Assembly (NCBI RefSeq): GCF_014200435.1
Contig: NZ_JACHBR010000001.1
Span: forward strand, 5,646,001-5,710,000
Direction of reading: 5' to 3'
Source: Sphaerisporangium krabiense
Lineage (GTDB): Bacteria; Actinomycetota; Actinomycetes; Streptosporangiales; Streptosporangiaceae
DNA: 64,000 nt
The translations under genes were made by a program, and so were the position numbers. The notes beneath the pieces are model-generated. The model worked only from the letters and a program-made list of their open reading frames with translations, was not told the DNA's origin and did not search any database. Shown here in pieces: positions 1 to 64,000 of the stretch. The first letter of the stretch is position 1; every line of letters starts with the position of its first letter.

Positions 1-305
1 ACGAGGAGGGCGAGGAGGGGTGCCTGTCGTTCCCGGGCCTCGCCTTCCCCACGCCGCGGGCGATCCGCGCCGTGGCCAAGGGGTTCGACATGCACGGCGA
101 GCCGATCACCATCGAGGGCACCGACCTCATGGCCCGCTGCGTCCAGCACGAGACCGACCACCTCGACGGCGTCCTGTTCATCGACCGCATGGACGCCAAG
201 CAGCGCAAGCTGGCGATGAAGGCCATCCGCGAGGCCGAGTGGAGCGGCCTCGCCGCGCCGGTCGTGAAGGTCTCGCCGCACGCCACTCAAGGGAAGGCCA
301 TCTAG
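1..305 (+). CDS. def: Peptide deformylase, C-terminal part (5' end outside the window)
   Basis: This gene removes the N-terminal formyl group from nascent proteins in the cytoplasm. Only the last 100 codons are present, read from base 3. They contain two signature motifs of the metalloenzyme: EEGCLS (the Cys metal ligand) near the beginning, and HETDHLDG, which is the HExDH motif with two His ligands and the catalytic Glu. The stop lies 3 nt before fmt. This def-fmt pairing is expected because the two enzymes add and remove the same formyl group. The apparent start at 72 is only an internal GTG; the true start is upstream of the window. Confidence 0.95.
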   Translation, partial: EEGEEGCLSFPGLAFPTPRAIRAVAKGFDMHGEPITIEGTDLMARCVQHETDHLDGVLFIDRMDAKQRKLAMKAIREAEWSGLAAPVVKVSPHATQGKAI

Positions 306-308
306 CCC

Positions 309-1259
309 GTGCGCCTCGTCTTCGCCGGAACCCCGGAAACCGCGCTGCCCTCGCTGCGGGCGCTGCTGGACTCGCCCCGGCACGAGGTCGCGGCGGTGGT
401 GACCCGCCCGGACGCCCAGTCGGGGCGCGGGCGCCGGGTCCAGCCGAGCCCCGTCGCCGAGCTGGCGGCCTCGGCGGGCGTCGAGGTGCTGCGCCCGGCC
501 AAGGCGGGCGACCCGGACTTCCTGGCCCGGCTGAAGGCCATCGCGCCCGACTGCTGCCCGGTCGTGGCCTACGGCGCCCTGCTGCCGCAGGCGGCCCTGG
601 ACGTCCCACGGCTCGGGTGGATCAACCTGCACTTCTCGCTGCTGCCCGCCTGGCGGGGCGCGGCGCCCGTCCAGCACGCGGTGCTGCACGGGGACGAGAT
701 CACCGGCGCGGCGACCTTCCAGATCGTCAAGGAGCTCGACGCCGGTCCGGTGTACGGCGTGGTGACCGAGGAGGTCCGGCCCGCCGACACCAGCGGCGAG
801 CTGCTGGCCCGGCTGGCGGAGTCCGGCGCGGGCCTGCTGCTGGCCACGCTGGACGGCGTGGAGGACGGCGAGCTGGTGGCGCGTCCCCAGCCCGCCGACG
901 GCGTGAGCCACGCCCCCAAGCTGGAGGTCTCGGACGCGCGGGTCGACTGGACGGCTCCGGCGCTGCGCGTGGACCGGCTGGTGCGGGCCTGCACCCCGGC
1001 GCCGGGCGCCTGGACCGAGTTCCGCGGCGAGCGGCTCAAGCTCGGCCCCGTCACGCTCGTGGCCGAGGGCGCCGGGCCGGTGCCGGGCGCGGGGCCCCTC
1101 GGCCCGGGCGAGATCGCCGCGGCCAAGAACACCGTGCTGGTGGGCACCTCCACCCGCCCGGTACTGCTGGGCGAGGTGCAGCCCGAGGGCAAGCGGCGCA
1201 TGACCGCGGGCGAGTGGGCGCGCGGCGTGCGCCTGACCCCGGCCGACCGGCTCGGCTGA
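309..1259 (+). CDS. fmt: Methionyl-tRNA formyltransferase
   Basis: The enzyme transfers a formyl group from 10-formyltetrahydrofolate to Met-tRNAi for translation initiation. The 316-residue product has the family's usual length. It starts [10 protein letters not shown] and carries the [13 protein letters not shown] region typical of the formyltransferase catalytic core, followed by the C-terminal tRNA-binding domain. It begins with GTG 3 nt after the def stop, so the two genes are surely cotranscribed. It continues towards rsmB, the order seen in many actinobacteria. Confidence 0.96.
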
Positions 1260-1325
1260 GCGGCCGCGGGGGAGCGTCGACGTCCGGACATGAGGCGACA
1301 TGATGGGCTTGATGGCGGGGGAAGT

Positions 1326-2747
1326 GTGACAGGGGACGACGCCGCGCCGGGCCGCGGGGCCGCGCGGGGAGGACGACGCGGGCAGAGCAGGCCGGCGGGC
1401 AAGAGGCGGCCGGTCCGCGACGAGCCGCGCAACACCGCCTACGACCTGCTGAGGGCCGTCGACGAGCGCGACGCCTACGCCAACCTGCTCATGCCCACCC
1501 TGCTGCGCGAGCGCGGGCTGGCCGGCCGCGACGCCGCCCTGGCCACCGAGCTGGCCTACGGCACCCTGCGCGGCCTCGGCACCTACGACGAGATCATCGC
1601 CGTGTGCAGCGACCGCCCGCCCGAGCGGATCGACCCCCCGCTGCTGGACGCCATCCGCCTCGGCGTCCACCAGCTCCTCAGGACCCGCGTGCCCTCGCAC
1701 GCCGCCGTGAGCGCCACCGTCGACCTCGCGCGCCTGCGCGTCGGCGTCGGCGCCTCCAAGTTCGCCAACGCCGTCCTGCGCAAGGTCGCCACCCGCGACT
1801 ACGACCGCTGGCTCGCCATCGTGGCCCCCGACCCGGCGCAGGACCTCATCGGCCACCTCGCCGTCGCCCACAGCCACCCCCGGTGGATCACCTCGGCGCT
1901 GCGCGACGCGGTCGGCGGCGACCCGGAGGAGACCGCGGCGCTGCTGGCGGCCGACAACGAGCGCCCGGGCGTCACCTTGATCGCCTGGCCGGGCCGCAGC
2001 ACGGTCGGCGAGCTCGTCGAGGCCGGCGCCGTGCCCGCCCGCTACTCGCCGTACGCCGCCTACCTGCCCGAGGGCGACCCGGGCGCGGTCCCCGCGGTCG
2101 CCGAGGGCCGCGCGGCCGTCCAGGACGAGGCGAGTCAGCTCGTCGCCCTGGCGCTGACCCGGGTGCCGCTGGAGGGCGACGACCGGCTGTGGCTGGACAT
2201 GTGCGCGGGCCCCGGCGGCAAGGCCGGCCTGCTCGACGCGCTCGCCCTCCAGGAGGACCGCCACCTGCTGGCCTCCGACCAGCGCTTCCACCGCGCCCGG
2301 CTGGTCTGGCGCGCCACGCGCACCGCGGGGGTCATCACCGCGGACGGCACCACGCCCGCCTGGCGCGCGGGCGCGTTCGACCGCGTGCTCGTGGACGCGC
2401 CGTGCACCGGGCTCGGCGCGCTGCGCCGCCGTCCCGAGGCCCGCTGGCGCCGTGACCCGGCCAGCGTGCCCGAGCTCGGCGACCTGCAGCGGCGGCTGCT
2501 CGGCTCGGCGCTGTCGTCCGCCCGGCCCGGGGGCGTGGTGGCGTACGTGACCTGCTCGCCGCACCTCGCCGAGACCCGCGCCGTGGTCGAGGACGTCGTG
2601 CGGCGCCGCGGCGGCGCCGAGGTGCTCGACGCCCGCGCGTTCCTGGACGAGGTGGACGGTCTGGGGGAGGGGCCGTACGCCCAGTTCTGGCCGCACCGCC
2701 ACGGCACCGACGCCATGTTCCTCGCGCTGCTACGCCGCACGCCCTGA
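1326..2747 (+). CDS. rsmB: 16S rRNA (cytosine-967-C5)-methyltransferase RsmB
   Basis: The enzyme methylates C967 of 16S rRNA using S-adenosylmethionine. A NusB-like RNA-binding domain (roughly the first third) is followed by a Rossmann methyltransferase domain with DMCAGPGGKAG (AdoMet loop), DAPCTG (first Cys) and YVTCSPH (second, catalytic Cys). The first ~35 residues are basic low-complexity sequence. The start is uncertain: GTG 1326 has a GGGGGAA just upstream but spaced only about 3 nt, whereas in-frame ATG 1290 (12 residues longer) has no well-spaced Shine-Dalgarno. It follows fmt as in mycobacteria (fmt-fmu). Confidence 0.92.
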   Translation: MTGDDAAPGRGAARGGRRGQSRPAGKRRPVRDEPRNTAYDLLRAVDERDAYANLLMPTLLRERGLAGRDAALATELAYGTLRGLGTYDEIIAVCSDRPPERIDPPLLDAIRLGVHQLLRTRVPSHAAVSATVDLARLRVGVGASKFANAVLRKVATRDYDRWLAIVAPDPAQDLIGHLAVAHSHPRWITSALRDAVGGDPEETAALLAADNERPGVTLIAWPGRSTVGELVEAGAVPARYSPYAAYLPEGDPGAVPAVAEGRAAVQDEASQLVALALTRVPLEGDDRLWLDMCAGPGGKAGLLDALALQEDRHLLASDQRFHRARLVWRATRTAGVITADGTTPAWRAGAFDRVLVDAPCTGLGALRRRPEARWRRDPASVPELGDLQRRLLGSALSSARPGGVVAYVTCSPHLAETRAVVEDVVRRRGGAEVLDARAFLDEVDGLGEGPYAQFWPHRHGTDAMFLALLRRTP

Positions 2748-2776
2748 GCGTTCTCGCACGACACGGAAGGCTTGTC

Positions 2777-3274
2777 ATGTCATATCCGGAGCCGCTCTAC
2801 CACGCCGAGACCGGCGAGGTCAGCGGGACCCTCCGGCCGGGCGGCTCGGAGCCCGAGCTGCGGATCGGCGGCCCCGACGGCACCCACGTCCGCTACCTCG
2901 CCACCGGCGCCACCACCGGCGGGCTGTTCGGGCTGTACCGCTGGGACATGGGCCCCGGGCCGAGCGGCCCCGGCGCGCACTTCCACCGCACCATGGCCGA
3001 GTCGTTCTACGTCCTGTCCGGCACGATCCGCCTGTACGACGGCGCGCGCTGGGCCGAGGGGACCGCGGGCGACTTCCTGCACATCCCCCCGGGAGGCGTG
3101 CACGCCTTCCGCAACGAGTCGGGCGAGCCCGCCTCGATGCTGCTGCACTTCGCCCCCGGCGCGCCCCGCGAGGCGTACTTCGAGGAACTGGCCGAGATCG
3201 CGGCGACCGGCCGCACCCTCACGCCCGAGGAGTGGACGGAGCTGTACCTGCGCCACGACCAGTACATGGTCTGA
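2777..3274 (+). CDS. Cupin-domain protein
   Basis: This is a single-domain cupin of 165 residues; its substrate is unknown. Both conserved cupin motifs are complete: HFHRTMAESFYVLSG fits motif 1 (two His and the Glu metal ligands) and GDFLHIPPGGVHAFRN fits motif 2 (third His). A metal-binding beta-barrel is therefore likely. The start ATG has GGAAGG about 7 nt upstream. It sits 29 nt after rsmB and could be part of that transcript. Small cupins of this type include dioxygenases, isomerases and sensor proteins, and the sequence does not decide between them. Confidence 0.85.
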   Translation: MSYPEPLYHAETGEVSGTLRPGGSEPELRIGGPDGTHVRYLATGATTGGLFGLYRWDMGPGPSGPGAHFHRTMAESFYVLSGTIRLYDGARWAEGTAGDFLHIPPGGVHAFRNESGEPASMLLHFAPGAPREAYFEELAEIAATGRTLTPEEWTELYLRHDQYMV

Positions 3275-3398
3275 AACAGGCGGCCGCCGGGGACCCGGGC
3301 GGGCGCTTCGTCGACGTGGTGCAACACAAGGTCCACCGGGACGGATGACCTTCACCCCGGCCGCGTCCCGAAAGGTCATCACAACAGGTAATCGATCG

Positions 3399-3404
3399 TA
3401 AACT
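3399..3404 (+). promoter_or_regulatory. Candidate -10 box for the seven-repeat protein gene
   Basis: TAAACT fits the actinobacterial TAnnnT -10 pattern and lies 58 nt before the ATG at 3463. No clear -35 element is visible. Confidence 0.3.
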
Positions 3405-3462
3405 CTCCGTGCTGTCCCGAGACGGGAACGGAACCCCGTCCGGCCTGATTCGGAGGTCCCTC

Positions 3463-4368
3463 ATGACGATCGGTTCAGGGCACGTCCGCGCCCTTTGCGG
3501 CAGGCTCACGCTCGTGATCGCGGGCGGGCTCGCCGCCGCCCTCGCCACGGCGTCCGCCGTCCCCGCCGCCGTGGCGCCGCCCCGCATCGGCGTGCTCAAG
3601 AGCGACGGCAAGGCGCTGGTCAAGGAGGGCGGCCTGTCGGCCACCTGGGTCACCGAGCACGACGGGATCAAGCAGATCGCGCTGGCGGGCGACCGCATCG
3701 GCGTCCTCAGGGCCGACGGCGCCGCGCTGGTCAAGGAGGGCGGCCTGTCCGCCACCTGGGTCACCGAGCACGACGGGATCAAGCAGATCGCCCTCTCCGG
3801 CAACCGCATCGGCGTGCTCACCGGCGACGGCAGGGCCCTCGTGAAGGAGGGCGGCCTGTCGGCCACCTGGGTCACCGAGAACACCCACGTCAAGCAGATC
3901 GCGTTGTCCGGCAACCGCATCGGCGTCCTGAAGAGCGACGGCACCGCCCTGGTCAAGGAGGGCGGCCTGTCCGCCACCTGGGTGACCGAGAACACCCGGG
4001 TCCGCCAGATCGCGCTCTCCGGAAACCGCATCGGCGTCCTCAAGGGCGACGGCACGGCCCTGGTCAAGGAGGGCGGCCTGTCGGCCACCTGGGTCACCGA
4101 GAACACCGACGTCCTCGAACTGGCCCTGTCCGGCGACCGCATCGGCGTCCTGAAGAGCGACGGCGTGGCGCTGGTGAAGGAGGGCGGCCTGTCCGCCACC
4201 TGGGTCACCGAGAACGACGACGTCATCCAGCTCGCCCTCGCCGGCGACCGCATCGGCGTCCTCAAGGGCGACGGCGTGGCCCTCGTGAAGGAGGGCGGCC
4301 TGTCGGCCACCTGGGTCACCGAGAACGACGACGTCACCCAGCTCGCCCTCTCCACCGGCAACGACTGA
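3463..4368 (+). CDS. Secreted protein made of seven near-identical 37-residue repeats
   Basis: The function is not known to me. The start ATG has CGGAGG 6 nt upstream; 18 upstream in-frame codons lack such a site. The 301-residue product has a signal peptide (basic N-terminus, hydrophobic stretch, Ala-rich cleavage region ending near AAVA). It then consists of seven tandem repeats that fill the mature protein. Each repeat reads [20 protein letters not shown], then TWVTE and (V/I)xQIAL. The middle of the repeat is invariant, and only the residues after TWVTE and around xxDGx vary. A count of seven suggests a closed beta-propeller, possibly lectin-like (inference). No enzymatic motif is visible. 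Confidence 0.85.
3583..4359 (+). repeat. Seven 111-bp tandem DNA repeats coding for the 37-residue units
   Basis: Each unit begins with the codons for RIGVL, at 3583, 3694, 3805, 3916, 4027, 4138 and 4249. The protein is almost invariant between units while many third codon positions differ, which suggests conservation of the protein rather than very recent DNA duplication. Confidence 0.9.
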
Positions 4369-4380
4369 CCCCCCGAGCCC

Positions 4381-4411
4381 GGCCCGCCCCACCCACCGCC
4401 CGGGGCGGGCC
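4381..4411 (+). terminator. Hairpin after the seven-repeat gene
   Basis: A perfect 10-bp stem GGCCCGCCCC/GGGGCGGGCC (4381-4390 with 4402-4411) has an 11-nt loop and begins 13 nt after the stop codon. No U-tract follows, as is usual in high-GC actinobacteria. Confidence 0.7.
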
Positions 4412-4428
4412 GCCCCAGTGGACCGGGC

Positions 4429-4560
4429 CGTTCGCCTGCCATGACGGGCGGGCGGCCCGGTTCGCGCCAGGTGGGGCGAGTCGTTCACCCGTCACGACGG
4501 GCGGATGGTCCGGTTCACGCCCAGGTGGGACGCCCGTTCTGCGGCCGGGCGGCCGGGTTC
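4429..4560. repeat. Imperfect 53-bp tandem repeats before rpe
   Basis: Two diverged copies start at 4429 and 4482, and a shortened third starts at 4535. Shared blocks include ACGGGCGG, CCGGTTC and CCAGGTGGG. The array runs to the rpe promoter. Confidence 0.6.
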
Positions 4561-4566
4561 TAGACT
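4561..4566 (+). promoter_or_regulatory. Candidate -10 box for leaderless rpe transcript
   Basis: TAGACT lies 8 nt before the rpe ATG, and there is no Shine-Dalgarno in front of that ATG. Transcription would start at or next to the start codon. Confidence 0.6.
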
Positions 4567-4574
4567 TCGGCATC

Positions 4575-5246
4575 ATGGCCGTACAGATCTCACCGAGCAT
4601 TCTCAGCGCCGACTTCGCCAGGCTCGCCGACGCCGCCGCCCAGGTGGGCGCCGCCGCCGACTGGCTGCACGTCGACGTCATGGACAACCACTTCGTGCCC
4701 AACCTGACCATCGGGCTGCCGGTGGTCGAGTCCCTGCTGAAGGCGACCGACCTCCCGCTCGACTGCCACCTGATGATCGAGGACCCGGACCGGTGGGCGC
4801 CGGCCTACGCCGAGGCGGGGGCGGGCAGCGTGACGATCCACGCGGAGGCGGCCAAGGCCCCGGTGCGCACGCTCCGCGAGATCCGCAAGGCGGGGGCCCG
4901 CGCCGGCTTCGCGCTCAACCCCGGCACGGCCGTCCAGCCCTACGAGGACCTGCTCGGCGAGATCGACATGCTCCTGGTGATGACCGTGGAGCCCGGCTTC
5001 GGCGGCCAGCCGTTCCTCGACATCGTGCTCCCCAAGGTCCGCAAGGCGCGCGAGCTCATCGACAAGCACGGCGGCGAGGTCTGGCTCCAGGTCGACGGCG
5101 GCGTCTCGGCCGCGACCATCGAACGCTGCGCCGAGGCCGGCGCCGACGTCTTCGTGGCCGGCAACGCCGTCTACGGCGCCGCCGACCCCGCCGGCGCCGT
5201 CCGCAGCCTCCGCGCCCAGGCCGAGCACGCCTCCTCCGCGCCCTGA
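4575..5246 (+). CDS. rpe: Ribulose-phosphate 3-epimerase
   Basis: The enzyme interconverts ribulose 5-phosphate and xylulose 5-phosphate in the pentose phosphate pathway, feeding ribulose 5-phosphate to riboflavin synthesis among other routes. The 223-residue TIM barrel has [13 protein letters not shown] at the start, [16 protein letters not shown] (catalytic Asp, metal ligands), [19 protein letters not shown] and the VDGGV phosphate-binding loop. It starts leaderless from the TAGACT box. In many actinobacteria rpe is followed by ribD and other rib genes; here it is followed by an accessory block instead. Confidence 0.96.
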
Positions 5247-5273
5247 TCGGGCCGGCGCCGCACGCGCCTCCTC

Positions 5274-5320
5274 GGGCCCAGGCCGATCGCCCGTTCTTCG
5301 CGCGCTGATCGGCCGGGCCC
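5274..5320. terminator. Bidirectional terminator between convergent rpe and SDR gene
   Basis: GGGCCC plus GGCCGATC (5274-5288, with one bulged A at 5280) pairs with GATCGGCC plus GGGCCC (5307-5320) around an 18-nt loop, giving a 14-bp stem. It serves the converging transcripts on both strands. Confidence 0.75.
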
Positions 5321-5366
5321 GTGGACGCGTTCTCCGCGCCGTGGTGAGGACGTCACGGACGGTGGG

Positions 5367-6110
5367 TCAGGCGAGGCCGCCGGTGGCGTGGATGTTCTGG
5401 GACGTGATCCAGCGGGCGTCGGGGCCGGCGAGGAAGGCCACGACGTCGGCCACGTCCGCGGGCTGCCCGAGACGGCCGAGGGCGGTCACCTGGGCGGCCG
5501 TCTCCAGGGCTTCCGCGGAGTTGGTGCCGCGCAGCAGGTCGGTGTCGGTGGCGCCGGGGGAGACGGTGTTCACGGTGATGCCCCGCGCGCCGAGCTCCAT
5601 CGCCGCGACCGCGGTGAGCTGCTCGACCGCCCCCTTGCTGGCCGCGTACGGGGCGATGCCGGGCGCCGGGCGCGTGGTGTTGAGCGTGGAGATGTTGATG
5701 ATCCGCCCGCCGTCGGGCATGTGCCGGGCGGCGTGGCGGACGGTCAGGAAGACCGCGCGGGCGTTCACCGTCATCGCCTGGTCGTACAGCTCCTCGTCGA
5801 GTTCGGCCAGCGGCGCCGGGGTGAAGCTCAGCGCGGCGTTGTTGACCAGGATGTCCACGGCCCCCAGCCGCTCCTCGGCGATCTCCATCAGCCGCTCGGC
5901 GGCCCCCGCCTCGGCCAGATCGGCCCGCACGGCGTGCGCCCGTCCCCCCGCCTCCGCCACGACCTTCTCGACCTGCGCCGCGGCCTCGGCGTTGCTCGCG
6001 TAACTGAACACCACCGCGGCGCCGTCCCGGGCCAGCCGCTCGACGATCGCCCGGCCGATCCCCCGGGAACCCCCGGTGACCACGGCCCTCTTCCCCTGAA
6101 GCGCCGCCAT
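5367..6110 (-). CDS. SDR-family NAD(P)-dependent oxidoreductase
   Basis: This is a classical short-chain dehydrogenase/reductase of 247 residues; its substrate is unknown. It shows TGGSRGIG (residues 12-19, nucleotide binding), NNAA (90-93), catalytic Ser141 and the YAASK motif (Tyr155, Lys159). The C-terminus, ending in ITSQNIHATGGLA, is like that of 3-oxoacyl-ACP-reductase-type SDRs, which use the final loop to close over the cofactor. The ATG at 6110 is preceded by GAGGAGGG at good spacing; the reading frame runs 69 codons further upstream without features. It stands alone and convergent to rpe. Confidence 0.9.
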   Translation of the reverse strand: MAALQGKRAVVTGGSRGIGRAIVERLARDGAAVVFSYASNAEAAAQVEKVVAEAGGRAHAVRADLAEAGAAERLMEIAEERLGAVDILVNNAALSFTPAPLAELDEELYDQAMTVNARAVFLTVRHAARHMPDGGRIINISTLNTTRPAPGIAPYAASKGAVEQLTAVAAMELGARGITVNTVSPGATDTDLLRGTNSAEALETAAQVTALGRLGQPADVADVVAFLAGPDARWITSQNIHATGGLA

Positions 6111-6560
6111 GACGCCCTCCTCGCCGGTGAATCGTGATGGGACTTCCGGTTTCGAACCTACGGCCTCCGGTTCACCCGCGCACGCCCGGATGATTCGGTG
6201 AAACAGGCACGCGTTACTGAAACGCCGCGGCTTTGGCGACCTCGCCGCCTCGCGGGGCGGGATAGCCCTCCGAACCCTGTTCGATATGGCGGGAACGCCC
6301 TGAAGATCGGCCGTCACCGACCGTGATGATCATCCGGGATCTCGCGGCCATGGGGGCCCAATCGTGCAGGGCTTGCGCGGGGACTCAACTGGCGGGATCA
6401 CACAGCGTCGCCGCCGGTTGGCGTTCGAGGCATTGACACTGCCTCTAACCCGCCATGATCATGGGGGCGCTCGGTGCGATTTATATCTCTTTTATGCGCG
6501 TTTCAATGAGGGCCATGGCGCGCCTCGCCGCTGGCTGACGTGGTTATCGGAGGTTGTGCT
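6111..6560. other. Divergent intergenic region between SDR and RHS genes
   Basis: The 450 bp carry the promoters of two divergent genes. An AT-rich stretch near 6480-6500 and a TTGACA at 6433-6438 could belong to the RHS promoter, but no convincing -10 sits at the correct distance. A 94-codon reading frame starting at 6364 has no Shine-Dalgarno and no recognisable sequence. I see no repeat or RNA gene here. Confidence 0.4.
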
Positions 6561-9500
6561 GTGCGCCTTCAGCGTGTCCGCATTTGGTTACCCGCGATCC
6601 TTTCCATGGCGTTACTCATTTCGTCCGTGGACGCGGTCACCGACCTGACCGCGCCGGCCGTCTCGTCGGCGGAGTCCCCGGTCGAACCGTCGGTGGAGGG
6701 ACGTCCGATCCGCGAGGTCGCCGCCGTGCGCGGGGCCGAGGACACCGCGCCCGTCACCGGTCCCGCGACCAGGAGCGCGACACCGCCCGGCGCGGGAGCG
6801 GCGGAGGTCGCGGTGGGCGCCGCGCCCGCCCGCGCGGCCGGCCTGCCGATCACCGTGCGGAAGGCCGCCGGCACGGACGCGCCGGGCAGGGTCCGGGTGG
6901 AGTCGCTCGGCGCCGACGCGGTCGAGCGCCTGGGCGGCACGGCGGTGGGCCTGCGGGTCACCCGCGCCGACGGCGGACCGCGGCCGGCACGCGTCCGGAT
7001 CGGGGTGGACTACTCCACGTTCGCCGCCGCGTTCCCCGCCGGGGCCGCGTCCCGGCTCGGAGTCATCGAGATGCCGGCCTGCGTGCTCGCGGCACGGCCG
7101 GACGCGGCGTGCGCCAAGGCGGCGGAGAGGGCCCGCGTCGTGCCGAGCGGCGACGACGCCGCCGCGCGGCGGGTGACGGTGGACGTGGAGGCCGCCCCGG
7201 ACGGGTCGCCCGCCGCCGGGAAGGTGTACGCCCTGACCTCGCTGGCCGCGGCCGGCGACCCCGGCGAGGGGACCACCAACTTCGCGGCGACGGACCTGAA
7301 GGCCGCCGGATCCTGGCAGGTCGGACTGTCGGGGGGTGGCTTCTCCTACTCCTATCCGATCCCCCTGCCCCCGTCCGTGGCCGGCGAGGCCCCGGAACTG
7401 GCGCTGTCGTACTCCTCGTCCGCCGTCGACGGCCTGACCAACTACACCAACAACCAGGCGTCGGTCGCCGGGATGGGCTGGGAGATCTCCCCGGGCTTCA
7501 TCGAGCGCCGGTTCCGGCCGTGCGCCGACGACGCCGAGGAGACCACCAAGAACACCGAGCAGCGCGACTGGAAGCACCAGTGCTGGGAGTCGCCGGACGA
7601 GAACGACGGCGACCCGGCGACCACCGACCACACCACCTCGCACCTGACGCTGTCGATCGAGGGCAAGTCCTCGCCGATCGTGAAGGACCGCACGAGCGGC
7701 GGCTGGAAGACCGTGGAGGACTACGGCTGGAAGATCGACTACCAGCCCTCCGCCGCGACCGGGCAGCCGTACTGGACGGTGACCACCACCGACGGCACCC
7801 TCTACCGCTTCGGCTATAACCGCGATGCGATGTGGCAGACCGCCTACGTCGGCGACGACCCCGGCGAGCCCTGCAAGGACCGGTACTCCAAGACCGGCCT
7901 GCCCGGTCTGTGCGACGCCCCCTGGCGGTGGAACCTGGACCAGCGGATCGACCCGGACGGCAACGTGGCCGACTACACCTTCGACCGGGAGGAGAACTGG
8001 TACTGCAAGGTGGTCGGCGCGCTGTGCCAGCCCGGGCCGTTCGGGGACGGCCGGGAGTTCCGGGTGCCCTACGACCGGGGCGGCCACCTGGCTCAGGTGG
8101 CCTACGGCCGCAACGTCAACGTGGCCGGGTCGGCGCACACCGCCAAGGTCGTCTTCAACGCCGTGGACCGGGGCAGGCCGCCCGCGTCCGGCGCGCCGTG
8201 GGACGACGACACCCCCAAGGACCTGGACTGCCCGTCGAGCCCGCGCGACGTGATCACCGCCTGTGACACCCCCGGCCCGGCGTTCTACATCTCCAAACGG
8301 CTCGACACGGTGGTGACCTCGGTGCTCAACGCCTCCGGCGGCTGGGACGAGGTCTACCGGCTGGAGGCCGGGTACAAGTGGGTCTACACCCAGATCCTGC
8401 AGAGCCTGCCGCCCGCGGGGCCCGTCCTGTGGCTGGACACCCTGCGCCCGGTCGGCCTCGCCGGGACCGGCCCCGACATCCCCATGCCCCCCGTGGACTT
8501 CGAGGCCACCCTGCTGGACAACCGGGCCGACCACGACGACGCCCAGGGCAGGCCCCGGCTGCGCATGCCGCGGATCTCCTCGGTGTACAACGGGCTCGGC
8601 GGCCGCACCGACGTCACCTACGGCCAGGCCAACCCCTGCCCGGTCCCCTCGGGCTACCCCACGACCGGCTGGGACACCGGCGCCCGCGACTGCTACCAGG
8701 CCACGCTCGGCACCTACTACGACGACGGCGGCATGCGGCACACCAGCCGGGCCGTCTACATGAAGTGGCTGGTCACCCAGGTCGTCGACAAGGACCTGGT
8801 CGGCGGCTCGCCGGACGTGCCCATCCGGTACGAGTACCTGGGCGCCCCTGCCTGGGCGCGGGCGTTCGACTACGCGCGCGCCGACACCACCCCGGGCGTG
8901 CTGTGCAGCCCGCCGTCGACCGGCTCCTGCAAGACGCTCGTCGAGGACTGGGACCAGTTCCGCGGCTACCAGACCGTGCGCACCGTCAAGGGCGCCGGGA
9001 GCGGCCCCGACGACTTCACCGTCAACACCTCCACCTTCTACCGCGGCATGTACGACGACGTGCGCGCCGACGGCGTCCGCAAGGGCGCCCGGATCACCGA
9101 CTTCGACGGCAACGCCCGCGACGACCTGCGCGCACTGGCCGGCCGCACCCTGCAGGAGCAGTCCTGGCGCGCCACCACCGTCAACGGCGCCGCCCCTGAG
9201 CGGGCCACGCCCGGCACGGCGGCGGGACCGCGGCCCGGCGACGCCGAGACCGCGCGGCCGGGGCCGGGGAAGGCCGGAACCGCCGCCCTGGGCTGTACGT
9301 ATCCGGCCTGGCAGCAGTTCGCCTCCTACACCAAGGGCGCCAAGGTCTCCTGGACCGGCCACCACTGGGAGGCGCTCGGCCCGAGCGTCAGCGCCGAGCC
9401 CGGCAAGGTGTCCGGCGCGTGGAAGGACCTCGGCGACTGCGCCGCCGGCCCCACCCCCACGCCCACTCCCACCGGCGGCCCCACGACACCCCCGGGCGGC

Positions 9501-12500
9501 CCGGGTCTGGGCGGGTACACCGAGATCGGCTCGACCCGCTACGAGTACACCACCCGCCAGGCGGGCGACGGGCCGGGCATCTACGACCCGCTGCTGATCA
9601 CCACCACCCGCCAGGTCGCCCGCGAGGCCGTCACCTCCGGCTTCCGCTACACCGACCAGCGCACCACCTACGACGCCTACGGCCTGCCCACCAAGGTCAA
9701 CGACTACGGCGACACCACCGACCCCGGCGACGACAGCTGCACCTCCACCACCTACGCCCGCGACACCGCCAGATGGCTGCTCGACTACCAGGCCACCGTG
9801 GAACGCAGAGCGGGGGAGGACTGCGCCGGCGGCGCCCTGCTGGCCAGGACCGTCACCCTGTACGACGGCGCCGCGGGACCGGCGGCCAACACCCCGAGCC
9901 GGGGCAACGCCACCGAGACCCGGGTGTACACCGGCGACGACGACTACGCGGCGACCCGGAGCGGCTATGACGGCTACGGGCGGGTCACCTCCAGCGTCGA
10001 CGCGGCCGGCAAGACGACCCGGTTCGCCTTCAGTCCGGCGACCGGCTGGCCGGCGGGCGGGGTGGTCACCACCAATCCGCTCGGGCACACCACGACCACC
10101 TGGCTGTCGCCGTACCACGGCCAACCCGTCCAGACCCGTGACCCTGACGGCAACGACACGGTCATGGACCACGACGCCCTCGGCCGGGCGACCGCGCTGT
10201 GGACGCCCCAGCAGCCCAGGAGCGGTGGCACCGCCGCCGCGTCCATCACCTACACCGTCCCCTTCGACGGCGCGCTCGGCCAGCCGACGGCGGCCGTGCG
10301 GACGACGCTGCGCCGGCTGCGGTCCGGCTCGGGCGCCACGGCCACCTGGCTGACCGCCCACACCTACATCGACGGCCTCGGCCGGGTCCGGGAGAACCAG
10401 TCGGCGTCCCCGGCGGGCGGGCGGATCGTCACCGTCACCGCCTACGACGCCCGCGGGCTGGCCGCCGCGGCGTCCGAGCCCGCGCACAACACCGCCGACC
10501 CGGGCTCGGGCCTGCTGAATCCCGCGCTCACCAGCCTGCCCCAATGGTCCAAGACCGTCCACGACGGCGCCGAGCGCGCGACGGCCGAGATCGAGTACTC
10601 GTTCGGCGGCGAGCTGCGGCGCACCACCACCGCCCACTACGGCGACCGCTACGACGTCCAGCCGCCCGCCGGCGGGAAGAGCGTCCACTGGACCGACGCC
10701 GACGACCGCGTCGTGAAGATCGAGGAGTGGACGGACGCCACGTCCCACAAGGACACCTCCTACGTCTACGACCGCGACGGCCGCCTGACGACGATGACGG
10801 ACGCCAACGGCAACGTGCGCAGGTTCGCCTACGACCTCGCCGGCCGCCGGACCGCCTCCCACGACCCCGACGCCGGAGACGTGGAACAGCACTACGACGC
10901 GGCGGGACGGGTGAGCTGGACCAAGGACGGGCGGGGCCAGAAGCTCTCCTACGGCTATGACGACCTCGGCAGGAGGACCGCGTTGTGGGCCGGGGACGAG
11001 GGGACCGGCACCAGGCTGGCCTCCTGGACCTACGACACGCTGGCCAAGGGCAAGCCGGTCTCCTCCACCCGCTACGTCGGCGGGGCCGCCTACACCGATC
11101 GGATCACCGGCTACGACACCATGGGCCGCCCGACCGGCTCCACCCTCACCATCCCCGCCTCCGAGGACCTGCTGGCCGGCGACTACACCTTCACCACCGC
11201 CTACGACGCCGCCGGCGAGATCACCGAGATGGGCATGCCCGCCGCCGGAGGGCTGCCCAAGGAGAAGGTGACCTTCACCTCCACCGACCTGGGGCTGCCC
11301 AAGGGCGTGGCGTCCGACTACGGGGGCGGATTCACCTACGTCAAGGACACCCGGTACACCCCGACGTCCCAGCTCGCGGAGCGTTCGTACGGCGCCACGG
11401 GGGCGATCAGGCGCGCCGTGGCCTGGGACGCGTCCACCGGCTGGATCTCGCGGGTCACCACGACCGCCAAGGCCGACACGAGCACGCCGGTGCTCGCCCA
11501 GGACGACCGGTACTCCTACGACGTCGCCGGCCGGATCACCCGCCTCCAGGACGCGGCGTCCGCCGTCGCCGGCGCGCCGCAGGGCCAGTCCGAGTGCTTC
11601 GCCTACGACGGCCTGCGCAGGCTCTCGGCGGCCTGGACCACGACCGCGTCCTCCTGCGCCGGCGGCGTGGCGGGCGCGGACGGGCTCGGCGCCGACCCGT
11701 ACCGGCAGCAGTACGCCTACGACCCGGTCGGCAACCTGACCACGCTGAACGACAACGGCCAGGTGTCCACCTACAGGTACCCCGCGCCGGGCGCCTCGGC
11801 CGTCCGCCCGAACGCCGTCACCTCCGTCGAGCGCCCTGGCGGCTCCGACACCTACGCCTACGACGGCGCGGGGCAGCTCGTGTCGCGCTCGGTGGCGGGC
11901 AAGCCGGCCGCCTTCCAGTGGAACGAGCTCGGCCAGATGGCGAAGGCCACCGTCGGCGGCCAGGACACCTCGATGGTCTACGACGCCGACGGCGAGCGGC
12001 TGATCCGCCGCGACCCCTCCGGCAAGGTGACGCTGTACGCCGGGGACATGGAGATCGAGCTCGCCGGGGGCAGGCTCACCGCCAAGCGGTACTACACCAC
12101 CCCCGACGGCGCCCTGGTCGCGGTGCGCACCGGCGGTTCGGAGCTGAAGTGGCTGACCTCAGGGGCGCACGGCAGCATGCAACTGGCCATCGACGACGCC
12201 ACCGGCCGCGTCGACAGGGAGCGATACCTGCCGTACGGCGCGCGTCGCGGCGCCGACGACCTGCCGTTCACCGACCGCGGCTTCCTCGGGAAGATCGAGG
12301 ACGACCAGACCGGCCTCGACTACCTGTCGGCCCGCTACTACGACCCCGCGCTCGCGAAGTTCGTCTCCACCGACCCCCTGCTCGACCTGACCAGACCGGG
12401 CTGGGCCAACCCCTACGCCTACGCGGGCGGCGACCCGGTCGGACTGTCCGACCCGACCGGTCTGCGGCCCGCGCCCCTACCCCCGTCCGGTCCGTGCGAC

Positions 12501-13619
12501 AAGCCCAACAGCCTCGCGTGCGCCAAGTACAAGGCCGACCTGGCGAAGGGCAAGGTCAAGGACTGGGAGAAGCGGCTCCTCGACGCGCTCATGGCCCTCG
12601 GCAAGATCGCCGCGGACGAGCTCGGCATCACCGCGGGCATCGAATGCCTCACCACGGGCGACCTCGGCGCGTGCGGCGAGACGGCGCTCAACATCCTCGG
12701 CTCGCTCGCCGGCGGCCTGGTGGCCAAACTCGGCGTCAAGTACGCGCTGCCCTGGAAGTGGAAGAAGGGCGTGCGGCTCGCCGAGTCGGTCTGGAAGCAC
12801 GCCCGTCAGGCGATCGACTCCTTCAAGGGCTGGGTGAGGTCGAAGGACGAGCTGAAGGCGGCGGAGGGCGTCGTCGGCAAGATCATAAAATCCTGCAGCA
12901 GCTTCGTGCCGGGGACCGAGGTTCTCATGGCCGACGGCACGCGCAAGGACATCGAGGACGTACGCGCCGGGGACGAGGTGCTCGCCACGGACCCGCAGAC
13001 CGGTGTGACGGCGGCGAAACGGGTCATCGCCGTCGTCACGAGCGCCGGGACGAAGAACCTCGTACGCGTCACCCTCGCAGTCCCCGGTTCGCGAGGCGCC
13101 ACCGACGTCGTCGCCACCGGCACCCACCCGTTCTGGGTCGCCGGCGAAGGCCACTGGCTCAACGCGTCCGACCTACGGCCCGGAATGACGCTGCGGGACG
13201 CCGACGGGAGTGCCGTCACGGTGCTCGGCGTGGTCAAGTACCAGGTCGCGGGTCAGCGGGTGCACAATCTCACCGTCGAGGACGTCCACACCTACCATGT
13301 GGCGGCGGGAACGGCCGATGTCCTGGTCCACAACGCGGGCGCGTGCTCTCTCGCCCAGGCCGGTGAGGTGCTCGCCGACCGGTGGGGCAAGAATCGCGTG
13401 ACCGTTCAGTCGGGCGACGTGCGGTACGCCGTCGACCTCCGGGGAAGGTCGCACTTCGACAAGAAGACCGGCACGTACATCGACACACCCCACGTCAAGA
13501 TCTACCGCTACCACCGGGGGCCGAACGGACGCGGAGGCTGGCAGGCCGAAGACACCCGTGCCGCCACCTGGGCCGACCTGAGAATGGTCAGGAAGTACTT
13601 CGAGAAACTAGGCAAGTAG
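6561..13619 (+). CDS. Secreted RHS/YD-repeat polymorphic toxin with chitin-binding-type module, Hint domain and C-terminal toxin
   Basis: This is a 2,352-residue secreted toxin-delivery protein. GTG 6561 follows CGGAGG by 7 nt. A signal peptide (residues ~1-28) leads into an SpvB-like section (FSYSYPIPLPPSVAGEAPEL near 260), then many YD repeats (patterns such as YDAxGR) that should form the RHS cocoon. Residues 912-960 (CTYPAW to WKDLGDC) look like a type 5/12 chitin-binding module followed by a Pro/Thr linker. The RHS core (GLDYLSARYYDP) lies near 1910-1960. A Hint domain runs from Cys2112 (FVPGTEVLMADG, THPFW) to VHN at 2256-2258. The last 94 residues are the toxin (DLRGRSHFDKKTG, TPHV), resembling polymorphic toxin type 24 from memory. 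An immunity candidate follows 22 nt later. Confidence 0.9.
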   Translation: MRLQRVRIWLPAILSMALLISSVDAVTDLTAPAVSSAESPVEPSVEGRPIREVAAVRGAEDTAPVTGPATRSATPPGAGAAEVAVGAAPARAAGLPITVRKAAGTDAPGRVRVESLGADAVERLGGTAVGLRVTRADGGPRPARVRIGVDYSTFAAAFPAGAASRLGVIEMPACVLAARPDAACAKAAERARVVPSGDDAAARRVTVDVEAAPDGSPAAGKVYALTSLAAAGDPGEGTTNFAATDLKAAGSWQVGLSGGGFSYSYPIPLPPSVAGEAPELALSYSSSAVDGLTNYTNNQASVAGMGWEISPGFIERRFRPCADDAEETTKNTEQRDWKHQCWESPDENDGDPATTDHTTSHLTLSIEGKSSPIVKDRTSGGWKTVEDYGWKIDYQPSAATGQPYWTVTTTDGTLYRFGYNRDAMWQTAYVGDDPGEPCKDRYSKTGLPGLCDAPWRWNLDQRIDPDGNVADYTFDREENWYCKVVGALCQPGPFGDGREFRVPYDRGGHLAQVAYGRNVNVAGSAHTAKVVFNAVDRGRPPASGAPWDDDTPKDLDCPSSPRDVITACDTPGPAFYISKRLDTVVTSVLNASGGWDEVYRLEAGYKWVYTQILQSLPPAGPVLWLDTLRPVGLAGTGPDIPMPPVDFEATLLDNRADHDDAQGRPRLRMPRISSVYNGLGGRTDVTYGQANPCPVPSGYPTTGWDTGARDCYQATLGTYYDDGGMRHTSRAVYMKWLVTQVVDKDLVGGSPDVPIRYEYLGAPAWARAFDYARADTTPGVLCSPPSTGSCKTLVEDWDQFRGYQTVRTVKGAGSGPDDFTVNTSTFYRGMYDDVRADGVRKGARITDFDGNARDDLRALAGRTLQEQSWRATTVNGAAPERATPGTAAGPRPGDAETARPGPGKAGTAALGCTYPAWQQFASYTKGAKVSWTGHHWEALGPSVSAEPGKVSGAWKDLGDCAAGPTPTPTPTGGPTTPPGGPGLGGYTEIGSTRYEYTTRQAGDGPGIYDPLLITTTRQVAREAVTSGFRYTDQRTTYDAYGLPTKVNDYGDTTDPGDDSCTSTTYARDTARWLLDYQATVERRAGEDCAGGALLARTVTLYDGAAGPAANTPSRGNATETRVYTGDDDYAATRSGYDGYGRVTSSVDAAGKTTRFAFSPATGWPAGGVVTTNPLGHTTTTWLSPYHGQPVQTRDPDGNDTVMDHDALGRATALWTPQQPRSGGTAAASITYTVPFDGALGQPTAAVRTTLRRLRSGSGATATWLTAHTYIDGLGRVRENQSASPAGGRIVTVTAYDARGLAAAASEPAHNTADPGSGLLNPALTSLPQWSKTVHDGAERATAEIEYSFGGELRRTTTAHYGDRYDVQPPAGGKSVHWTDADDRVVKIEEWTDATSHKDTSYVYDRDGRLTTMTDANGNVRRFAYDLAGRRTASHDPDAGDVEQHYDAAGRVSWTKDGRGQKLSYGYDDLGRRTALWAGDEGTGTRLASWTYDTLAKGKPVSSTRYVGGAAYTDRITGYDTMGRPTGSTLTIPASEDLLAGDYTFTTAYDAAGEITEMGMPAAGGLPKEKVTFTSTDLGLPKGVASDYGGGFTYVKDTRYTPTSQLAERSYGATGAIRRAVAWDASTGWISRVTTTAKADTSTPVLAQDDRYSYDVAGRITRLQDAASAVAGAPQGQSECFAYDGLRRLSAAWTTTASSCAGGVAGADGLGADPYRQQYAYDPVGNLTTLNDNGQVSTYRYPAPGASAVRPNAVTSVERPGGSDTYAYDGAGQLVSRSVAGKPAAFQWNELGQMAKATVGGQDTSMVYDADGERLIRRDPSGKVTLYAGDMEIELAGGRLTAKRYYTTPDGALVAVRTGGSELKWLTSGAHGSMQLAIDDATGRVDRERYLPYGARRGADDLPFTDRGFLGKIEDDQTGLDYLSARYYDPALAKFVSTDPLLDLTRPGWANPYAYAGGDPVGLSDPTGLRPAPLPPSGPCDKPNSLACAKYKADLAKGKVKDWEKRLLDALMALGKIAADELGITAGIECLTTGDLGACGETALNILGSLAGGLVAKLGVKYALPWKWKKGVRLAESVWKHARQAIDSFKGWVRSKDELKAAEGVVGKIIKSCSSFVPGTEVLMADGTRKDIEDVRAGDEVLATDPQTGVTAAKRVIAVVTSAGTKNLVRVTLAVPGSRGATDVVATGTHPFWVAGEGHWLNASDLRPGMTLRDADGSAVTVLGVVKYQVAGQRVHNLTVEDVHTYHVAAGTADVLVHNAGACSLAQAGEVLADRWGKNRVTVQSGDVRYAVDLRGRSHFDKKTGTYIDTPHVKIYRYHRGPNGRGGWQAEDTRAATWADLRMVRKYFEKLGK
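9294..9521 (+). other. Coding segment for a CBM5/12-like carbohydrate-binding module plus Pro/Thr linker inside the RHS gene
   Basis: The 49 residues (912-960) begin and end with Cys and have the aromatic spacing of chitin-binding type 3 modules: AW, then Y..G..V.W.G..WEA, a Pro, then W and LG.C. A PTPTPTPTGG-rich linker follows, as in secreted chitinases. This is unusual for the middle of an RHS barrel. Confidence 0.7.
12894..13334 (+). other. Hint (intein-like) autocleavage domain segment
   Basis: It opens with nucleophile Cys2112, followed by FVPGTEVLMADGTRK, an internal TGTHPFW block and the C-terminal VHN, after which comes Ala rather than Cys/Ser/Thr. A Hint lacking the downstream splicing nucleophile is expected to cleave and release the C-terminal toxin rather than splice. 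Confidence 0.8.
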
Positions 13620-13641
13620 GGCACACGGTGAGCATCTGATC

Positions 13642-14028
13642 ATGGCCGAGTTCCTGGGTCTGGACCCCTGGCACGACGAGGGCCCGGTAGTCGACTTCTC
13701 GACACCGACCGGCATCGTCGACCTGCACAACAACGCGACGGTCGAGCAAGTGATCTTCGCGCCACGCGAGGCGGTCCTGCGGATACTCTTCCGGTACGCG
13801 GAGGACTGGCGCACGATCGACACCGAGGGCCGTCTCGTCGAACTCGAATTCCGCGAGGTCAGAGATTTGCGCATCGCCCAGGCCGCCGACTACGACCCAA
13901 GATCCTCCACCACCTTGGAAGGGCTGGTCCACCGTCTCGAAGGCCCCATGTCCGCCTTCGAGGTGGACATGGGAGACATCACATGCTCACTACTCGCCGG
14001 AGCACTGACCCTGCACCTGCCGGAGTGA
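13642..14028 (+). CDS. Candidate immunity protein for the RHS toxin
   Basis: This is a 128-residue acidic soluble protein of no family I recognise. It begins 22 nt after the toxin gene with a weak GGTGAG 9 nt upstream. It has no signal peptide or membrane segment, so it would stay in the cytoplasm, where an immunity protein must act. Position immediately downstream of the toxin-coding 3' end, small size, acidity and a terminator right after it fit the standard toxin-immunity layout. The assignment rests on context only. Confidence 0.65.
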   Translation: MAEFLGLDPWHDEGPVVDFSTPTGIVDLHNNATVEQVIFAPREAVLRILFRYAEDWRTIDTEGRLVELEFREVRDLRIAQAADYDPRSSTTLEGLVHRLEGPMSAFEVDMGDITCSLLAGALTLHLPE

Positions 14029-14041
14029 CCCACCCCGTCGC

Positions 14042-14069
14042 CCGTCGCCCTCCCGGCGCCGGGCGACGG
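14042..14069 (+). terminator. Terminator after the toxin-immunity pair
   Basis: A perfect 9-bp stem CCGTCGCCC/GGGCGACGG (14042-14050 with 14061-14069) has a 10-nt loop and starts 14 nt after the stop. An extra copy of the left arm at 14035-14043 offers an alternative pairing. Confidence 0.7.
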
Positions 14070-14364
14070 CCGCACGGGCCGCCACCGTCCCATGCCGATA
14101 CCGGTGCGCAAGTTCATGGTCGAGGCGTGGTCGGCGCAAGAGTTCGCGCAGTGGTGCTCAGAGCAACCGCGTCGAGGTTCGGTTCGATGGTGCCACCGTG
14201 TGGCTGCGCTCAGAGTCGCGAAGTTCGCTCTGGCGAGCGCGATGTCGATTCCGTGGATGGTTGGGGGAGGCAAGTATGAGGCAAGAGACCTGACCGTGCC
14301 GTTCGCTCGCTGATCGGCGTCCGGTTGAGGACTGCTCAAAGGACTGGCAGTCCAACGAACTTTG
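14070..14364. other. AT-richer stretch without a supported gene
   Basis: This belongs to a ~1-kb segment (about 14.1-15.1 kb) that is clearly less GC-rich than the rest of the window. A 73-codon frame (14092-14313, plus strand) encodes sequence I cannot place and has no Shine-Dalgarno. It may be debris of an acquired gene. No inverted terminal repeats or transposase remains are recognisable. Confidence 0.4.
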
Positions 14365-14973
14365 TCATTCGTTTCTGTTGAGGAACGTGATCAGATCCTC
14401 GTTCTCCGAAGGTGTCCGGAAACCAACGTTCCGGCGAGCCAGCTCACGTAGCGTTGGGGAACGATAAGGCTTGGGCAGAACTGCCGACCCTATACTGTCC
14501 TGCCATACTGTCCCTGCAATCAAGACCGATCCGTCTATGGCCGACATGGCAAATCCTGGATGACCATATTCTGATCCGAGAACGCCGGACGCCGCCCCTG
14601 CGCCTGCGAGATCCCACTCGTCTGACAGTTCCACCAATCCCCACGAGTGCTCCCACCATGCAGGGTCTTCCCAGTCGTCGGCTTCCTCGCGAGCGCTGTT
14701 GAAGGCTGGATCAATGGCGGGGGTCAATGAGACCAGGAAACGGCGATCCGCCGAAAAAAGCCCGTACTCGGTAGATAGTTCGTACCAGTCGGCATTGAAC
14801 TTCCCGACGCGTTGCGGGTCGTCAAGTCCGACAACCCGGTCTCGTCGCCCCTCCTCCGGGCTGCACGAGGTCGCCATTCCCGCGATGAAGGCAGGAATCC
14901 CGGTCCTACGTGTAAGGCAGACAAACCTCATGCCGAAGCCCGCCATCAACCTCGCCACCAGCTCTTCGTTCAA
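14365..14973 (-). CDS. Hypothetical protein of unknown family inserted in a broken hydrolase gene
   Basis: I do not recognise this 202-residue acidic, Trp-rich protein (for example DWEDPAWWEHSWG in the middle). The frame is open to 15294, but everything upstream of about residue 108 of that frame matches alpha/beta-hydrolase remains. A GGAGG sits close before an in-frame TTG at 14973, which would give an independent start; an internal ATG 10 codons later is an alternative. Base composition is lower in GC than its neighbours, suggesting transfer. Lying near an RHS toxin, it could be an orphan immunity-type gene (inference). Confidence 0.45.
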   Translation of the reverse strand: MNEELVARLMAGFGMRFVCLTRRTGIPAFIAGMATSCSPEEGRRDRVVGLDDPQRVGKFNADWYELSTEYGLFSADRRFLVSLTPAIDPAFNSAREEADDWEDPAWWEHSWGLVELSDEWDLAGAGAASGVLGSEYGHPGFAMSAIDGSVLIAGTVWQDSIGSAVLPKPYRSPTLRELARRNVGFRTPSENEDLITFLNRNE

Positions 14974-15374
14974 TACTTCCTCCGGCCTGCCTGGGAATCG
15001 TGAGCATCCAAGCCGCTCGGCGTAGAACCCCCGGTCGGGCAGCACGAACGTGACCGGGCACCTGATCCGCGCGTACACGTCCACGCTCGGATGGATCACC
15101 GCGTCCGGAGCGGGCGCGCTGACGGTGGCGATCTCCTCGATGGCCGGGCGGCGTTCCCAGAGTCCGTCCGCGCGACGCAGGAAGGCGCGCAGCGTGACCT
15201 CACGCACCGCCACCAGGCGACAGTGATCCACCAGACGGGACGCCACCTCCGTCCACACCGCGGCGTTGTGACCGCTGCCATGGACCAGCGACACGCCCGT
15301 GGTCCCTGGCCGCCGAAGTCCAGCCCCGCCGGCACGCCGTCGCCGACGGGGAACTCGATCTGCCTTACCGACAT
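14974..15374 (-). pseudogene. Alpha/beta-hydrolase remnant (frameshifted and internally deleted)
   Basis: An ATG at 15374 opens a hydrolase-like N-terminus (VRQIEFPVGDGVPAGLDFGGQG). The expected continuation, GVSLVHGSGHNAAVW (oxyanion-hole HG), lies in another frame from about 15298, so one base appears lost near 15298-15304. After VDHCRLVAVRE the sequence jumps directly to the fold's C-terminal part (DVYARIRCPVTFVLPDRGFY). The central region with the GxSxG nucleophile is missing. The remnant then runs in frame into the unrelated gene ending at 14365. It is not expected to give an active enzyme. Confidence 0.7.
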
Positions 15375-15472
15375 CTTCGACACCCTGCCCGTCGGTACCC
15401 GAGCAAGGCGACCCGTTGACACCGTCGTCCGGGTCCTGGCCGCCGGCCTCCCGGCTCCGACGTGTGGTCCGG

Positions 15473-16507
15473 TCAGGCGAGGGCGGGGTCGAGGACGATG
15501 TCCTCGCCGTGGGTGGTGGGGGCCTCGGGGTAGTGGCAGGCCGTCAGGTGGCCCTCGTGGTTGCCGTCCAGGCGGACCAGGGGGGGCTCCTCGGTGGCGC
15601 ACTTGTCCTGGGCCTTCCAGCAGCGGGTGCGGAAGCGGCAGCCGGACGGGGGGTCGATGGGGGAGGGGACGTCGCCGGCGAGGCGGATGCGCTCGGTCGT
15701 GGCGTCCTCGCCGGGGTTGACCTCGGGGACGGCGGAGAGGAGGGCGTGGGTGTAGGGGTGGCGTGGGCGCTCGTAGATGGACGTGCGGTCGCCGACCTCG
15801 ACGATCTTGCCGAGGTACATGACCGCGACGCGCTGGGAGAAGTGCCGCACCACGGCCAGGTCGTGGGCGATGAACAGGAACGCGATGCCGAGGTCCCGCT
15901 GGAGTTGCTGCAGCAGGTTCACCACCTGGGCCTGGATCGAGACGTCCAGGGCCGAGACCGGCTCGTCGGCGACGATCAGGCGCGGCTCCAGGGCGAGGGC
16001 GCGGGCGACGCCGATGCGCTGGCGCTGGCCGCCGGAGAACTCGTGCGGGAACCGGTTGTAGTGCTCGGGGTTGAGCCCGACGATCTCCAGCAGCTCGCGC
16101 ACGCGCTTCTGCCGCCCGCCGGGCGGGGTGATGCCGTTGACCTCCATGGGGCCGCTGATGATGGCCCCGACCGTGTGCCGGGGGTTGAGCGACGAGTACG
16201 GGTCCTGGAAGATCATCTGGATCTCGGACCTGATCGGCTTCAGCTCGCGCCGGCTCGCGTGGGAGATGTCCTTGCCCTTGTACGCGATGGTGCCCGCCGT
16301 CGGCTCCAGCAGCCGTGACACCAGGCGGCCCGTCGTCGACTTGCCGCAGCCGGACTCGCCCACCAGGCCGAGGGTCTCGCCCGCGCCGACCGAGAGGTCG
16401 ATGCCGTCCACGGCGTGCACGCGCCCGACCTGGCGCTTGAAGACCAGCCCGCCGAGGACGGGGAAGTGCTTGGTCAGGCCGGACAGCTCCAGCAGGGTCT
16501 CGGTCAC
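15473..16507 (-). CDS. Peptide ABC transporter ATP-binding protein (DppF/OppF type)
   Basis: This is one of two nucleotide-binding subunits energising uptake of di-/oligopeptides. The 344-residue product has Walker A GESGCGKST, signature FSGGQRQR, Walker B (LIVADEP) and the C-terminal oligopeptide-transporter extension with RCWKAQDKC. The GTG start overlaps the stop of the preceding ATPase gene by 4 nt (GTGA); the longer upstream frame is a shadow. It is the last gene of the five-gene minus-strand operon. Confidence 0.93.
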   Translation of the reverse strand: MTETLLELSGLTKHFPVLGGLVFKRQVGRVHAVDGIDLSVGAGETLGLVGESGCGKSTTGRLVSRLLEPTAGTIAYKGKDISHASRRELKPIRSEIQMIFQDPYSSLNPRHTVGAIISGPMEVNGITPPGGRQKRVRELLEIVGLNPEHYNRFPHEFSGGQRQRIGVARALALEPRLIVADEPVSALDVSIQAQVVNLLQQLQRDLGIAFLFIAHDLAVVRHFSQRVAVMYLGKIVEVGDRTSIYERPRHPYTHALLSAVPEVNPGEDATTERIRLAGDVPSPIDPPSGCRFRTRCWKAQDKCATEEPPLVRLDGNHEGHLTACHYPEAPTTHGEDIVLDPALA

Positions 16508-17568
16508 AGGCGTTCCTTGATCGTGCCGTCGAAGATTTCCCGCTTCTGGGCGAGGGTCAGGTAGCAGGCGTCGCGGTGTCCCTCGGCGGGGGAGAGCTCG
16601 GGGCGCTCGGTGGCGCACACGTCCGAGCCGACCCGCGCCATGTGGTCGCACCGGGGGTGGAAGGGGCAGCCGGACGGGGGCGCGAGCAGGCTGGGCGGGG
16701 TGCCGCGCACCGGCAGCAGGGGGATGTCGACGTTGGAGCCCAGCTTGGGCATCGATCCGAGCAGCCCCCAGGTGTAGGGGTGGCGGGGTTCGCGCAGCAC
16801 CTCGCGCACCGTCCCCTGCTCGATGGCGCGGCCCGCGTACATGACCAGCACGTCGTGCGCGGTCCTGGCCACCACGCCGAGGTCGTGGGTGATGAGGATG
16901 ATCGAGGTGCCGAACTGCTGCTGGAGGTCCTTGAGCAGGTCGAGGATCTGCGCCTGCACGGTGACGTCCAGCGCCGTCGTGGGCTCGTCGGCGATGAGCA
17001 GGTCGGGGTCGCAGACCAGCGCCATCGCGATCATGACCCGCTGGCGCATGCCGCCGGAGAACTGGTGCGGGTAGTCGTCCACCCGCGTCCTGGCGTGCGG
17101 GATGCCGACGCGCTCCAGCATCTCGACCGCGCGGTCGCGCGCCTCGCGCTTCCCCACGCCCTTGTGCTTGCGGTACACCTCGGAGATCTGGCGGCCGACC
17201 GTGTGGTACGGCGACAGCGAGGTCAGCGGGTCCTGGAAGATCATGGCGATGCGGTTGCCGCGCAGCCGCTCCAGGGTGTGCCGGCTCGCCTGGAGCAGGT
17301 CCTCGCCCTCCAGCAGGATCTGCCCGCCGAGCGAGGTGTACGCCCGGTCGTGCAGCCCGAGGATGGCCAGGTTGGACACCGACTTGCCCGACCCGGACTC
17401 GCCGACGATGCCGAGCGTGGTGCCCTTGGCCAGGTCGAACGACAGGTTGTCCACGGCGTGGACGACGCCGTCCTCGGTGGAGAACTCGACCGTCAGGTCG
17501 CGCACCGACAGGAACGGCGCACGGCCGCCGGCGGCCGCGGGCTCGCGCTCCCAGGTCACGGTGGTCAC
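16504..17568 (-). CDS. Peptide ABC transporter ATP-binding protein (DppD/OppD type)
   Basis: This is the second ATPase subunit of the peptide importer. It has Walker A GESGSGKS, signature [15 protein letters not shown], Walker B LLIADEP and the Cys-containing C-terminal extension [13 protein letters not shown]. Two starts are possible: GTG 17568 with AAGGAG 6 nt upstream (chosen, 354 residues), or ATG 17607, which overlaps the permease stop as ATGA but lacks a Shine-Dalgarno (367 residues). Confidence 0.93.
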
Positions 17569-17603
17569 GGGCCGCTCCTTCGCGTTCTCGGGGCGCGCGC
17601 CGG

Positions 17604-18584
17604 TCATCCGAGCCGCACGCGGGGGTCGATGACGGCGTACAGGACGTCCACCACGATGTTCAGGATGACGATCGCGAAGGCGCCGACGAGGGTGACGCCG
17701 AGCAGCATGGGAAGGTCGGTGTTCTGCACGGCGCGCACGGCCAGTTCGCCGATGCCGTGCAGGGTGAACGTCTGCTCGGTGATGATCGCGCCGCCGAGGA
17801 GGGTGGCGAGGTCCACGCCGAAGATGGTCACGATGGGGATCATCGCGCCGCGCCAGGCGAACCTGAGGAACACCGTCCGGCCGGACATGCCCTTGGCCCG
17901 CGCCGTGCGGACGTAGTCCTCGGCGAGCTGCTCGACCATGGTCGAGCGGGTCATGCGCGTGTAGTTGGCGGTGAAGATGATCGACAGCACCACCCACGGG
18001 ATCAGCAGGTGGACGAACCACCCCAGCGGGTCCTCGGTGAAGGGGATGTAGGAGGGGCGGGGCAGCAGCCCCAGGCTGTCGACGATGAAGAACACCAGCA
18101 GCGGGCCGACGAAGTAGATCTGCAGGGACGCGCCGATCACCGAGGACGTGCTCGCGATCTTGTCGAGCGGCTTGCCCTGCTGCCAGGCCGCGATCATGCC
18201 GGTGACGACGCCGAAGGACAGGATCACGACCGCCGCGCCGAGCGTCACCGACAGCGTCACCGGGAAGCGGTCGAGGATCGCGCCGAAGACGGGCTCCTGG
18301 GTGGCGAACGAGTAGCCGAGGCAGGGGGCGGCGCACACGCCGAACTGCACCAGGTCGCGGCCGGTGAAGATGCCGGCCAGCCAGTGCCAGTACTGGACGA
18401 ACAGCGGCTGGTCCATGCCGAGGTTGTGCCGGATCAGTGCCAGGTTCTCCGGCGAGCAGATCTTCCCGCAGAACGCCCGCGCGGGATCACGGGGGACGGC
18501 GTAGAAGAGGAAGAACGTGACCACACTGATGATCAGCAGGATCACGACGGCGCCGATGAGGCGGCGTACGAAGAACCGGAACAT
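17604..18584 (-). CDS. Peptide ABC transporter permease (DppB/OppB type)
   Basis: This is an inner-membrane channel subunit of 326 residues. It has an N-terminal hydrophobic helix (FVRRLIGAVVILLIISVVTF) typical of DppB, about six transmembrane segments, and the EAA-like coupling loop (EDYVRTARAKGMSGRTVFLRFAWRG) that contacts the ATPases. The periplasmic loop after helix 1 contains extra Cys residues (FCGKICSPE, VCAAPCLG). It follows the solute-binding protein gene after a stem-loop. Confidence 0.93.
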   Translation of the reverse strand: MFRFFVRRLIGAVVILLIISVVTFFLFYAVPRDPARAFCGKICSPENLALIRHNLGMDQPLFVQYWHWLAGIFTGRDLVQFGVCAAPCLGYSFATQEPVFGAILDRFPVTLSVTLGAAVVILSFGVVTGMIAAWQQGKPLDKIASTSSVIGASLQIYFVGPLLVFFIVDSLGLLPRPSYIPFTEDPLGWFVHLLIPWVVLSIIFTANYTRMTRSTMVEQLAEDYVRTARAKGMSGRTVFLRFAWRGAMIPIVTIFGVDLATLLGGAIITEQTFTLHGIGELAVRAVQNTDLPMLLGVTLVGAFAIVILNIVVDVLYAVIDPRVRLG

Positions 18585-18623
18585 GGCCTCGGGCTTCTTC
18601 TGCGGGACGTGCGGGGGACGGGC

Positions 18624-18653
18624 GCCGCCGCCCGGGCGTTGCCGGGCGGCGGC
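18624..18653 (-). terminator. Intercistronic stem-loop behind the solute-binding-protein gene
   Basis: A perfect 12-bp stem GCCGCCGCCCGG/CCGGGCGGCGGC (18624-18635 with 18642-18653) has a 6-nt loop. It lies just after the stop of the binding-protein gene and before the permease, so it probably acts as a partial terminator or mRNA stabiliser that keeps binding-protein expression higher than the rest. Confidence 0.7.
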
Positions 18654-18659
18654 TCAGGA

Positions 18660-20450
18660 CTACTTGACGTACACGTTCAGCGGGGACTGCTCGCCCTGGA
18701 CGAGGCTGAACTCCACCCCGCCGAGGCCCGAGCCGTACAGGCCGAAGTAGGTCTGGTAGTACTCGGGGACGATGGGCGCCTGCTCCATGATCTTCTTGTC
18801 GAGCGCGGCCCACGCCTTGCCGGCCTCGGCCGCGTCGGTGATCTTGTTGGCGGCGTCGATCGCGGCGTCCACCTCAGGGTTGCTGAAGTGGCTGTAGTTG
18901 GTGGAGTTGTCGGCGATCAGACGGCTGTCGAACAGCGGCTGGATCGCGGTCTGGCCGGTCGGCCAGTCGGCGGCCCACCCGGTCCAGTAGATGTCGTACT
19001 TGTTGTCCACCGGGCCGATCGCGTCGTAGTAGGTCGCCGGGTTCAGCGGCTTGGCCACGACGTTGAAGCCGGCCTTGCCGAGCGCGTCCTTGATCGCGAC
19101 GGTGATCTTCTCCTGCGTCGGCGTCTGGTTGTAGGCGTAGACGACCGTCGGGTTGGGCTTGCCGGCCTCCTGCAGCAGCTTCTTGGCGCCCTCGGGGTCG
19201 CCGTTCGGCTTGGCCAGCGTGCCGTACAGGTCGAAGGCCTCGTAGCCGAGCACGGTCGGGCTCATCACCGTGGTGGCGATCTTGCCGCTGTTGATCTCGC
19301 CGCCCGAGATGAGCTGGAGCTGCTTGGACGGCCACGCCTTGATGATGGCCTGGCGGACCTTCACGTCGGTCAGCCGCTTGCTGTTGAGGTTGTAGAACGT
19401 GGTGAACGGCGTCAGGCCCTGGATGGACCGCTTCATCGCCTCGGCGTTGCCGAGGACCTCCTGCACCCGCTCGGGCGCGACCGCGTTGTGGAACGTCATC
19501 GCGGTCTTGTCCGGCCCGCTGTCGGCCAGGAAGCGCTCGGTGGACTGCTGCGACTGCAGGCCGAACTCCATGTGCCACTTGTCGGGGAAGGCGTTGCGGA
19601 TCGGGTCGGTGTTCGGGTCCCAGTGCGGGTTGCGCTCCAGGTCCATCGACTTGTCGGTGATGTGGCTGACGATCTGGTACGGGCCCGAGGAGAACGGCTT
19701 CTTGTCGTACTTCTCCTTGGTGTCCTGCGCCTTCGGCACCGCGCCGTAGCCGGTCATGGCCACCGTGAAGTTCAGGTCCGGGTGCGCCTCCTTCAGCTTG
19801 AAGACGACCGTCTTGTCATCGGGCGTCTCGATCGCGTCCAGGGACTTGCCGTTGTACGGGCCCTCGTAGGCCTTGCGGTAGTCGGCGCCGGCCAGCCACT
19901 GCTGCAGGTAGGTCGGACCCTCGGTGATGAACGGCGCGAAGAGCCGCTCGACGCTGTACTTGATGTCGGCCGAGGTGATCGCCGAGCCGTCCTGCCACTT
20001 CAGGCCGTCCTTGAGCGTGAACTTCCACGTCTTGCCGCCGTCGGTGGTGGTGCCGGTGTCGGTGGCCAGGTCGCCCACCAGCTTGAGCGAGCCGTCGGCG
20101 GCCTGGCGGTAGCCGGTGAGCTGCCGGGTGAACAGCAGCGACGCCGTGGCGTTGTAGTTGAGGTAGACCCGGCCCGGGTCGAGGTGGGAGAAGTCGTCGC
20201 GGTCGATCATGTTGACCGTGCCGCCGCGCTTGGCGCCCTCGACGGGGTTCGCCGGGCCGTTGGAGTCGGCCGCGGTGCCCACGGTGATGGCGCTGACGGC
20301 CTTGTTCTCCAGGGACTTGGTGGGCGTGGCCGCGCCGCCGCCGGTCGCGGCGGGGCCGCCGCCTCCGCCCTTGGCGCAGCCCGCAAGCGTGAGGGCCCCG
20401 GCCGTGAGGATCGCCGCCGCCGCGGTGACCCTCCTGCGTGAGACTGTCAT
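18660..20450 (-). CDS. Peptide ABC transporter substrate-binding lipoprotein (family 5)
   Basis: This 596-residue extracytoplasmic receptor captures peptides and delivers them to the permeases. The signal peptide ends in the lipobox LAGC (Cys25), followed by a Gly/Ala/Thr-rich tether, so it is membrane-anchored. The body has SBP_bac_5 features (WKFTLKDGLKWQDG near the start, DAxDIKYSVERLF-like region, and a WTGWAADWPTG segment). ATG 20450 has GAAGGG upstream. In this operon it sits second, after the DppC-type permease. Confidence 0.93.
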   Translation of the reverse strand: MTVSRRRVTAAAAILTAGALTLAGCAKGGGGGPAATGGGAATPTKSLENKAVSAITVGTAADSNGPANPVEGAKRGGTVNMIDRDDFSHLDPGRVYLNYNATASLLFTRQLTGYRQAADGSLKLVGDLATDTGTTTDGGKTWKFTLKDGLKWQDGSAITSADIKYSVERLFAPFITEGPTYLQQWLAGADYRKAYEGPYNGKSLDAIETPDDKTVVFKLKEAHPDLNFTVAMTGYGAVPKAQDTKEKYDKKPFSSGPYQIVSHITDKSMDLERNPHWDPNTDPIRNAFPDKWHMEFGLQSQQSTERFLADSGPDKTAMTFHNAVAPERVQEVLGNAEAMKRSIQGLTPFTTFYNLNSKRLTDVKVRQAIIKAWPSKQLQLISGGEINSGKIATTVMSPTVLGYEAFDLYGTLAKPNGDPEGAKKLLQEAGKPNPTVVYAYNQTPTQEKITVAIKDALGKAGFNVVAKPLNPATYYDAIGPVDNKYDIYWTGWAADWPTGQTAIQPLFDSRLIADNSTNYSHFSNPEVDAAIDAANKITDAAEAGKAWAALDKKIMEQAPIVPEYYQTYFGLYGSGLGGVEFSLVQGEQSPLNVYVK

Positions 20451-20513
20451 AACGCCCTTCCTGATCATGTACGTGCTGGTCCTGGTCCGCAGGTCAGCGG
20501 GGGGTGGAGCGGC

Positions 20514-21536
20514 TCATCGCCGGGTCTTGGGGTCGAAGGCGTCCCGCAGGGAGTCGCCGAGGAGGTTGAAGGCGACGACGAAGATCACCATGGAGACGCC
20601 GGGGAAGATCAGATAGGTGATGTCCTGGTGGTAGACGTTGGAGCCGACCAGGAACATGCGCCCCCAGTCCGGGGTGGGCTCGGTCATGCCGACGCCGAGG
20701 AAGCCGAGGCCGGCCTCCGCGCCGACGTACAGCGGCAGCGCGAGCGTGGACTGGATGATGATCGGCGTCCAGAGGTTGGGCAGCAGCTCCTTGAAGATGA
20801 TCCGCGCCGGTGACGCGCCGGTGACCCGCGCGGCCTCGATGAACTCGCGCTCGCGCAGCGAGAGCACCTGCGAGCGCAGCAGCCGTGAGATCGTCGCCCA
20901 GCCCAGCACGGTGAGCACCACGCAGATGGAGACGTAGCGCAGCCAGACCGGGGTCTCCTCCTCGGGGGACACGAACGCGGCCTCGACGACCGGCAGGAAC
21001 ACGATGAGGAAGAGCTGCGACGGGAAGGCCAGCAGGGTGTCGATGATCCGGCCGATCACGTAGTCGGTCTTGCCTCCGGCGTATCCCGACCAGATGCCCA
21101 TGACGACGCCGATGATCGTCGTGACGATCGTGACGATGATCGCGATGGACAGCGAGGTGCGGATTCCGTAGACGAGCTGCATGAACACGTCGCGGCCCAG
21201 CCCTGGTTCGAGGCCGAACCAGAAATCCCCGCTCATGCCCCCGTTGGGCGCGATCGGGTAGCCGTACTCGTTGAGCAGGCCATCGGCGTTCTGGCCATAG
21301 GGCGTGTAGGCGTCCTTGCCGTATAGCCAGGAGATGACCGGCGCGAGCAGCGCGACGAGGAAGTAGAACGCCACGACGAAGGCGGCCGTGACCCCGGTGC
21401 GGTCCCGGCGGAAGCGGCGCCACATGAGCTGGGCCGGCGAACGGCCCACCAGGGATGAGCGGGCCTCGTCCGCGGCCGCCGGGCCTTCGCCGGGGCCGGG
21501 GGCCGTCTCGGACCTGGCCTGTGAGGGGAGTGTCAT
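20514..21536 (-). CDS. Peptide ABC transporter permease (DppC/OppC type)
   Basis: This is the second channel subunit (340 residues) and the first gene of the operon. A cytoplasmic N-terminal stretch of about 50 residues leads to the first helix (VTAAFVVAFYFLVALLAP). A long extracytoplasmic loop and further helices follow, with a coupling loop EFIEAARVTGASPARIIFKE. The product ends DSLRDAFDPKTRR, usual for the family. The Shine-Dalgarno before ATG 21536 is weak (GGTGGC). Confidence 0.93.
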   Translation of the reverse strand: MTLPSQARSETAPGPGEGPAAADEARSSLVGRSPAQLMWRRFRRDRTGVTAAFVVAFYFLVALLAPVISWLYGKDAYTPYGQNADGLLNEYGYPIAPNGGMSGDFWFGLEPGLGRDVFMQLVYGIRTSLSIAIIVTIVTTIIGVVMGIWSGYAGGKTDYVIGRIIDTLLAFPSQLFLIVFLPVVEAAFVSPEEETPVWLRYVSICVVLTVLGWATISRLLRSQVLSLREREFIEAARVTGASPARIIFKELLPNLWTPIIIQSTLALPLYVGAEAGLGFLGVGMTEPTPDWGRMFLVGSNVYHQDITYLIFPGVSMVIFVVAFNLLGDSLRDAFDPKTRR

Positions 21537-21938
21537 TGTCCGGGTGCCACCAGAGATCGATCGCGGTAAATCGTGACTTGAGGGAACCTTGGCAATTTAT
21601 TACCTGCCGGTCAATGTCCCAGACGCATCCTTTACACGATTTCGCCGTTCGTTGTGCAATGTCAATCAGGTTGTGTCCACAGCCCTCTTGACCTGCGGTG
21701 ATCAGGTAGGACAGACTGCGCATTACACGCAGATTCAAGTGTCACGATTTTGTGACACAAGCAAGACCTGGACAAGACGATTTCATCGGATTATTCGTGA
21801 TGTGCCGCCAATTACCCCCGCGCGGCGCTGGTCGTCCCCCTCCGCCCGAGCCCGCCACCCCGGCTCGCGAGCGTCCGGGTGAGATAGGGGTGCCGAGGGT
21901 TACGTCCTCTTTGCGTGGCATGGCACACTGAGAGCAGA
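21537..21938. other. AT-richer divergent control region between peptide operon and rib riboswitch
   Basis: No gene is supported in these 400 bp. About 21580-21800 is noticeably AT-rich and should hold the minus-strand peptide-operon promoter. It contains a perfect palindrome at 21739-21758 and a shorter one, ACCTG-N7-CAGGT, at 21691-21707. The rib promoter must lie near 21880-21930, but I cannot assign its boxes. Confidence 0.5.
21739..21758. promoter_or_regulatory. Perfect palindrome, candidate operator of the peptide operon
   Basis: GTGTCAC-GATTTT-GTGACAC has 7-bp perfect arms and a 6-bp AT-rich spacer, the geometry of a dimeric regulator site (CRP/FNR- or GntR-like). It lies about 200 bp before the first gene of the peptide operon. 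Confidence 0.55.
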
Positions 21939-21939
21939 G

Positions 21940-22075
21940 CAGCGTGCTCCGGGGTCGGTGAAATTCCGAACCGGCGGTGACAGTCCGCGACCCGGCCGAG
22001 TCCATCGGCCGGTGGACCTGGTGGAACTCCAGGACCGACGGTGAAAGTCCGGATGGGAGGCAGCGCGCGCGTCCG
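21940..22075 (+). ncRNA. FMN riboswitch (RFN element)
   Basis: This cis-acting aptamer binds FMN and represses the rib genes behind it. All the strongly conserved blocks are present in order: GGGGTCGGTGAAATTCCGAA, CCGGCGGTGACAGTCCGCGA, a variable stem (GGCCGAGTCCATCGGCC), then GACGGTGAAAGTCCGGATGG followed by GAGGCAGCGC. The outer stem P1 can form between GCGTGC (21942-21947) and GCGCGC near 22064-22071. Confidence 0.95.
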
Positions 22076-22379
22076 GCGACCCCTGTCGCCGGGCATCTGT
22101 GTGGTGCGCGTGCGCCGCACTCTTCCCCGGGGCCCGCCGTGGCAGCAAGCCGCAGGCGAGGAGGGGCCGGGTGCGACGACAGACGTCACCGTGTACAGCA
22201 CGTCCACCACGTGTCATCGCGTTCATCGCGTTCTTGGCGTTCTCAGCGCCGGCCTCGCCCTCCCTGCCACGCCCCTGCCGCCACCGCGCAGGAAGACGCG
22301 GGGGCCGCTCCGGGTTGCTTCCTGTCGCAGGACCTGATCGTCCCGGGCCCCGGCCGCCCCGGCCGGCAAAGGAGCGTTG
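22076..22379 (+). other. Expression platform and leader of the rib operon
   Basis: The 304 nt between aptamer and ribE have no supported gene. A 7-bp hairpin CCGGCCG-CCC-CGGCCGG (22350-22366) ends 4 nt before the ribE Shine-Dalgarno GGAG, and an upstream CTTCCT (22319-22324) could pair with the Shine-Dalgarno region. Control could therefore be at translation as well as termination (inference). Confidence 0.5.
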
Positions 22380-23000
22380 ATGTTCACTGGAATCGTTGAG
22401 GAGCTCGGCGAGCTCGCCACCGTGGAGACCCTGCCCCGCGCGGCGCGCCTCGCCATCCGGGGGAAGATCGTCGCCGACGGCGCCCGGCACGGCGAGTCGA
22501 TCGCCGTCAACGGCGTCTGCCTGACCGTCGTGGACGCCACCGGCGACACCTTCACCGCCGACGTCATGCAGGAGACCCTGGACCGCAGCTCGCTCGGCTC
22601 CCTCGTCCCCGGCGCGCGCGTCAACCTGGAACGCGCCGTCCGCGCCGACCAGCGGCTCGGCGGCCACATCGTGCAGGGCCACGTCGACGGCACCGGCGCC
22701 GTGCTGGCGCGCGAGCCCGGCGAGCACTGGGAGGTCGTGCGGATCTCCCTGCCCGCCGAGCTGGCCCGCTACGTCGTCGAGAAGGGCTCGATCGCCGTCG
22801 ACGGCGTCAGCCTCACCGTCGTGTCCGTGCGGGACGACGGGCCGGACGGCGGCCCGGAGTTCTCCGTCAGCCTCATCCCCACCACGCTCCAGCTCACCAC
22901 CCTCGGGCACAAGGCCCCGGGCGACCCGGTGAACCTGGAGGTCGACGTCATCGCCAAGTACGTCGAACGGCTCGTCACCGCGAGAGGCCCGGCGTCATGA
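22380..23000 (+). CDS. ribE: Riboflavin synthase (alpha subunit)
   Basis: The enzyme dismutates two 6,7-dimethyl-8-ribityllumazine molecules to riboflavin plus the pyrimidinedione. The 206-residue protein starts with the invariant [10 protein letters not shown] and has two lumazine-binding repeats, the second following [16 protein letters not shown] 22380 is preceded by AAAGGAG; the TTG one codon earlier is disregarded. It is the first gene behind the FMN riboswitch and overlaps ribM by 4 nt (ATGA). Confidence 0.96.
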
Positions 23001-23616
23001 GCTGGACCACGGCGGGCTTCGAGGTCTTCGGGCAGCACGTCCTCTGGACCGACCTCGCGGGCAACGCCGGCGCGCTGTCCACCGTGTGGCTGGCCATGCG
23101 GCGCACCGTGTGGACCTGGCCGGTCCAGCTCGCGGGCTCGGTCCTGCTGCTGGTGGCGTCCCTGCAGGCCCACCTGACCGGCAACGCGCTCAAGCAGGTC
23201 ATGTTCGGCGTGCTCGCGATCTACGGATGGGTCAGGTGGACGCGCGGCGTCAGGGGCGGGCACGACCTGCGCGTGCGCCCGGGCACCGACCTGGAGCGGG
23301 CCGCGCTGATCGCCGTCATGGTGGCGGGCACCGGCCTCGTCGCCCTCTTCTTCGCCGCCACCGGGTGGTCCTGGGCGCCGCTCCCCGACGCCTACATCTT
23401 CGTCGGCAGCGCCGTCGCCACCTACGCGCAGGGCAGGGCCCTCATCGACTTCTGGTGGATCTGGGTGGCCGTGGACCTGGTCGGCGTCCCCCTGGCCTTC
23501 ACCTCCGGGCTTTACGTGTCCGGGGTGGTCTACGGAATCTTCTTCGTCCTGGTCATGCTCGGCGTCCGCGAGTGGTCGCGGCAGTACCGGACGCGCACCC
23601 CGGAGGTGGCACCAGC

Positions 23617-23620
<4 letters not shown>
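22997..23620 (+). CDS. ribM: PnuC/RibM-type vitamin transporter, probably riboflavin uptake
   Basis: This is a membrane protein of 207 residues with six or so hydrophobic segments (for example [32 protein letters not shown]) and the WxxW-type helix [15 protein letters not shown] typical of PnuC-like facilitators. In actinobacteria the member encoded between ribE and ribBA behind an FMN riboswitch is RibM (PnuX), a riboflavin facilitator. The location here is identical, so riboflavin rather than nicotinamide riboside is the likely substrate. Both ends overlap neighbours by ATGA. Confidence 0.85.
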
Positions 23621-25827
<2,207 letters not shown>

Positions 25828-25842
25828 ACCCGCGGCCGTGGC

Positions 25843-26100
25843 TCAGGCGTCGTCTCCGGGGCGCTGGGCGGGGTGGCGGCTCTTGCGCCGTGACTCGGCG
25901 GTCGCCTGCTCCTCCAGCTGGCGGGCCAGGTCGTCGAGGTCGTCGGCGCCGAGGACGTTGGACACGCCGAACCGGGCCGCGGAGGTCGACCACGGGTTGC
26001 GCCGGTATGCCACCCACCCGCCGTAGAAGTCCAGGATCTCCCACGTCCTGCCGTGGCGCTGCCGCACCTCGGCGAGCGACAGGCGTTTCACGAGCGCCAT
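25843..26100 (-). CDS. Small conserved-looking hypothetical protein
   Basis: This 85-residue protein has no family I can name. The N-terminal half (LAEVRQRHGRTWEILDFYGGWVAYRR) is aromatic and basic, and the C-terminal half is an acidic helix followed by a basic tail. There is no signal or membrane segment. It converges on the PH-domain gene with 15 nt between the stops. The ATG is the only start near the 5' end of the frame. Confidence 0.6.
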   Translation of the reverse strand: MALVKRLSLAEVRQRHGRTWEILDFYGGWVAYRRNPWSTSAARFGVSNVLGADDLDDLARQLEEQATAESRRKSRHPAQRPGDDA

Positions 26101-26167
26101 GAGGCGTGGCCGATGAGAGTCACGATGACAGCTTCCCTTCGCCGGTAACCCGAGTCAACATCGCATT

Positions 26168-26255
26168 CACGGAATGTCATGCGAAGCGTTCAAGTGCTGG
26201 TCGCCGCGGGACCCGCCGCGGACACGCCCGAGTAGCGATTCAAGTACATTCCGTG
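26168..26255. repeat. Nested inverted repeat upstream of the small minus-strand gene
   Basis: CACGGAATGT (26168-26177) is the exact reverse complement of ACATTCCGTG (26246-26255). An inner pair, CCGCGG (26204-26209 and 26216-26221), lies inside. It begins 68 bp upstream of the ATG at 26100 and is not near any gene end, so an operator or structured leader is possible. Confidence 0.5.
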
Positions 26256-26338
26256 GTCCCGCGGGCGGGAAAGACCGACCGGGTCAGGCCGTATGCCGTG
26301 CGGACGGCCCCGCCGAAGGCGGGCGCGGGCACGCCGAA

Positions 26339-26373
26339 GGCCGGCCGCCCCCGGAGGGAGAGGGCGGCCGGCC
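26339..26373 (-). terminator. Terminator of the ssu operon
   Basis: A perfect 12-bp stem GGCCGGCCGCCC/GGGCGGCCGGCC (26339-26350 with 26362-26373) has an 11-nt loop. It lies 12 nt past the ssuD stop on the minus strand. Confidence 0.85.
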
Positions 26374-26384
26374 GGGCGGGAGGG

Positions 26385-27536
26385 TCAGGCGCTGAGCCGG
26401 ACGGGCGCCCGCGCGCCGTCCAGGGCTCCCCGGCGGCGCAGCTCGGGCAGCACGCCCTCGCCGAACCAGTACGCCTCCTCCAGGTGCGGGTAGCCGGACA
26501 GGACGAACTCGGCGACGCCCTGCGCGGCGTACTCCTCGATCAGGTCGGCGACCTCGGCGTGGCTGCCCACCAGGGCCGTGCCCGCGCCGCCGCGCACCAG
26601 CCCCACCCCCGCCCACAGGCCGGGGTGGATCTCCAGGTCGTGGACGCCGCCGCCGTCGCGCCGGAAGCCCTCGTGCAGGGCCAGCATGCGCTTCTGTCCC
26701 ACCGACTCGCTGCGGGCCAGGGTCTGCTGCGCGGTGCGGACGTCCTCGGGGTCCAGGCCCGCGAGCAGCCGCCCGGCCTCCGCCCACGCCTCCTCGGAGG
26801 TGTCCCGGGCGATGACGTGCAGGCGGACGCCGAACCGCAGCGTCCGTCCCTCCTCGGCGGCCAGGCCCCGCACCCAGGCGATCTTCTCGCCGACCTGCGC
26901 GGGCGGCTCCCCCCAGGTCAGGTACGTCTGCACGTGGCGCGCCGCGACGCGGCCCGCCGCCGCCGACGAGCCGCCGAAGTACAGCTCGGGGACCGGCGCG
27001 GGCGGCTCGGCGACCGTCGCCCCCTCCACCTGGTAGTGGACCCCGGAGAAGTCGTAGGGCGTGCCGCTCCACGCGCCGCGCACGATCGACAGGAACTCGT
27101 CGGTGCGGGCGTACCGCTCGTCCTTGGACAGGCGGTCGCCGAAACGGCGCTGCTCGGCGGTCTCCCCGCCGGTGACGACGTTGAGCAGCAGCCGGCCGCC
27201 GGAGATGCGCTGGTAGGTCGCGGCCATCTGCGCCGCCAGCGTGGGGGAGACGAACCCGGGCCGGAACGCCACCAGGAACCGCAGCGTCCTGGTCTGCTGG
27301 GTGAGCGCGGCGGTGACCAGCCAGGCGTCCTCGCACCAGGTGCCGGTCGGGGTGAGCACGGCGTCGAACCCGAGCTGCTCGGCCGACCGCGCGATCTGGC
27401 CGAGGTAGTCGATGGACGGCGGCCGGTACGCCGCCGCGGAGGCCCGGCCGTGGCCGCGCTGGAGCCCGTGGCCGCCGCCGATGAGGGACCGGCTGTCGCC
27501 GGAGGTGGGCAGGAACCAGTGGAACCTCAGGCTCAT
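26385..27536 (-). CDS. ssuD: FMNH2-dependent alkanesulfonate monooxygenase (SsuD-type)
   Basis: The enzyme releases sulfite from alkanesulfonates using reduced FMN and oxygen, giving sulfur to the cell. The 383-residue luciferase-like protein starts MSLRFHWFLPTSGDSRSL and has TPTGTWCEDAWLVTAAL, RISGGRLLLNVVTGG and YFGGSSAAAGRVAARHVQTYL, all typical for SsuD. ATG 27536 shares one base with the ssuA stop. The necessary flavin reductase (ssuE) is not in the window. A dimethylsulfone-type (SfnG-like) substrate is a less likely alternative. Confidence 0.85.
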   Translation of the reverse strand: MSLRFHWFLPTSGDSRSLIGGGHGLQRGHGRASAAAYRPPSIDYLGQIARSAEQLGFDAVLTPTGTWCEDAWLVTAALTQQTRTLRFLVAFRPGFVSPTLAAQMAATYQRISGGRLLLNVVTGGETAEQRRFGDRLSKDERYARTDEFLSIVRGAWSGTPYDFSGVHYQVEGATVAEPPAPVPELYFGGSSAAAGRVAARHVQTYLTWGEPPAQVGEKIAWVRGLAAEEGRTLRFGVRLHVIARDTSEEAWAEAGRLLAGLDPEDVRTAQQTLARSESVGQKRMLALHEGFRRDGGGVHDLEIHPGLWAGVGLVRGGAGTALVGSHAEVADLIEEYAAQGVAEFVLSGYPHLEEAYWFGEGVLPELRRRGALDGARAPVRLSA

Positions 27537-28531
27537 CAGGCGTCCTTCTTCACGAGGTCGTTGAAGCGCCGGTCGGCGAAGCCGGCGAAATCGATCTTTC
27601 CGGGGATGAGGCCCTCGGCGCCGAAGGCGTCGGCCATCTCCTGCTCGGAGGCGACCAGGGCGTCGTCGATCCGCACGATCCTCGTGACGCGGTTCGCGGC
27701 GGCGGGCCCGGTCACCTCGACGGGCAGGCCGGTCTCCTCGGCCCAGACCTTCGCCCATTCGTCCTGGTGGGTGTTGGCCCAGATCTTCGCGCGTTGCAGG
27801 CGTGCCAGGTAGTCGCGGATCGCGGCGGTCTTGTCCTTGTCGGCGAGCGCGTCGCGGCCCGCGACCTGGAAGTTGTAGCCGTTGACGTAGCCGGTGCCGT
27901 CCACGAGGATCCTGGCCTTGTTCTGCACCACCGCCTGGGAGGTGTAGGGGTCCCAGATGGCCCAGGCGTCGATCCGGCCGGAGGTGAACGCGGCCAGGGC
28001 GTCGGCGGGCTGCAGGTAGCTCACCGTGATGTCCTTGAAGGACAGGCCGTCCTTCTTGAGCACGGCGAGCAGGTGGTAGTGCGCCGAGCTGCCCTTGGCG
28101 ACCGCGACGCGCCTGCCCTTGAGCTGCGCGGTGGCGGTGATGGGGGAGCCGGGCGGCACGACGACGGCCGAGGACTTGGCGTTCATCTGGTCGGCGGCCA
28201 CCACGGCGATCTTGGAGTTCGCGGCCGCCGCGAAGATCGGCGGGGTGTTGCCCACCGCGCCGATGTCCACGCCTCCGGCGTTGACGGCCTCCAGCAGCGG
28301 CGGCCCCGAGGTGAACTGGGCCCAGGTCACCTTGTAGGGGAGCTTGTCGAGCTCGCCGGAGGCGGTGAGCAGCACCTGGGAGCCCGCCTTCTGGTCGCCG
28401 ACCCGCAGCGTGACCCCGGCGAGGCCGCCCCCCGAGCCGGAGGACCCCTGGGAGGACGCGGACGCCCCGCAGGCGGCGAGCGTCGCGGCCAGGCCCGCCG
28501 CGGCGAGCAGCCGGACGGCCTTGGCGATCAT
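27536..28531 (-). CDS. ssuA: Aliphatic sulfonate ABC transporter substrate-binding lipoprotein
   Basis: This 331-residue receptor has lipobox LAAC (Cys21) and a Ser/Gly tether. The mature part has the NMT1/SsuA pattern: VTWAQFTSGPPLLEAVNAGGVDIG near the start, then VAVAKGSSAHYHL and the AFTSGRIDAWAIWDPY region. ATG 28531 has CGGAGG upstream and overlaps the ssuB stop by 4 nt. Neighbouring ssuD supports sulfonates as the substrate. Confidence 0.87.
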   Translation of the reverse strand: MIAKAVRLLAAAGLAATLAACGASASSQGSSGSGGGLAGVTLRVGDQKAGSQVLLTASGELDKLPYKVTWAQFTSGPPLLEAVNAGGVDIGAVGNTPPIFAAAANSKIAVVAADQMNAKSSAVVVPPGSPITATAQLKGRRVAVAKGSSAHYHLLAVLKKDGLSFKDITVSYLQPADALAAFTSGRIDAWAIWDPYTSQAVVQNKARILVDGTGYVNGYNFQVAGRDALADKDKTAAIRDYLARLQRAKIWANTHQDEWAKVWAEETGLPVEVTGPAAANRVTRIVRIDDALVASEQEMADAFGAEGLIPGKIDFAGFADRRFNDLVKKDA

Positions 28532-29310
28532 GGTGCGGCCTCCGGTGCGAGGGGTGGGGTGGTCATCGCGGTTCCTCCGGGGGGGTCGGTGCGGTGCTCG
28601 CGCGCCGCCACGCCGAGGGCGCGGAGCAGGCGGTCGCGCAGGTTCACGAGGTCGGGATGGTCGCGGTGGCGGGGCCGTGGCGCGGTGATGGCGTACTCGT
28701 GGGCGATGCGGCCCTCCGACAGCACCAGCACGCGGTCGGCGAGCAGCAGCGCCTCGTCCACGTCGTGGGTGACGAGCAGCACGGCGGGGCGGTGCAGGGC
28801 CCACAGGTCCAGGACGAGCTGGTGGACGGTGATGCGGGTGAGCGCGTCCAGGGCGCTGAACGGCTCGTCGAGCAGCAGCAGATCGGGCTCCCTGACCAGG
28901 GCGCGGGCGAGGCTGGCCCGCTGGGCCTCCCCGCCGGACAGCGTGAGCGGCCAGGCGCCCGCGCGCTCGCTCAGCCCGACCTCCTCCAGAGCGCGGTCGG
29001 CGCGCGCGCCCGCGTCGGGGACGTCCAGGCCGAGGGCGACGTTGGCGTGGACGCGTTTCCAGGGCACCAGGCGCGGCTCCTGGAAGGCGACGGCCACCGA
29101 GCCGCCGACGCTCAGCTCGCCTTCGAGGTCGCGGTCCAGGCCGGCCAGCGCGCGCAGCAGGGTGGACTTGCCCGAGCCGCTGCGGCCGAGCAGGGCGATG
29201 AACTCGCCGCCCTCGATGTCCAGGTCCAGGCCGGAAAGGACGGCGCGGTCGCCGAAGCGGCGGGTCAGCCCGCGCAGCCCGGCTACTCGGCGAGGAATCC
29301 GCGTCTCCAT
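28528..29310 (-). CDS. ssuB: Aliphatic sulfonate ABC transporter ATP-binding protein
   Basis: This 260-residue ATPase has Walker A GRSGSGKST, a Q-loop (VAFQEPRLVPW, typical for SsuB/TauB), signature LSGGEAQRASLARAL, Walker B LLLLDEPFSALD and switch His (LLVTHDVDEAL). ATG 29310 with GGAGGG upstream overlaps the end of ssuC by 28 nt. The C-terminal ~30 residues after the core are Pro/Ala-rich. Confidence 0.88.
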   Translation of the reverse strand: METRIPRRVAGLRGLTRRFGDRAVLSGLDLDIEGGEFIALLGRSGSGKSTLLRALAGLDRDLEGELSVGGSVAVAFQEPRLVPWKRVHANVALGLDVPDAGARADRALEEVGLSERAGAWPLTLSGGEAQRASLARALVREPDLLLLDEPFSALDALTRITVHQLVLDLWALHRPAVLLVTHDVDEALLLADRVLVLSEGRIAHEYAITAPRPRHRDHPDLVNLRDRLLRALGVAAREHRTDPPGGTAMTTPPLAPEAAP

Positions 29311-30146
29311 GAGAGCGCCCTCCGTTCCAGCAGCCGTACCAGCGCGTCGGTGAGCAGGCCGAGCGCGCTGTAGACCAGCAGGCCGACCACGATGACGTCC
29401 GTGCGCAGGAACTCGCGGGCGTCGTTGATCATGAAGCCGAGCCCGGCGTCGGCGTTGACCTGCTCGGCGACGATGAGCGCCAGCCAGGCCACGCCGAGGC
29501 TCTGCCGCAGGCCGACCAGCGTCTGGGGCAGCGCGCCCGGCAGCACGATGTGGCGCAGCAGCGCGGCGCGGCCGAGCTTGAGGGTGCGGGCGACCTCGGC
29601 GAGCTTGCCGTCCACGCCGCGGATGCCGGCGAAGGTGTTGAGGTAGAGGGGGAAGGACACCGCGAGCGCGACCAGGGTGACCTTGGGCGTCTCGCCGATG
29701 CCGAACCACAGGATGAACAGCGGGATCAGGCCGAAGAACGGCAGCGCCCGCAGCATCTGCATGATCGGGTCCACGGCGTACTCGCCCGGGCGGCCGAGCC
29801 CGGCGACCACGGCGAGCAGCACGCCGGCGATCGCGCCGGCGGCGAAGCCGATGGCGACCCGTTGCAGGGACACCGCGATCGCCGTGGGGAGGACGCCCTC
29901 GGCGATCAGGTCGGTGGCGGTGGCGGCGACCGTGCTCGGCGCGGCGAGCAGGCGCTCGGGCAGCAGCCCGGCGCCGCTGGCGATCTGCCAGAGGACGACG
30001 ACGGCCAGAGGGCTGAGCCATCGCCGCCAGGCCCGGGCGCGGCGCGGGGCACGGGACGCGCGCGGGGGCGGAACGGAGACGGTGGACGGCCCGGCGGCCG
30101 GGCCAGGGGCCCGTGCCGCCTGAACGTCCAGTGCGGGGGACGACAT
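29283..30146 (-). CDS. ssuC: Aliphatic sulfonate ABC transporter permease
   Basis: This membrane subunit of 287 residues has about six helices. It shows the SsuC/TauC hallmarks: MLRALPFFGLIPLFILWFGIGETPK, the EAA-type coupling loop after it (GVDGKLAEVARTLKLGR), and the C-terminal AREFLRTDVIVVGLLVY. The N-terminal 40 residues are Pro/Ala/Arg-rich and cytoplasmic. ATG 30146 has GCGAGG upstream; a TTG directly before it is ignored. It is the first gene of the ssuCBAD operon. Confidence 0.87.
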   Translation of the reverse strand: MSSPALDVQAARAPGPAAGPSTVSVPPPRASRAPRRARAWRRWLSPLAVVVLWQIASGAGLLPERLLAAPSTVAATATDLIAEGVLPTAIAVSLQRVAIGFAAGAIAGVLLAVVAGLGRPGEYAVDPIMQMLRALPFFGLIPLFILWFGIGETPKVTLVALAVSFPLYLNTFAGIRGVDGKLAEVARTLKLGRAALLRHIVLPGALPQTLVGLRQSLGVAWLALIVAEQVNADAGLGFMINDAREFLRTDVIVVGLLVYSALGLLTDALVRLLERRALSWRRGFLAE

Positions 30147-30188
30147 CAAGGAACCTCGCAGGGGTTGTTCTCGTGCGGCCTCCTCCCC

Positions 30189-30217
30189 ATAATTGCCGTC
30201 ATTTCCTACCGGGTCAA
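30189..30217 (-). promoter_or_regulatory. Candidate promoter of the ssu operon
   Basis: On the minus strand TTGACC (30217-30212), a 17-bp spacer and AATTAT (30194-30189) precede the ssuC ATG by about 43 nt. The pocket is AT-rich compared with its surroundings. Confidence 0.5.
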
Positions 30218-30300
30218 TAGGGTTTTATGACCGGCCCCAGACGCGCACCGGCAGCCCTCCCGGGTCGTACGGCCCCCGAGCGGACGGGGGCCGCCGCGCG

Positions 30301-30306
30301 TAGTCT
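30301..30306 (+). promoter_or_regulatory. Candidate -10 box for leaderless CoxD-like gene
   Basis: TAGTCT ends 6 nt before the GTG at 30313; there is no Shine-Dalgarno, so a leaderless mRNA is likely. Confidence 0.55.
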
Positions 30307-30312
30307 GATGAG

Positions 30313-31440
30313 GTGTCCGAAGAGGTCTCCGCCGTGGCGTCCGGCACGGTGCCGGATGCGGCACCCGGTACGGTGCCCGATGCGATGCCGGATGCAGGTG
30401 CCGATGCGGCTTCCGGCACGGTTCCTGATGCGGTGCCCGATGCGGTGCCGGATGTAGGTTCTGATGCGGCTTCGGGCGCGGTTCCTGATGCGGTGCCCGA
30501 TGCGGTGCCGGATGCAGCTTCTGATGCGGCTTCCGGCGCGGTGACGGAGCCGGTACGCCGGGCGTCCGAGATCGGCGGCCCGGCCGCGCTCGCCGAGCTC
30601 CTCGACGCCCACGCCTATCTGGCCGGCGAGGGGCTGGCCACCGCGTGCTTCCTCGCGCTCAAGATGGGCAGGCCGCTGTTCCTGGAGGGCGAGGCGGGCG
30701 TCGGCAAGACCGAGCTGGCCAAGACCCTCGCCGCCGTGCTCGGCGCGCCCCTGATCCGGCTGCAGTGCTACGAGGGCCTGGACGCCGCGCAGGCCCTGTA
30801 CGACTGGGACTTCGCCCGCCAGCTCCTGCACCTCAAGGCCGCCGAGGCCACGGGCGCCACCGGGGCCGCCGAGGCCGCGCGCCTGGAGGGCGAGCTGTAC
30901 GACCGCAGGTTCCTCATCGCCCGTCCCCTGCTCAGGGCCCTGGAGACCCGGCCCGCCGTGCTGCTCGTGGACGAGATCGACCGCGCCGACGACGAGTTCG
31001 AGGCGTTCCTGCTGGAGGTCCTCTCCGACTTCAGCATCTCCATCCCCGAGCTCGGCACCGTGCGGGCCGCCGAGCCGCCCGTGGTGGTCGTCACCTCCAA
31101 CCGCACCCGCGACGTCCACGACGCGCTGAAGCGCCGGTGCCTGTACCACTGGCTGGAGCACCCTCCGTTCGAGCGGGAGGTGGCGATACTCCTGCGGCGG
31201 CTGCCCGCCTGCACCGAGGCGCTCGCCGCCCAGGTCGCCGCCGCGGCCGGGCGCCTGCGCGCGGCCGGCCTGGTCAAGCCGCCCGGCGTCGCCGAGACCC
31301 TCGACTGGACCGGCGCCCTTCTCACGCTCGGCGCGCGCGACCTGGACCCGGGCCTGGCCGCCGCCACGCTCGGCGCCCTGCTGAAGTACCGCGAGGACCA
31401 GCAGACCGTCCTGACGAACGGACTGCTCCGCCATGCCTGA
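30313..31440 (+). CDS. MoxR/CoxD-like AAA+ ATPase with repetitive N-terminus
   Basis: This 375-residue AAA+ ATPase resembles CoxD, which helps insert the sulfurated metal centre of CO dehydrogenase-type molybdenum hydroxylases. It has Walker A GEAGVGKTELAK (from residue 126), Walker B VLLVDEIDRAD, sensor TSNRTRD and a C-terminal lid. Residues ~1-78 are an extra Asp/Ala/Val/Pro repeat region (units like PDAVPDAVPD) encoded by three 60-bp DNA repeats. The next gene overlaps by 8 nt and encodes the VWA partner usual for MoxR-type ATPases. A start at a later codon, dropping the repeats, cannot be excluded. Confidence 0.82.
   Translation: MSEEVSAVASGTVPDAAPGTVPDAMPDAGADAASGTVPDAVPDAVPDVGSDAASGAVPDAVPDAVPDAASDAASGAVTEPVRRASEIGGPAALAELLDAHAYLAGEGLATACFLALKMGRPLFLEGEAGVGKTELAKTLAAVLGAPLIRLQCYEGLDAAQALYDWDFARQLLHLKAAEATGATGAAEAARLEGELYDRRFLIARPLLRALETRPAVLLVDEIDRADDEFEAFLLEVLSDFSISIPELGTVRAAEPPVVVVTSNRTRDVHDALKRRCLYHWLEHPPFEREVAILLRRLPACTEALAAQVAAAAGRLRAAGLVKPPGVAETLDWTGALLTLGARDLDPGLAAATLGALLKYREDQQTVLTNGLLRHA
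30361..30540 (+). repeat. Three 60-bp tandem repeats at the start of the AAA+ gene
   Basis: Units occupy 30361-30420, 30421-30480 and 30481-30540. The last two differ at only a few positions. Each holds sub-repeats of GATGCGGTGCC-like sequence and encodes about 20 residues rich in Asp, Ala, Val and Pro. Confidence 0.85.
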
Positions 31441-32614
31441 CCCCGCCCGTCCCCCCTCCGGCGCCCGTCCGGCACCCGGCGGCGGTCCCTTCGGGACGGT
31501 CGTCACGAGCCCCGCGCGCACCGGGGACGCGGCCGCCCTGGCCGCGACGGTCACCGGATTCGCCCGCACCCTGCGCGCCGCGGGCGTTCCCGCCGACCAC
31601 GAGCGCACCCAGGCCATGCTGGACGCCGCCGCCCACCTGGGCGCCGCCGACCGCGCGGCCGTCTACTGGGCCGGCCGCCTCACCATGTGCGCCGGCCCCG
31701 ACGACCTGCCCCGCTACGACCGCTGCTTCGCCGCCTACTTCGGTGGCGAGCGCCCCGGGCCGGGCCGCCCGGCCCCCGTGGTCACCGTCGTCCGCCACAC
31801 GATGGCCCTGGACGGCGACGGCCCCTCCGGCGACGCCTCCCGCGAGGCCCTGGCGGCCACGGCGGCCTGGGCCGAGGTGCTCAGGCACCGCGACGTCGCC
31901 CGCATGACCCCCGCCGAGCTGGCCGAGGTGCACCGCATGATCGGGCTGCTGCGCGCCCGCAGGGAGCCGCGCCGCTCCCGCCGGTTCGCATCCTCCCCTC
32001 GGGGCAGGCTCGACCCGCGCCGCACGATGCGCGAGACCCTGCGCAGGGGCGGCGAGATCGCCCGCCTGCGCCGCAGGTCGCGCCGGGTGCGGCCCCGCCG
32101 CGTCGTGCTGCTGGTCGACGTCAGCGGCTCCATGGCCCCCTACGCCGACACGCTGCTGCGGTTCGCCCACGCGCTGGTGCGGTGCGAGCCGCGCGCCACC
32201 GAGGTGTTCAGCGTCGGCACCCGGCTCACCCGGATCACCCCCGCGCTGCGCCACCGCGACCCCGGCGCGGCCATGCGCGAGGTCTCGGCCGCCGTCCCCG
32301 ACTGGCGCGGCGGCACCCGGCTGGGCGAGGAGCTCAAGCGGTTCCTCGACGCCGGCTCCACGGCCAGGGGCGCCATCGTCGTGATCGCCTCGGACGGCTG
32401 GGAGCGCGGCGACCCGTCCCTGCTCGGCCGGCAGATGGCCCGGCTGTCCCGCCTCGCCTATCGGGTCGTGTGGGCGAACCCCCACAAAGGGCACGAGGGG
32501 TACCAGCCGCTGACCGGCGGCATGCGCGCCGCGCTGCCCTACGTCGGGGCGTTCGTCGCCGGGCACAGCCTGGCCGCCTTCGAGGAGCTCGCGGAAAGGC
32601 TGTCGCATGCGTGA
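31433..32614 (+). CDS. VWA-domain protein (CoxE-like)
   Basis: This 393-residue protein is the partner of the MoxR-type ATPase in molybdenum-hydroxylase maturation. The C-terminal half is a von Willebrand A domain with the MIDAS motif VDVSGSM (Asp229, Ser231, Ser233), a later conserved Thr (WRGGTRLGEEL) and VVIASDGWERGD. The N-terminal half is Arg-rich and helical. ATG 31433 lies inside the end of the ATPase gene, and its own stop overlaps the XdhC gene by 8 nt. Confidence 0.82.
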   Translation: MPDPARPPSGARPAPGGGPFGTVVTSPARTGDAAALAATVTGFARTLRAAGVPADHERTQAMLDAAAHLGAADRAAVYWAGRLTMCAGPDDLPRYDRCFAAYFGGERPGPGRPAPVVTVVRHTMALDGDGPSGDASREALAATAAWAEVLRHRDVARMTPAELAEVHRMIGLLRARREPRRSRRFASSPRGRLDPRRTMRETLRRGGEIARLRRRSRRVRPRRVVLLVDVSGSMAPYADTLLRFAHALVRCEPRATEVFSVGTRLTRITPALRHRDPGAAMREVSAAVPDWRGGTRLGEELKRFLDAGSTARGAIVVIASDGWERGDPSLLGRQMARLSRLAYRVVWANPHKGHEGYQPLTGGMRAALPYVGAFVAGHSLAAFEELAERLSHA

Positions 32615-33755
32615 CGTGCTCTCCCAGATCGTGCGCTGGTGGGAGGCGGGGGAGCGGTTCGGGGTGGCCACCGTCGTGGACACCTTCCGCAGCGCGCCCC
32701 GGCCGCCCGGCGCGTCCATGGCCGTCCTCGGGGACGAGGCCGTCGGCAGCGTGTCCGGCGGCTGCGTCGAGGGCGCGGTGTACGAGCTGTCGCGCGAGGT
32801 CGCCGCCGGAGGGCGCCCGGTGCTCCAGCGGTACGGGGTCAGCGACGACGACGCCTTCTCGGTCGGGCTCACCTGCGGCGGGATCATCGACATCCTCGTC
32901 GAGCCTGTGTCCAAGGACGACTTCCCCGAGCTCGGCGAGATCGCGGCCTCGGTGCGCCGCCACGAGCCGGTGGCCGTCGCCACCGTCCTGCCCGGCCCCC
33001 GGCGGCGGGGCGCGCGCCGGGTGGTGTGGCCCGGCCGCGCCTCCGGCTCGCTCGGGCCCGCCCGGCTCGACGCCGCCGTGGACGACGACGCCCGCGGCAT
33101 GCTCGCCCAGGGGCTCACGTCCGTGCGCAGGTACGGGACGCGCGGCGAGCGGCGTCTGGACGAGCTGCCGGTCTTCGTCCACTCCTTCGCCCCGCCGCCG
33201 CGCATGCTCGTCTTCGGGGCCATCGACTTCGCCGCCGCCGTCGCCAGGATCGGCAGGTTCCTCGGCTACCACGTCGTGGTGTGCGACGCCCGCCCGGTGT
33301 TCGCCACGGCCAAGCGCTTCCCCGAGGCGGACGAGGTCGTCGTCAAGTGGCCGCACGACTACCTCTCCACCGCCCACGTCGACGCCCGCACGGTGATCTG
33401 CGTGCTCACCCACGACCCGAAGTTCGACGTCCCCCTGCTGGAGGTCGCGCTGCGCACCGAGGCCGGGTACGTCGGCGCGATGGGGTCGCGCCGCACCCAC
33501 GAGGACCGCCTGGCCCGGCTGCGCGAGGCGGGCCTCACCGCGGACGAGCTGGCCCGGCTGCGCTCCCCGATCGGGCTGGACCTCGGGGCGCGCACCCCTG
33601 AGGAGACCGCCGTGTCCATCGCCGCCGAGCTGATACAGCTCCGCTGGGGCGGCTCGGGCCGCGCGCTCAGCGACACCACCGGCCGCATCCACGGCCCGGC
33701 GGACGGCGGGCACGACACGGGCGCGACCGGTCCCGGCACGCGGGGCGGCGGATGA
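32607..33755 (+). CDS. XdhC/CoxF-family molybdenum-cofactor maturation protein
   Basis: This 382-residue protein is thought to bind and protect molybdenum cofactor during sulfuration and deliver it to hydroxylases. The N-terminal XdhC/CoxI domain has SVSGGCVEGAVYE and LTCGGIIDILVEP (conserved Cys). The C-terminal Rossmann-like XdhC domain has MLVFGAIDFAAAVARIG and YVGAMGSRRTHEDRL. The last ~25 residues are Gly/Thr/Pro-rich and end in a segment duplicated directly downstream. It lies between CoxE-like and MocA-like genes. Confidence 0.85.
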   Translation: MRDVLSQIVRWWEAGERFGVATVVDTFRSAPRPPGASMAVLGDEAVGSVSGGCVEGAVYELSREVAAGGRPVLQRYGVSDDDAFSVGLTCGGIIDILVEPVSKDDFPELGEIAASVRRHEPVAVATVLPGPRRRGARRVVWPGRASGSLGPARLDAAVDDDARGMLAQGLTSVRRYGTRGERRLDELPVFVHSFAPPPRMLVFGAIDFAAAVARIGRFLGYHVVVCDARPVFATAKRFPEADEVVVKWPHDYLSTAHVDARTVICVLTHDPKFDVPLLEVALRTEAGYVGAMGSRRTHEDRLARLREAGLTADELARLRSPIGLDLGARTPEETAVSIAAELIQLRWGGSGRALSDTTGRIHGPADGGHDTGATGPGTRGGG

Positions 33756-33792
33756 GCATGGCAGATCCCGGCACGGGGGGCGGCGGATGAGC
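33731..33792 (+). repeat. 27-bp direct duplication across the xdhC/mocA junction
   Basis: Copies at 33731-33757 and 33766-33792 differ at one position and both contain GGCGGCGGATGAGC, that is, the Shine-Dalgarno-like G-run and the ATGA stop/start overlap. Confidence 0.8.
33752..33790 (+). CDS. 12-codon mini-ORF bridging xdhC and mocA genes
   Basis: MSMADPGTGGGG overlaps the xdhC stop with its ATGA start and ends in ATGA overlapping the mocA start. It arose from the 27-bp junction duplication: its end (PGTGGGG) copies the xdhC end (PGTRGGG). A peptide function is unlikely; a translational relay is possible. Confidence 0.4.
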   Translation: MSMADPGTGGGG

Positions 33793-34398
33793 GGGCCGTG
33801 CGCCGGGCTGTTGCTGGCCGCGGGGGCGGGGACGCGGCTCGGCACGCCCAAGGCGCTGCTGGAGTTCCAGGGGGAGCGGCTGGCCGACCGCGGGGCGCGC
33901 CTGCTGCGCGAGGGCGGCTGCCATCCGGTCGTCGTGGTGCTCGGCGCGGCCGAGGTGCGGGTCGGCGGGGCCGTCGCCGTCCGCAATCCCGACTGGCGCA
34001 CCGGCATGGCGTCCTCGCTGCGCGCCGGGCTCGACGCGCTCCCGCCCGCCGCGGACGCGGTCGTGGTGGCCCTGGCCGACCAGCCGCTGGTCCGCGCCGA
34101 GGCCGTGCGCCGGCTGATCGTGGCGCGGGCGGCGGGCGCGGCGGTGGCGGTCGCCACCTACGGCGGCGCGCCGCGCAACCCGGTGCTGATCGGCCGCGAG
34201 CACTTCGGCGAGGTCCTGAGGCTCGCCGCCGGGGACGCGGGCGCGCGCCCCTTCCTGCGCGCCCATCCCGAACTGGTCACGCCCGTGCCCTGCGACGACG
34301 CCGGGGACCCGGCCGACATCGACACCGTGGCCGACCTGGAGCGCCTCACCGCCGTGCCGCGGCCGCCGGTCGCGCCGGACGGCCGCGACCGGCCCTGA
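33787..34398 (+). CDS. MobA/MocA-like nucleotidyltransferase
   Basis: This 203-residue protein probably transfers CMP or GMP to molybdopterin. It opens with the NTP-transferase signature LLLAAGAGTRLGTPKALLEF, and has VVVALADQPLVRAEAVRRL (metal-binding Asp) and the R-NPVLIGREHF motif typical of MocA, the cytidylyltransferase of hydroxylase-type cofactors. Position right after the XdhC gene supports MocA rather than MobA. The last ~15 residues are Pro/Arg-rich. Confidence 0.82.
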   Translation: MSGPCAGLLLAAGAGTRLGTPKALLEFQGERLADRGARLLREGGCHPVVVVLGAAEVRVGGAVAVRNPDWRTGMASSLRAGLDALPPAADAVVVALADQPLVRAEAVRRLIVARAAGAAVAVATYGGAPRNPVLIGREHFGEVLRLAAGDAGARPFLRAHPELVTPVPCDDAGDPADIDTVADLERLTAVPRPPVAPDGRDRP

Positions 34399-34466
34399 GG
34401 GGCGGCAGCGGCGGCCGGGCGGGAGACGCCGCGCGCGCCGGGCTTTCCCGCCGCCGGGGGACTCGG

Positions 34467-34472
34467 TAGCCT
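34467..34472 (+). promoter_or_regulatory. Candidate -10 box for the F420-type oxidoreductase gene
   Basis: TAGCCT fits TAnnnT and would give a leader of about 40 nt including the GAGGGG ribosome-binding site. Confidence 0.4.
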
Positions 34473-34519
34473 GTCCGTGACTGGAACATCATTCGGTTTC
34501 TTTGGCGAGGGGACTCGAC

Positions 34520-35560
34520 ATGCGCGTGGGCATGGCGCTCAACTACGCGGGTGGCTTCAAGGAGACGGTGGCCGAGCTGGCGGACTACGAGAGCGCCGGG
34601 CTCGACATCGTCTTCGTCGCCGAGGCCTACGGCTTCGACGCCGTGAGCCAGATGGGCTACATCGCCGCCCGCACCCGGCGCGTCCAGATCGCCTCGGGCA
34701 TCCTGCCGATCTACTCGCGCACCCCCTCCCTGCTCGCCATGACCGCCGCCGGCATGGACTACGTCTCCGACGGCCGCTTCGTGCTCGGCCTCGGCGCCTC
34801 CGGGCCGCAGGTCGTCGAGGGCTTCCACGGCGTGCCCTACACCGCGCCGCTCGGCCGCACCCGCGAGGTGATCGAGATCTGCCGCAAGGTCTGGCGGCGC
34901 GAGCGGCTCACCTACGAGGGCGCGCACTACACGCTGCCGCTGCCCCCCGGCCAGGGCACCGGGCTCGGCAAGCCGCTCAAGCTGATCAACCACCCGGTGC
35001 GCCCGCGCATCCCCATCGTGCTCGCCGCCATCGGCCCGAAGAACGTCGAGCTGACCGCCGAGCTGGCCGAGGGCTGGGAGCCGATCTTCTACGTCCCCGA
35101 GAAGGCCGCCGAGGTGTGGGGCCCGTCGCTGAAGGCGGGCACGGCCCGGCGCTCAGGCGACCTCGGCGAGCTGGACGTCATCGCCCAGGCCGCCCTCGCC
35201 ATCGGCGAGGACGCGGGGGACCTGCTCGAGCTCGGCCGCCCCATGGCCGCGCTCTACATCGGCGGCATGGGCGCCAGGGGCAGGAACTTCTACAACGACC
35301 TGGCCCGCCGCTACGGCTACGAGAAGGAGGCCCGGCTCATCCAGGACCTCTACCTGGACGGCAAGAAGGACGAGGCCGCGGCGGCGGTGCCGAGAGAGCT
35401 ACTGGAGAAGATGTCGCTCGTCGGCCCCGAGGGCTTCGTCAGGGAACGCGTCGCCGCGCTGAAGGAGTCCGGGGTCACCACGCTCAACGTCGCCCCGCTC
35501 GCCGCCACCCACGAGGAGCGCGTCCGGCTCGTCGAGAAGATCCGCGACATCGCCGCCTGA
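34520..35560 (+). CDS. LLM-class (probably F420-dependent) oxidoreductase
   Basis: This is a 346-residue luciferase-fold oxidoreductase. FVAEAYGFDAVSQMGYIAARTRRVQIASGILP near the start and FVLGLGASGPQVVEGFHG in the middle are characteristic of actinobacterial F420-dependent LLM members; the substrate is unknown. ATG 34520 follows GAGGGG by 8 nt, while the longer frame from 34502 lacks such a site. It is alone between the molybdenum maturation set and the peptidase gene. Confidence 0.85.
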   Translation: MRVGMALNYAGGFKETVAELADYESAGLDIVFVAEAYGFDAVSQMGYIAARTRRVQIASGILPIYSRTPSLLAMTAAGMDYVSDGRFVLGLGASGPQVVEGFHGVPYTAPLGRTREVIEICRKVWRRERLTYEGAHYTLPLPPGQGTGLGKPLKLINHPVRPRIPIVLAAIGPKNVELTAELAEGWEPIFYVPEKAAEVWGPSLKAGTARRSGDLGELDVIAQAALAIGEDAGDLLELGRPMAALYIGGMGARGRNFYNDLARRYGYEKEARLIQDLYLDGKKDEAAAAVPRELLEKMSLVGPEGFVRERVAALKESGVTTLNVAPLAATHEERVRLVEKIRDIAA

Positions 35561-35589
35561 TCCCCGGCGGGATATGACGGGCGAGGCCG

Positions 35590-35595
35590 TACAGT
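35590..35595 (+). promoter_or_regulatory. Candidate -10 box for leaderless peptidase gene
   Basis: TACAGT ends 7 nt before ATG 35603, and no Shine-Dalgarno is present. Confidence 0.55.
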
Positions 35596-35602
35596 CTCGG
35601 AC

Positions 35603-36652
35603 ATGACCGCCATTCACCACACGCGGCGCACCCGGCTCGCCGCGCTGCTGGCCGGGCACGACGTGGACGCCCTGCTGGTCACCCGCGGCGTCAACGTGCG
35701 CTACCTGACCGGGCTGGCCAGCTCGAACGCCGCGGTGCTCGTGCGGGCGGACGCCTCGGCCGTCCTCGCCACCGACTCCCGGTACATCGAGACCGCGCGC
35801 CGCCACTGCGCCGGCGTCGAGGTCGTCGAGCGGCGCGACGTGGCCGGCTCCCTGGCCGGGATGGCCGCCCGGCCCGGCATCGAGGCGCACGACATGTCAG
35901 TGGCCCTGTACCGGCGCCTCGGCGGCGACCTCGTCCCCCTGGACCGGCCGGTGGAGGCGCTGCGGGTGGTCAAGGACGAGAGCGAGATCGACGCGCTGCG
36001 CGTCGCCTGCGAGCTGACCGACCAGGCGTTCGCCGACGTCCTGCCCGCGATCGCGCCCGGCACGACCGAGCGGGAGCTGGCCCGCGCGCTGGAGGCCCGC
36101 ATGGGCGAGCTCGGCGCCGACCGGCCCGCCTTCGACACCATCGTGGCGAGCGGCCCCAACGGCTCGGTGCCCCACCACGCGCCCACCGCTCGTCCCATCG
36201 AGCGCGGCGACCTGGTCACCATGGACTTCGGCGCCCTGTACCAGGGCTACCACGCCGACATGACCCGGACGGTCGCCGTGGGCGAGCCCGCCGCCTGGCA
36301 GCGCGACCTGTACGAGCTGGTCCTGCGCGCGCAGCGCGCCGGGCGCGAGGCCCTGGCCCCCGGCGCGGACATCGCCGAGGTGGACGGGGCGGCGCGCGGG
36401 CTCATCGAGGCGGCCGGGCACGGCGAGCACTTCGGGCACGGGCTCGGCCACGGCGTCGGCCTGGAGATCCACGAGGATCCGTTCCTGCGTTCCACGGGTG
36501 CCGGTAGACTTGAGGATCGAGTTCCGATCACCGTCGAGCCCGGTGTCTACCTGCCGGGCAGGGGCGGCGTCCGGATCGAGGACACTCTCGTCACGCGTGC
36601 CGGCGGCCCGGAACTCCTCACCCGGACGACCAAGGAACTGCTGGTCCTGTGA
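35603..36652 (+). CDS. pepQ: M24-family Xaa-Pro aminopeptidase/dipeptidase
   Basis: This 349-residue cytoplasmic metallopeptidase cleaves bonds before or at proline. The N-terminal creatinase-like domain (MTAIHHTRRTRLAALLAGHD, VRYLTGLASSNA) is followed by a pita-bread domain. Its five metal ligands are visible in DFGALYQGYHADMTRTV (two Asp), GHGLGHGVGLEIHEDPF (His), TVEPGVYLPG (Glu) and GGVRIEDT (Glu). It precedes efp as in many actinobacteria. PepP and PepQ cannot be told apart by eye. Confidence 0.87.
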   Translation: MTAIHHTRRTRLAALLAGHDVDALLVTRGVNVRYLTGLASSNAAVLVRADASAVLATDSRYIETARRHCAGVEVVERRDVAGSLAGMAARPGIEAHDMSVALYRRLGGDLVPLDRPVEALRVVKDESEIDALRVACELTDQAFADVLPAIAPGTTERELARALEARMGELGADRPAFDTIVASGPNGSVPHHAPTARPIERGDLVTMDFGALYQGYHADMTRTVAVGEPAAWQRDLYELVLRAQRAGREALAPGADIAEVDGAARGLIEAAGHGEHFGHGLGHGVGLEIHEDPFLRSTGAGRLEDRVPITVEPGVYLPGRGGVRIEDTLVTRAGGPELLTRTTKELLVL

Positions 36653-36706
36653 CGGGCGGGAAAGCGGCCGAGCTCAGCGTGACCATCACGACGCAGGAGA
36701 TTACGA

Positions 36707-37267
36707 GTGGCGACGACCAACGACCTCAAGACCGGCCTTGTGCTCAGGCTCGACGGCGGCGAGCTGTGGAGCGTGGTGGAGTTCCAGCACGTCAAGCCCG
36801 GTAAGGGCGGCGCCTTCGTCCGCACCAAGCTGAAGAACGTGCTCTCGGGCAAGGTCGTGGACAAGACCTTCAACGCGGGCGTCAAGGTCGAGGTGGCCAA
36901 CGTCGACAAGCGCGAGATGCAGTTCTCCTACCTCGACGGCGACGAGTTCGTGTTCATGGACACCGAGACCTACGACATGCTGAACGTCCCGCGTCCCACG
37001 GTCGGCGACGCGGCCAACTACCTGCTGGAGAACGGCCTCGCCACGGTGGCGATCAACGACGGCAACGTCCTGTACGTCGAGCTTCCCGCCGCCGTCGAGC
37101 TGACCATCGCCCAGACCGAGCCGGGTCTGCAGGGCGACCGCTCCACCGGCGGCACCAAGCCCGCCACGCTGGAGACCGGCGCCGAGATCAAGGTCCCTCT
37201 CTTCATCACCACGGGTGAGAAGGTCAAGGTCGACACTCGCACCGGCGAGTACCTCGGCCGGGCCTGA
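36707..37267 (+). CDS. efp: Translation elongation factor P
   Basis: EF-P rescues ribosomes stalled at polyproline. The 186-residue protein has the usual three beta-barrel domains. The tip loop reads KPGKGGAF with Lys33 at the position modified in other bacteria. The C-terminal domain ends [12 protein letters not shown] 36707 has CAGGAG 7 nt upstream. nusB starts on the base after the stop. Proline-rich division proteins downstream (FtsI extension, FtsZ linker) are plausible EF-P clients (inference). Confidence 0.96.
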
Positions 37268-37678
37268 GTGTCCGCGCGGGGAAAGGCGCGCAGGCGCGCA
37301 CTGGACATCCTCTTCGAGGCGGAACTGCGGAGCGAGCGGGCGACCAAGGTGCTCGCCGAGCGCGTCGAGCGGGCCGAGCCGCCGGTCAACGAGTACACCT
37401 CGGCCCTGGTCGAGGGCGTGGACCGGCACCGCGCCCGCGTCGACGAGCTGATCTCCACCTACTCCGAGGGCTGGACCCTCGACCGCATGCCCGCCGTGGA
37501 CCGCAACCTGCTGCGCGCCGGCACCTACGAACTGCTGTGGATGCCCGACGTCCCGGAGGCCGTGGTCATCAGCGAGTGGGTGCACCTGGCCTCCGAGCTC
37601 TCCACCGACGAGTCGCCGCAGTTCGTCAACGGCCTGCTGGCCCGGTTCAAGCAGCTCAAGCCGTCCCTCGTCCTGTAG
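37268..37678 (+). CDS. nusB: Transcription antitermination factor NusB
   Basis: This all-helical RNA-binding protein acts with NusE at boxA in rRNA transcription. The 136 residues have the family start RGKARRRALDILFEAELR, the central VEGVDRHRARVDELI, MPAVDRNLLRAGTYELLW, and the C-terminal SPQFVNGLLARF. It begins with GTG directly after the efp stop, without a gap; efp-nusB is a conserved pair. Confidence 0.95.
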   Translation: MSARGKARRRALDILFEAELRSERATKVLAERVERAEPPVNEYTSALVEGVDRHRARVDELISTYSEGWTLDRMPAVDRNLLRAGTYELLWMPDVPEAVVISEWVHLASELSTDESPQFVNGLLARFKQLKPSLVL

Positions 37679-37719
37679 GGCGCGCCGCCTCCCGCGCGTG
37701 GGGGGCCGTCGGCCGCGGG

Positions 37720-37763
37720 TAGGCTGGGCCCCTACCGACGTCCCCGATCGAGGTTCCGATCGG
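37720..37763 (+). promoter_or_regulatory. Candidate promoter and operator for the methyltransferase gene
   Basis: TAGGCT (37720-37725) is a -10 candidate. The leader then holds a perfect inverted repeat CCGATCG-AGGTTC-CGATCGG (37744-37763) before the GAGGAGG ribosome-binding site. Confidence 0.45.
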
Positions 37764-37789
37764 CGTCCTCGCGAGGAGGCGAGCTGAAC

Positions 37790-38551
37790 GTGCCCACCGA
37801 AGGCCCCACACGCCAGGCGGCCGCCACCCCGGCGGTGCGCACCGCCGTGGTCTGGGAGGCCCTGCGCGCCGCGCTCGCCGGACTGGCGGACGCGACCGGG
37901 CGCGAGCGGCTCGACATCGTCGACGCCGGGGGCGGCACGGGCGGCTTCGCCGTGCCGCTGGCCGGGCTCGGCCACGCCGTCACCGTGGTGGACCCCAGCC
38001 CCGACTCCCTGGCCGCCCTGGAGCGCCGGGCCGCCGAGGCGGGGGTGGCGGTCAAGGGCATCCAGGGCGACACCGCCGACCTGCGCCACGTGCTGGACCC
38101 CGGCTGCGCCGACCTGGTGCTGTGCCACAGCGTCCTCGAGTACGTCGAGGACCCCGCCGGGGCGCTGGCCGCCGTCGCGGGCCTGCTGCGGCCGGGCGGG
38201 CTGATCAGCGTCCTCGCGGCCAACCCGGTCGCGACCGCGATCCACCGTTCGCTCGCCGGCCACTTCGACGAGGCGCGCCAGGCCCTGTCCGACCCCTCGG
38301 GCCGCTGGGGCGACCAGGACCCGACGCCGCGCAGGTTCGGCGGCGCGGCGCTGGCCGGCCTGCTGTCGGCCGCGGGGTTCGCGCCCGGCGAGGTCAGGGG
38401 CGTGCGCGTCTTCGCCGACCTGGTGCCGGGCCGCCTGCTCGACGGCGAGCCCGGCGCGGCCCGCGCGCTGGTGGCGCTGGAGCAGGCCGCCGCCGCCCAC
38501 CCCGTGCTGCGCGACATCGCCACCCAGCTCCACGTCCTCGCCCGGCGCTGA
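37790..38551 (+). CDS. Class I SAM-dependent methyltransferase
   Basis: This 253-residue methyltransferase of unknown substrate has motif I IVDAGGGTGGFAVPLA, motif II region VTVVDPSPDSL, VKGIQGDTADL, and LCHSVLEYVEDPAGALAAVAGLLRPGGLISVL. The pattern is like that of small-molecule or tRNA CmoM-type enzymes. GTG 37790 has GAGGAGG 11 nt upstream. It lies directly before the dinB control region on the same strand. Confidence 0.85.
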   Translation: MPTEGPTRQAAATPAVRTAVVWEALRAALAGLADATGRERLDIVDAGGGTGGFAVPLAGLGHAVTVVDPSPDSLAALERRAAEAGVAVKGIQGDTADLRHVLDPGCADLVLCHSVLEYVEDPAGALAAVAGLLRPGGLISVLAANPVATAIHRSLAGHFDEARQALSDPSGRWGDQDPTPRRFGGAALAGLLSAAGFAPGEVRGVRVFADLVPGRLLDGEPGAARALVALEQAAAAHPVLRDIATQLHVLARR

Positions 38552-38580
38552 CCACGTCACGGCGTGCCGCCCGGCGGCTA

Positions 38581-38592
38581 GAACGCGTGTTC
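38581..38592 (+). promoter_or_regulatory. LexA-type SOS box before dinB
   Basis: GAAC-GCGT-GTTC matches the Gram-positive/actinobacterial SOS consensus GAAC-N4-GTTC exactly and ends 3 nt before the TAGGAT -10 box, so bound LexA would block RNA polymerase. Confidence 0.75.
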
Positions 38593-38595
38593 GGG

Positions 38596-38601
38596 TAGGA
38601 T
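38596..38601 (+). promoter_or_regulatory. Candidate -10 box for leaderless dinB
   Basis: TAGGAT ends 6 nt before GTG 38608, which lacks a Shine-Dalgarno. Confidence 0.6.
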
Positions 38602-38607
38602 CGAGGT

Positions 38608-39864
38608 GTGTCGCGCAAGCAGGTTCTGCGGCCCGAGCCGGGGCGGAGGCGCCCCCCGGCCCAGGCGCCGCCGGCCGACGACACCGGGTGCCCGATCCTG
38701 CACGTCGACATGGACGCCTTCTACGCCAGCGTCGAGCTGCTGGAGCGTCCCGAGCTCAAGGGCACCCCGGTGATCATCGGTGCGGCGGGCGCCCGCGGCG
38801 TGGTGCTCAGCGCCACCTACGAGGCCAGACGGTTCGGCGTCCACTCGGCGATGCCGATGACCCGCGCCCGCCGCCTCTGCCCGCAGGCCGTGGTGATCCC
38901 GCCGAGCCACGGCAAGTACTCCGAGGTCTCCAAGAGCGTGATGGAGATCTTCTACGCGGTCACCCCCGAGGTCGAGCCGATCTCCTCCGACGAGGCGTTC
39001 CTCGACGTGCGCGGGGCGCTGCGCAGGCTGGGGTCTCCGGCGGCCATAGCCGCCCGCATCCGCGCCGAGGTCGCCGAGCGCCACGGCATCACCTGCTCGG
39101 TCGGCGTGGCGAGCAGCAAGTTCGTCGCCAAGCTCGCCTCGCGCCACTGCAAGCCGGACGGCCTCCTGGTGGTCCCCGCCGACGGCGTGGTGGAGTTCCT
39201 CCACCCCCTGCCCGTCGCGGCCCTGTGGGGCGTGGGGGAGCGCACGGAGCAGGCCCTGGTCCGGCTCGGCATCAACACCGTGGGCGATCTGGCCCAGGTG
39301 CCGCCCGCGACGCTGCGGCGCGAGCTCGGGGCCGTGGGGGACCATCTGGCCGCCCTGGCGTGGGGCCGCGACGACCGCCGCGTCACCCCGCACGCCCCCG
39401 ACAAGAGCATCGGCGCCGAGGAGACCTTCTCCCACGACGTGGACGACCCCGAGGCCGTCCGCCGCGAGCTGCTGCGGCTCTCCGAGCGCGTGGCCGCGCG
39501 GCTGCGCGCGGCCGGTCACATCGGGCGCACGGTGAGCGTCAAGCTGCGCCGTTCCGACTTCACCACCATCACCCGTTCGCGTACGCTGCGTGAGGCTACT
39601 GATGTGGCGAAAGAGATATATGCCACTGCCTGTGAGCTGTTCGCGGCGGCCGGGCTGGAGCGCGTGCGGCTCCGTCTGGTCGGCGTGCGGGTGGAGAACC
39701 TGCGTCCCGCGGCCGCGGCGACCCGCCAGCTCGGGCTCGGCGAACGCGAAACAGGCTGGCGGGAGGCCGAAATGGCGATGGACAGGGCCGCCCGGCGCTT
39801 CGGTCCCGAGGCCGTGCGCCCGGCCTCGCTCGTCCGCCCTCCGTTCGATGGATCGGATCTATGA
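38608..39864 (+). CDS. dinB: DNA polymerase IV (Y-family)
   Basis: This is a translesion DNA polymerase of 418 residues. Catalytic carboxylates are present in HVDMDAFYASVE (Asp34, Asp36) and ISSDEAFLDV. RRFGVHSAMPM, GVASSKFVAKLASRHCKPDG, a helix-hairpin-helix (LRLGINTVGDLA-like) and a little-finger domain (SVKLRRSDFTTITRS) complete the protein. A poly-Pro/Arg extension of ~25 residues precedes the palm. The C-terminus lacks an obvious beta-clamp QxxLF motif apart from TRQLGLG. A LexA-type box overlaps the promoter region. Confidence 0.95.
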   Translation: MSRKQVLRPEPGRRRPPAQAPPADDTGCPILHVDMDAFYASVELLERPELKGTPVIIGAAGARGVVLSATYEARRFGVHSAMPMTRARRLCPQAVVIPPSHGKYSEVSKSVMEIFYAVTPEVEPISSDEAFLDVRGALRRLGSPAAIAARIRAEVAERHGITCSVGVASSKFVAKLASRHCKPDGLLVVPADGVVEFLHPLPVAALWGVGERTEQALVRLGINTVGDLAQVPPATLRRELGAVGDHLAALAWGRDDRRVTPHAPDKSIGAEETFSHDVDDPEAVRRELLRLSERVAARLRAAGHIGRTVSVKLRRSDFTTITRSRTLREATDVAKEIYATACELFAAAGLERVRLRLVGVRVENLRPAAAATRQLGLGERETGWREAEMAMDRAARRFGPEAVRPASLVRPPFDGSDL

Positions 39865-40011
39865 CGTCACCTCCGGTTTGGTCTACGTTGGACGTTTTCT
39901 TTCGCCTACGTCTACAGCCTCGTATTCTGGGGATAACCGACCGCGAGGTCCGGACACCCTGTGGTGCCCGTTGCCGTCTTCCCCGTCAAGGGGCCGTCCT
40001 TGGGAGGCGCC

Positions 40012-40404
40012 GTGCCGCTCTCTGAGCACGAGCAGCGCCTGCTCGACCAGATCGAGCAGGCCCTCTATAGCGAGGACCCGAAGTGGGCCAACACCGTTCG
40101 GATCAGTGATCCACGCAACCATTACAAACGCCGCCTTGTGAAAGCCTCCATCGGCTTCGTCCTCGGTGTCGTCCTGCTGATGGTCGGCGTCGTGGCACCG
40201 ATCATCCCACTCGGTGTGGGCGGCTTCGTGGTCATGCTCGCCGCGTGTTTGTGGGGTCTGTCCAGTTGGAAGCGTATGAACGGGCTCGGCGGCGACGCCA
40301 GGGCGCAGGGCGGCCACGGCCGGCCCGAGCGGCGCCGCGGGTCCCGGCAGGGATTCATGGAACGCATGGAGGAACGCTGGCGCCGCAGGAGCGACGAGCG
40401 CTGA
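40012..40404 (+). CDS. DUF3040-family membrane protein
   Basis: This 130-residue protein is found at this chromosomal place in many actinobacteria; its function is unknown. The N-terminus VPLSEHEQRLLDQIEQALYSEDPKWA is the hallmark of DUF3040. Two adjacent transmembrane helices follow (IGFVLGVVLLMVGVVAPIIPLGVGGFVVMLAACLWGL), then a basic tail. GTG 40012 has GGGAGG 5 nt upstream; the longer frame to 39961 does not match the family. Confidence 0.9.
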   Translation: MPLSEHEQRLLDQIEQALYSEDPKWANTVRISDPRNHYKRRLVKASIGFVLGVVLLMVGVVAPIIPLGVGGFVVMLAACLWGLSSWKRMNGLGGDARAQGGHGRPERRRGSRQGFMERMEERWRRRSDER

Positions 40405-40544
40405 CCTCGCGGCGGGGCGCGGGACCGCACGGCCACCGGCGGATCCCGGCGCCGTGCCCGCGCGCCGGCCCTTGACGACCTCGCCGGGACATCCGACGGC
40501 TCGACCTCGCGGTGACGCCCCCCACGGGCGGTGCGACCTCGCGG
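40405..40544. other. Spacer with repeated GACCTCGCGG
   Basis: The decamer GACCTCGCGG occurs three times (near 40404, 40503 and 40535) between the DUF3040 stop and the terminator. No gene is visible. Confidence 0.5.
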
Positions 40545-40611
40545 CGTGACGAGGCCCGGGCCGTGACCCCTGGAATCCCCTTCCAGAGCTCACGGCCCGG
40601 GCCTCGTCACG
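40545..40611. terminator. Very long perfect bidirectional terminator
   Basis: The arms 40545-40566 and 40590-40611 are 22-bp perfect complements (CGTGACGAGGCCCGGGCCGT plus GA). The 23-nt middle contains a second 6-bp hairpin CTGGAA-TCCCC-TTCCAG. It separates the converging DUF3040 and transglutaminase genes. Confidence 0.9.
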
Positions 40612-40680
40612 TCCCGGTCCCGGCCCGGCCACCCCGGGCCGGCGACGTCCCGGGTGGCCGCAGGGCCGGGGCCCCTGCTC

Positions 40681-43170
40681 TCAGCGGCGCGAGCCGGTGA
40701 GCACCCGGGTCTCCTCCGCCGGCTCCGGCCCGCCCGCCGCGTCCTGGTGACGGCGGCGCGGCCACAGGCGGATGTTCTCCAGGCGGTCGAAGCCGTCCAG
40801 CATCGCCGCGCCCGCCCGGCGCACCCGCATCAGCGTCGAGGCCGGCATCAGCGTCGCGCGCAGCCGCCGCCCGCGCGGCACGGCCCGCCGCAGCGCCCGC
40901 CGCACGACCCGCAGGTCCGCGGTCAGGGGCGGGATCTCGCCCGGCGTGCGCGCGTACCGCAGCCGTTCCTCGGCCGAGGCGATCCTGGCCACGGCCGCCG
41001 CGGCGTCCGCGTCCAGCTCGTGCCGCTCGGCCAGCCTGCGCGCCAGCGCGCGGGGCGTCTCGCTGAGCTCGTACCCGAGGCCGAGGTCGTGCAGGGTGTC
41101 GATCAGCTCGCGCCACGTGCCGTGCACCGCGCGCGCGACCCGTCCATCTCCGGAGGAGACCTCGGCCCCGCCCCCGGTGACCATCGGGACGCCGGCCGCC
41201 GTGACGCCGGACCCCGCGCGGGCCCGCACGTGCTCACGCCGGTACCGGGTGGCGGCCCGCCAGGCGGCGGGGACGAGCAGGATGAGCAGCAGGACCGCCA
41301 GCCCGATCCCGATCATGGCGGGGACCGGCGAGCCGGTCTCCGCGTCCACCGAGCCCTGGGGAAGGTTCGCGTCCGGGTCGCGGACGGCGCGCCGCGGCGC
41401 CGAGGAGGTCTCCGGGTCGCCGCTCTCGGGCCCGGCCGTCGGCGCGGTGCTCGTGGAGTCGGGGCCGCCGGTCGTGACGGGCGGGCGCGAGTAGTCCGGG
41501 ACCCTGGCCGTGGCCTGGCCGAGCCCGCCCGAGGGCGTCGGCTCGAAGCGCAGCCAGCCCGCGCCCTCGAAGTACAGCTCCGGCCAGGCGTGCAGGTCGT
41601 GCGTGCGGACCTGCCAGACGCCGTCCGAGAAGGTGCCGCCGGTGTAGCCGATCGCGACCCGGGCGGGCACGCCGAGCACCCGCGCCATGACCGCCATCGC
41701 CGCGGCGAACTGCTCGCAGTAGCCGGTCTTGTTCCGCAGGAAGTCCACCAGCGCGTCGCTGCCGTTGCCCTGGGTGCGCAGGCTGTAGGTGAACCCGCCC
41801 GTGTTGGTGAACCAGTTCTGCAGCTTGACGGCCGCCTCGTACGGGCTGTCGGTGTCCGCGACCAGGCCGTGCGCGGTGAGCGTGATCTCCGGGGGCATGT
41901 CGTCGGGGAGCCGCAGGTACCGGGCGTCGACCTCGGGGTCCGGGCTCGCCGCCAGGTCCGCCAGCAGCTCGGGGGTCGGCCGCGGCTCGCGCTGGCCGAC
42001 CTCGTACTCCTGGCCGCCCGCGGTGTCGCGCGTGGAGAAGACCATGAGCGTCGACTCGTCGGCGCGCCAGTCGCCGTCCACCTGGACCGTGGTCGCGGGG
42101 TAGGGCAGCGGCAGGAAGCTGAGCCCCTCCACCGCGTCGCTCACCTTGAGCCGGGTGGTCACCTGCTTCACCGGCACGTCGGGGGCCAGGCCGGGCGGCG
42201 CGGGCAGCGCGCCCTCCGCCACGCTGTTCTCGGGGCGGCCCTTGGGCTGCGACATCGTCCACCGCCGCCCGTCGAAGATGTCCAGCGAGTACATCCGCAG
42301 GTAGCGGGCGGTGTTGTCGCTGTTGGTGTAGGTGAGGACGGTCGCGTTGCCGGGCTGGGTGAGCCGGCCGCGCAGGTTCGCGATCGGGTCGGGGATCTCG
42401 ATCGTGTTGCCGCCCGCGCCGGTGCCCGAGCCGACGCCGAACCCGAACAGGGGGTTGGGCGCCAGGGTGGGCATGAGCGCGGGCACGCCGACGGCCAGCG
42501 CGATGGCGGCGATGCCGATGCGCTTGCCCGACAGGGAGATCGGCGTGCTGTCGGGCTTGGCGGTCGCGGCGGCGGCGCGCGTCCTGCGCACGAGGACGGC
42601 CCGGCCCCAGGTGCTGAGCCGCTCGCGCCCGTCCGCGGCGAGCAGGCCCACGTACCCGAGCGCGCCGAGGATGAACGCCGGCCACCCGAGGGGCTCGGTC
42701 ATCACCGCCGCGGGCACGGTGAACAGGGCCAGCAGCGGCAGCCCCGCCGGCGCCGCGCGGCGCAGCCGCACGGCGAGCAGGTCCACCGCCAGCGCGATCA
42801 GGCCGACGCCCCCGGCGGTGAGCAGCGTGATGCCCGGGTTGGCCGGCACCGGGGCGGCGTACCGCTGGATGTCGGCGAATCCCTCGCCCAGCAGGCCGGC
42901 CAGCGCGACCAGGGACTCGGCGGTCGGGACGACCCGCCCCCAGGAGTGGTCGGCGGCGAACACCATGTTCAGGTAGAGGCCGAGCATCAGCAGGCCGAGC
43001 GGGGGGCCGAGCCAGCGCGGCACCGCGGGCCGGGTGGTGAGGACCGACACGGCGCCGACGACCAGGATCGCCCCCATGCCGGTCCAGAACCAGTCGCCCT
43101 CGCGGAACAGGGGATAGAGGGTGAGCGACACCGCGGCCGTGGCCAGCGCCGCGGCGATCGGGAGTCTCAT
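40681..43170 (-). CDS. TgpA-like membrane transglutaminase-domain protein
   Basis: This 829-residue membrane protein has six to seven N-terminal helices, then an extracytoplasmic transglutaminase-like domain with catalytic Cys near residue 485 (TGYCEQFAAAM), His (THDLHAWPELYF) and Asp-region (LRFEPTPSGG). After a Ser/Thr/Pro linker follow one more helix (IGIGLAVLLLILLVPAAW) and a cytoplasmic DUF4129-like tail. It forms the usual moxR-DUF58-tgpA trio, thought to act on envelope proteins; the substrate is unknown. ATG 43170 overlaps the DUF58 stop and has AGGAGA upstream. Confidence 0.88.
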   Translation of the reverse strand: MRLPIAAALATAAVSLTLYPLFREGDWFWTGMGAILVVGAVSVLTTRPAVPRWLGPPLGLLMLGLYLNMVFAADHSWGRVVPTAESLVALAGLLGEGFADIQRYAAPVPANPGITLLTAGGVGLIALAVDLLAVRLRRAAPAGLPLLALFTVPAAVMTEPLGWPAFILGALGYVGLLAADGRERLSTWGRAVLVRRTRAAAATAKPDSTPISLSGKRIGIAAIALAVGVPALMPTLAPNPLFGFGVGSGTGAGGNTIEIPDPIANLRGRLTQPGNATVLTYTNSDNTARYLRMYSLDIFDGRRWTMSQPKGRPENSVAEGALPAPPGLAPDVPVKQVTTRLKVSDAVEGLSFLPLPYPATTVQVDGDWRADESTLMVFSTRDTAGGQEYEVGQREPRPTPELLADLAASPDPEVDARYLRLPDDMPPEITLTAHGLVADTDSPYEAAVKLQNWFTNTGGFTYSLRTQGNGSDALVDFLRNKTGYCEQFAAAMAVMARVLGVPARVAIGYTGGTFSDGVWQVRTHDLHAWPELYFEGAGWLRFEPTPSGGLGQATARVPDYSRPPVTTGGPDSTSTAPTAGPESGDPETSSAPRRAVRDPDANLPQGSVDAETGSPVPAMIGIGLAVLLLILLVPAAWRAATRYRREHVRARAGSGVTAAGVPMVTGGGAEVSSGDGRVARAVHGTWRELIDTLHDLGLGYELSETPRALARRLAERHELDADAAAAVARIASAEERLRYARTPGEIPPLTADLRVVRRALRRAVPRGRRLRATLMPASTLMRVRRAGAAMLDGFDRLENIRLWPRRRHQDAAGGPEPAEETRVLTGSRR

Positions 43171-44450
43171 GCCGCGTCTCCTGAGGTGATGGTGCCGACC
43201 GGCCCGGCGAACCGGCTGTTCTGGGCGGCCTCCTGCCAGACCGCGGCGATCGAGGTGCCCGCGGGCAGGCGCACGACCCGCCACCCCGCGCCGGCGAGCA
43301 CGGCGCGCGCCAGTTCGTAGGGCTCGTTCTCGGCGGTGTGGTGCGCCGGGGTCTGCTGCCAGCCGCGCACGTCCAGCAGCACGGCCACGCCGGTGACCCC
43401 GCCGTGCCGCAGGCGGGCGAGCGCCCTGGCCTCCTCGGGGTCCAGGTCGCCGAGCACGGCCACGATGAGCCCGTCGCCGCCGCCCTGGCGCAGCGCCGCG
43501 ACGCCGGACTCCAGGGACCGCGCGGTGCTCTGGCGCACGACCGCGAGCGCGTCCAGCAGCCCGTGGCCGCCGGAGGCGTCGGCGAGGTGCTGGGCGCCCT
43601 GGTCGGTGACCAGCCGCAGGCCGAGACCGTCATGGGCCAGGTGTGCGCCGATCGAGGCGGCGGCCGACACCGCGACCTCGAAGGACGAGCGCGGTCCCTC
43701 GCCGCGGTGGGCGTGCCTGCGGGTGTCCAGCAGCAGGGCGCCCCTGCTCTGCCGCTGCTGCTCCTCGCGGCGCACCATCAGCTCGCCGTAGCGGGCGGTC
43801 GAGCGCCAGTGGACGCGCCGCAGGTCGTCGCCCTGGCGGTACTCGCGCGGGCCGACGTCGTCGTCCCCGGCCGCGGCCACGCTGGCCGTGCGGCTGTCGC
43901 CGCCGCCGGTCCACTCGCCCGAGAGCCTGACGTGGGGGAGCGGCACGACCTCCGGCACCACCGTGAGGGTGTCGGTGGCCGCGAACCCCCGGGTGAGCTC
44001 CACCAGGCCGAACGGGTCGGCGATGCGCACCGACAGCGGCCCGATCGGGAACCTGCCGCGCAGGTCGGAGCGCACCTTGTAGTCGATCTCGCGGACGCCC
44101 TGCGACTCGACCCGGTCCAGGACGAACCGGGGACGGGTGCCGACGGCGTAGGGGACGGTGTCCTCGATGAGGAGCAGGCCGGTGGGCAGCCGGGTGACGT
44201 TCTCCAGCCGCAGGGTCACGGTGCTGTCGGTGCCGACGGGCACGCGGGCCGGGTAGAGCCTGCGGGCGCAGCTCAGCCGGTAGCGGGTGCGGGCGACCAC
44301 CATCGCCGACAGGAGCGGGAGCGCGATGACGAGCACGCTGACCCGCAGCAGGTCGTGCTCGCCGAGCGCCACCGCGCACAGCAGCGCGGCCACGCCCGAG
44401 GCGAGGAAGGAGCGGCCGCGCGAGGTCAGCGCCCTGAGACCGGCGATCAC
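43167..44450 (-). CDS. DUF58-domain membrane protein
   Basis: The 427-residue protein has two N-terminal helices and a beta-rich domain, then the DUF58 signature PREYRQGDDLRRVHWRSTAR and a VWA-like C-terminal domain. It is the standard partner of MoxR ATPases. GTG 44450 overlaps the moxR stop (GTGA). The frame upstream of this GTG is a shadow of moxR. Confidence 0.87.
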   Translation of the reverse strand: MIAGLRALTSRGRSFLASGVAALLCAVALGEHDLLRVSVLVIALPLLSAMVVARTRYRLSCARRLYPARVPVGTDSTVTLRLENVTRLPTGLLLIEDTVPYAVGTRPRFVLDRVESQGVREIDYKVRSDLRGRFPIGPLSVRIADPFGLVELTRGFAATDTLTVVPEVVPLPHVRLSGEWTGGGDSRTASVAAAGDDDVGPREYRQGDDLRRVHWRSTARYGELMVRREEQQRQSRGALLLDTRRHAHRGEGPRSSFEVAVSAAASIGAHLAHDGLGLRLVTDQGAQHLADASGGHGLLDALAVVRQSTARSLESGVAALRQGGGDGLIVAVLGDLDPEEARALARLRHGGVTGVAVLLDVRGWQQTPAHHTAENEPYELARAVLAGAGWRVVRLPAGTSIAAVWQEAAQNSRFAGPVGTITSGDAA

Positions 44451-45442
44451 CGCGGCGCCGCCCCGCCCGCCCCCCTTTCCCGGCTCTCGGGCACGGGGAC
44501 GCGGCGCAGGAGGTCGGCCATGACGTGTTCGGGCCGCAGGCGCTGGCCCTGGGCCTCCAGGCTCGGGAGAAGACGGTGGGCGAGGACAGGGACGGCCAGG
44601 TCCTGCAGGTCGTCGGGGATGACGTAGTCGCGGCCCGACAGCGCGGCGTGCGCCCTGGCCGCCCGCACCAGGTGGAGCGTGGCGCGGGGCGAGGCGCCCA
44701 GGCGCAGGTCGCGGGTCTGCCGGGTGGCGGCCACCAGGTCGATGGCGTACCGCTTGATGGGCTGGGAGACGTAGACGGCGCGCACGGCGTCGATCAGCGC
44801 GCGCACCTCGGCGGTCGTGGCGACGGGTTGCAGCTTGTCCAGCGGCGAGGAGGCCCCGTGGACGTCCAGCATCTCCAGCTCGGCGGCCGGCTCGGGGTAG
44901 CCCATGGCGATCCGCGCCGTGAAGCGGTCGCGCTGGGCCTCGGGGAGGGGGTAGGTGCCCTCCATCTCGATGGGGTTCTGGGTCGCGATGACCATGAAGG
45001 GCGTGTCGAGCCGGTAGGTCGTGCCGTCGACGGTGACCTGGTGCTCCTCCATGCACTCCAGCAGGGCCGACTGCGTCTTGGGGGAGGCCCGGTTGATCTC
45101 GTCGCCCACGACGATGTTGGCGAAGACGGGCCCCGGCTTGAACTCGAACTCCCGCGACTGCTGGTTGAAGGCGCTGACGCCCGTGATGTCGCTGGGGAGA
45201 AGGTCCGGGGTGAACTGGACGCGGCGCACGGGGCAGTCGATGGACCGCGCGAGTGCCTTGGCCAGCATGGTCTTGCCGACGCCGGGGACGTCCTCGATGA
45301 GGAGGTGCCCCTCCGCCAGCATCACGGTGAGGGTGAGACGGACGACGTCGCCCTTTCCCTCGATCACCGATTCGATCGCCTCGCGGATCCGGTGCGCCGT
45401 CGCGACCAGACCCCCCAATTCCTGTCCGACATCGTGGGTCAC
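44447..45442 (-). CDS. MoxR-family AAA+ ATPase
   Basis: This 331-residue chaperone-like ATPase has Walker A EDVPGVGKTMLAKALA, Walker B VVGDEINRASPKTQSALLE, sensor IATQNPIEMEGTYPLPEAQ and the RDRF arginine region. It probably remodels the DUF58/transglutaminase partners. The start is between two GTGs: 45442 (10 nt after GGAGG, chosen) and 45448 (4 nt after it). Upstream sequence in this frame is non-coding in character. Confidence 0.88.
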   Translation of the reverse strand: MTHDVGQELGGLVATAHRIREAIESVIEGKGDVVRLTLTVMLAEGHLLIEDVPGVGKTMLAKALARSIDCPVRRVQFTPDLLPSDITGVSAFNQQSREFEFKPGPVFANIVVGDEINRASPKTQSALLECMEEHQVTVDGTTYRLDTPFMVIATQNPIEMEGTYPLPEAQRDRFTARIAMGYPEPAAELEMLDVHGASSPLDKLQPVATTAEVRALIDAVRAVYVSQPIKRYAIDLVAATRQTRDLRLGASPRATLHLVRAARAHAALSGRDYVIPDDLQDLAVPVLAHRLLPSLEAQGQRLRPEHVMADLLRRVPVPESRERGAGGAAPR

Positions 45443-45857
45443 TCCCACCGGGCCTCCATGAGGGTGTGGTAGCCCACGCGGGGTGGTATTGCGGGGGCTT
45501 TGCCGTTCTTCTTCATTCTGTGTACCGACACTATGATGCGGGGAGTTTCCAGGCGACGTTCCGTGATATTCCGGGAGAACTGGCCCCAAGTGTTCTGGCC
45601 GGTGGTCGCGGTGCCGTCCCGCCGGTGTCCGAATCCCGTGACATTCGGCTGCGAGATCCCCCCACTTTCCCCCACCCGCGGCCCTCCCGCCGCACGATCG
45701 CCCAGACAGGTGCGGCATGCCCGCCCGGACGGTGTCAAGGGGGCGATTCCGACACGCCCGTGCGCACGCGCGCCCCCTCAGGGCGCCCCACTCTGCTCCA
45801 CCTGCTCTGACCTGCGGAAATGTCGGCGAATTGGCGCGCTGAAGTTGTTTGGATCAG
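45443..45857. other. Divergent intergenic region moxR/mraZ
   Basis: No convincing gene is present. A 25-codon frame on the minus strand (45516-45439) ends GTGA-overlapping the moxR start but has no Shine-Dalgarno. The rest holds the moxR promoter, which I cannot define, and leads into the mraZ control region. Confidence 0.4.
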
Positions 45858-45900
45858 TTGACGGTGGGGAGAAGTGGAGTATGGTGGTGCGCAGTGGAGG
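45858..45900 (+). promoter_or_regulatory. mraZ promoter with four-box MraZ operator
   Basis: TTGACG (45858-45863), a 16-bp spacer and TATGGT (45880-45885) form a promoter. GTGG boxes start at 45864, 45874, 45884 and 45894, at an exact 10-bp period, covering the spacer, the -10 and the start region. MraZ is known to bind short G-rich direct repeats with one-turn spacing in its own promoter. Confidence 0.7.
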
Positions 45901-45950
45901 GGCTGGGGCCATGGCGTCAGTCGTTCCATGTGGCACGGGAGGTGGGGCCG

Positions 45951-46382
45951 GTGTTTCTCGGCACCCATCACCCGCGTCTGGATGAGAAAGGACGACTGTT
46001 CCTGCCGGCGAAGTACCGTGAGGAGCTGGCGGAGGGTCTTGTGATCACCAAGGGCCAGGAGCGGTGCCTCTACGTGTTTCCCGTGGAGGAGTTCCAGCGC
46101 ATCACCGAGGCGCTGCGTACCGCACCCGTGACCGCCAAGGCCGTCCGCGATTACAGTCGCGTCCTTTTCGCCGGCGCCTCCGACGAGACGCCCGACAAAC
46201 AAGGGCGGATCACCATTCCCCAGGGCCTGCGCGAGTACGCGGGCCTCCGCCGGGACTGCGCCGTCATCGGGGCGAACACCCGGCTGGAGATCTGGGACGC
46301 CGCGGCCTGGGACACCTACCTGGCCGCCCAAGAGCAGGCTTTCTCCGATCTCTCGGAGGAGGTGCTGCCAGGGATCCTTTGA
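45951..46382 (+). CDS. mraZ: Transcriptional regulator MraZ
   Basis: This DNA-binding regulator of the dcw cluster has 143 residues, the standard length. Two MraZ (AbrB-like) repeats are evident: [23 protein letters not shown] and, in the second half, [21 protein letters not shown] 45951 has GGGAGG 7 nt upstream; the frame's 34 extra upstream codons are not part of the family. It heads the cluster and should repress it through the GTGG boxes. Confidence 0.94.
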
Positions 46383-46674
46383 CAACGGTCGACTCGTCGG
46401 TGAAAGACGTCGTTCGGCGAGGTCTCCACCCGCTCCCGAGGAGCCCGGCACGTTCGCGCGGGCACCACGGCGCCGCCGTCAGCTGATGCACCTTCCCCGG
46501 TGTCAGGTGACGGCGCGTCGGCAGGGGACGCGGATGGGGACCTGGCCGGGCGAGCCGTCACCAGGGTGGGGTGAGAACCGGCGAGAAGACGCACGACAGG
46601 CCGCGCATCCGCGAGCAAGGTCCGTGTCCCGGGGGTCCACCGACACGGTCATGGCGGCAAGAGGGGGTTTCATC
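46383..46674 (+). other. Untranslated gap between mraZ and rsmH with two stem candidates
   Basis: GGTGACGGC (46506-46514) can pair with GCCGTCACC (46554-46562), and CCGTGTC (46622-46628) with GACACGG (46642-46648). No gene is supported. A separate promoter or attenuator for rsmH is possible. Confidence 0.4.
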
Positions 46675-47658
46675 ATGCATGTCGACGAGCATGCCGGAGT
46701 TCACGGCGAGCCGGGCGGTCACGTCCCGGTGATGCTGCGCCGTGTCCTCGAACTGCTGGCACCGGCCCTGGACAGGCCCGGCGCCGTGCTGGTCGACGCC
46801 AACCTCGGTCTCGGGGGGCACGCCGAGGCGCTGCTCGCCGCGCACCCCGGCCTCCACCTGGTCGGCATCGACCGCGACCCCGACGCCATCGCGCGCTCCA
46901 CCGCCCGCCTCGCGCCCTACGCCGGGCGCGCCACCCTGGTGCGGGCCGTCTCCGACGAACTGCCCGGCGTGCTCGCGCGCACCGGGCACCCGAGGGTCGA
47001 CGGCGTGCTGTTCGACCTCGGCGTCTCCTCTCCCCAGCTCGACGAGGCCGGGCGCGGCTTCGCCTACTCCTACGACGCCCCGCTGGACATGCGCATGGAC
47101 TCCGAGCAGGAGCTCACGGCGCACATCGTCGTGAACACCTACTCCGAGGGCGAGCTCACCCGCATCCTGCGCGACTACGGAGAGGAGCGCTTCGCCTCCC
47201 GCGTCGCGCGCCTCATCGTCAGGCAGCGCGCCGCCGGGCCCATCGCGTCCACCAAGCGGCTCGCGGAGATCGTCCGTGAGGCGATCCCGGCCGCGACCCG
47301 CCGCACCGGCGGGAACCCCGCCAAGAGAACGTTCCAAGCACTGCGCATCGAGGTGAACGGAGAGCTGAGCGCCTTCGAGGGCGCCCTCCCCGCCGCGCTC
47401 GACGCCCTGACGGTCGGAGGGCGGGTGGTCGTCCTTTCGTACCACTCGCTGGAGGACCGGCTGAGCAAGCAGATCATCGCCGAGCGGACCAGGGACACGA
47501 GCCCTCCGGGGCTCCCCGTCCCCCTGCCGGCGCACGCGCCGAGGTTCCGCTCGGTGACCAGAGGGGCGGAGGTCCCGGACGAGGACGAGATCGCGCGCAA
47601 CCCGCGCGCGGCCTCGGCCCGGCTGCGGGCCGCAGAGAGAATCCGGGAGCCGGAATGA
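46675..47658 (+). CDS. rsmH: 16S rRNA (cytosine-1402-N4)-methyltransferase RsmH
   Basis: The enzyme methylates N4 of C1402 in the ribosomal P site. The 327-residue protein has [13 protein letters not shown], the AdoMet motif [23 protein letters not shown] and the family hallmark [20 protein letters not shown] followed by LDMRMD, plus a helical insertion and [14 protein letters not shown] 46675 has AGAGGGGG about 8 nt upstream. An ATG at 46651 (8 residues longer) is an alternative. The stop overlaps ftsL by ATGA. Confidence 0.94.
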
Positions 47659-48185
47659 GAAACGACGAGGAGCACACCACCGAGACCGGCGGAGGCACGG
47701 CGACCGCCGTCGACGACAGGCCCGTGCGCGCGCGGGGTGTCGCCGCGCCGCCGTCCCGGCCCGCCCGCGCCCCGCGCAGGGCCGTGCCGTCGCGCCCGGC
47801 GCGCCGCGGCCCCGCGCCCGCGAGCCCGGCGCCCGCCGCCGCGCGCCGCCCGGCCGCCGCCCGGCCGCGCCACGCCCCGCGCACGCCGTTCGTGCTGCTG
47901 GTCGTCGGCCTGCTGTGCGGGGGCCTGGTCACGCTGCTGCTGCTCAACACCGTGCTCGCGCAGGACTCCTTCCGGGTGAGCGACCTGCGCGACAGCACGC
48001 GCGAGCTGCACGAGCAGGCCCAGGACCTGAACAAGGAGCTGCTGCGGCGCTCCCAGCCCGGCGCGGTCGCCGACGAGGCGCGCAAGCGCGGCGTCAGGCC
48101 GGACAACTCGGCCCCCGAGATCCTGGACGTCCCCGGGGGCAGCGTCGTGGGCGGGCAGTCGCAGGTGGAGGTCCCGGTTCCGTGA
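47655..48185 (+). CDS. ftsL: FtsL-like septum protein
   Basis: This is a bitopic division protein of 176 residues. A basic Ala/Pro/Arg-rich cytoplasmic tail (1-77) is followed by one transmembrane helix (78-102) and an extracytoplasmic coiled-coil candidate ([22 protein letters not shown]) as expected for FtsL. Sequence conservation in the family is low, so the name rests on topology and position between rsmH and ftsI. Both ends overlap neighbours by 4 nt. Confidence 0.82.
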
Positions 48186-50590
48186 GAGAAGGCGGCGGCC
48201 GTCCTCCGGGGCCCGGCCGCGGCGGGCGCGGCGGCTCCGGCGGCGCCCGCGGCGGTCCTGGTGGCTCCGGCGGTCCCGGCGGCCCCCGGCGCGGCCGTCC
48301 CGGCCGCCCCGAGGGCGAGGGACGCCCCGGCAGGTCCGAGGGCGACGGACGCCCCGGCCCCACCGGACGGCCCCGCCAGGACGGCGACCCGCGCGCCGGG
48401 GCCTCCGGCCGATCGCCCAAGGAAGGCGACGGCCGCCAGGGTTCCCCCGGACGTCCCCGCCCCGAGGGCCGGGGCGGGCCGGACGGCGACGGCCGGGCGG
48501 GCGCGCAGGGGCGCCACCCGCGTTCCGGGGCGCAGGGCAGGCGCGGCGACGCCGAGACGACGGTCCCCGCGCCGCGCCGCGTGGTCGGCGACGGGCGTGG
48601 CCAGCGCCGTCCCCCGGGCGAGCCGCCCCGCCGTCCCGGCGGCGCGGGGCGACCGTCCGGACGCCGGCCGCCGGGCGACCGCCGCGACGGGCAGGGAGAC
48701 GGACGCGGAGACGGGGACGGCGGCCGGTTCGGCGAGCGCTTCGCCGGCCGGTTCGCCGATCGGTTCCGTGACGGCCCGGGCGACGGGTACTACCTCCGCA
48801 TCCCGTCCCTTCGCTCGTGGATGTCGCGCCCGGCGGCGCCGCTGCGGCTCGGCAACCCGCGCCGGCGCATCAACATCGGCCTGATGGGCATGGCGGTGGT
48901 GCTCTCGCTGTTCGCGGGGCGCCTGGTCCAGCTCCAGGGGCTGGACTCCAAGGTCTTCGAGGCCAAGGCCGCCAAGCTGCGCGTCCACGACGACCCGCTG
49001 CCCGCGCGCCGCGGCACGATCAGCGACGTCAACGGCCACCCGCTCGCCATCACCGTCGAGGCCCGCAAGATCTCCATCGACCCCACCAAGGTGCCCCCTC
49101 AGCAGCGCGAGCAGGTCGCGGCGGCGCTGGCGCCGCCGCTGGGCGTGCCCAAGGACGATCTCGTGGCCAAGCTCGCGACCCAGCGGACCCACTACGCGCT
49201 GCTGGCCCGCGACGTGCCCATCGGCGTGGCCAAGAACGTCCTCGACCTCAAGGTGGGCGGCGCCAAGATCCCCAGCCTGTCCGCGGATCCGACGTACCAG
49301 CGGCTCTACCCCGGCGACGACCTCGCCGGCGGGCTGGTCGGGTTCGTCGGCGACGAGGGGGGCGGCCTGACCGGGTTCGAGCAGGCCTACGACAAGCTGC
49401 TCAGCGGCAAGGACGGCAAGCAGACCGTCGAGGTCGGCGGCGCGGGCCAGCGCATCCCCATGACCCGCAGCACGCGGGTGGAGCCGGTAGCCGGGCAGGG
49501 CCTGCGGCTGACCATCGACCGCGACGTCCAGTGGGCCGCCCAGCAGGCCATCGCCCGGCAGGTCAAGGCCACCGGCGCCCGCAGCGGCAGCGTGATCGTC
49601 ATGGACGTCCGCACCGGCCAGGTGGTCGCCATGGCCAACGCGCCTGAGGTCGACCTCAACAAGTGGGAGTCGGTGTCGCCCGCCGACTGGGGCAACCGCG
49701 CGGTGTCGGAGGTGTTCGAGCCCGGCAGCACCAACAAGGTCATCACGGCCGCCGCCGCCCTGGAGACGGGCGCGGTGCGGCCCGAGACCGTGTTCGAGGT
49801 CAAGGACAAGTACCAGTGCGCCGACCGCGTGCTCAGCGACGCGCACCCGCACCCGCCGGAGCGGCTGACCTTCACCGGCATCATGGCCGAGTCCAGCAAC
49901 GTGGGCACGCTGATGGCCGCCGAGCGGGTCGGCGACGAGACGCTGTACAACATGCTGCGCGGCTTCGGCTTCGGCGCCAAGAGCGGCGCGGGGTTCTACG
50001 GCGAGGAGGTCGGGCTGCTGCCCAAGGCCGACACCTGGTCGGGCAGCCAGCGCTGCACGATCGCCTTCGGCCAGGGCGTCTCGGTGACGGCCCTGCAGAT
50101 GGCCAGCGTGTACCAGACCATCGCCAACGACGGGGTGCGGATCACGCCGCAGATCGTCGCGGGCACGGTCGACCAGCACGACAGGTTCGTGCCGGCCAAG
50201 GCCCCGAAGCAGACCCGCGTGGTGAGCCGGCGCAGCGCCAAGGACATCGCGCGGATGCTGGAGGCCGCGGTCAGCGCCGACGGCAGCACCGGGTCGCTGG
50301 CCGCCATCAAGGGATACCGAGTGGCGGGTAAAACCGGCACCGCGATGCGATACGACGAGAACTGCCGAGGGTATTGCGGCTATACCGCTACCTTTGTGGG
50401 GTTCACTCCCGCAGACGCGCCGCGTCTGGTGGCCCTGGCCGTCCTCCAGGCGCCCAAGAACGGCAGCCACTTCGGCGGGGAAATCGCCGCACCCGTGTTC
50501 AAGGAAGTCATGACGTTCGCGTTGAAGAGCCGCAAGATCCCGCCGACCGGCACGACCGCCCCCCCGGTGCGGTTGAGCGCCGACGGCTGA
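48182..50590 (+). CDS. ftsI: Division transpeptidase FtsI (PBP3) with long Gly/Pro/Arg-rich N-terminal tail
   Basis: FtsI cross-links septal peptidoglycan. The 802-residue protein is long for the family because of a ~200-residue collagen-like cytoplasmic tail before the transmembrane helix (about 230-250). The dimerisation domain has LPARRGTISDVNGHPLA. The transpeptidase motifs are STNK (Ser516), SSN (571-573) and KTG (717-719). GTG 48182 overlaps the ftsL stop, and no later start with a good ribosome-binding site is obvious. The tail is far richer in G, P, R and D than the body. Confidence 0.93.
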   Translation: MREGGGRPPGPGRGGRGGSGGARGGPGGSGGPGGPRRGRPGRPEGEGRPGRSEGDGRPGPTGRPRQDGDPRAGASGRSPKEGDGRQGSPGRPRPEGRGGPDGDGRAGAQGRHPRSGAQGRRGDAETTVPAPRRVVGDGRGQRRPPGEPPRRPGGAGRPSGRRPPGDRRDGQGDGRGDGDGGRFGERFAGRFADRFRDGPGDGYYLRIPSLRSWMSRPAAPLRLGNPRRRINIGLMGMAVVLSLFAGRLVQLQGLDSKVFEAKAAKLRVHDDPLPARRGTISDVNGHPLAITVEARKISIDPTKVPPQQREQVAAALAPPLGVPKDDLVAKLATQRTHYALLARDVPIGVAKNVLDLKVGGAKIPSLSADPTYQRLYPGDDLAGGLVGFVGDEGGGLTGFEQAYDKLLSGKDGKQTVEVGGAGQRIPMTRSTRVEPVAGQGLRLTIDRDVQWAAQQAIARQVKATGARSGSVIVMDVRTGQVVAMANAPEVDLNKWESVSPADWGNRAVSEVFEPGSTNKVITAAAALETGAVRPETVFEVKDKYQCADRVLSDAHPHPPERLTFTGIMAESSNVGTLMAAERVGDETLYNMLRGFGFGAKSGAGFYGEEVGLLPKADTWSGSQRCTIAFGQGVSVTALQMASVYQTIANDGVRITPQIVAGTVDQHDRFVPAKAPKQTRVVSRRSAKDIARMLEAAVSADGSTGSLAAIKGYRVAGKTGTAMRYDENCRGYCGYTATFVGFTPADAPRLVALAVLQAPKNGSHFGGEIAAPVFKEVMTFALKSRKIPPTGTTAPPVRLSADG

Positions 50591-50599
50591 CGGGGAAGG

Positions 50600-50605
50600 T
50601 ACGCT
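50600..50605 (+). promoter_or_regulatory. Candidate -10 box for leaderless murE
   Basis: TACGCT ends 7 nt before GTG 50613, directly after the ftsI stop. Confidence 0.5.
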
Positions 50606-50612
50606 CTCGCCC

Positions 50613-52145
50613 GTGCGTCCCCCGTCCATGCGTCCCGCCGCCGGCCAGGTCCGACCGTTGTCCGGCCTCGCGGCCCTGCTCGGCGCGCCCTCCGGCGGCC
50701 CCCGAGCGCCCCTCGCCGCCGTCACCGGCGTCACCATCGACTCCCGTCAGGTCAGGCCCGGCGACCTGTACGTCGCGGTGCGCGGCACGAGCGTCCACGG
50801 CGCGGCCTTCGCGCGCGCGGCCGCGGAGGCCGGCGCCGCCGCGGTCCTGACCGACCCCGCGGGCGAGCGCGACGCCGTCGCCTCCGGCCTGCCCGTCCTG
50901 GTGGTGCCCGACCCGCGCGCGGTGCTCGGCACGGTCGCCGCCTGGGTGTACGAGCGGCCCTCAGAAGGGCTGCTGCTGCTCGGCGTGACCGGCACCAGCG
51001 GCAAGTCCACCACCAGCTTCCTGCTGGAGGGCGGCCTGCGGGCCGCCGGGCACCGCGCCGGCCTGGTCGGCGGCGTCGAGATCCGCGTGGGCGACCTGCG
51101 CTTCACCCCCACCCTGACCACCCCCGAGGCCAGCGACCTGCAGGGCCTGTTCGCGCTCATGCGCGAGCAGGGGGTCACGGCGGCGGCCATGGAGGTCTCC
51201 AGCCACGCCCTGGCCCTCGGCAGGGTGGACGGCACCCGCTACGACGTGGCGCTGTTCACCAACCTCTCCCAGGACCACCTGGACTTCCACCGCGACCTGG
51301 ACGACTACTTCAGGGCCAAGGCCCGCCTGTTCACCCCCGAGCTGTCGCGGGTGGGCGTGGTCAACATCGACGACCCCCACGGCCGCGAGCTGGTGGGCCT
51401 GGCCAAGATCCCGGTCACGACGTTCTCGGCCGCCGGCGCGGCCGAGGCCGACTGGCGGGCCCGCGACGTCCGCCTCGGCGCGGACGGCAGCACCTTCCGC
51501 GTGGTCGGCCCCGGCGGCGTCGAGGCCGACGTGTCGGTGGCGCTGCCCGGCCCGTTCAACGTCGCCAACACCCTGGGCGCGCTGGTCGCGCTCGTGGAGG
51601 CCGGCGTGCCGCTGCAGACGGCCGTGCACGGCGTGGGCACGGTCACCGGCGTGCCCGGGCGCATGGAGCGCGTCCCGGGCGCTCAGGGCTTCCAGGCGAT
51701 CGTCGACTACTCCCACAAGCCCGGCGCCGTCGAGTCGGTGCTGCGCGCGCTGCGCGAGGTGACCTCGGGCGAGCTGATCATCGTCCTCGGCTGCGGCGGC
51801 GACCGTGACCGGGGCAAGCGCCCGATGATGGGGGAGGCCGCGGCCCGTCTCGCCGACGTGGCCGTCCTCACGAGTGACAACCCCCGCTCGGAGGACCCGG
51901 TGCGCATCCTCTTCGAGATGCTCCAGGGCGTCCTGCGGGTGCCCGGGCGCGACCGCGCCCATGTGATCATGGAACCGGACCGCGCCGCCGCGATCGGCCT
52001 CGCGATCGGCCGCGCGCGGCCGGGTGATGTCGTCGTGGTCGCGGGCAAGGGCCACGAGCAGGGTCAGTACGTCGCCGGCGAAGTGCTGCCGTTCGACGAC
52101 AGGCAGGTGGTCGCAGAGGCGATCGGCAGACGTGAGCGAATGTGA
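50613..52145 (+). CDS. murE: UDP-MurNAc-tripeptide ligase MurE (meso-diaminopimelate type)
   Basis: The enzyme adds the third residue to UDP-MurNAc-L-Ala-D-Glu. The 510-residue Mur ligase has the N-terminal UDP-binding domain (GVTIDSRQVRPGDLYVAVRG), ATP loop GVTGTSGKSTTS, SSHALALGRVDG, the carbamylated-Lys region, and SDNPRSEDP. The DNPR box with Arg specifies meso-DAP rather than Lys. An internal ATG at 50628 is an alternative start. Confidence 0.95.
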   Translation: MRPPSMRPAAGQVRPLSGLAALLGAPSGGPRAPLAAVTGVTIDSRQVRPGDLYVAVRGTSVHGAAFARAAAEAGAAAVLTDPAGERDAVASGLPVLVVPDPRAVLGTVAAWVYERPSEGLLLLGVTGTSGKSTTSFLLEGGLRAAGHRAGLVGGVEIRVGDLRFTPTLTTPEASDLQGLFALMREQGVTAAAMEVSSHALALGRVDGTRYDVALFTNLSQDHLDFHRDLDDYFRAKARLFTPELSRVGVVNIDDPHGRELVGLAKIPVTTFSAAGAAEADWRARDVRLGADGSTFRVVGPGGVEADVSVALPGPFNVANTLGALVALVEAGVPLQTAVHGVGTVTGVPGRMERVPGAQGFQAIVDYSHKPGAVESVLRALREVTSGELIIVLGCGGDRDRGKRPMMGEAAARLADVAVLTSDNPRSEDPVRILFEMLQGVLRVPGRDRAHVIMEPDRAAAIGLAIGRARPGDVVVVAGKGHEQGQYVAGEVLPFDDRQVVAEAIGRRERM

Positions 52146-52253
52146 GCTGCGGTGTTGTGCGAGGCTGAGGCGCGTGGCGCCCCGGTCGCGCCGGCCGGTC
52201 GCCGGCGCCCCGCGTACGCACCAACGAGCTTGTATGGAGAGTAGGGATAACGA

Positions 52254-53636
52254 ATGATCCCGTTGCCGCTGGCAAGGATCGCCGAGATCACCTCGGGTGC
52301 CCTCACGGGCATGGCCGATCCCCGCGCCGTGGTCCGGGGGCCGGTGCTCATAGACTCCCGCGCCGCGAGCCCGGGGTCGCTGTTCGCCGCGATCAAGGGC
52401 GCCCGGGTGGACGGGCACGACTTCGCGGCCCAGGCCCACCGGGCCGGAGCGGTGGCCGTGCTGGCGGGCAGGCCCGTGGACGCGCCGTCGGTGGTCGTCG
52501 CCGACGTCGTGGCCGCGCTCGCCCGGCTCGCCTCGGCGGTGGTGGCCGAACTGCCCCGCGCCACCGTCATCGGCGTCACCGGGTCGGCGGGCAAGACCAC
52601 CACCAAGGACCTGCTCGGCGGCCTCACCGCGCTGGTCGGTCCCACCGTCGCGCCCGTCGGCTCCTTCAACAACGAGATCGGCCACCCCCTCACGGTGCTG
52701 AGGGCCGACGAGGACACCCGCTTCCTGGTGCTGGAGCTGAGCGCGCGCGAGGAGGGCCACATCGCCCATCTCGCCGGCATCGCCCCGCCGAAGATCGGCG
52801 TCGTGCTGAACGTCGGCAGCGCCCACCTCGGCGTGTTCGGCGGCAGGGAGCAGATCGCCAAGGCCAAGGGCGAGCTGGTCGAGGCCCTGCCCGGCGACGG
52901 CGTCGCGGTGCTCAACGCCGACGACCCCAACGTCGCGGCCATGGCCTCCCGCACGCGGGCGCGGGTCCGGTGGTTCGGCCGCTCGGCCGAGGCCGACATC
53001 CGCGCCCAGGACGTCGCGCTGGACGAGCGCGGCCGGGCCGGCTTCACGCTGGTCACCCCCTCGGGCCGCGCGGCCGTGCGGCTGCGCCTGCACGGGGCCC
53101 ACATCGTCGAGAACGCGCTGGCCGCCGCCGCGGCGGCCTACGAGCTCGGCCTGCCGGTGGCCACCATCGCCGAGGAGCTGTCCCGCGCCGAGCCGCGCAG
53201 CCGCTGGCGCATGGAGGTCACCGAGCGCCCCGACGGGGTGATCGTGATCAACGACGCCTACAACGCCAACCCCGAGTCCATGCGCGCCGCCTTCGACGCC
53301 CTCGCCACCGTCGGCGAGGGCCGCCGCCGGTTCGCGGTGATCGCCTCGCTGCGCGAGCTCGGCGAGGACTCCGACACCCTCAACGAGGAGGTCGGCCGCA
53401 CCGCCGCGGAGGCGGGCCTGACCGGGCTGTGGGTGGTGGGGGACAACCCCTGGCCGGTCCTGGCGGGCGCCAAGGGCTCGGGCGCCGTCCACGTCCCCGG
53501 GCCGGAGGACGCCGCCGCCGAGCTGGTCGCCGAGCTGCGGCCCGGCGACGTCGTGCTGGTCAAGGGACCACGCGCCGCCGGGCTCGAACGGGTCGCGGAG
53601 AGGCTCCTGGCCGGTGCGGGGGGTGGCGCCCGATGA
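52254..53636 (+). CDS. murF: UDP-MurNAc-tripeptide:D-Ala-D-Ala ligase MurF
   Basis: The enzyme completes the UDP-MurNAc-pentapeptide. The 460-residue protein has ATP loop [51 protein letters not shown] and the family's [18 protein letters not shown]. It follows murE after 108 nt, the largest gap in this part of the cluster. A 7-codon frame (52234-52257) ends ATGA-overlapping its start. Its end overlaps mraY by 4 nt. Confidence 0.95.
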
Positions 53637-54691
53637 GGGACATCCTCATCGCCGCGGGCGTGGCGCTGCTGCTGTCCATGCTCGGCACCCCGCTGGCGAT
53701 CCGCCTGTTCAGCCGCAGGGGATACGGCCAGAACATCCGCGAGGAGGGCCCGTCCGGGCACCACGAGAAGCGCGGCACCCCCACCATGGGCGGCACGGTG
53801 TTCGTGATCGCCGCGCTGATCGGCTTCGCCTGCGCGCACCTGGCCACCTTCACCCCGCCGACCGCCTCCGCCGTGCTCGTGCTGTTCCTGATGACGGGCC
53901 TGGCCACGGTCGGCTTCCTCGACGACTTCATCAAGATCTACAAACAGCGCAGCCTCGGCCTGCGCAGCGGCGCCAAGGCCCTCGGCCAGCTCATCGTCGG
54001 CGCGGTGTTCGCCGTCCTGGTCGTGCGGTTCCCCAACGCCTACTCGATCACCCCCGCCGAGACCCGGGTGTCCTTCCTGCGCGACTTCGGGCCCTCGATC
54101 GGCATCGTCATCTTCACGATCTGGGTGCTCATCATGATCGTGGGCTTCTCCAACGCCGTGAACCTCACCGACGGCCTCGACGGCCTGGCCAGCGGCGCCA
54201 CCGGCGTGGTGCTGGCCGCCTACGTGCTGATCGGCAACTGGCAGCTGCGCAACAGCTGCCTGAACCAGCTCGGCCCCAACTGCTACTGGGTGCGCGACCC
54301 GCTGGACCTGGCGGTGGTCGCGGCGGCCGTCCTCGGCGCGCTGGTCGGCTTCCTGTGGTGGAACGCCCCGCCCGCCAAGATCTTCATGGGCGACACCGGC
54401 TCGCTGGCGCTCGGCGGCGTGCTCGCCGGGCTGGCGATCACCACCCGCACGCAGATCCTGCTGTTCATCCTCGCGGGCCTGTGCTGCATCATCACCGCCT
54501 CGGTGATCATCCAGGTCGGGTTCTTCAAGATGACCGGCAAACGGGTGTTCCGCATGGCGCCGCTCCAGCACCACTTCGAGCTGGCCGGCTGGGCCGAGAC
54601 CACCATCGTGGTGCGCTTCTGGCTGATCGCCGTCCTGTGCGCCGCCGCCGGCCTCGGCCTGTTCTACGTCGAGTGGATGCCGAAGGCCTGA
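53633..54691 (+). CDS. mraY: Phospho-MurNAc-pentapeptide transferase MraY
   Basis: The enzyme makes lipid I from UDP-MurNAc-pentapeptide and undecaprenyl phosphate in the membrane. The 352-residue polytopic protein has [16 protein letters not shown], the Asp pair [21 protein letters not shown] and [13 protein letters not shown], all invariant regions of MraY, with about ten helices. ATG 53633 overlaps the murF stop. Confidence 0.96.
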
Positions 54692-54737
54692 GGCGGCGTG
54701 CCGGCGCCTCGCGCGGTGTGAAACGAAAGAGAGCGCA

Positions 54738-56090
54738 ATGTACACAGTGGCCGGGCTCGGCGTGTCGGGGATCGCGGCGGCGCGGAGCCTCGCGCGCGAC
54801 GGGCACAAGGTGGTGGTCGTCGAGGGCGTGGACGGCGAGCGGCAGCGGGCCGCGGCGGCCGGGCTGGCGGACGCCGGGATCGAGGTCCGCTTCGGCGGCG
54901 GCCTGCCCGAGGGCACCACGGTCGTGGTGACCTCGCCCGGCTGGCCGCCGTCCCACCCCCTGCTGGTGGAGGCCGCGGCGAGCGGCGTCGAGGTCATCGG
55001 CGAGGTCGAGCTGGCCTGGCGCGGGCGGCCCCCGGGGGCGGCCCCCTGGCTCGCGCTGACCGGCACCAACGGCAAGACCACGGCCGTGCGCATGCTGACC
55101 GCGATGCTCCGCGCCGCCGGGCACGACGCCGTCGCCGTGGGCAACGTCGGCACCCCCGTCGTCCAGGCCGTCGCCGAGCCGCACGACGTGCTCGCCGTCG
55201 AGCTGTCGAGCTTCCAGCTCCACTGGTCCTCCACCCTGGCCCCGGCCGCCGCCGCCGTGCTCAACGTCGCCGAGGACCATCTGGACTGGCACGGCTCCAT
55301 GGAGGAGTACGCCCGCGCCAAGGGCCGCGTCTTCGAGCGCGCCGGCGTGGTGGTCTACAACGCCGACGACCCCGTCTCCGCCCGCCTGGCGGCCCCGTAC
55401 GCGGGCGCGGCCGGCTTCACGCTGGAGGTGCCCGCCCCCGGGCGGCTCGGCGTCGTGGAGGACCTCCTGGTGGACCGGGCCTTCACCGGCGACCCCTCCA
55501 AGGCCGAGGAGCTGGCCACGCTGGAGGACGTGCGCCCGTTCGCGCCGCACAACGTCGCCAACGCCCTGGCCGCCGCCGCGCTGGCCCGCGCCTTCGGCGT
55601 GCCGCCCGAGGCCGTGCGCGCGGGCCTGCGGGCCCATGTCCCCGACCCGCACCGCATCGCCCACGTCGCGCGCGTCGCCGGGGTGGACTACGTGGACGAC
55701 TCCAAGGCCACCAACCCCCACGCCGCCGCCGCGTCCCTGGCCGCCTACCCCTCGGTCGTGTGGGTCGCGGGCGGGCTGCTGAAGGGCGCCGAGGTCGACG
55801 ACCTCGTCCGCCGCGCGGCGGGACGGCTGCGCGGGGCGGTGCTCCTCGGCGCGGACCGGGCGCGAATTCGCCAGGCTCTGGCGCGACACGCGCCGAATGT
55901 TCCGGTCGCCGAGGTCGAGGGGCAAGACACTGGGGTGATGGATCGTGTCGTCACCGAAGCCGCCCGGCTGGCCGCCCCCGGAGACACCGTGCTGCTGGCG
56001 CCCGCCGGGGCCTCCATGGACATCTTCGCCGACTACGGCGCCCGCGGGGAGGAGTTCGCGCGGGCCGTGCGCCGCCTGGCGGCCCCGTGA
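54738..56090 (+). CDS. murD: UDP-MurNAc-L-Ala:D-Glu ligase MurD
   Basis: The enzyme adds D-glutamate to UDP-MurNAc-L-Ala. The 450-residue protein has [13 protein letters not shown] (UDP-binding Rossmann part), [13 protein letters not shown] loop [35 protein letters not shown] and [14 protein letters not shown] 54738 follows GAAAGAGAG. The N-terminus starts directly at the Rossmann strand, slightly short. ftsW overlaps its end by GTGA. Confidence 0.95.
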
Positions 56091-57430
56091 CCGCCGAGGC
56101 CACCGGGGCCGCCGCCCCCGCCGAGGGGACGGTGGCGTCCGGCGCGCGCCGCGGCCACGCGGGCGGCAGGCTGGCGGCGCTCGGCGAGCTGCTGAACCGC
56201 CCGCTCACCTCCTACTACCTGGTGCTCGGGTGCAGCCTGCTGCTGCTGGCGCTCGGCCTGATGATGGTGCTGTCGGCGTCCAGCATCGAGGCGCTGCAGA
56301 AGACCGGCAACCCGTTCTACTGGTTCATCAAGCAGTCGCTGTCGGTCGGCCTGGGCCTGCCCGCGATGTGGATCTGCTCGCGGCTGCCCCAGCGCTTCTT
56401 CCGCCTCGCCGGGTACCCGCTGATGATCCTCTCGATCATCGGGCTCATCATGGTCATCTTCATCGGCGAGACCGAGCTCGGCGCGCAGCGGTGGATCTAC
56501 ATCGGCGGGCTCACCATCCAGCCGTCGGAGCCCGCCAAGCTCGGCCTGATGCTGTGGGGCGCCGACCTGCTCGCGCGCAAGGCCAAGAACGGGCGCATCG
56601 AGTGGCGGCAGCTCCTGCTCCCGCTCCTGCCCGGCACCGTGATCCTCGCCGTCCTGGTCCTGCTCGGGAGCGACCTCGGCACCACGCTGGTCCTCATGCT
56701 GATCTTCCTGGCGCTGCTGTGGGTGGTCGGCGCGCCGCTCAAGCTGTTCGGCGTCATCCTGTCGGTCGCCGGCCTCGCCACCATCATCATGATCAGCGTC
56801 GAGGGCTACCGCTCCGACCGCATCACCGGCTGGCTGGACGTCTGGGGCAACGCCCAGACGTCGGGCTACCAGGCCGCGCAGGGCCAGATCGCGATGGGCT
56901 CGGGAGGCTGGTTCGGCCTCGGCCTCGGCAGCAGCCGCCAGAAGTGGAGCTGGGTGCCGCACGCCGAGAGCGACTTCATCTTCTCCATCATCGGCGAGGA
57001 GCTCGGCCTGATGGGCACGCTGGTCGTGATCGCCCTGTTCGGCCTGCTCGGGTACGCGGGCCTGCGGGTGGCCTCCCGCGTCAAGGACCCGTTCATCCGC
57101 CTGGCCGCCTCCGCGGCGGTCGCCTGGATCGCCGGGCAGGCCATCGTCAACATCGGCGCGGTGATCGGCGCGTTGCCCATCACGGGCATTCCGCTGCCGC
57201 TGGTGTCGTACGGTGGTTCGGCACTGTTGCCCACGCTCGCGGCGCTCGGCATGTTGTTGTCGTTCGCCAAACGGGAGCCGGGCGCGGCCGACGCACTGGC
57301 CGCTCGCGGCCCCGGCCCCTTGGCGCGGGCTCTAAGCTGGCTTGGTTTGGGTCGTCCATCGGCGAAGGGGCGCCGTCCCGGGCGTCTCCGGGCCGACATC
57401 GAGGCACGTGGAGTGAAAGGACCGACATGA
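56087..57430 (+). CDS. ftsW: Septal peptidoglycan polymerase FtsW (SEDS family)
   Basis: FtsW polymerises lipid II at the septum together with FtsI. The 447-residue protein has a ~45-residue cytoplasmic tail, ten helices, and the SEDS motifs [30 protein letters not shown], a long loop with [16 protein letters not shown] and [17 protein letters not shown], and [20 protein letters not shown] 56087 overlaps the murD stop; murG overlaps its end. Confidence 0.95.
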
Positions 57431-58518
57431 GGGTGGTCCTCGCAGGCGGCGGCACGGCCGGCCACATCGAACCCGCTCTGGCGCTCGCCGACGCGCTGCG
57501 CAGGTACGACCCCTCCATCGGGGTCACCTGCCTCGGCACCGAGCGCGGGCTGGAGACGAGGCTGGTGCCCGCGCGGGGGTACGAGCTGGCGCTGGTGCCC
57601 GCGGTCCCGTTGCCGCGCGCCATCACGCCGCAGCTTCTGACGGTGCCGGGCCGCCTGGCGGGCGCGATCAACACCGCCGCCGGCATCCTGGACCGGTCGC
57701 AGGCCGACGTGCTCGTCGGCTTCGGAGGGTACGTCGCCACGCCCGCCTACCTGGGCGCGCGGCGGCGCGGCGTGCCGATCGTGGTGCACGAGGCCAATCC
57801 GCGGCCGGGCCTGGCCAACCGGCTCGGCGCCCGGCTCACCGAGCACGTCTTCACCGGCCATCCCGACGCCGTCCTGCCGCGCGCCCAGTACGTCGGCATC
57901 CCGCTGCGCCGTGAGATCGCCATGCTGGACCGGCTGTCCATGGGCGACAAGGCGCGGTCCTACTTCGGGCTGGAGAGCGACCGGCCGACGTTGCTGGTGT
58001 TCGGCGGCTCCCAGGGCGCCCGCGCGATCAACGAGGCGGCCCTCGCCGCCGCGCCCGCGCTGCGCCAGGCCGGCGTCCAGGTCGTCCACGTGGTGGGCCC
58101 GAAGAACGAGCTCATCGCGGAGCCGCCGCCCGGCGACCCGCAGTACGTCGTGCTGCCCTACATCGACCGCATGGACCTCGCGTACGCGGCGGCGGACTTC
58201 GTGCTGTGCCGCAGCGGCGCGCTCACCTGCGCCGAGCTGACCGCCGTGGGGCTGCCCGCGGCCTTCGTTCCGCTGCCGCACGGCAACGGCGAGCAGAGTC
58301 TCAACGCGGCGCCGATCGTCCAGGCCGGGGGAGGCATCATGGTGGACAACGCCGACCTCACCACCGAGTGGATCCTCCGCAACGTGCTGCCCATCCTGCG
58401 CGACCCCGAGCGGGTCGTCGCCATGTCGGCCGCCGCCGCCCGCATGGGGCGCAAGGACGCCGACGAGGTGCTCGCGGGCAAGGTGCTCGGCGTGGTGGCC
58501 GCGGGAGGCCGGCGATGA
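57427..58518 (+). CDS. murG: UDP-GlcNAc:lipid I N-acetylglucosaminyltransferase MurG
   Basis: This peripheral membrane GT-B glycosyltransferase converts lipid I to lipid II. The 363-residue protein starts [20 protein letters not shown], the acceptor-phosphate loop, and has [46 protein letters not shown] and the UDP-binding [18 protein letters not shown] with [16 protein letters not shown] overlaps on both sides tie it to ftsW and murC. Confidence 0.95.
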
Positions 58519-59924
58519 GCCTGGTCAAGCCGGTCGCCCCGGTCGCCGCCGGCGAGCTCGGCCGCGTGCACTTCATCGGCATCGGCGGCGCGGGCATGTC
58601 CGGCATCGCGCGCATCCTGCTCAAGCGGGGCGTGAAGGTGTCCGGCAGCGACGCGCGCGGCTCCGCCATGGTCAACGAGCTGCGCGAGCTCGGCGCGCTG
58701 GTCCACGTCGGCCACGCCGCGTCCCACATCAAGAACGTCGACACCGTCGTGGTGTCCACCGCCATCCGCGACTCCAACCCCGAGCTCGGCGAGGCCCTGC
58801 GCCAGGGGCTGCGCGTGATCCCGAGGGCCGCGGCGCTGGCCGCGGTCATGGTCGGCCGCAGCGGCATCGCGATCGCCGGCACGCACGGCAAGACCACCAC
58901 CTCCTCGATGCTCACCGTCGCCCTGCAGAAGTGCGGCCGCGACCCGTCCTACTGCGTGGGCGGCCAGCTCGTGACCACCGGTCTCGGCGCCGACGAGGGC
59001 GCGGGCGAGGTGTTCGTGGCCGAGGCCGACGAGAGCGACGGCTCGTTCCTCATGCTCGCCCCCGAGATCGCGGTGGTGACCAACGTCGAGGCCGACCACC
59101 TGGACAACTACGGCGACCCGCAGGCGGTGTACGACGGGTTCGCCCGCTTCGCCGAGCGCGTCGGCTCCACGCTGGTCCTGTGCGCCGACGATCCCGGGTC
59201 CGCGGTCCTGGCCGCCCCCGCGCGGGCCAGGGGCCTGCGGGTCCGCACCTACGGCGAGTCCGAGGGCGCCGACCTGCGCGTGTCGGGCATCGAGCCGGAC
59301 GGCTTCGGCGTCGCCTTCCACGTCGAGGGCAAGGGCGAGGTCAGGCTCTCGGTCCCCGGCCGGCACAACGCCCTGAACGCCACGGCGGCGCTCGCCGTGG
59401 CCGAGGAGCTCGGCGTGCCCTTCGACGAGTTCCGCGACGGCCTCGCCGCGTTCACCGGCGCCAAGCGGCGCTTCGAGGCCAAGGGGGAGGCCGCCGGGGT
59501 GGCCGTCTTCGACAGCTACGCCCACCACCCCACCGAGCTGGCCGCCGACCTGCGCGCCGCCCGCGACGTCGTGGCGTCCTTCTCCGGGCCCTCCGGACGG
59601 GTCATCGCGGTGTTCCAGCCGCACCTGTACTCGCGCACGCGCTTCTTCGCCGACGAGTTCGGGGCCGCGCTGGCGCTGGCCGACGAGGCGGTCGTCCTGG
59701 ACGTCTACGGCGCCCGCGAGGACCCCGAGCCGGGCGTGTCCGGGGCGCTGGTGGCCGGGAAGGTGCCGCTCCCGGCCGAGCGGGTCGCCTACGCGCCCGA
59801 ACGCGGCGCGGTGCCCGCCCTGGTGGCCGGGCGGGCCAGGCCGGGGGACATCGTGCTCACCATGGGCGCGGGCGACGTCACCGAGCTCGGGCCGCTCATC
59901 GTCGCGGCGCTCGCCGCGCGGTGA
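58515..59924 (+). CDS. murC: UDP-MurNAc:L-Ala ligase MurC
   Basis: The enzyme starts the stem peptide by adding L-alanine. The 469-residue protein has [21 protein letters not shown] loop [58 protein letters not shown] and [16 protein letters not shown], all typical of MurC. ATG 58515 overlaps murG; ftsQ starts at GTGA on its stop. Confidence 0.96.
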
Positions 59925-60592
59925 GCCGCCGGGCCTGGCGCGTCGTCCTGGCCGCCCTGCTGACCTGCGGGGTGGTCGGGGCTGCGGCGTGGCTCGTGTT
60001 CTTCTCGCCGGTCCTCGGCGTGCGCCACGTCGCCGTGTCGGGCAACGTCATGGTCACCGACGAGGAGGTCAGGCGGGCCGCCGCGGTCCGCGAGCTGACC
60101 CCGATGGCCACCGTCGACCTGGAGGCCGTGCGGCGCGCGGTCGCGGGGCTGCGCCGGGTGGAGTCCGCCACCGTGGAGCGGGCCTGGCCGGACACGCTCA
60201 AGGTCCGCGTGGCCGAGCGCAGGCCCGTCGCCGTCGTCCCCTGGGGCGGCGCGGCGGCGGTCGTCGACCGGCACGCCGTGGTGATAGAGACCAAGGGCTC
60301 GGCGCCGTTCGGCCTGCCCGCGCTCCAGGTGCCCCGCTTCGCCGCGGGCGACCCCGCCACCATGGCGGCGCTCAAGGTCGCCGGCGGGCTTCCCGAGGAT
60401 CTGACCCGCATGATCAGGACCGTGAGCGCGACATCCGCCGCGGATGTCTCGCTCCGGCTCGGCGACGGCCGTACGATCATGTGGGGAGGGGCAGAGCGCA
60501 CGCGCGACAAGGCGCGCATCGCGCTCACGCTGCTGGAACGCCCCGCCCAGCGGTACGACGTCAGCTCTCCGGACGTCGTGACGATCAAGTGA
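59921..60592 (+). CDS. ftsQ: Division protein FtsQ
   Basis: This bitopic scaffold of the divisome has 223 residues: a short cytoplasmic end, a transmembrane helix (VVLAALLTCGVVGAAAWLVFF), the POTRA domain (GVRHVAVSGNVMVTDEEVRRAA, VESATVERAWPDTLKVRVAER) and the beta domain. GTG 59921 overlaps the murC stop. The N-terminal tail is short compared with FtsQ of many actinobacteria. Confidence 0.92.
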   Translation: MSRRAWRVVLAALLTCGVVGAAAWLVFFSPVLGVRHVAVSGNVMVTDEEVRRAAAVRELTPMATVDLEAVRRAVAGLRRVESATVERAWPDTLKVRVAERRPVAVVPWGGAAAVVDRHAVVIETKGSAPFGLPALQVPRFAAGDPATMAALKVAGGLPEDLTRMIRTVSATSAADVSLRLGDGRTIMWGGAERTRDKARIALTLLERPAQRYDVSSPDVVTIK

Positions 60593-60673
60593 CCTGTCCC
60601 ACAGCCCGGCGGGAAGCCGCAGGAGCGAAAGGGACAGGCGGCAACACGCCGGGCGCGCTTGCGGCGCGGTGAG

Positions 60674-60703
60674 TTGACCCTGGGGGACGGGCAACCCTAC
60701 TGT
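60674..60703 (+). promoter_or_regulatory. Candidate ftsZ promoter
   Basis: TTGACC (60674-60679), an 18-bp spacer and TACTGT (60698-60703) lie about 125 nt before the ftsZ start. A second TTGACA is at 60721-60726, but without an obvious -10. Confidence 0.5.
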
Positions 60704-60726
60704 CCGTATCATTCCTCAGGTTGACA

Positions 60727-60759
60727 TAACTCTAAATCTCAACTTGAGGGTGAGAGTTA
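60727..60759. promoter_or_regulatory. 33-bp dyad in the ftsZ leader, candidate operator
   Basis: TAACTCT (60727-60733) mirrors AGAGTTA (60753-60759), and CTCAA mirrors TTGAG around the same centre at 60743. The segment is strikingly AT-rich for this genome and directly follows a TTGACA. Confidence 0.55.
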
Positions 60760-60827
60760 AACAAGAAGGTCCGGCACCGTTTCGGGCTTCACGTAATGCA
60801 AGTAAACGAGCGGAAAGGCCCCTCGTC

Positions 60828-62297
60828 GTGGCAGCACCGCAGAACTACCTCGCGGTCATCAAGGTCGTCGGCATCGGCGGCGGCGGAGTGAACGCCGTGA
60901 ACCGGATGATCGAGGAGGGACTCAAGGGCGTCGAGTTCATCGCCATCAACACCGACGCCCAGGCGCTGCTGATGAGTGACGCCGACGTCAAGCTGGACGT
61001 CGGGCGCGAGCTCACGCGGGGCCTCGGCGCGGGGGCCAACCCCGAGGTCGGACGCAAGGCCGCCGAGGACCACCGCGAAGAGATCGAAGAGGTCCTCAAG
61101 GGCGCCGACATGGTCTTCGTCACGGCGGGCGAGGGCGGCGGCACCGGCACCGGCGGCGCGCCCGTGGTGGCGAACATCGCCCGCTCGCTCGGCGCGCTCA
61201 CCATAGGCGTCGTCACCCGGCCCTTCAGCTTCGAGGGCCGCCGCAGGGCCATGCAGGCCGAGGCCGGCATAGAGACCCTGCGCGACGAGGTCGACACGCT
61301 GATCGTCATCCCCAACGACCGGCTGCTGTCGATCTCCGACCGCCAGGTCAGCGTGCTGGACGCCTTCAAGGCGGCCGACCAGGTCCTGCTGTCCGGTGTC
61401 CAGGGCATCACCGACCTGATCACCACGCCCGGCCTGATCAACCTCGACTTCGCGGACGTCAAGTCGGTCATGTCCGGCGCGGGGTCGGCCCTCATGGGCA
61501 TCGGCCACGCCCGCGGCGACGACCGCTCGGTGGCCGCGGCCGAGATGGCGGTCTCCAGCCCGCTGCTGGAGGCCAGCATCGACGGCGCCCACGGCGTGCT
61601 GCTGTCCATCGCCGGCGGCTCCGACCTCGGCCTCTTCGAGATCAACGAGGCGGCCCAGCTCGTGTCCAACGCCGCGGCCCTGGACGCCAACATCATCTTC
61701 GGCACGGTGATCGACGACGCCCTCGGCGACGAGGTCCGCGTCACGGTGATCGCCGCCGGGTTCGACGAGCCCGGGGCGGAGAACCAGCCGGCCGCGCAGC
61801 CGATGGCGCGCCCGCAGGCGGCCGCGAGGCCCGCCCCGCAGACCCCGCCGCCCGCCGCGTCCCCGGCCCGCGCCGCCGCCCCGGCCCCGCAGCCGGCCCC
61901 GCAGCCGCCCAAGGCCGAGCCGTCGCGCGCCGAGCGCCCCGCCCCGGTCCGCCCGCTGCCGGCCTCGCACGCCGCCCCGGCGAGCACGGCACCGGCGCAC
62001 CCCGCCCCGGCGCATCCCGCCCCGGTGCACTCGGCCCCGCACCCGGTGCCGCAGGCCGCCCCGGTGGCGCCCGAGCCCGTCCCGGCCCCCGAGCCCGCCC
62101 CGGCGCCCGCTCCCTTCGCGCGGGAGGCCGCCGAGCCCGCCCCGCACGCCGAGCCCCAGAGCCCGGTGTCGATCCCGCGGCCGGCGCCCGAGCCGCCCAC
62201 CCCCATCACCTCCCGCGTCTCCGAGCCCGCCCGGCGCCGTCCGGTGGTCTTCGAGGAGCAGGAGGAGGAGCTGGACGTCCCCGACTTCCTGAAGTGA
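60828..62297 (+). CDS. ftsZ: Cell division GTPase FtsZ
   Basis: This tubulin-like GTPase forms the Z ring. The 489-residue protein has [18 protein letters not shown], the tubulin signature [22 protein letters not shown], and [20 protein letters not shown] (T7 loop). A ~150-residue Ala/Pro-rich linker leads to the conserved tail LDVPDFLK that binds SepF and FtsW. GTG 60828 has GGAAAGG about 10 nt upstream and heads the conserved sequence [11 protein letters not shown]; the longer frame to 60744 runs through the operator. Confidence 0.96.
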
Positions 62298-62303
62298 GCC
62301 CCC

Positions 62304-62334
62304 GGCGCGCGCCACCCGTACGGGGGCGCGCGCC
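62304..62334 (+). terminator. Terminator behind ftsZ
   Basis: A perfect 10-bp stem GGCGCGCGCC/GGCGCGCGCC (62304-62313 with 62325-62334) has an 11-nt loop that is itself self-complementary (CCCGTACGGG). It lies 6 nt after the stop. Confidence 0.8.
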
Positions 62335-62375
62335 GCGGCGGCGGGGGCGGCGCGGCCGGGGTCCCGCGCGGCCCG

Positions 62376-62381
62376 TACGCT
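62376..62381 (+). promoter_or_regulatory. Candidate -10 box for the yggS-sepF transcript
   Basis: TACGCT follows the ftsZ terminator and precedes GTG 62429 by 47 nt. Confidence 0.4.
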
Positions 62382-62428
62382 GATGCCCGGCCACCCGTAC
62401 CGACCACCGAAGTGACGCGGACCCCCAC

Positions 62429-63139
62429 GTGAACGACACCCACACGACGCGGCGCGACGAGATCGCCGCGGGCCTCGCCGAGGTCGAGCGCCGCATCGCG
62501 GACGCCTGCGAGGCCGCGGGCCGCGCGCGCGGCGAGGTCACGCTCGTGGCGATCAGCAAGACCTACCCCGCCTCCGACGTGCGGATCCTGGCCGCCCTCG
62601 GCGTCCGCGACGTCGGCGAGAACCGCGACCAGGAGGCGGCGCCCAAGGCGGCCGACTGCGCGGACCTCTCGCTGACCTGGCACTTCGTCGGCCAGTTGCA
62701 GACCAACAAGGCCAGGTCCGTCGTCTCCTACGCCGATGTGATCCACTCGGTGGACCGGGAGCGCCTGGCCGGGGCGCTCTCCCGCGAGGCCGTCCGGGCG
62801 GGGCGCCGCCTCACCTGCCTGGTGCAGGTCGCCCTCGGGGACGAGCCCGGCAGGGGAGGGGTCGCCCCCGAGGGGCTCGCGCCGCTGGCGGACGCCATCG
62901 CCGGCGCGGAGGGCCTGGTGCTCGGCGGCGTCATGGCCGTGGCGCCGCTCGGCGCCGACCCCGCCCCCGCGTTCGCGCGGTTGCGCGACCTGTCCGAGGC
63001 CCTGCGGGCCGATCATCCAGGAGCGACGGTCGTATCGGCCGGAATGAGCGGAGATCTGGCCGAGGCCATCGCCCACGGAGCGACACACGTGCGTGTCGGT
63101 ACGGCGTTGCTCGGTCGCCGGAAGCCCTTCGTCAGGTAA
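62429..63139 (+). CDS. PLP-binding YggS-family protein
   Basis: This pyridoxal-phosphate homeostasis protein has an alanine-racemase-like barrel and 236 residues. The PLP lysine is Lys44 in [39 protein letters not shown], and [27 protein letters not shown] (phosphate binding) are the family blocks. It is the usual neighbour of sepF. The pgeF (YfiH) gene that often sits between ftsZ and yggS is absent. The Shine-Dalgarno before GTG 62429 is weak. Confidence 0.9.
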
Positions 63140-63240
63140 TGTCCCCCCGAGTGGACCTTGATGTCCATGTATCCGAGGTCGATGGCGGTGCCTTAGGTTG
63201 CCCTGGGTACGGCGACCGTGAGCAGGAGGACGACGTAGCG

Positions 63241-63750
63241 ATGGCCGGCGCGATGCGCAAGATGGCGGTCTACCTCGGTCTCGTGGAGGACGACCGCTAC
63301 CCGGATTATGGCACTTACGCCGAGGACGAGGACTACCCCGACGAGTACGTCGACCGGCGGCGTGGCGACGAGCGTGGGCTTGGAACGCCCCAAGACGGCC
63401 CGGAGGAGACCGAGACCCCGGTCCCGGCACCCCGGGCGGGGGCGGCGGTCGCCGAGCGCCGTACGACCGATCTGGCGCGGATCACCACGCTTCACCCCCG
63501 CACGTACAACGAGGCGCGTACGATCGGGGAGCACTTCCGTGAGGGCACACCCGTCATCATGAACTTGACCGAGATGGTCGACAGTGACGCGAAGCGGCTT
63601 GTCGATTTCGCGGCAGGTCTGGTTTTTGGCCTACATGGAAGCATTGAACGTGTTACGAACAAGGTGTTCCTGTTGTCCCCAGCCAATGTCGAGGTGACCG
63701 CCGAGGACAAGGCCCGAATCGCGGAACGCGGGTTCTTCAATCAGAGCTAG
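63241..63750 (+). CDS. sepF: Cell division protein SepF
   Basis: SepF anchors FtsZ to the membrane. The 169-residue protein has an amphipathic N-terminal helix ([18 protein letters not shown]), an acidic Tyr-rich linker ([17 protein letters not shown]), and the C-terminal SepF fold ([50 protein letters not shown]). AGGAGG lies 11 nt before ATG 63241; the frame's 34 upstream codons are not SepF-like. Confidence 0.94.
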
Positions 63751-63859
63751 AGTTCCACCATGAACAGTTCACGGCCGGACACGGCCGGCACGACCAGCTT
63801 GGCCCACAGGGCCCACCCCGACCGAGGCCGGCAGCGCGGAACGGAGGCAGGACGCGACC

Positions 63860-64000
63860 GTGGGGGTTCTTAGAGAGATCGTGGTCGCGATCCTGTCGAT
63901 CTATCTCGTGCTCCTGATCGGCAGAATGATCTTCGAGACGGTGCAGGCGTTCGCCCGTTCATGGCATCCACGTGGTGTCGTGCTCGTGCTCGCCGAGGCC
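63860..64000 (+). CDS. YggT-family membrane protein, N-terminal part (cut by the window end)
   Basis: The first 47 residues are VGVLREIVVAILSIYLVLLI, then GRMIFETVQAFARSWHPRG and the start of the VVLVLAEA helix. This matches the YggT family located after sepF in actinobacterial division clusters. GTG 63860 follows GGAGGCAGGACG. The next expected gene outside the window is divIVA/wag31. Confidence 0.85.
   Translation, partial: MGVLREIVVAILSIYLVLLIGRMIFETVQAFARSWHPRGVVLVLAEA

Follow-up and report, generated by a model that had tools for sequence, protein, structure and literature searches.

The mraZ gene of Sphaerisporangium krabiense probably stands behind a two-arm MraZ autoregulatory operator at the head of the division and cell-wall cluster, a reading drawn from sequence patterns across related genomes. 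One arm consists of four GTGG boxes lying over the core promoter of mraZ, and the other of pairs of the same box on the opposite strand further upstream, the nearer pair standing at a distance of whole helical turns from the first arm. In many bacteria, MraZ stands first in the division cluster. The kind of operator is known; its placement over the core promoter and its phased reverse arm are undescribed in the literature consulted. A description of an actinobacterial MraZ operator or of a reverse arm was not found in that literature, subscription papers aside, and may be in print.

The forward array over the mraZ promoter

The window examined in this study is the whole stretch of 64,000 nucleotides that was analysed. 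Within it, GTGG boxes begin at positions 45864, 45874, 45884 and 45894 of the plus strand, in exact 10-bp steps, and cover the promoter TTGACG-N16-TATGGT just as the sequence-only reading had described. The -35 hexamer TTGACG (45858..45863, plus strand, assigned by consensus only) abuts predicted MraZ box 1 (GTGGGG, 45864..45869), and the -10 hexamer TATGGT (45880..45885, plus strand), 16 nucleotides after TTGACG, is interlocked with predicted boxes 2 (GTGGAG, 45874..45879) and 3 (GTGGTG, 45884..45889). Predicted box 4 (GTGGAG, 45894..45899) falls at about the expected transcription start. All four boxes lie on the plus strand and were assigned on the basis of sequence and conservation. The mraZ coding sequence (45951..46382, plus strand) has a GTG start and belongs to TIGR00242 and to Pfam MraZ; its product scores 130.9 bits against TIGR00242 (cut-off 98.35), contains two stretches matched by Pfam MraZ and hence two MraZ domains, and matches the MraZ chain 1n0e of the PDB with an E-value of 1.2e-20. 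Its closest named relatives are from Sphaerisporangium, with the MraZ of S. album at 95%. The open frame at 46486..47658 (plus strand, with the true start inside the frame) is one that we take to be rsmH (mraW), an assignment that agrees with the gene order of E. coli. On the other side of the promoter, a divergent moxR-like gene (44447..45442, minus strand, start set by homology) is presumably moxR.

The three-box pattern GTGG-N6-GTGG-N6-GTGG gave two overlapping matches in the window, both of them the mraZ promoter site, compared to a mean of 0.04 and a largest value of 1 in 100 dinucleotide shuffles of the window. When positions 45700-45950 were shuffled 20,000 times, a run of four appeared in none of the shuffles and a run of three in 14, and a chance origin of the array was excluded by the window and regional shuffles together. 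The 8.53-Mb genome contains four exact three-box matches, two of them at the mraZ promoter, and an exact pattern search of this genome found no second four-box site elsewhere. A genome search allowing two mismatches gave seven matches (two of which are the mraZ site) versus 13 for the reversed control; therefore, there is no signal of a wider MraZ regulon, and this candidate was rejected. Elsewhere in the same genus, 10-bp tandem repeats containing GTGG occur away from mraZ at G164:C3:231385-231458 and at G031:C1:1498865-1498948 and 5706218-5706271. In addition, a three-box site approximately 9 kb upstream of mraZ, present in 3 of 11 genomes of the genus, lies opposite a 557-aa open frame in the two loci inspected and was taken as coding.

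The array is strongly conserved. A comparison of mraZ promoters gave at least four periodic boxes in all 80 named loci (the best 80 of 575, near relatives), with five boxes in 5 of these 80 (two Herbidospora and three Acrocarpospora) and with TTGAC immediately 5' of box 1 in the printed rows of these relatives. All 80 named loci were parsed, and own-family loci in reverse orientation were left unparsed in the box-count survey. Across a class-wide sample, runs of at least three GTGG at exactly 10 bp were found in 102 of the 126 mraZ upstream regions parsed (126 of 128 loci in this run-length survey, 120 of 128 in another), and the remaining 24 contained runs of one or two, compared to a run of three in 1 of 6,300 shuffled class regions. 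The spacing of GTGG pairs in the class loci was 10 bp in 334 cases, 9 bp in 13 and 11 bp in 10. The anchored consensus of 121 regions reads (A)GTGGNG every 10 bp, with boxes 2 and 3 flanking the TA of the -10; box 2 and this TA were fixed by the anchor, and the anchor columns are conserved by that selection. Of the 61 own-family genomes, 58 have a single match to the promoter-plus-box pattern GTGGNGNNNNGTGGNGTANNGTGGNG (reversed control, 0). Compared by eye with the place of mraZ, 57 of these matches adjoin mraZ on the same contig, and in G040 the GTGGNGNNNNGTGGNGTANNGTGGNG match and the mraZ match are on different contigs. The three exceptions are G018, the sole genome of the 61 without an MraZ match, and G007 and G042, in which MraZ is present and the pattern is absent.

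Fate of the boxes where mraZ is missing

An MraZ match is absent from 8 of the 108 class genomes, all eight belonging to one genus (g76 in family f16, perhaps Streptomyces) with genomes of about 7-10 Mb. Within family f16, MraZ is present in 30 of 71 genomes and absent from 41, and rsmH was found in 70 of the 71. These absences are read as losses because MraZ is present in 100 of the 108 class genomes. In a tree made by a quick method from 70 RsmH sequences and 5 outgroup rows, the MraZ state has to change twice, and the starred branches force two changes as well; we read the MraZ-less f16 genomes as having arisen by at least two separate losses. Raw counts in this study are inflated by relatedness, and the independent units are families and losses.

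The looser promoter-plus-box pattern GTGGNNNNNNGTGGNGTANNGTGG is present in the same 30 f16 genomes as MraZ and in none of the 41 MraZ-less ones; its reversed control gave scattered matches in this family. In 40 of the 41 MraZ-less genomes, the region upstream of rsmH holds no run of GTGG longer than two, and the TTGA-N-TA promoter frame survives at the same spacing in 32 of these 40 loci. In the 32 surviving frames, GTGG stands at boxes 1 to 4 in 0, 25, 3 and 3 cases and box 3 reads GTGA in 23, where the frames were picked by their -35/-10 pattern (found in 32 of 40), a choice that selects the -35 and -10, leaves boxes 1, 2 and 4 free, and constrains, within box 3, the T at the second position and to some degree the first position (G or A). 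The corresponding counts in the 30 MraZ-bearing f16 genomes are 30, 30, 30 and 22, with the frame holding the most boxes taken in each genome, which favours them; the presence comparison of 30 versus 41 genomes is independent of that choice. Box retention follows MraZ retention in f16 (30 of 30 versus 0 of 41) and in G018, the exception being box 2 alone. This distribution suggests that boxes 1, 3 and 4 depend on MraZ. As 25 of the 32 MraZ-less frames still have box 2, not all of the box conservation is due to MraZ; some further reason must keep box 2 in place, perhaps promoter function. In several genomes of genus g76 (L303, L311, L314 and L319), GACAC, a candidate WhiA motif, appears where box 1 is lost.

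The sequence-only reading had proposed an MraZ autorepression operator, and this proposal has stood up as a prediction: the motif is that of the published 10-bp GTG repeats, it is conserved at mraZ, and the boxes are lost with mraZ. That the forward boxes are an MraZ operator is, in our judgement, very probable.

Reverse boxes upstream and their helical phasing

The earlier interpretation of the forward array as a predicted MraZ operator is supported as far as it goes and was incomplete in that it missed boxes of reverse orientation on the minus strand. A scan of the window for two consensus boxes found, besides the array, four pairs, two of which are on the minus strand in the intergenic stretch between mraZ and moxR. 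The predicted proximal pair (45786..45801, with 5' G at 45801 and 45791) is 63 bp from box 1, and the predicted distal pair (45660..45675, with 5' G at 45675 and 45665) is 189 bp from it. The other two pairs in the window are at 36766 (plus strand) and 38533 (minus strand).

The orientation of these upstream pairs is markedly one-sided. In the 400 bp upstream of the array, 74 of the 80 named loci (best 80 of 575) have GTGG-N6-GTGG on the minus strand and 1 of them has it on the plus strand. In control searches of the same loci (best 80 of 575), 23 of 80 had GGTG at the same spacing and 10 of 80 had GTGG spaced by 9 or 11 bp; G-rich pairs as such are therefore not rare there. A profile model built from the forward boxes (threshold, 16 bits) gave 99 minus-strand and 0 plus-strand hits in the 80 named loci (best 80 of 575), 32 and 7 in the 60 class loci outside the two families (60 of 92, the others lacking an anchor or enough upstream sequence), and 2 and 0 in the 30 MraZ-bearing f16 loci, with shuffles giving 0.0 per pass. 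Within 260 bp, 25 of 29 own-family loci have a reverse pair, as do 26 of the 60 class loci outside the two families (where a plus-strand pair occurs in 8 of 60) and 2 of the 30 MraZ-bearing f16 genomes; its absence from many MraZ-bearing loci means that MraZ control can do without it. No reverse pair was found within 260 bp of the 32 MraZ-less f16 frames, an absence that proves little because the pair is rare in f16 anyway, and a minus-strand pair lies elsewhere upstream of rsmH in 2 of the 40 MraZ-less f16 genomes. One genome of family f11 (G090) has two mraZ matches (C39:26808-27236 and C64:37913-38341), each with its own forward array and reverse pair, reflecting either a duplication or a mixed assembly.

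The position of the nearer pair is equally regular. Among the 80 named loci (best 80 of 575), it stands at 62/63 or 72/73 bp in 53, at least one box is in the 62/63 register in 76, and the distance of the distal pair varies from 155 to 202 bp. In the two boxes of the reverse pairs, the G at position 5, which was not selected for, is kept in 49 and 52 of 53, and the bases between the GTGGs vary; this position-5 G is the presumptive signature of an MraZ box. Judging by these features, the reverse boxes very probably bind MraZ as well.

Phasing was examined with a joint pattern (reverse pair, free gap of 46-76 bp, forward array) searched in 393 class genomes. It gave 57 matches in 56 of the 393 genomes, which is the share of genomes searched and not a rate among array-bearing genomes, distributed over 13 families, compared to 1 for the reversed pattern among the matches listed; the position of a match beside mraZ was checked where the place of mraZ was known from protein searches. 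The gap is 59-63 bp in 44 of the 57 matches and 71-74 bp in 13, with no other value in the range of 46-76 bp. With each family contributing a given gap value only once (24 values), none of 20,000 uniform random draws reached the phase coherence seen for periods of 10.5, 11 and 11.5 bp, and 1 of 20,000 reached that for 10 bp; coherence was highest at 11.5 bp, the largest period tried. Both gap lengths are found inside the single families f1 and f28 and differ by one helical turn, as would be expected if both arms must share one face of the helix. Within the searched range of 46-76 bp, distances between the two parts are restricted to whole turns. Outside this range, reverse pairs occur at many distances (84, 95, 107 bp and more), in single loci each, and phasing is not claimed for them.

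A further conserved element, TGACCTGC (45808..45815, plus strand), lies between the arms, 56 bp from box 1. It is present in 49 of the 80 named loci (best 80 of 575), always at 56 bp from box 1, and occurs once in 143 kb further downstream in the same loci when both strands are counted. Words similar to it (TGACCAGC, TGATCTGC and TGACGTGC) are seen in joint-pattern matches of other families.

There is another potential explanation for the reverse pairs, which we consider unlikely: they could be separate MraZ sites for the divergent moxR operon, or for an unannotated leftward promoter, with the forward array as the MraZ operator. The pairs point toward moxR, and in most of the loci checked a divergent moxR is the adjacent gene. 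Moreover, among the 27 f16 loci with a strict array and moxR, a pair is found only in L262 and L271, where the distance to moxR is 340 and 378 bp; the 25 loci in which moxR lies at 757-1054 bp have no reverse pair by the array, nor do they have one just upstream of moxR. However, the spacing of the proximal pair keeps it in helical register with the mraZ promoter, and the promoter-like block facing moxR is farther out than the distal pair by roughly 110-130 bp; this conserved block, near 45533 on the minus strand of the window, contains a TANNNT hexamer (TAGTGT here, TAGGGT in Nonomuraea) and is perhaps the moxR promoter. L132 and L138 keep pairs at 63 and 178/179 bp with no moxR found in the stretch examined, and L117-L121, L123, L125-L127, L129, L134 and L140 have moxR nearby and no pair. 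The distance between moxR and the array, 757-1054 bp in 25 of the 27 f16 loci where the reverse arm is absent, compares with mostly 0.3-0.6 kb in the named loci, and our guess is that a gene has been inserted between moxR and the array in the f16 loci with a distant moxR.

Known MraZ sites and a proposed mechanism

MraZ boxes at Pmra of E. coli were reportedly described by Eraso et al. 2014, a study cited in PMC8475190, and the Mollicutes MraZ site is said to have been described by Fisunov et al. 2016. E. coli MG1655 (K-12) carries three GTGG spaced 10 bp apart, which stand, relative to the start of mraZ, at -44, -34 and -24; a scan of the 534 bp upstream of K-12 mraZ found no reverse pair. 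E. coli thus resembles S. krabiense in having GTGG at exact 10-bp steps on the same strand as mraZ and differs in that its three boxes lie past the -10 without a reverse pair, whereas the four boxes of S. krabiense extend over both the -35/-10 spacer and the -10, with a reverse arm in addition. The E. coli boxes sit downstream of the -10 according to the portion of PMC7761207 consulted, and TTGACA/TAAACT, seen in the E. coli sequence, agrees with boxes 3' of the -10. In the same portion of that source, PmraBc of Burkholderia cenocepacia has four 7-nt repeats with 3-nt spacers and thus a 10-bp period, and a 250-bp fragment with the four repeats was bound by MraZ in EMSA (PMC7761207). Four repeats at a 10-bp period are shared with the array described here; in contrast, the B. 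cenocepacia repeats overlap the transcription start and follow the -10, and the consulted portion does not mention a reverse arm (PMC7761207). The earlier claim of one box more than in E. coli holds against the three GTGG of that species, but four boxes are ordinary among near relatives and in Burkholderia. Four boxes were accordingly dropped as a novelty, being the rule among near relatives and already published for B. cenocepacia. The Mollicutes site, as quoted in excerpts of two papers (PMC5282649, PMC8475190), is (AAAGTGKN3)3; it shares the 10-bp period, the GTG core and the A before GTG, and differs in having three repeats and, in those excerpts, no mention of a reverse arm, compared to the four boxes and reverse arm here.

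Two further explanations concern the boxes themselves. It is very improbable that another regulator, for instance MtrA, owns the GTGG boxes and that MraZ is a bystander. MtrA binds and represses the mraZ promoter in Dietzia, according to the part of PMC9602371 consulted, and TGACCTGC is a second conserved element at a fixed place upstream; nevertheless, the triple-box promoter tracks MraZ genome by genome, and the boxes agree with the E. coli site as well as with the published Mollicutes (PMC5282649) and Burkholderia (PMC7761207) sites in the portions consulted. Hardly credible at all is the idea that the G-rich array acts as a DNA G-quadruplex, for which an extract of PMC11796246 offers a precedent in the mraZ promoter of S. 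aureus (a parallel G-quadruplex in a guanine-rich stretch downstream of PmraZ), given that four tracts of at least three G occur in 5 of 123 array regions with loops of 1-7 and in 6 of 123 with loops up to 12, that such tracts are absent from the window array (two-guanine quadruplexes being left out of this count), and that a quadruplex needs no exact 10-bp spacing and explains no decay upon loss of mraZ. By analogy, the S. aureus quadruplex stretch may be the MraZ operator itself, as the boxes are G-rich and are found there in E. coli.

Returning to the two-arm operator, MraZ is described as an octameric ring in PMC7761207 and as an octamer in PMC5282649, as far as the consulted parts of these sources go. 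On the forward arm, the four (A)GTGGNG boxes in 10-bp steps, interlocked with the -35 and -10, would offer the same face of the helix to successive MraZ subunits, one turn apart, and an MraZ ring seated there would exclude RNA polymerase, so that MraZ would limit its own operon. The second arm would be the reverse pair, which lies on the same face at a distance of six helical turns upstream (in some lineages, seven), often with another reverse pair further out as part of the same arm. This arm could be occupied by other subunits of the same ring or by another ring in contact with it, and the arms so bridged would loop the approximately 60 bp between them. For such bridging of the reverse boxes with the forward array, the arrangement of the boxes leaves the probabilities evenly balanced. 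Looped repressors of the lac, gal and ara type have phased auxiliary operators whose distances are limited to whole helical turns. The arrangement described here is alike in that the distance between its parts is restricted to whole turns; it differs in the kinds of site and protein, with short direct repeats and a ring protein here, and with looping that is putative. A more specific version is a tentative proposal, to which we give somewhat less than an even chance on the strength of the sequence pattern: a closed repression loop, in which the ring would hold the four forward boxes and the inverted pair six or seven turns upstream, and the DNA carrying TGACCTGC for a second factor would be bent back. 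If this closed-loop reading is true, the promoter would combine the dose of MraZ with a second signal.

Where mraZ was lost naturally and left an identifiable remnant promoter, the genomes offer a ready comparison for what the boxes do. An inverted, helically locked operator with two arms would give the MraZ ring a job, that of holding two stretches of DNA.
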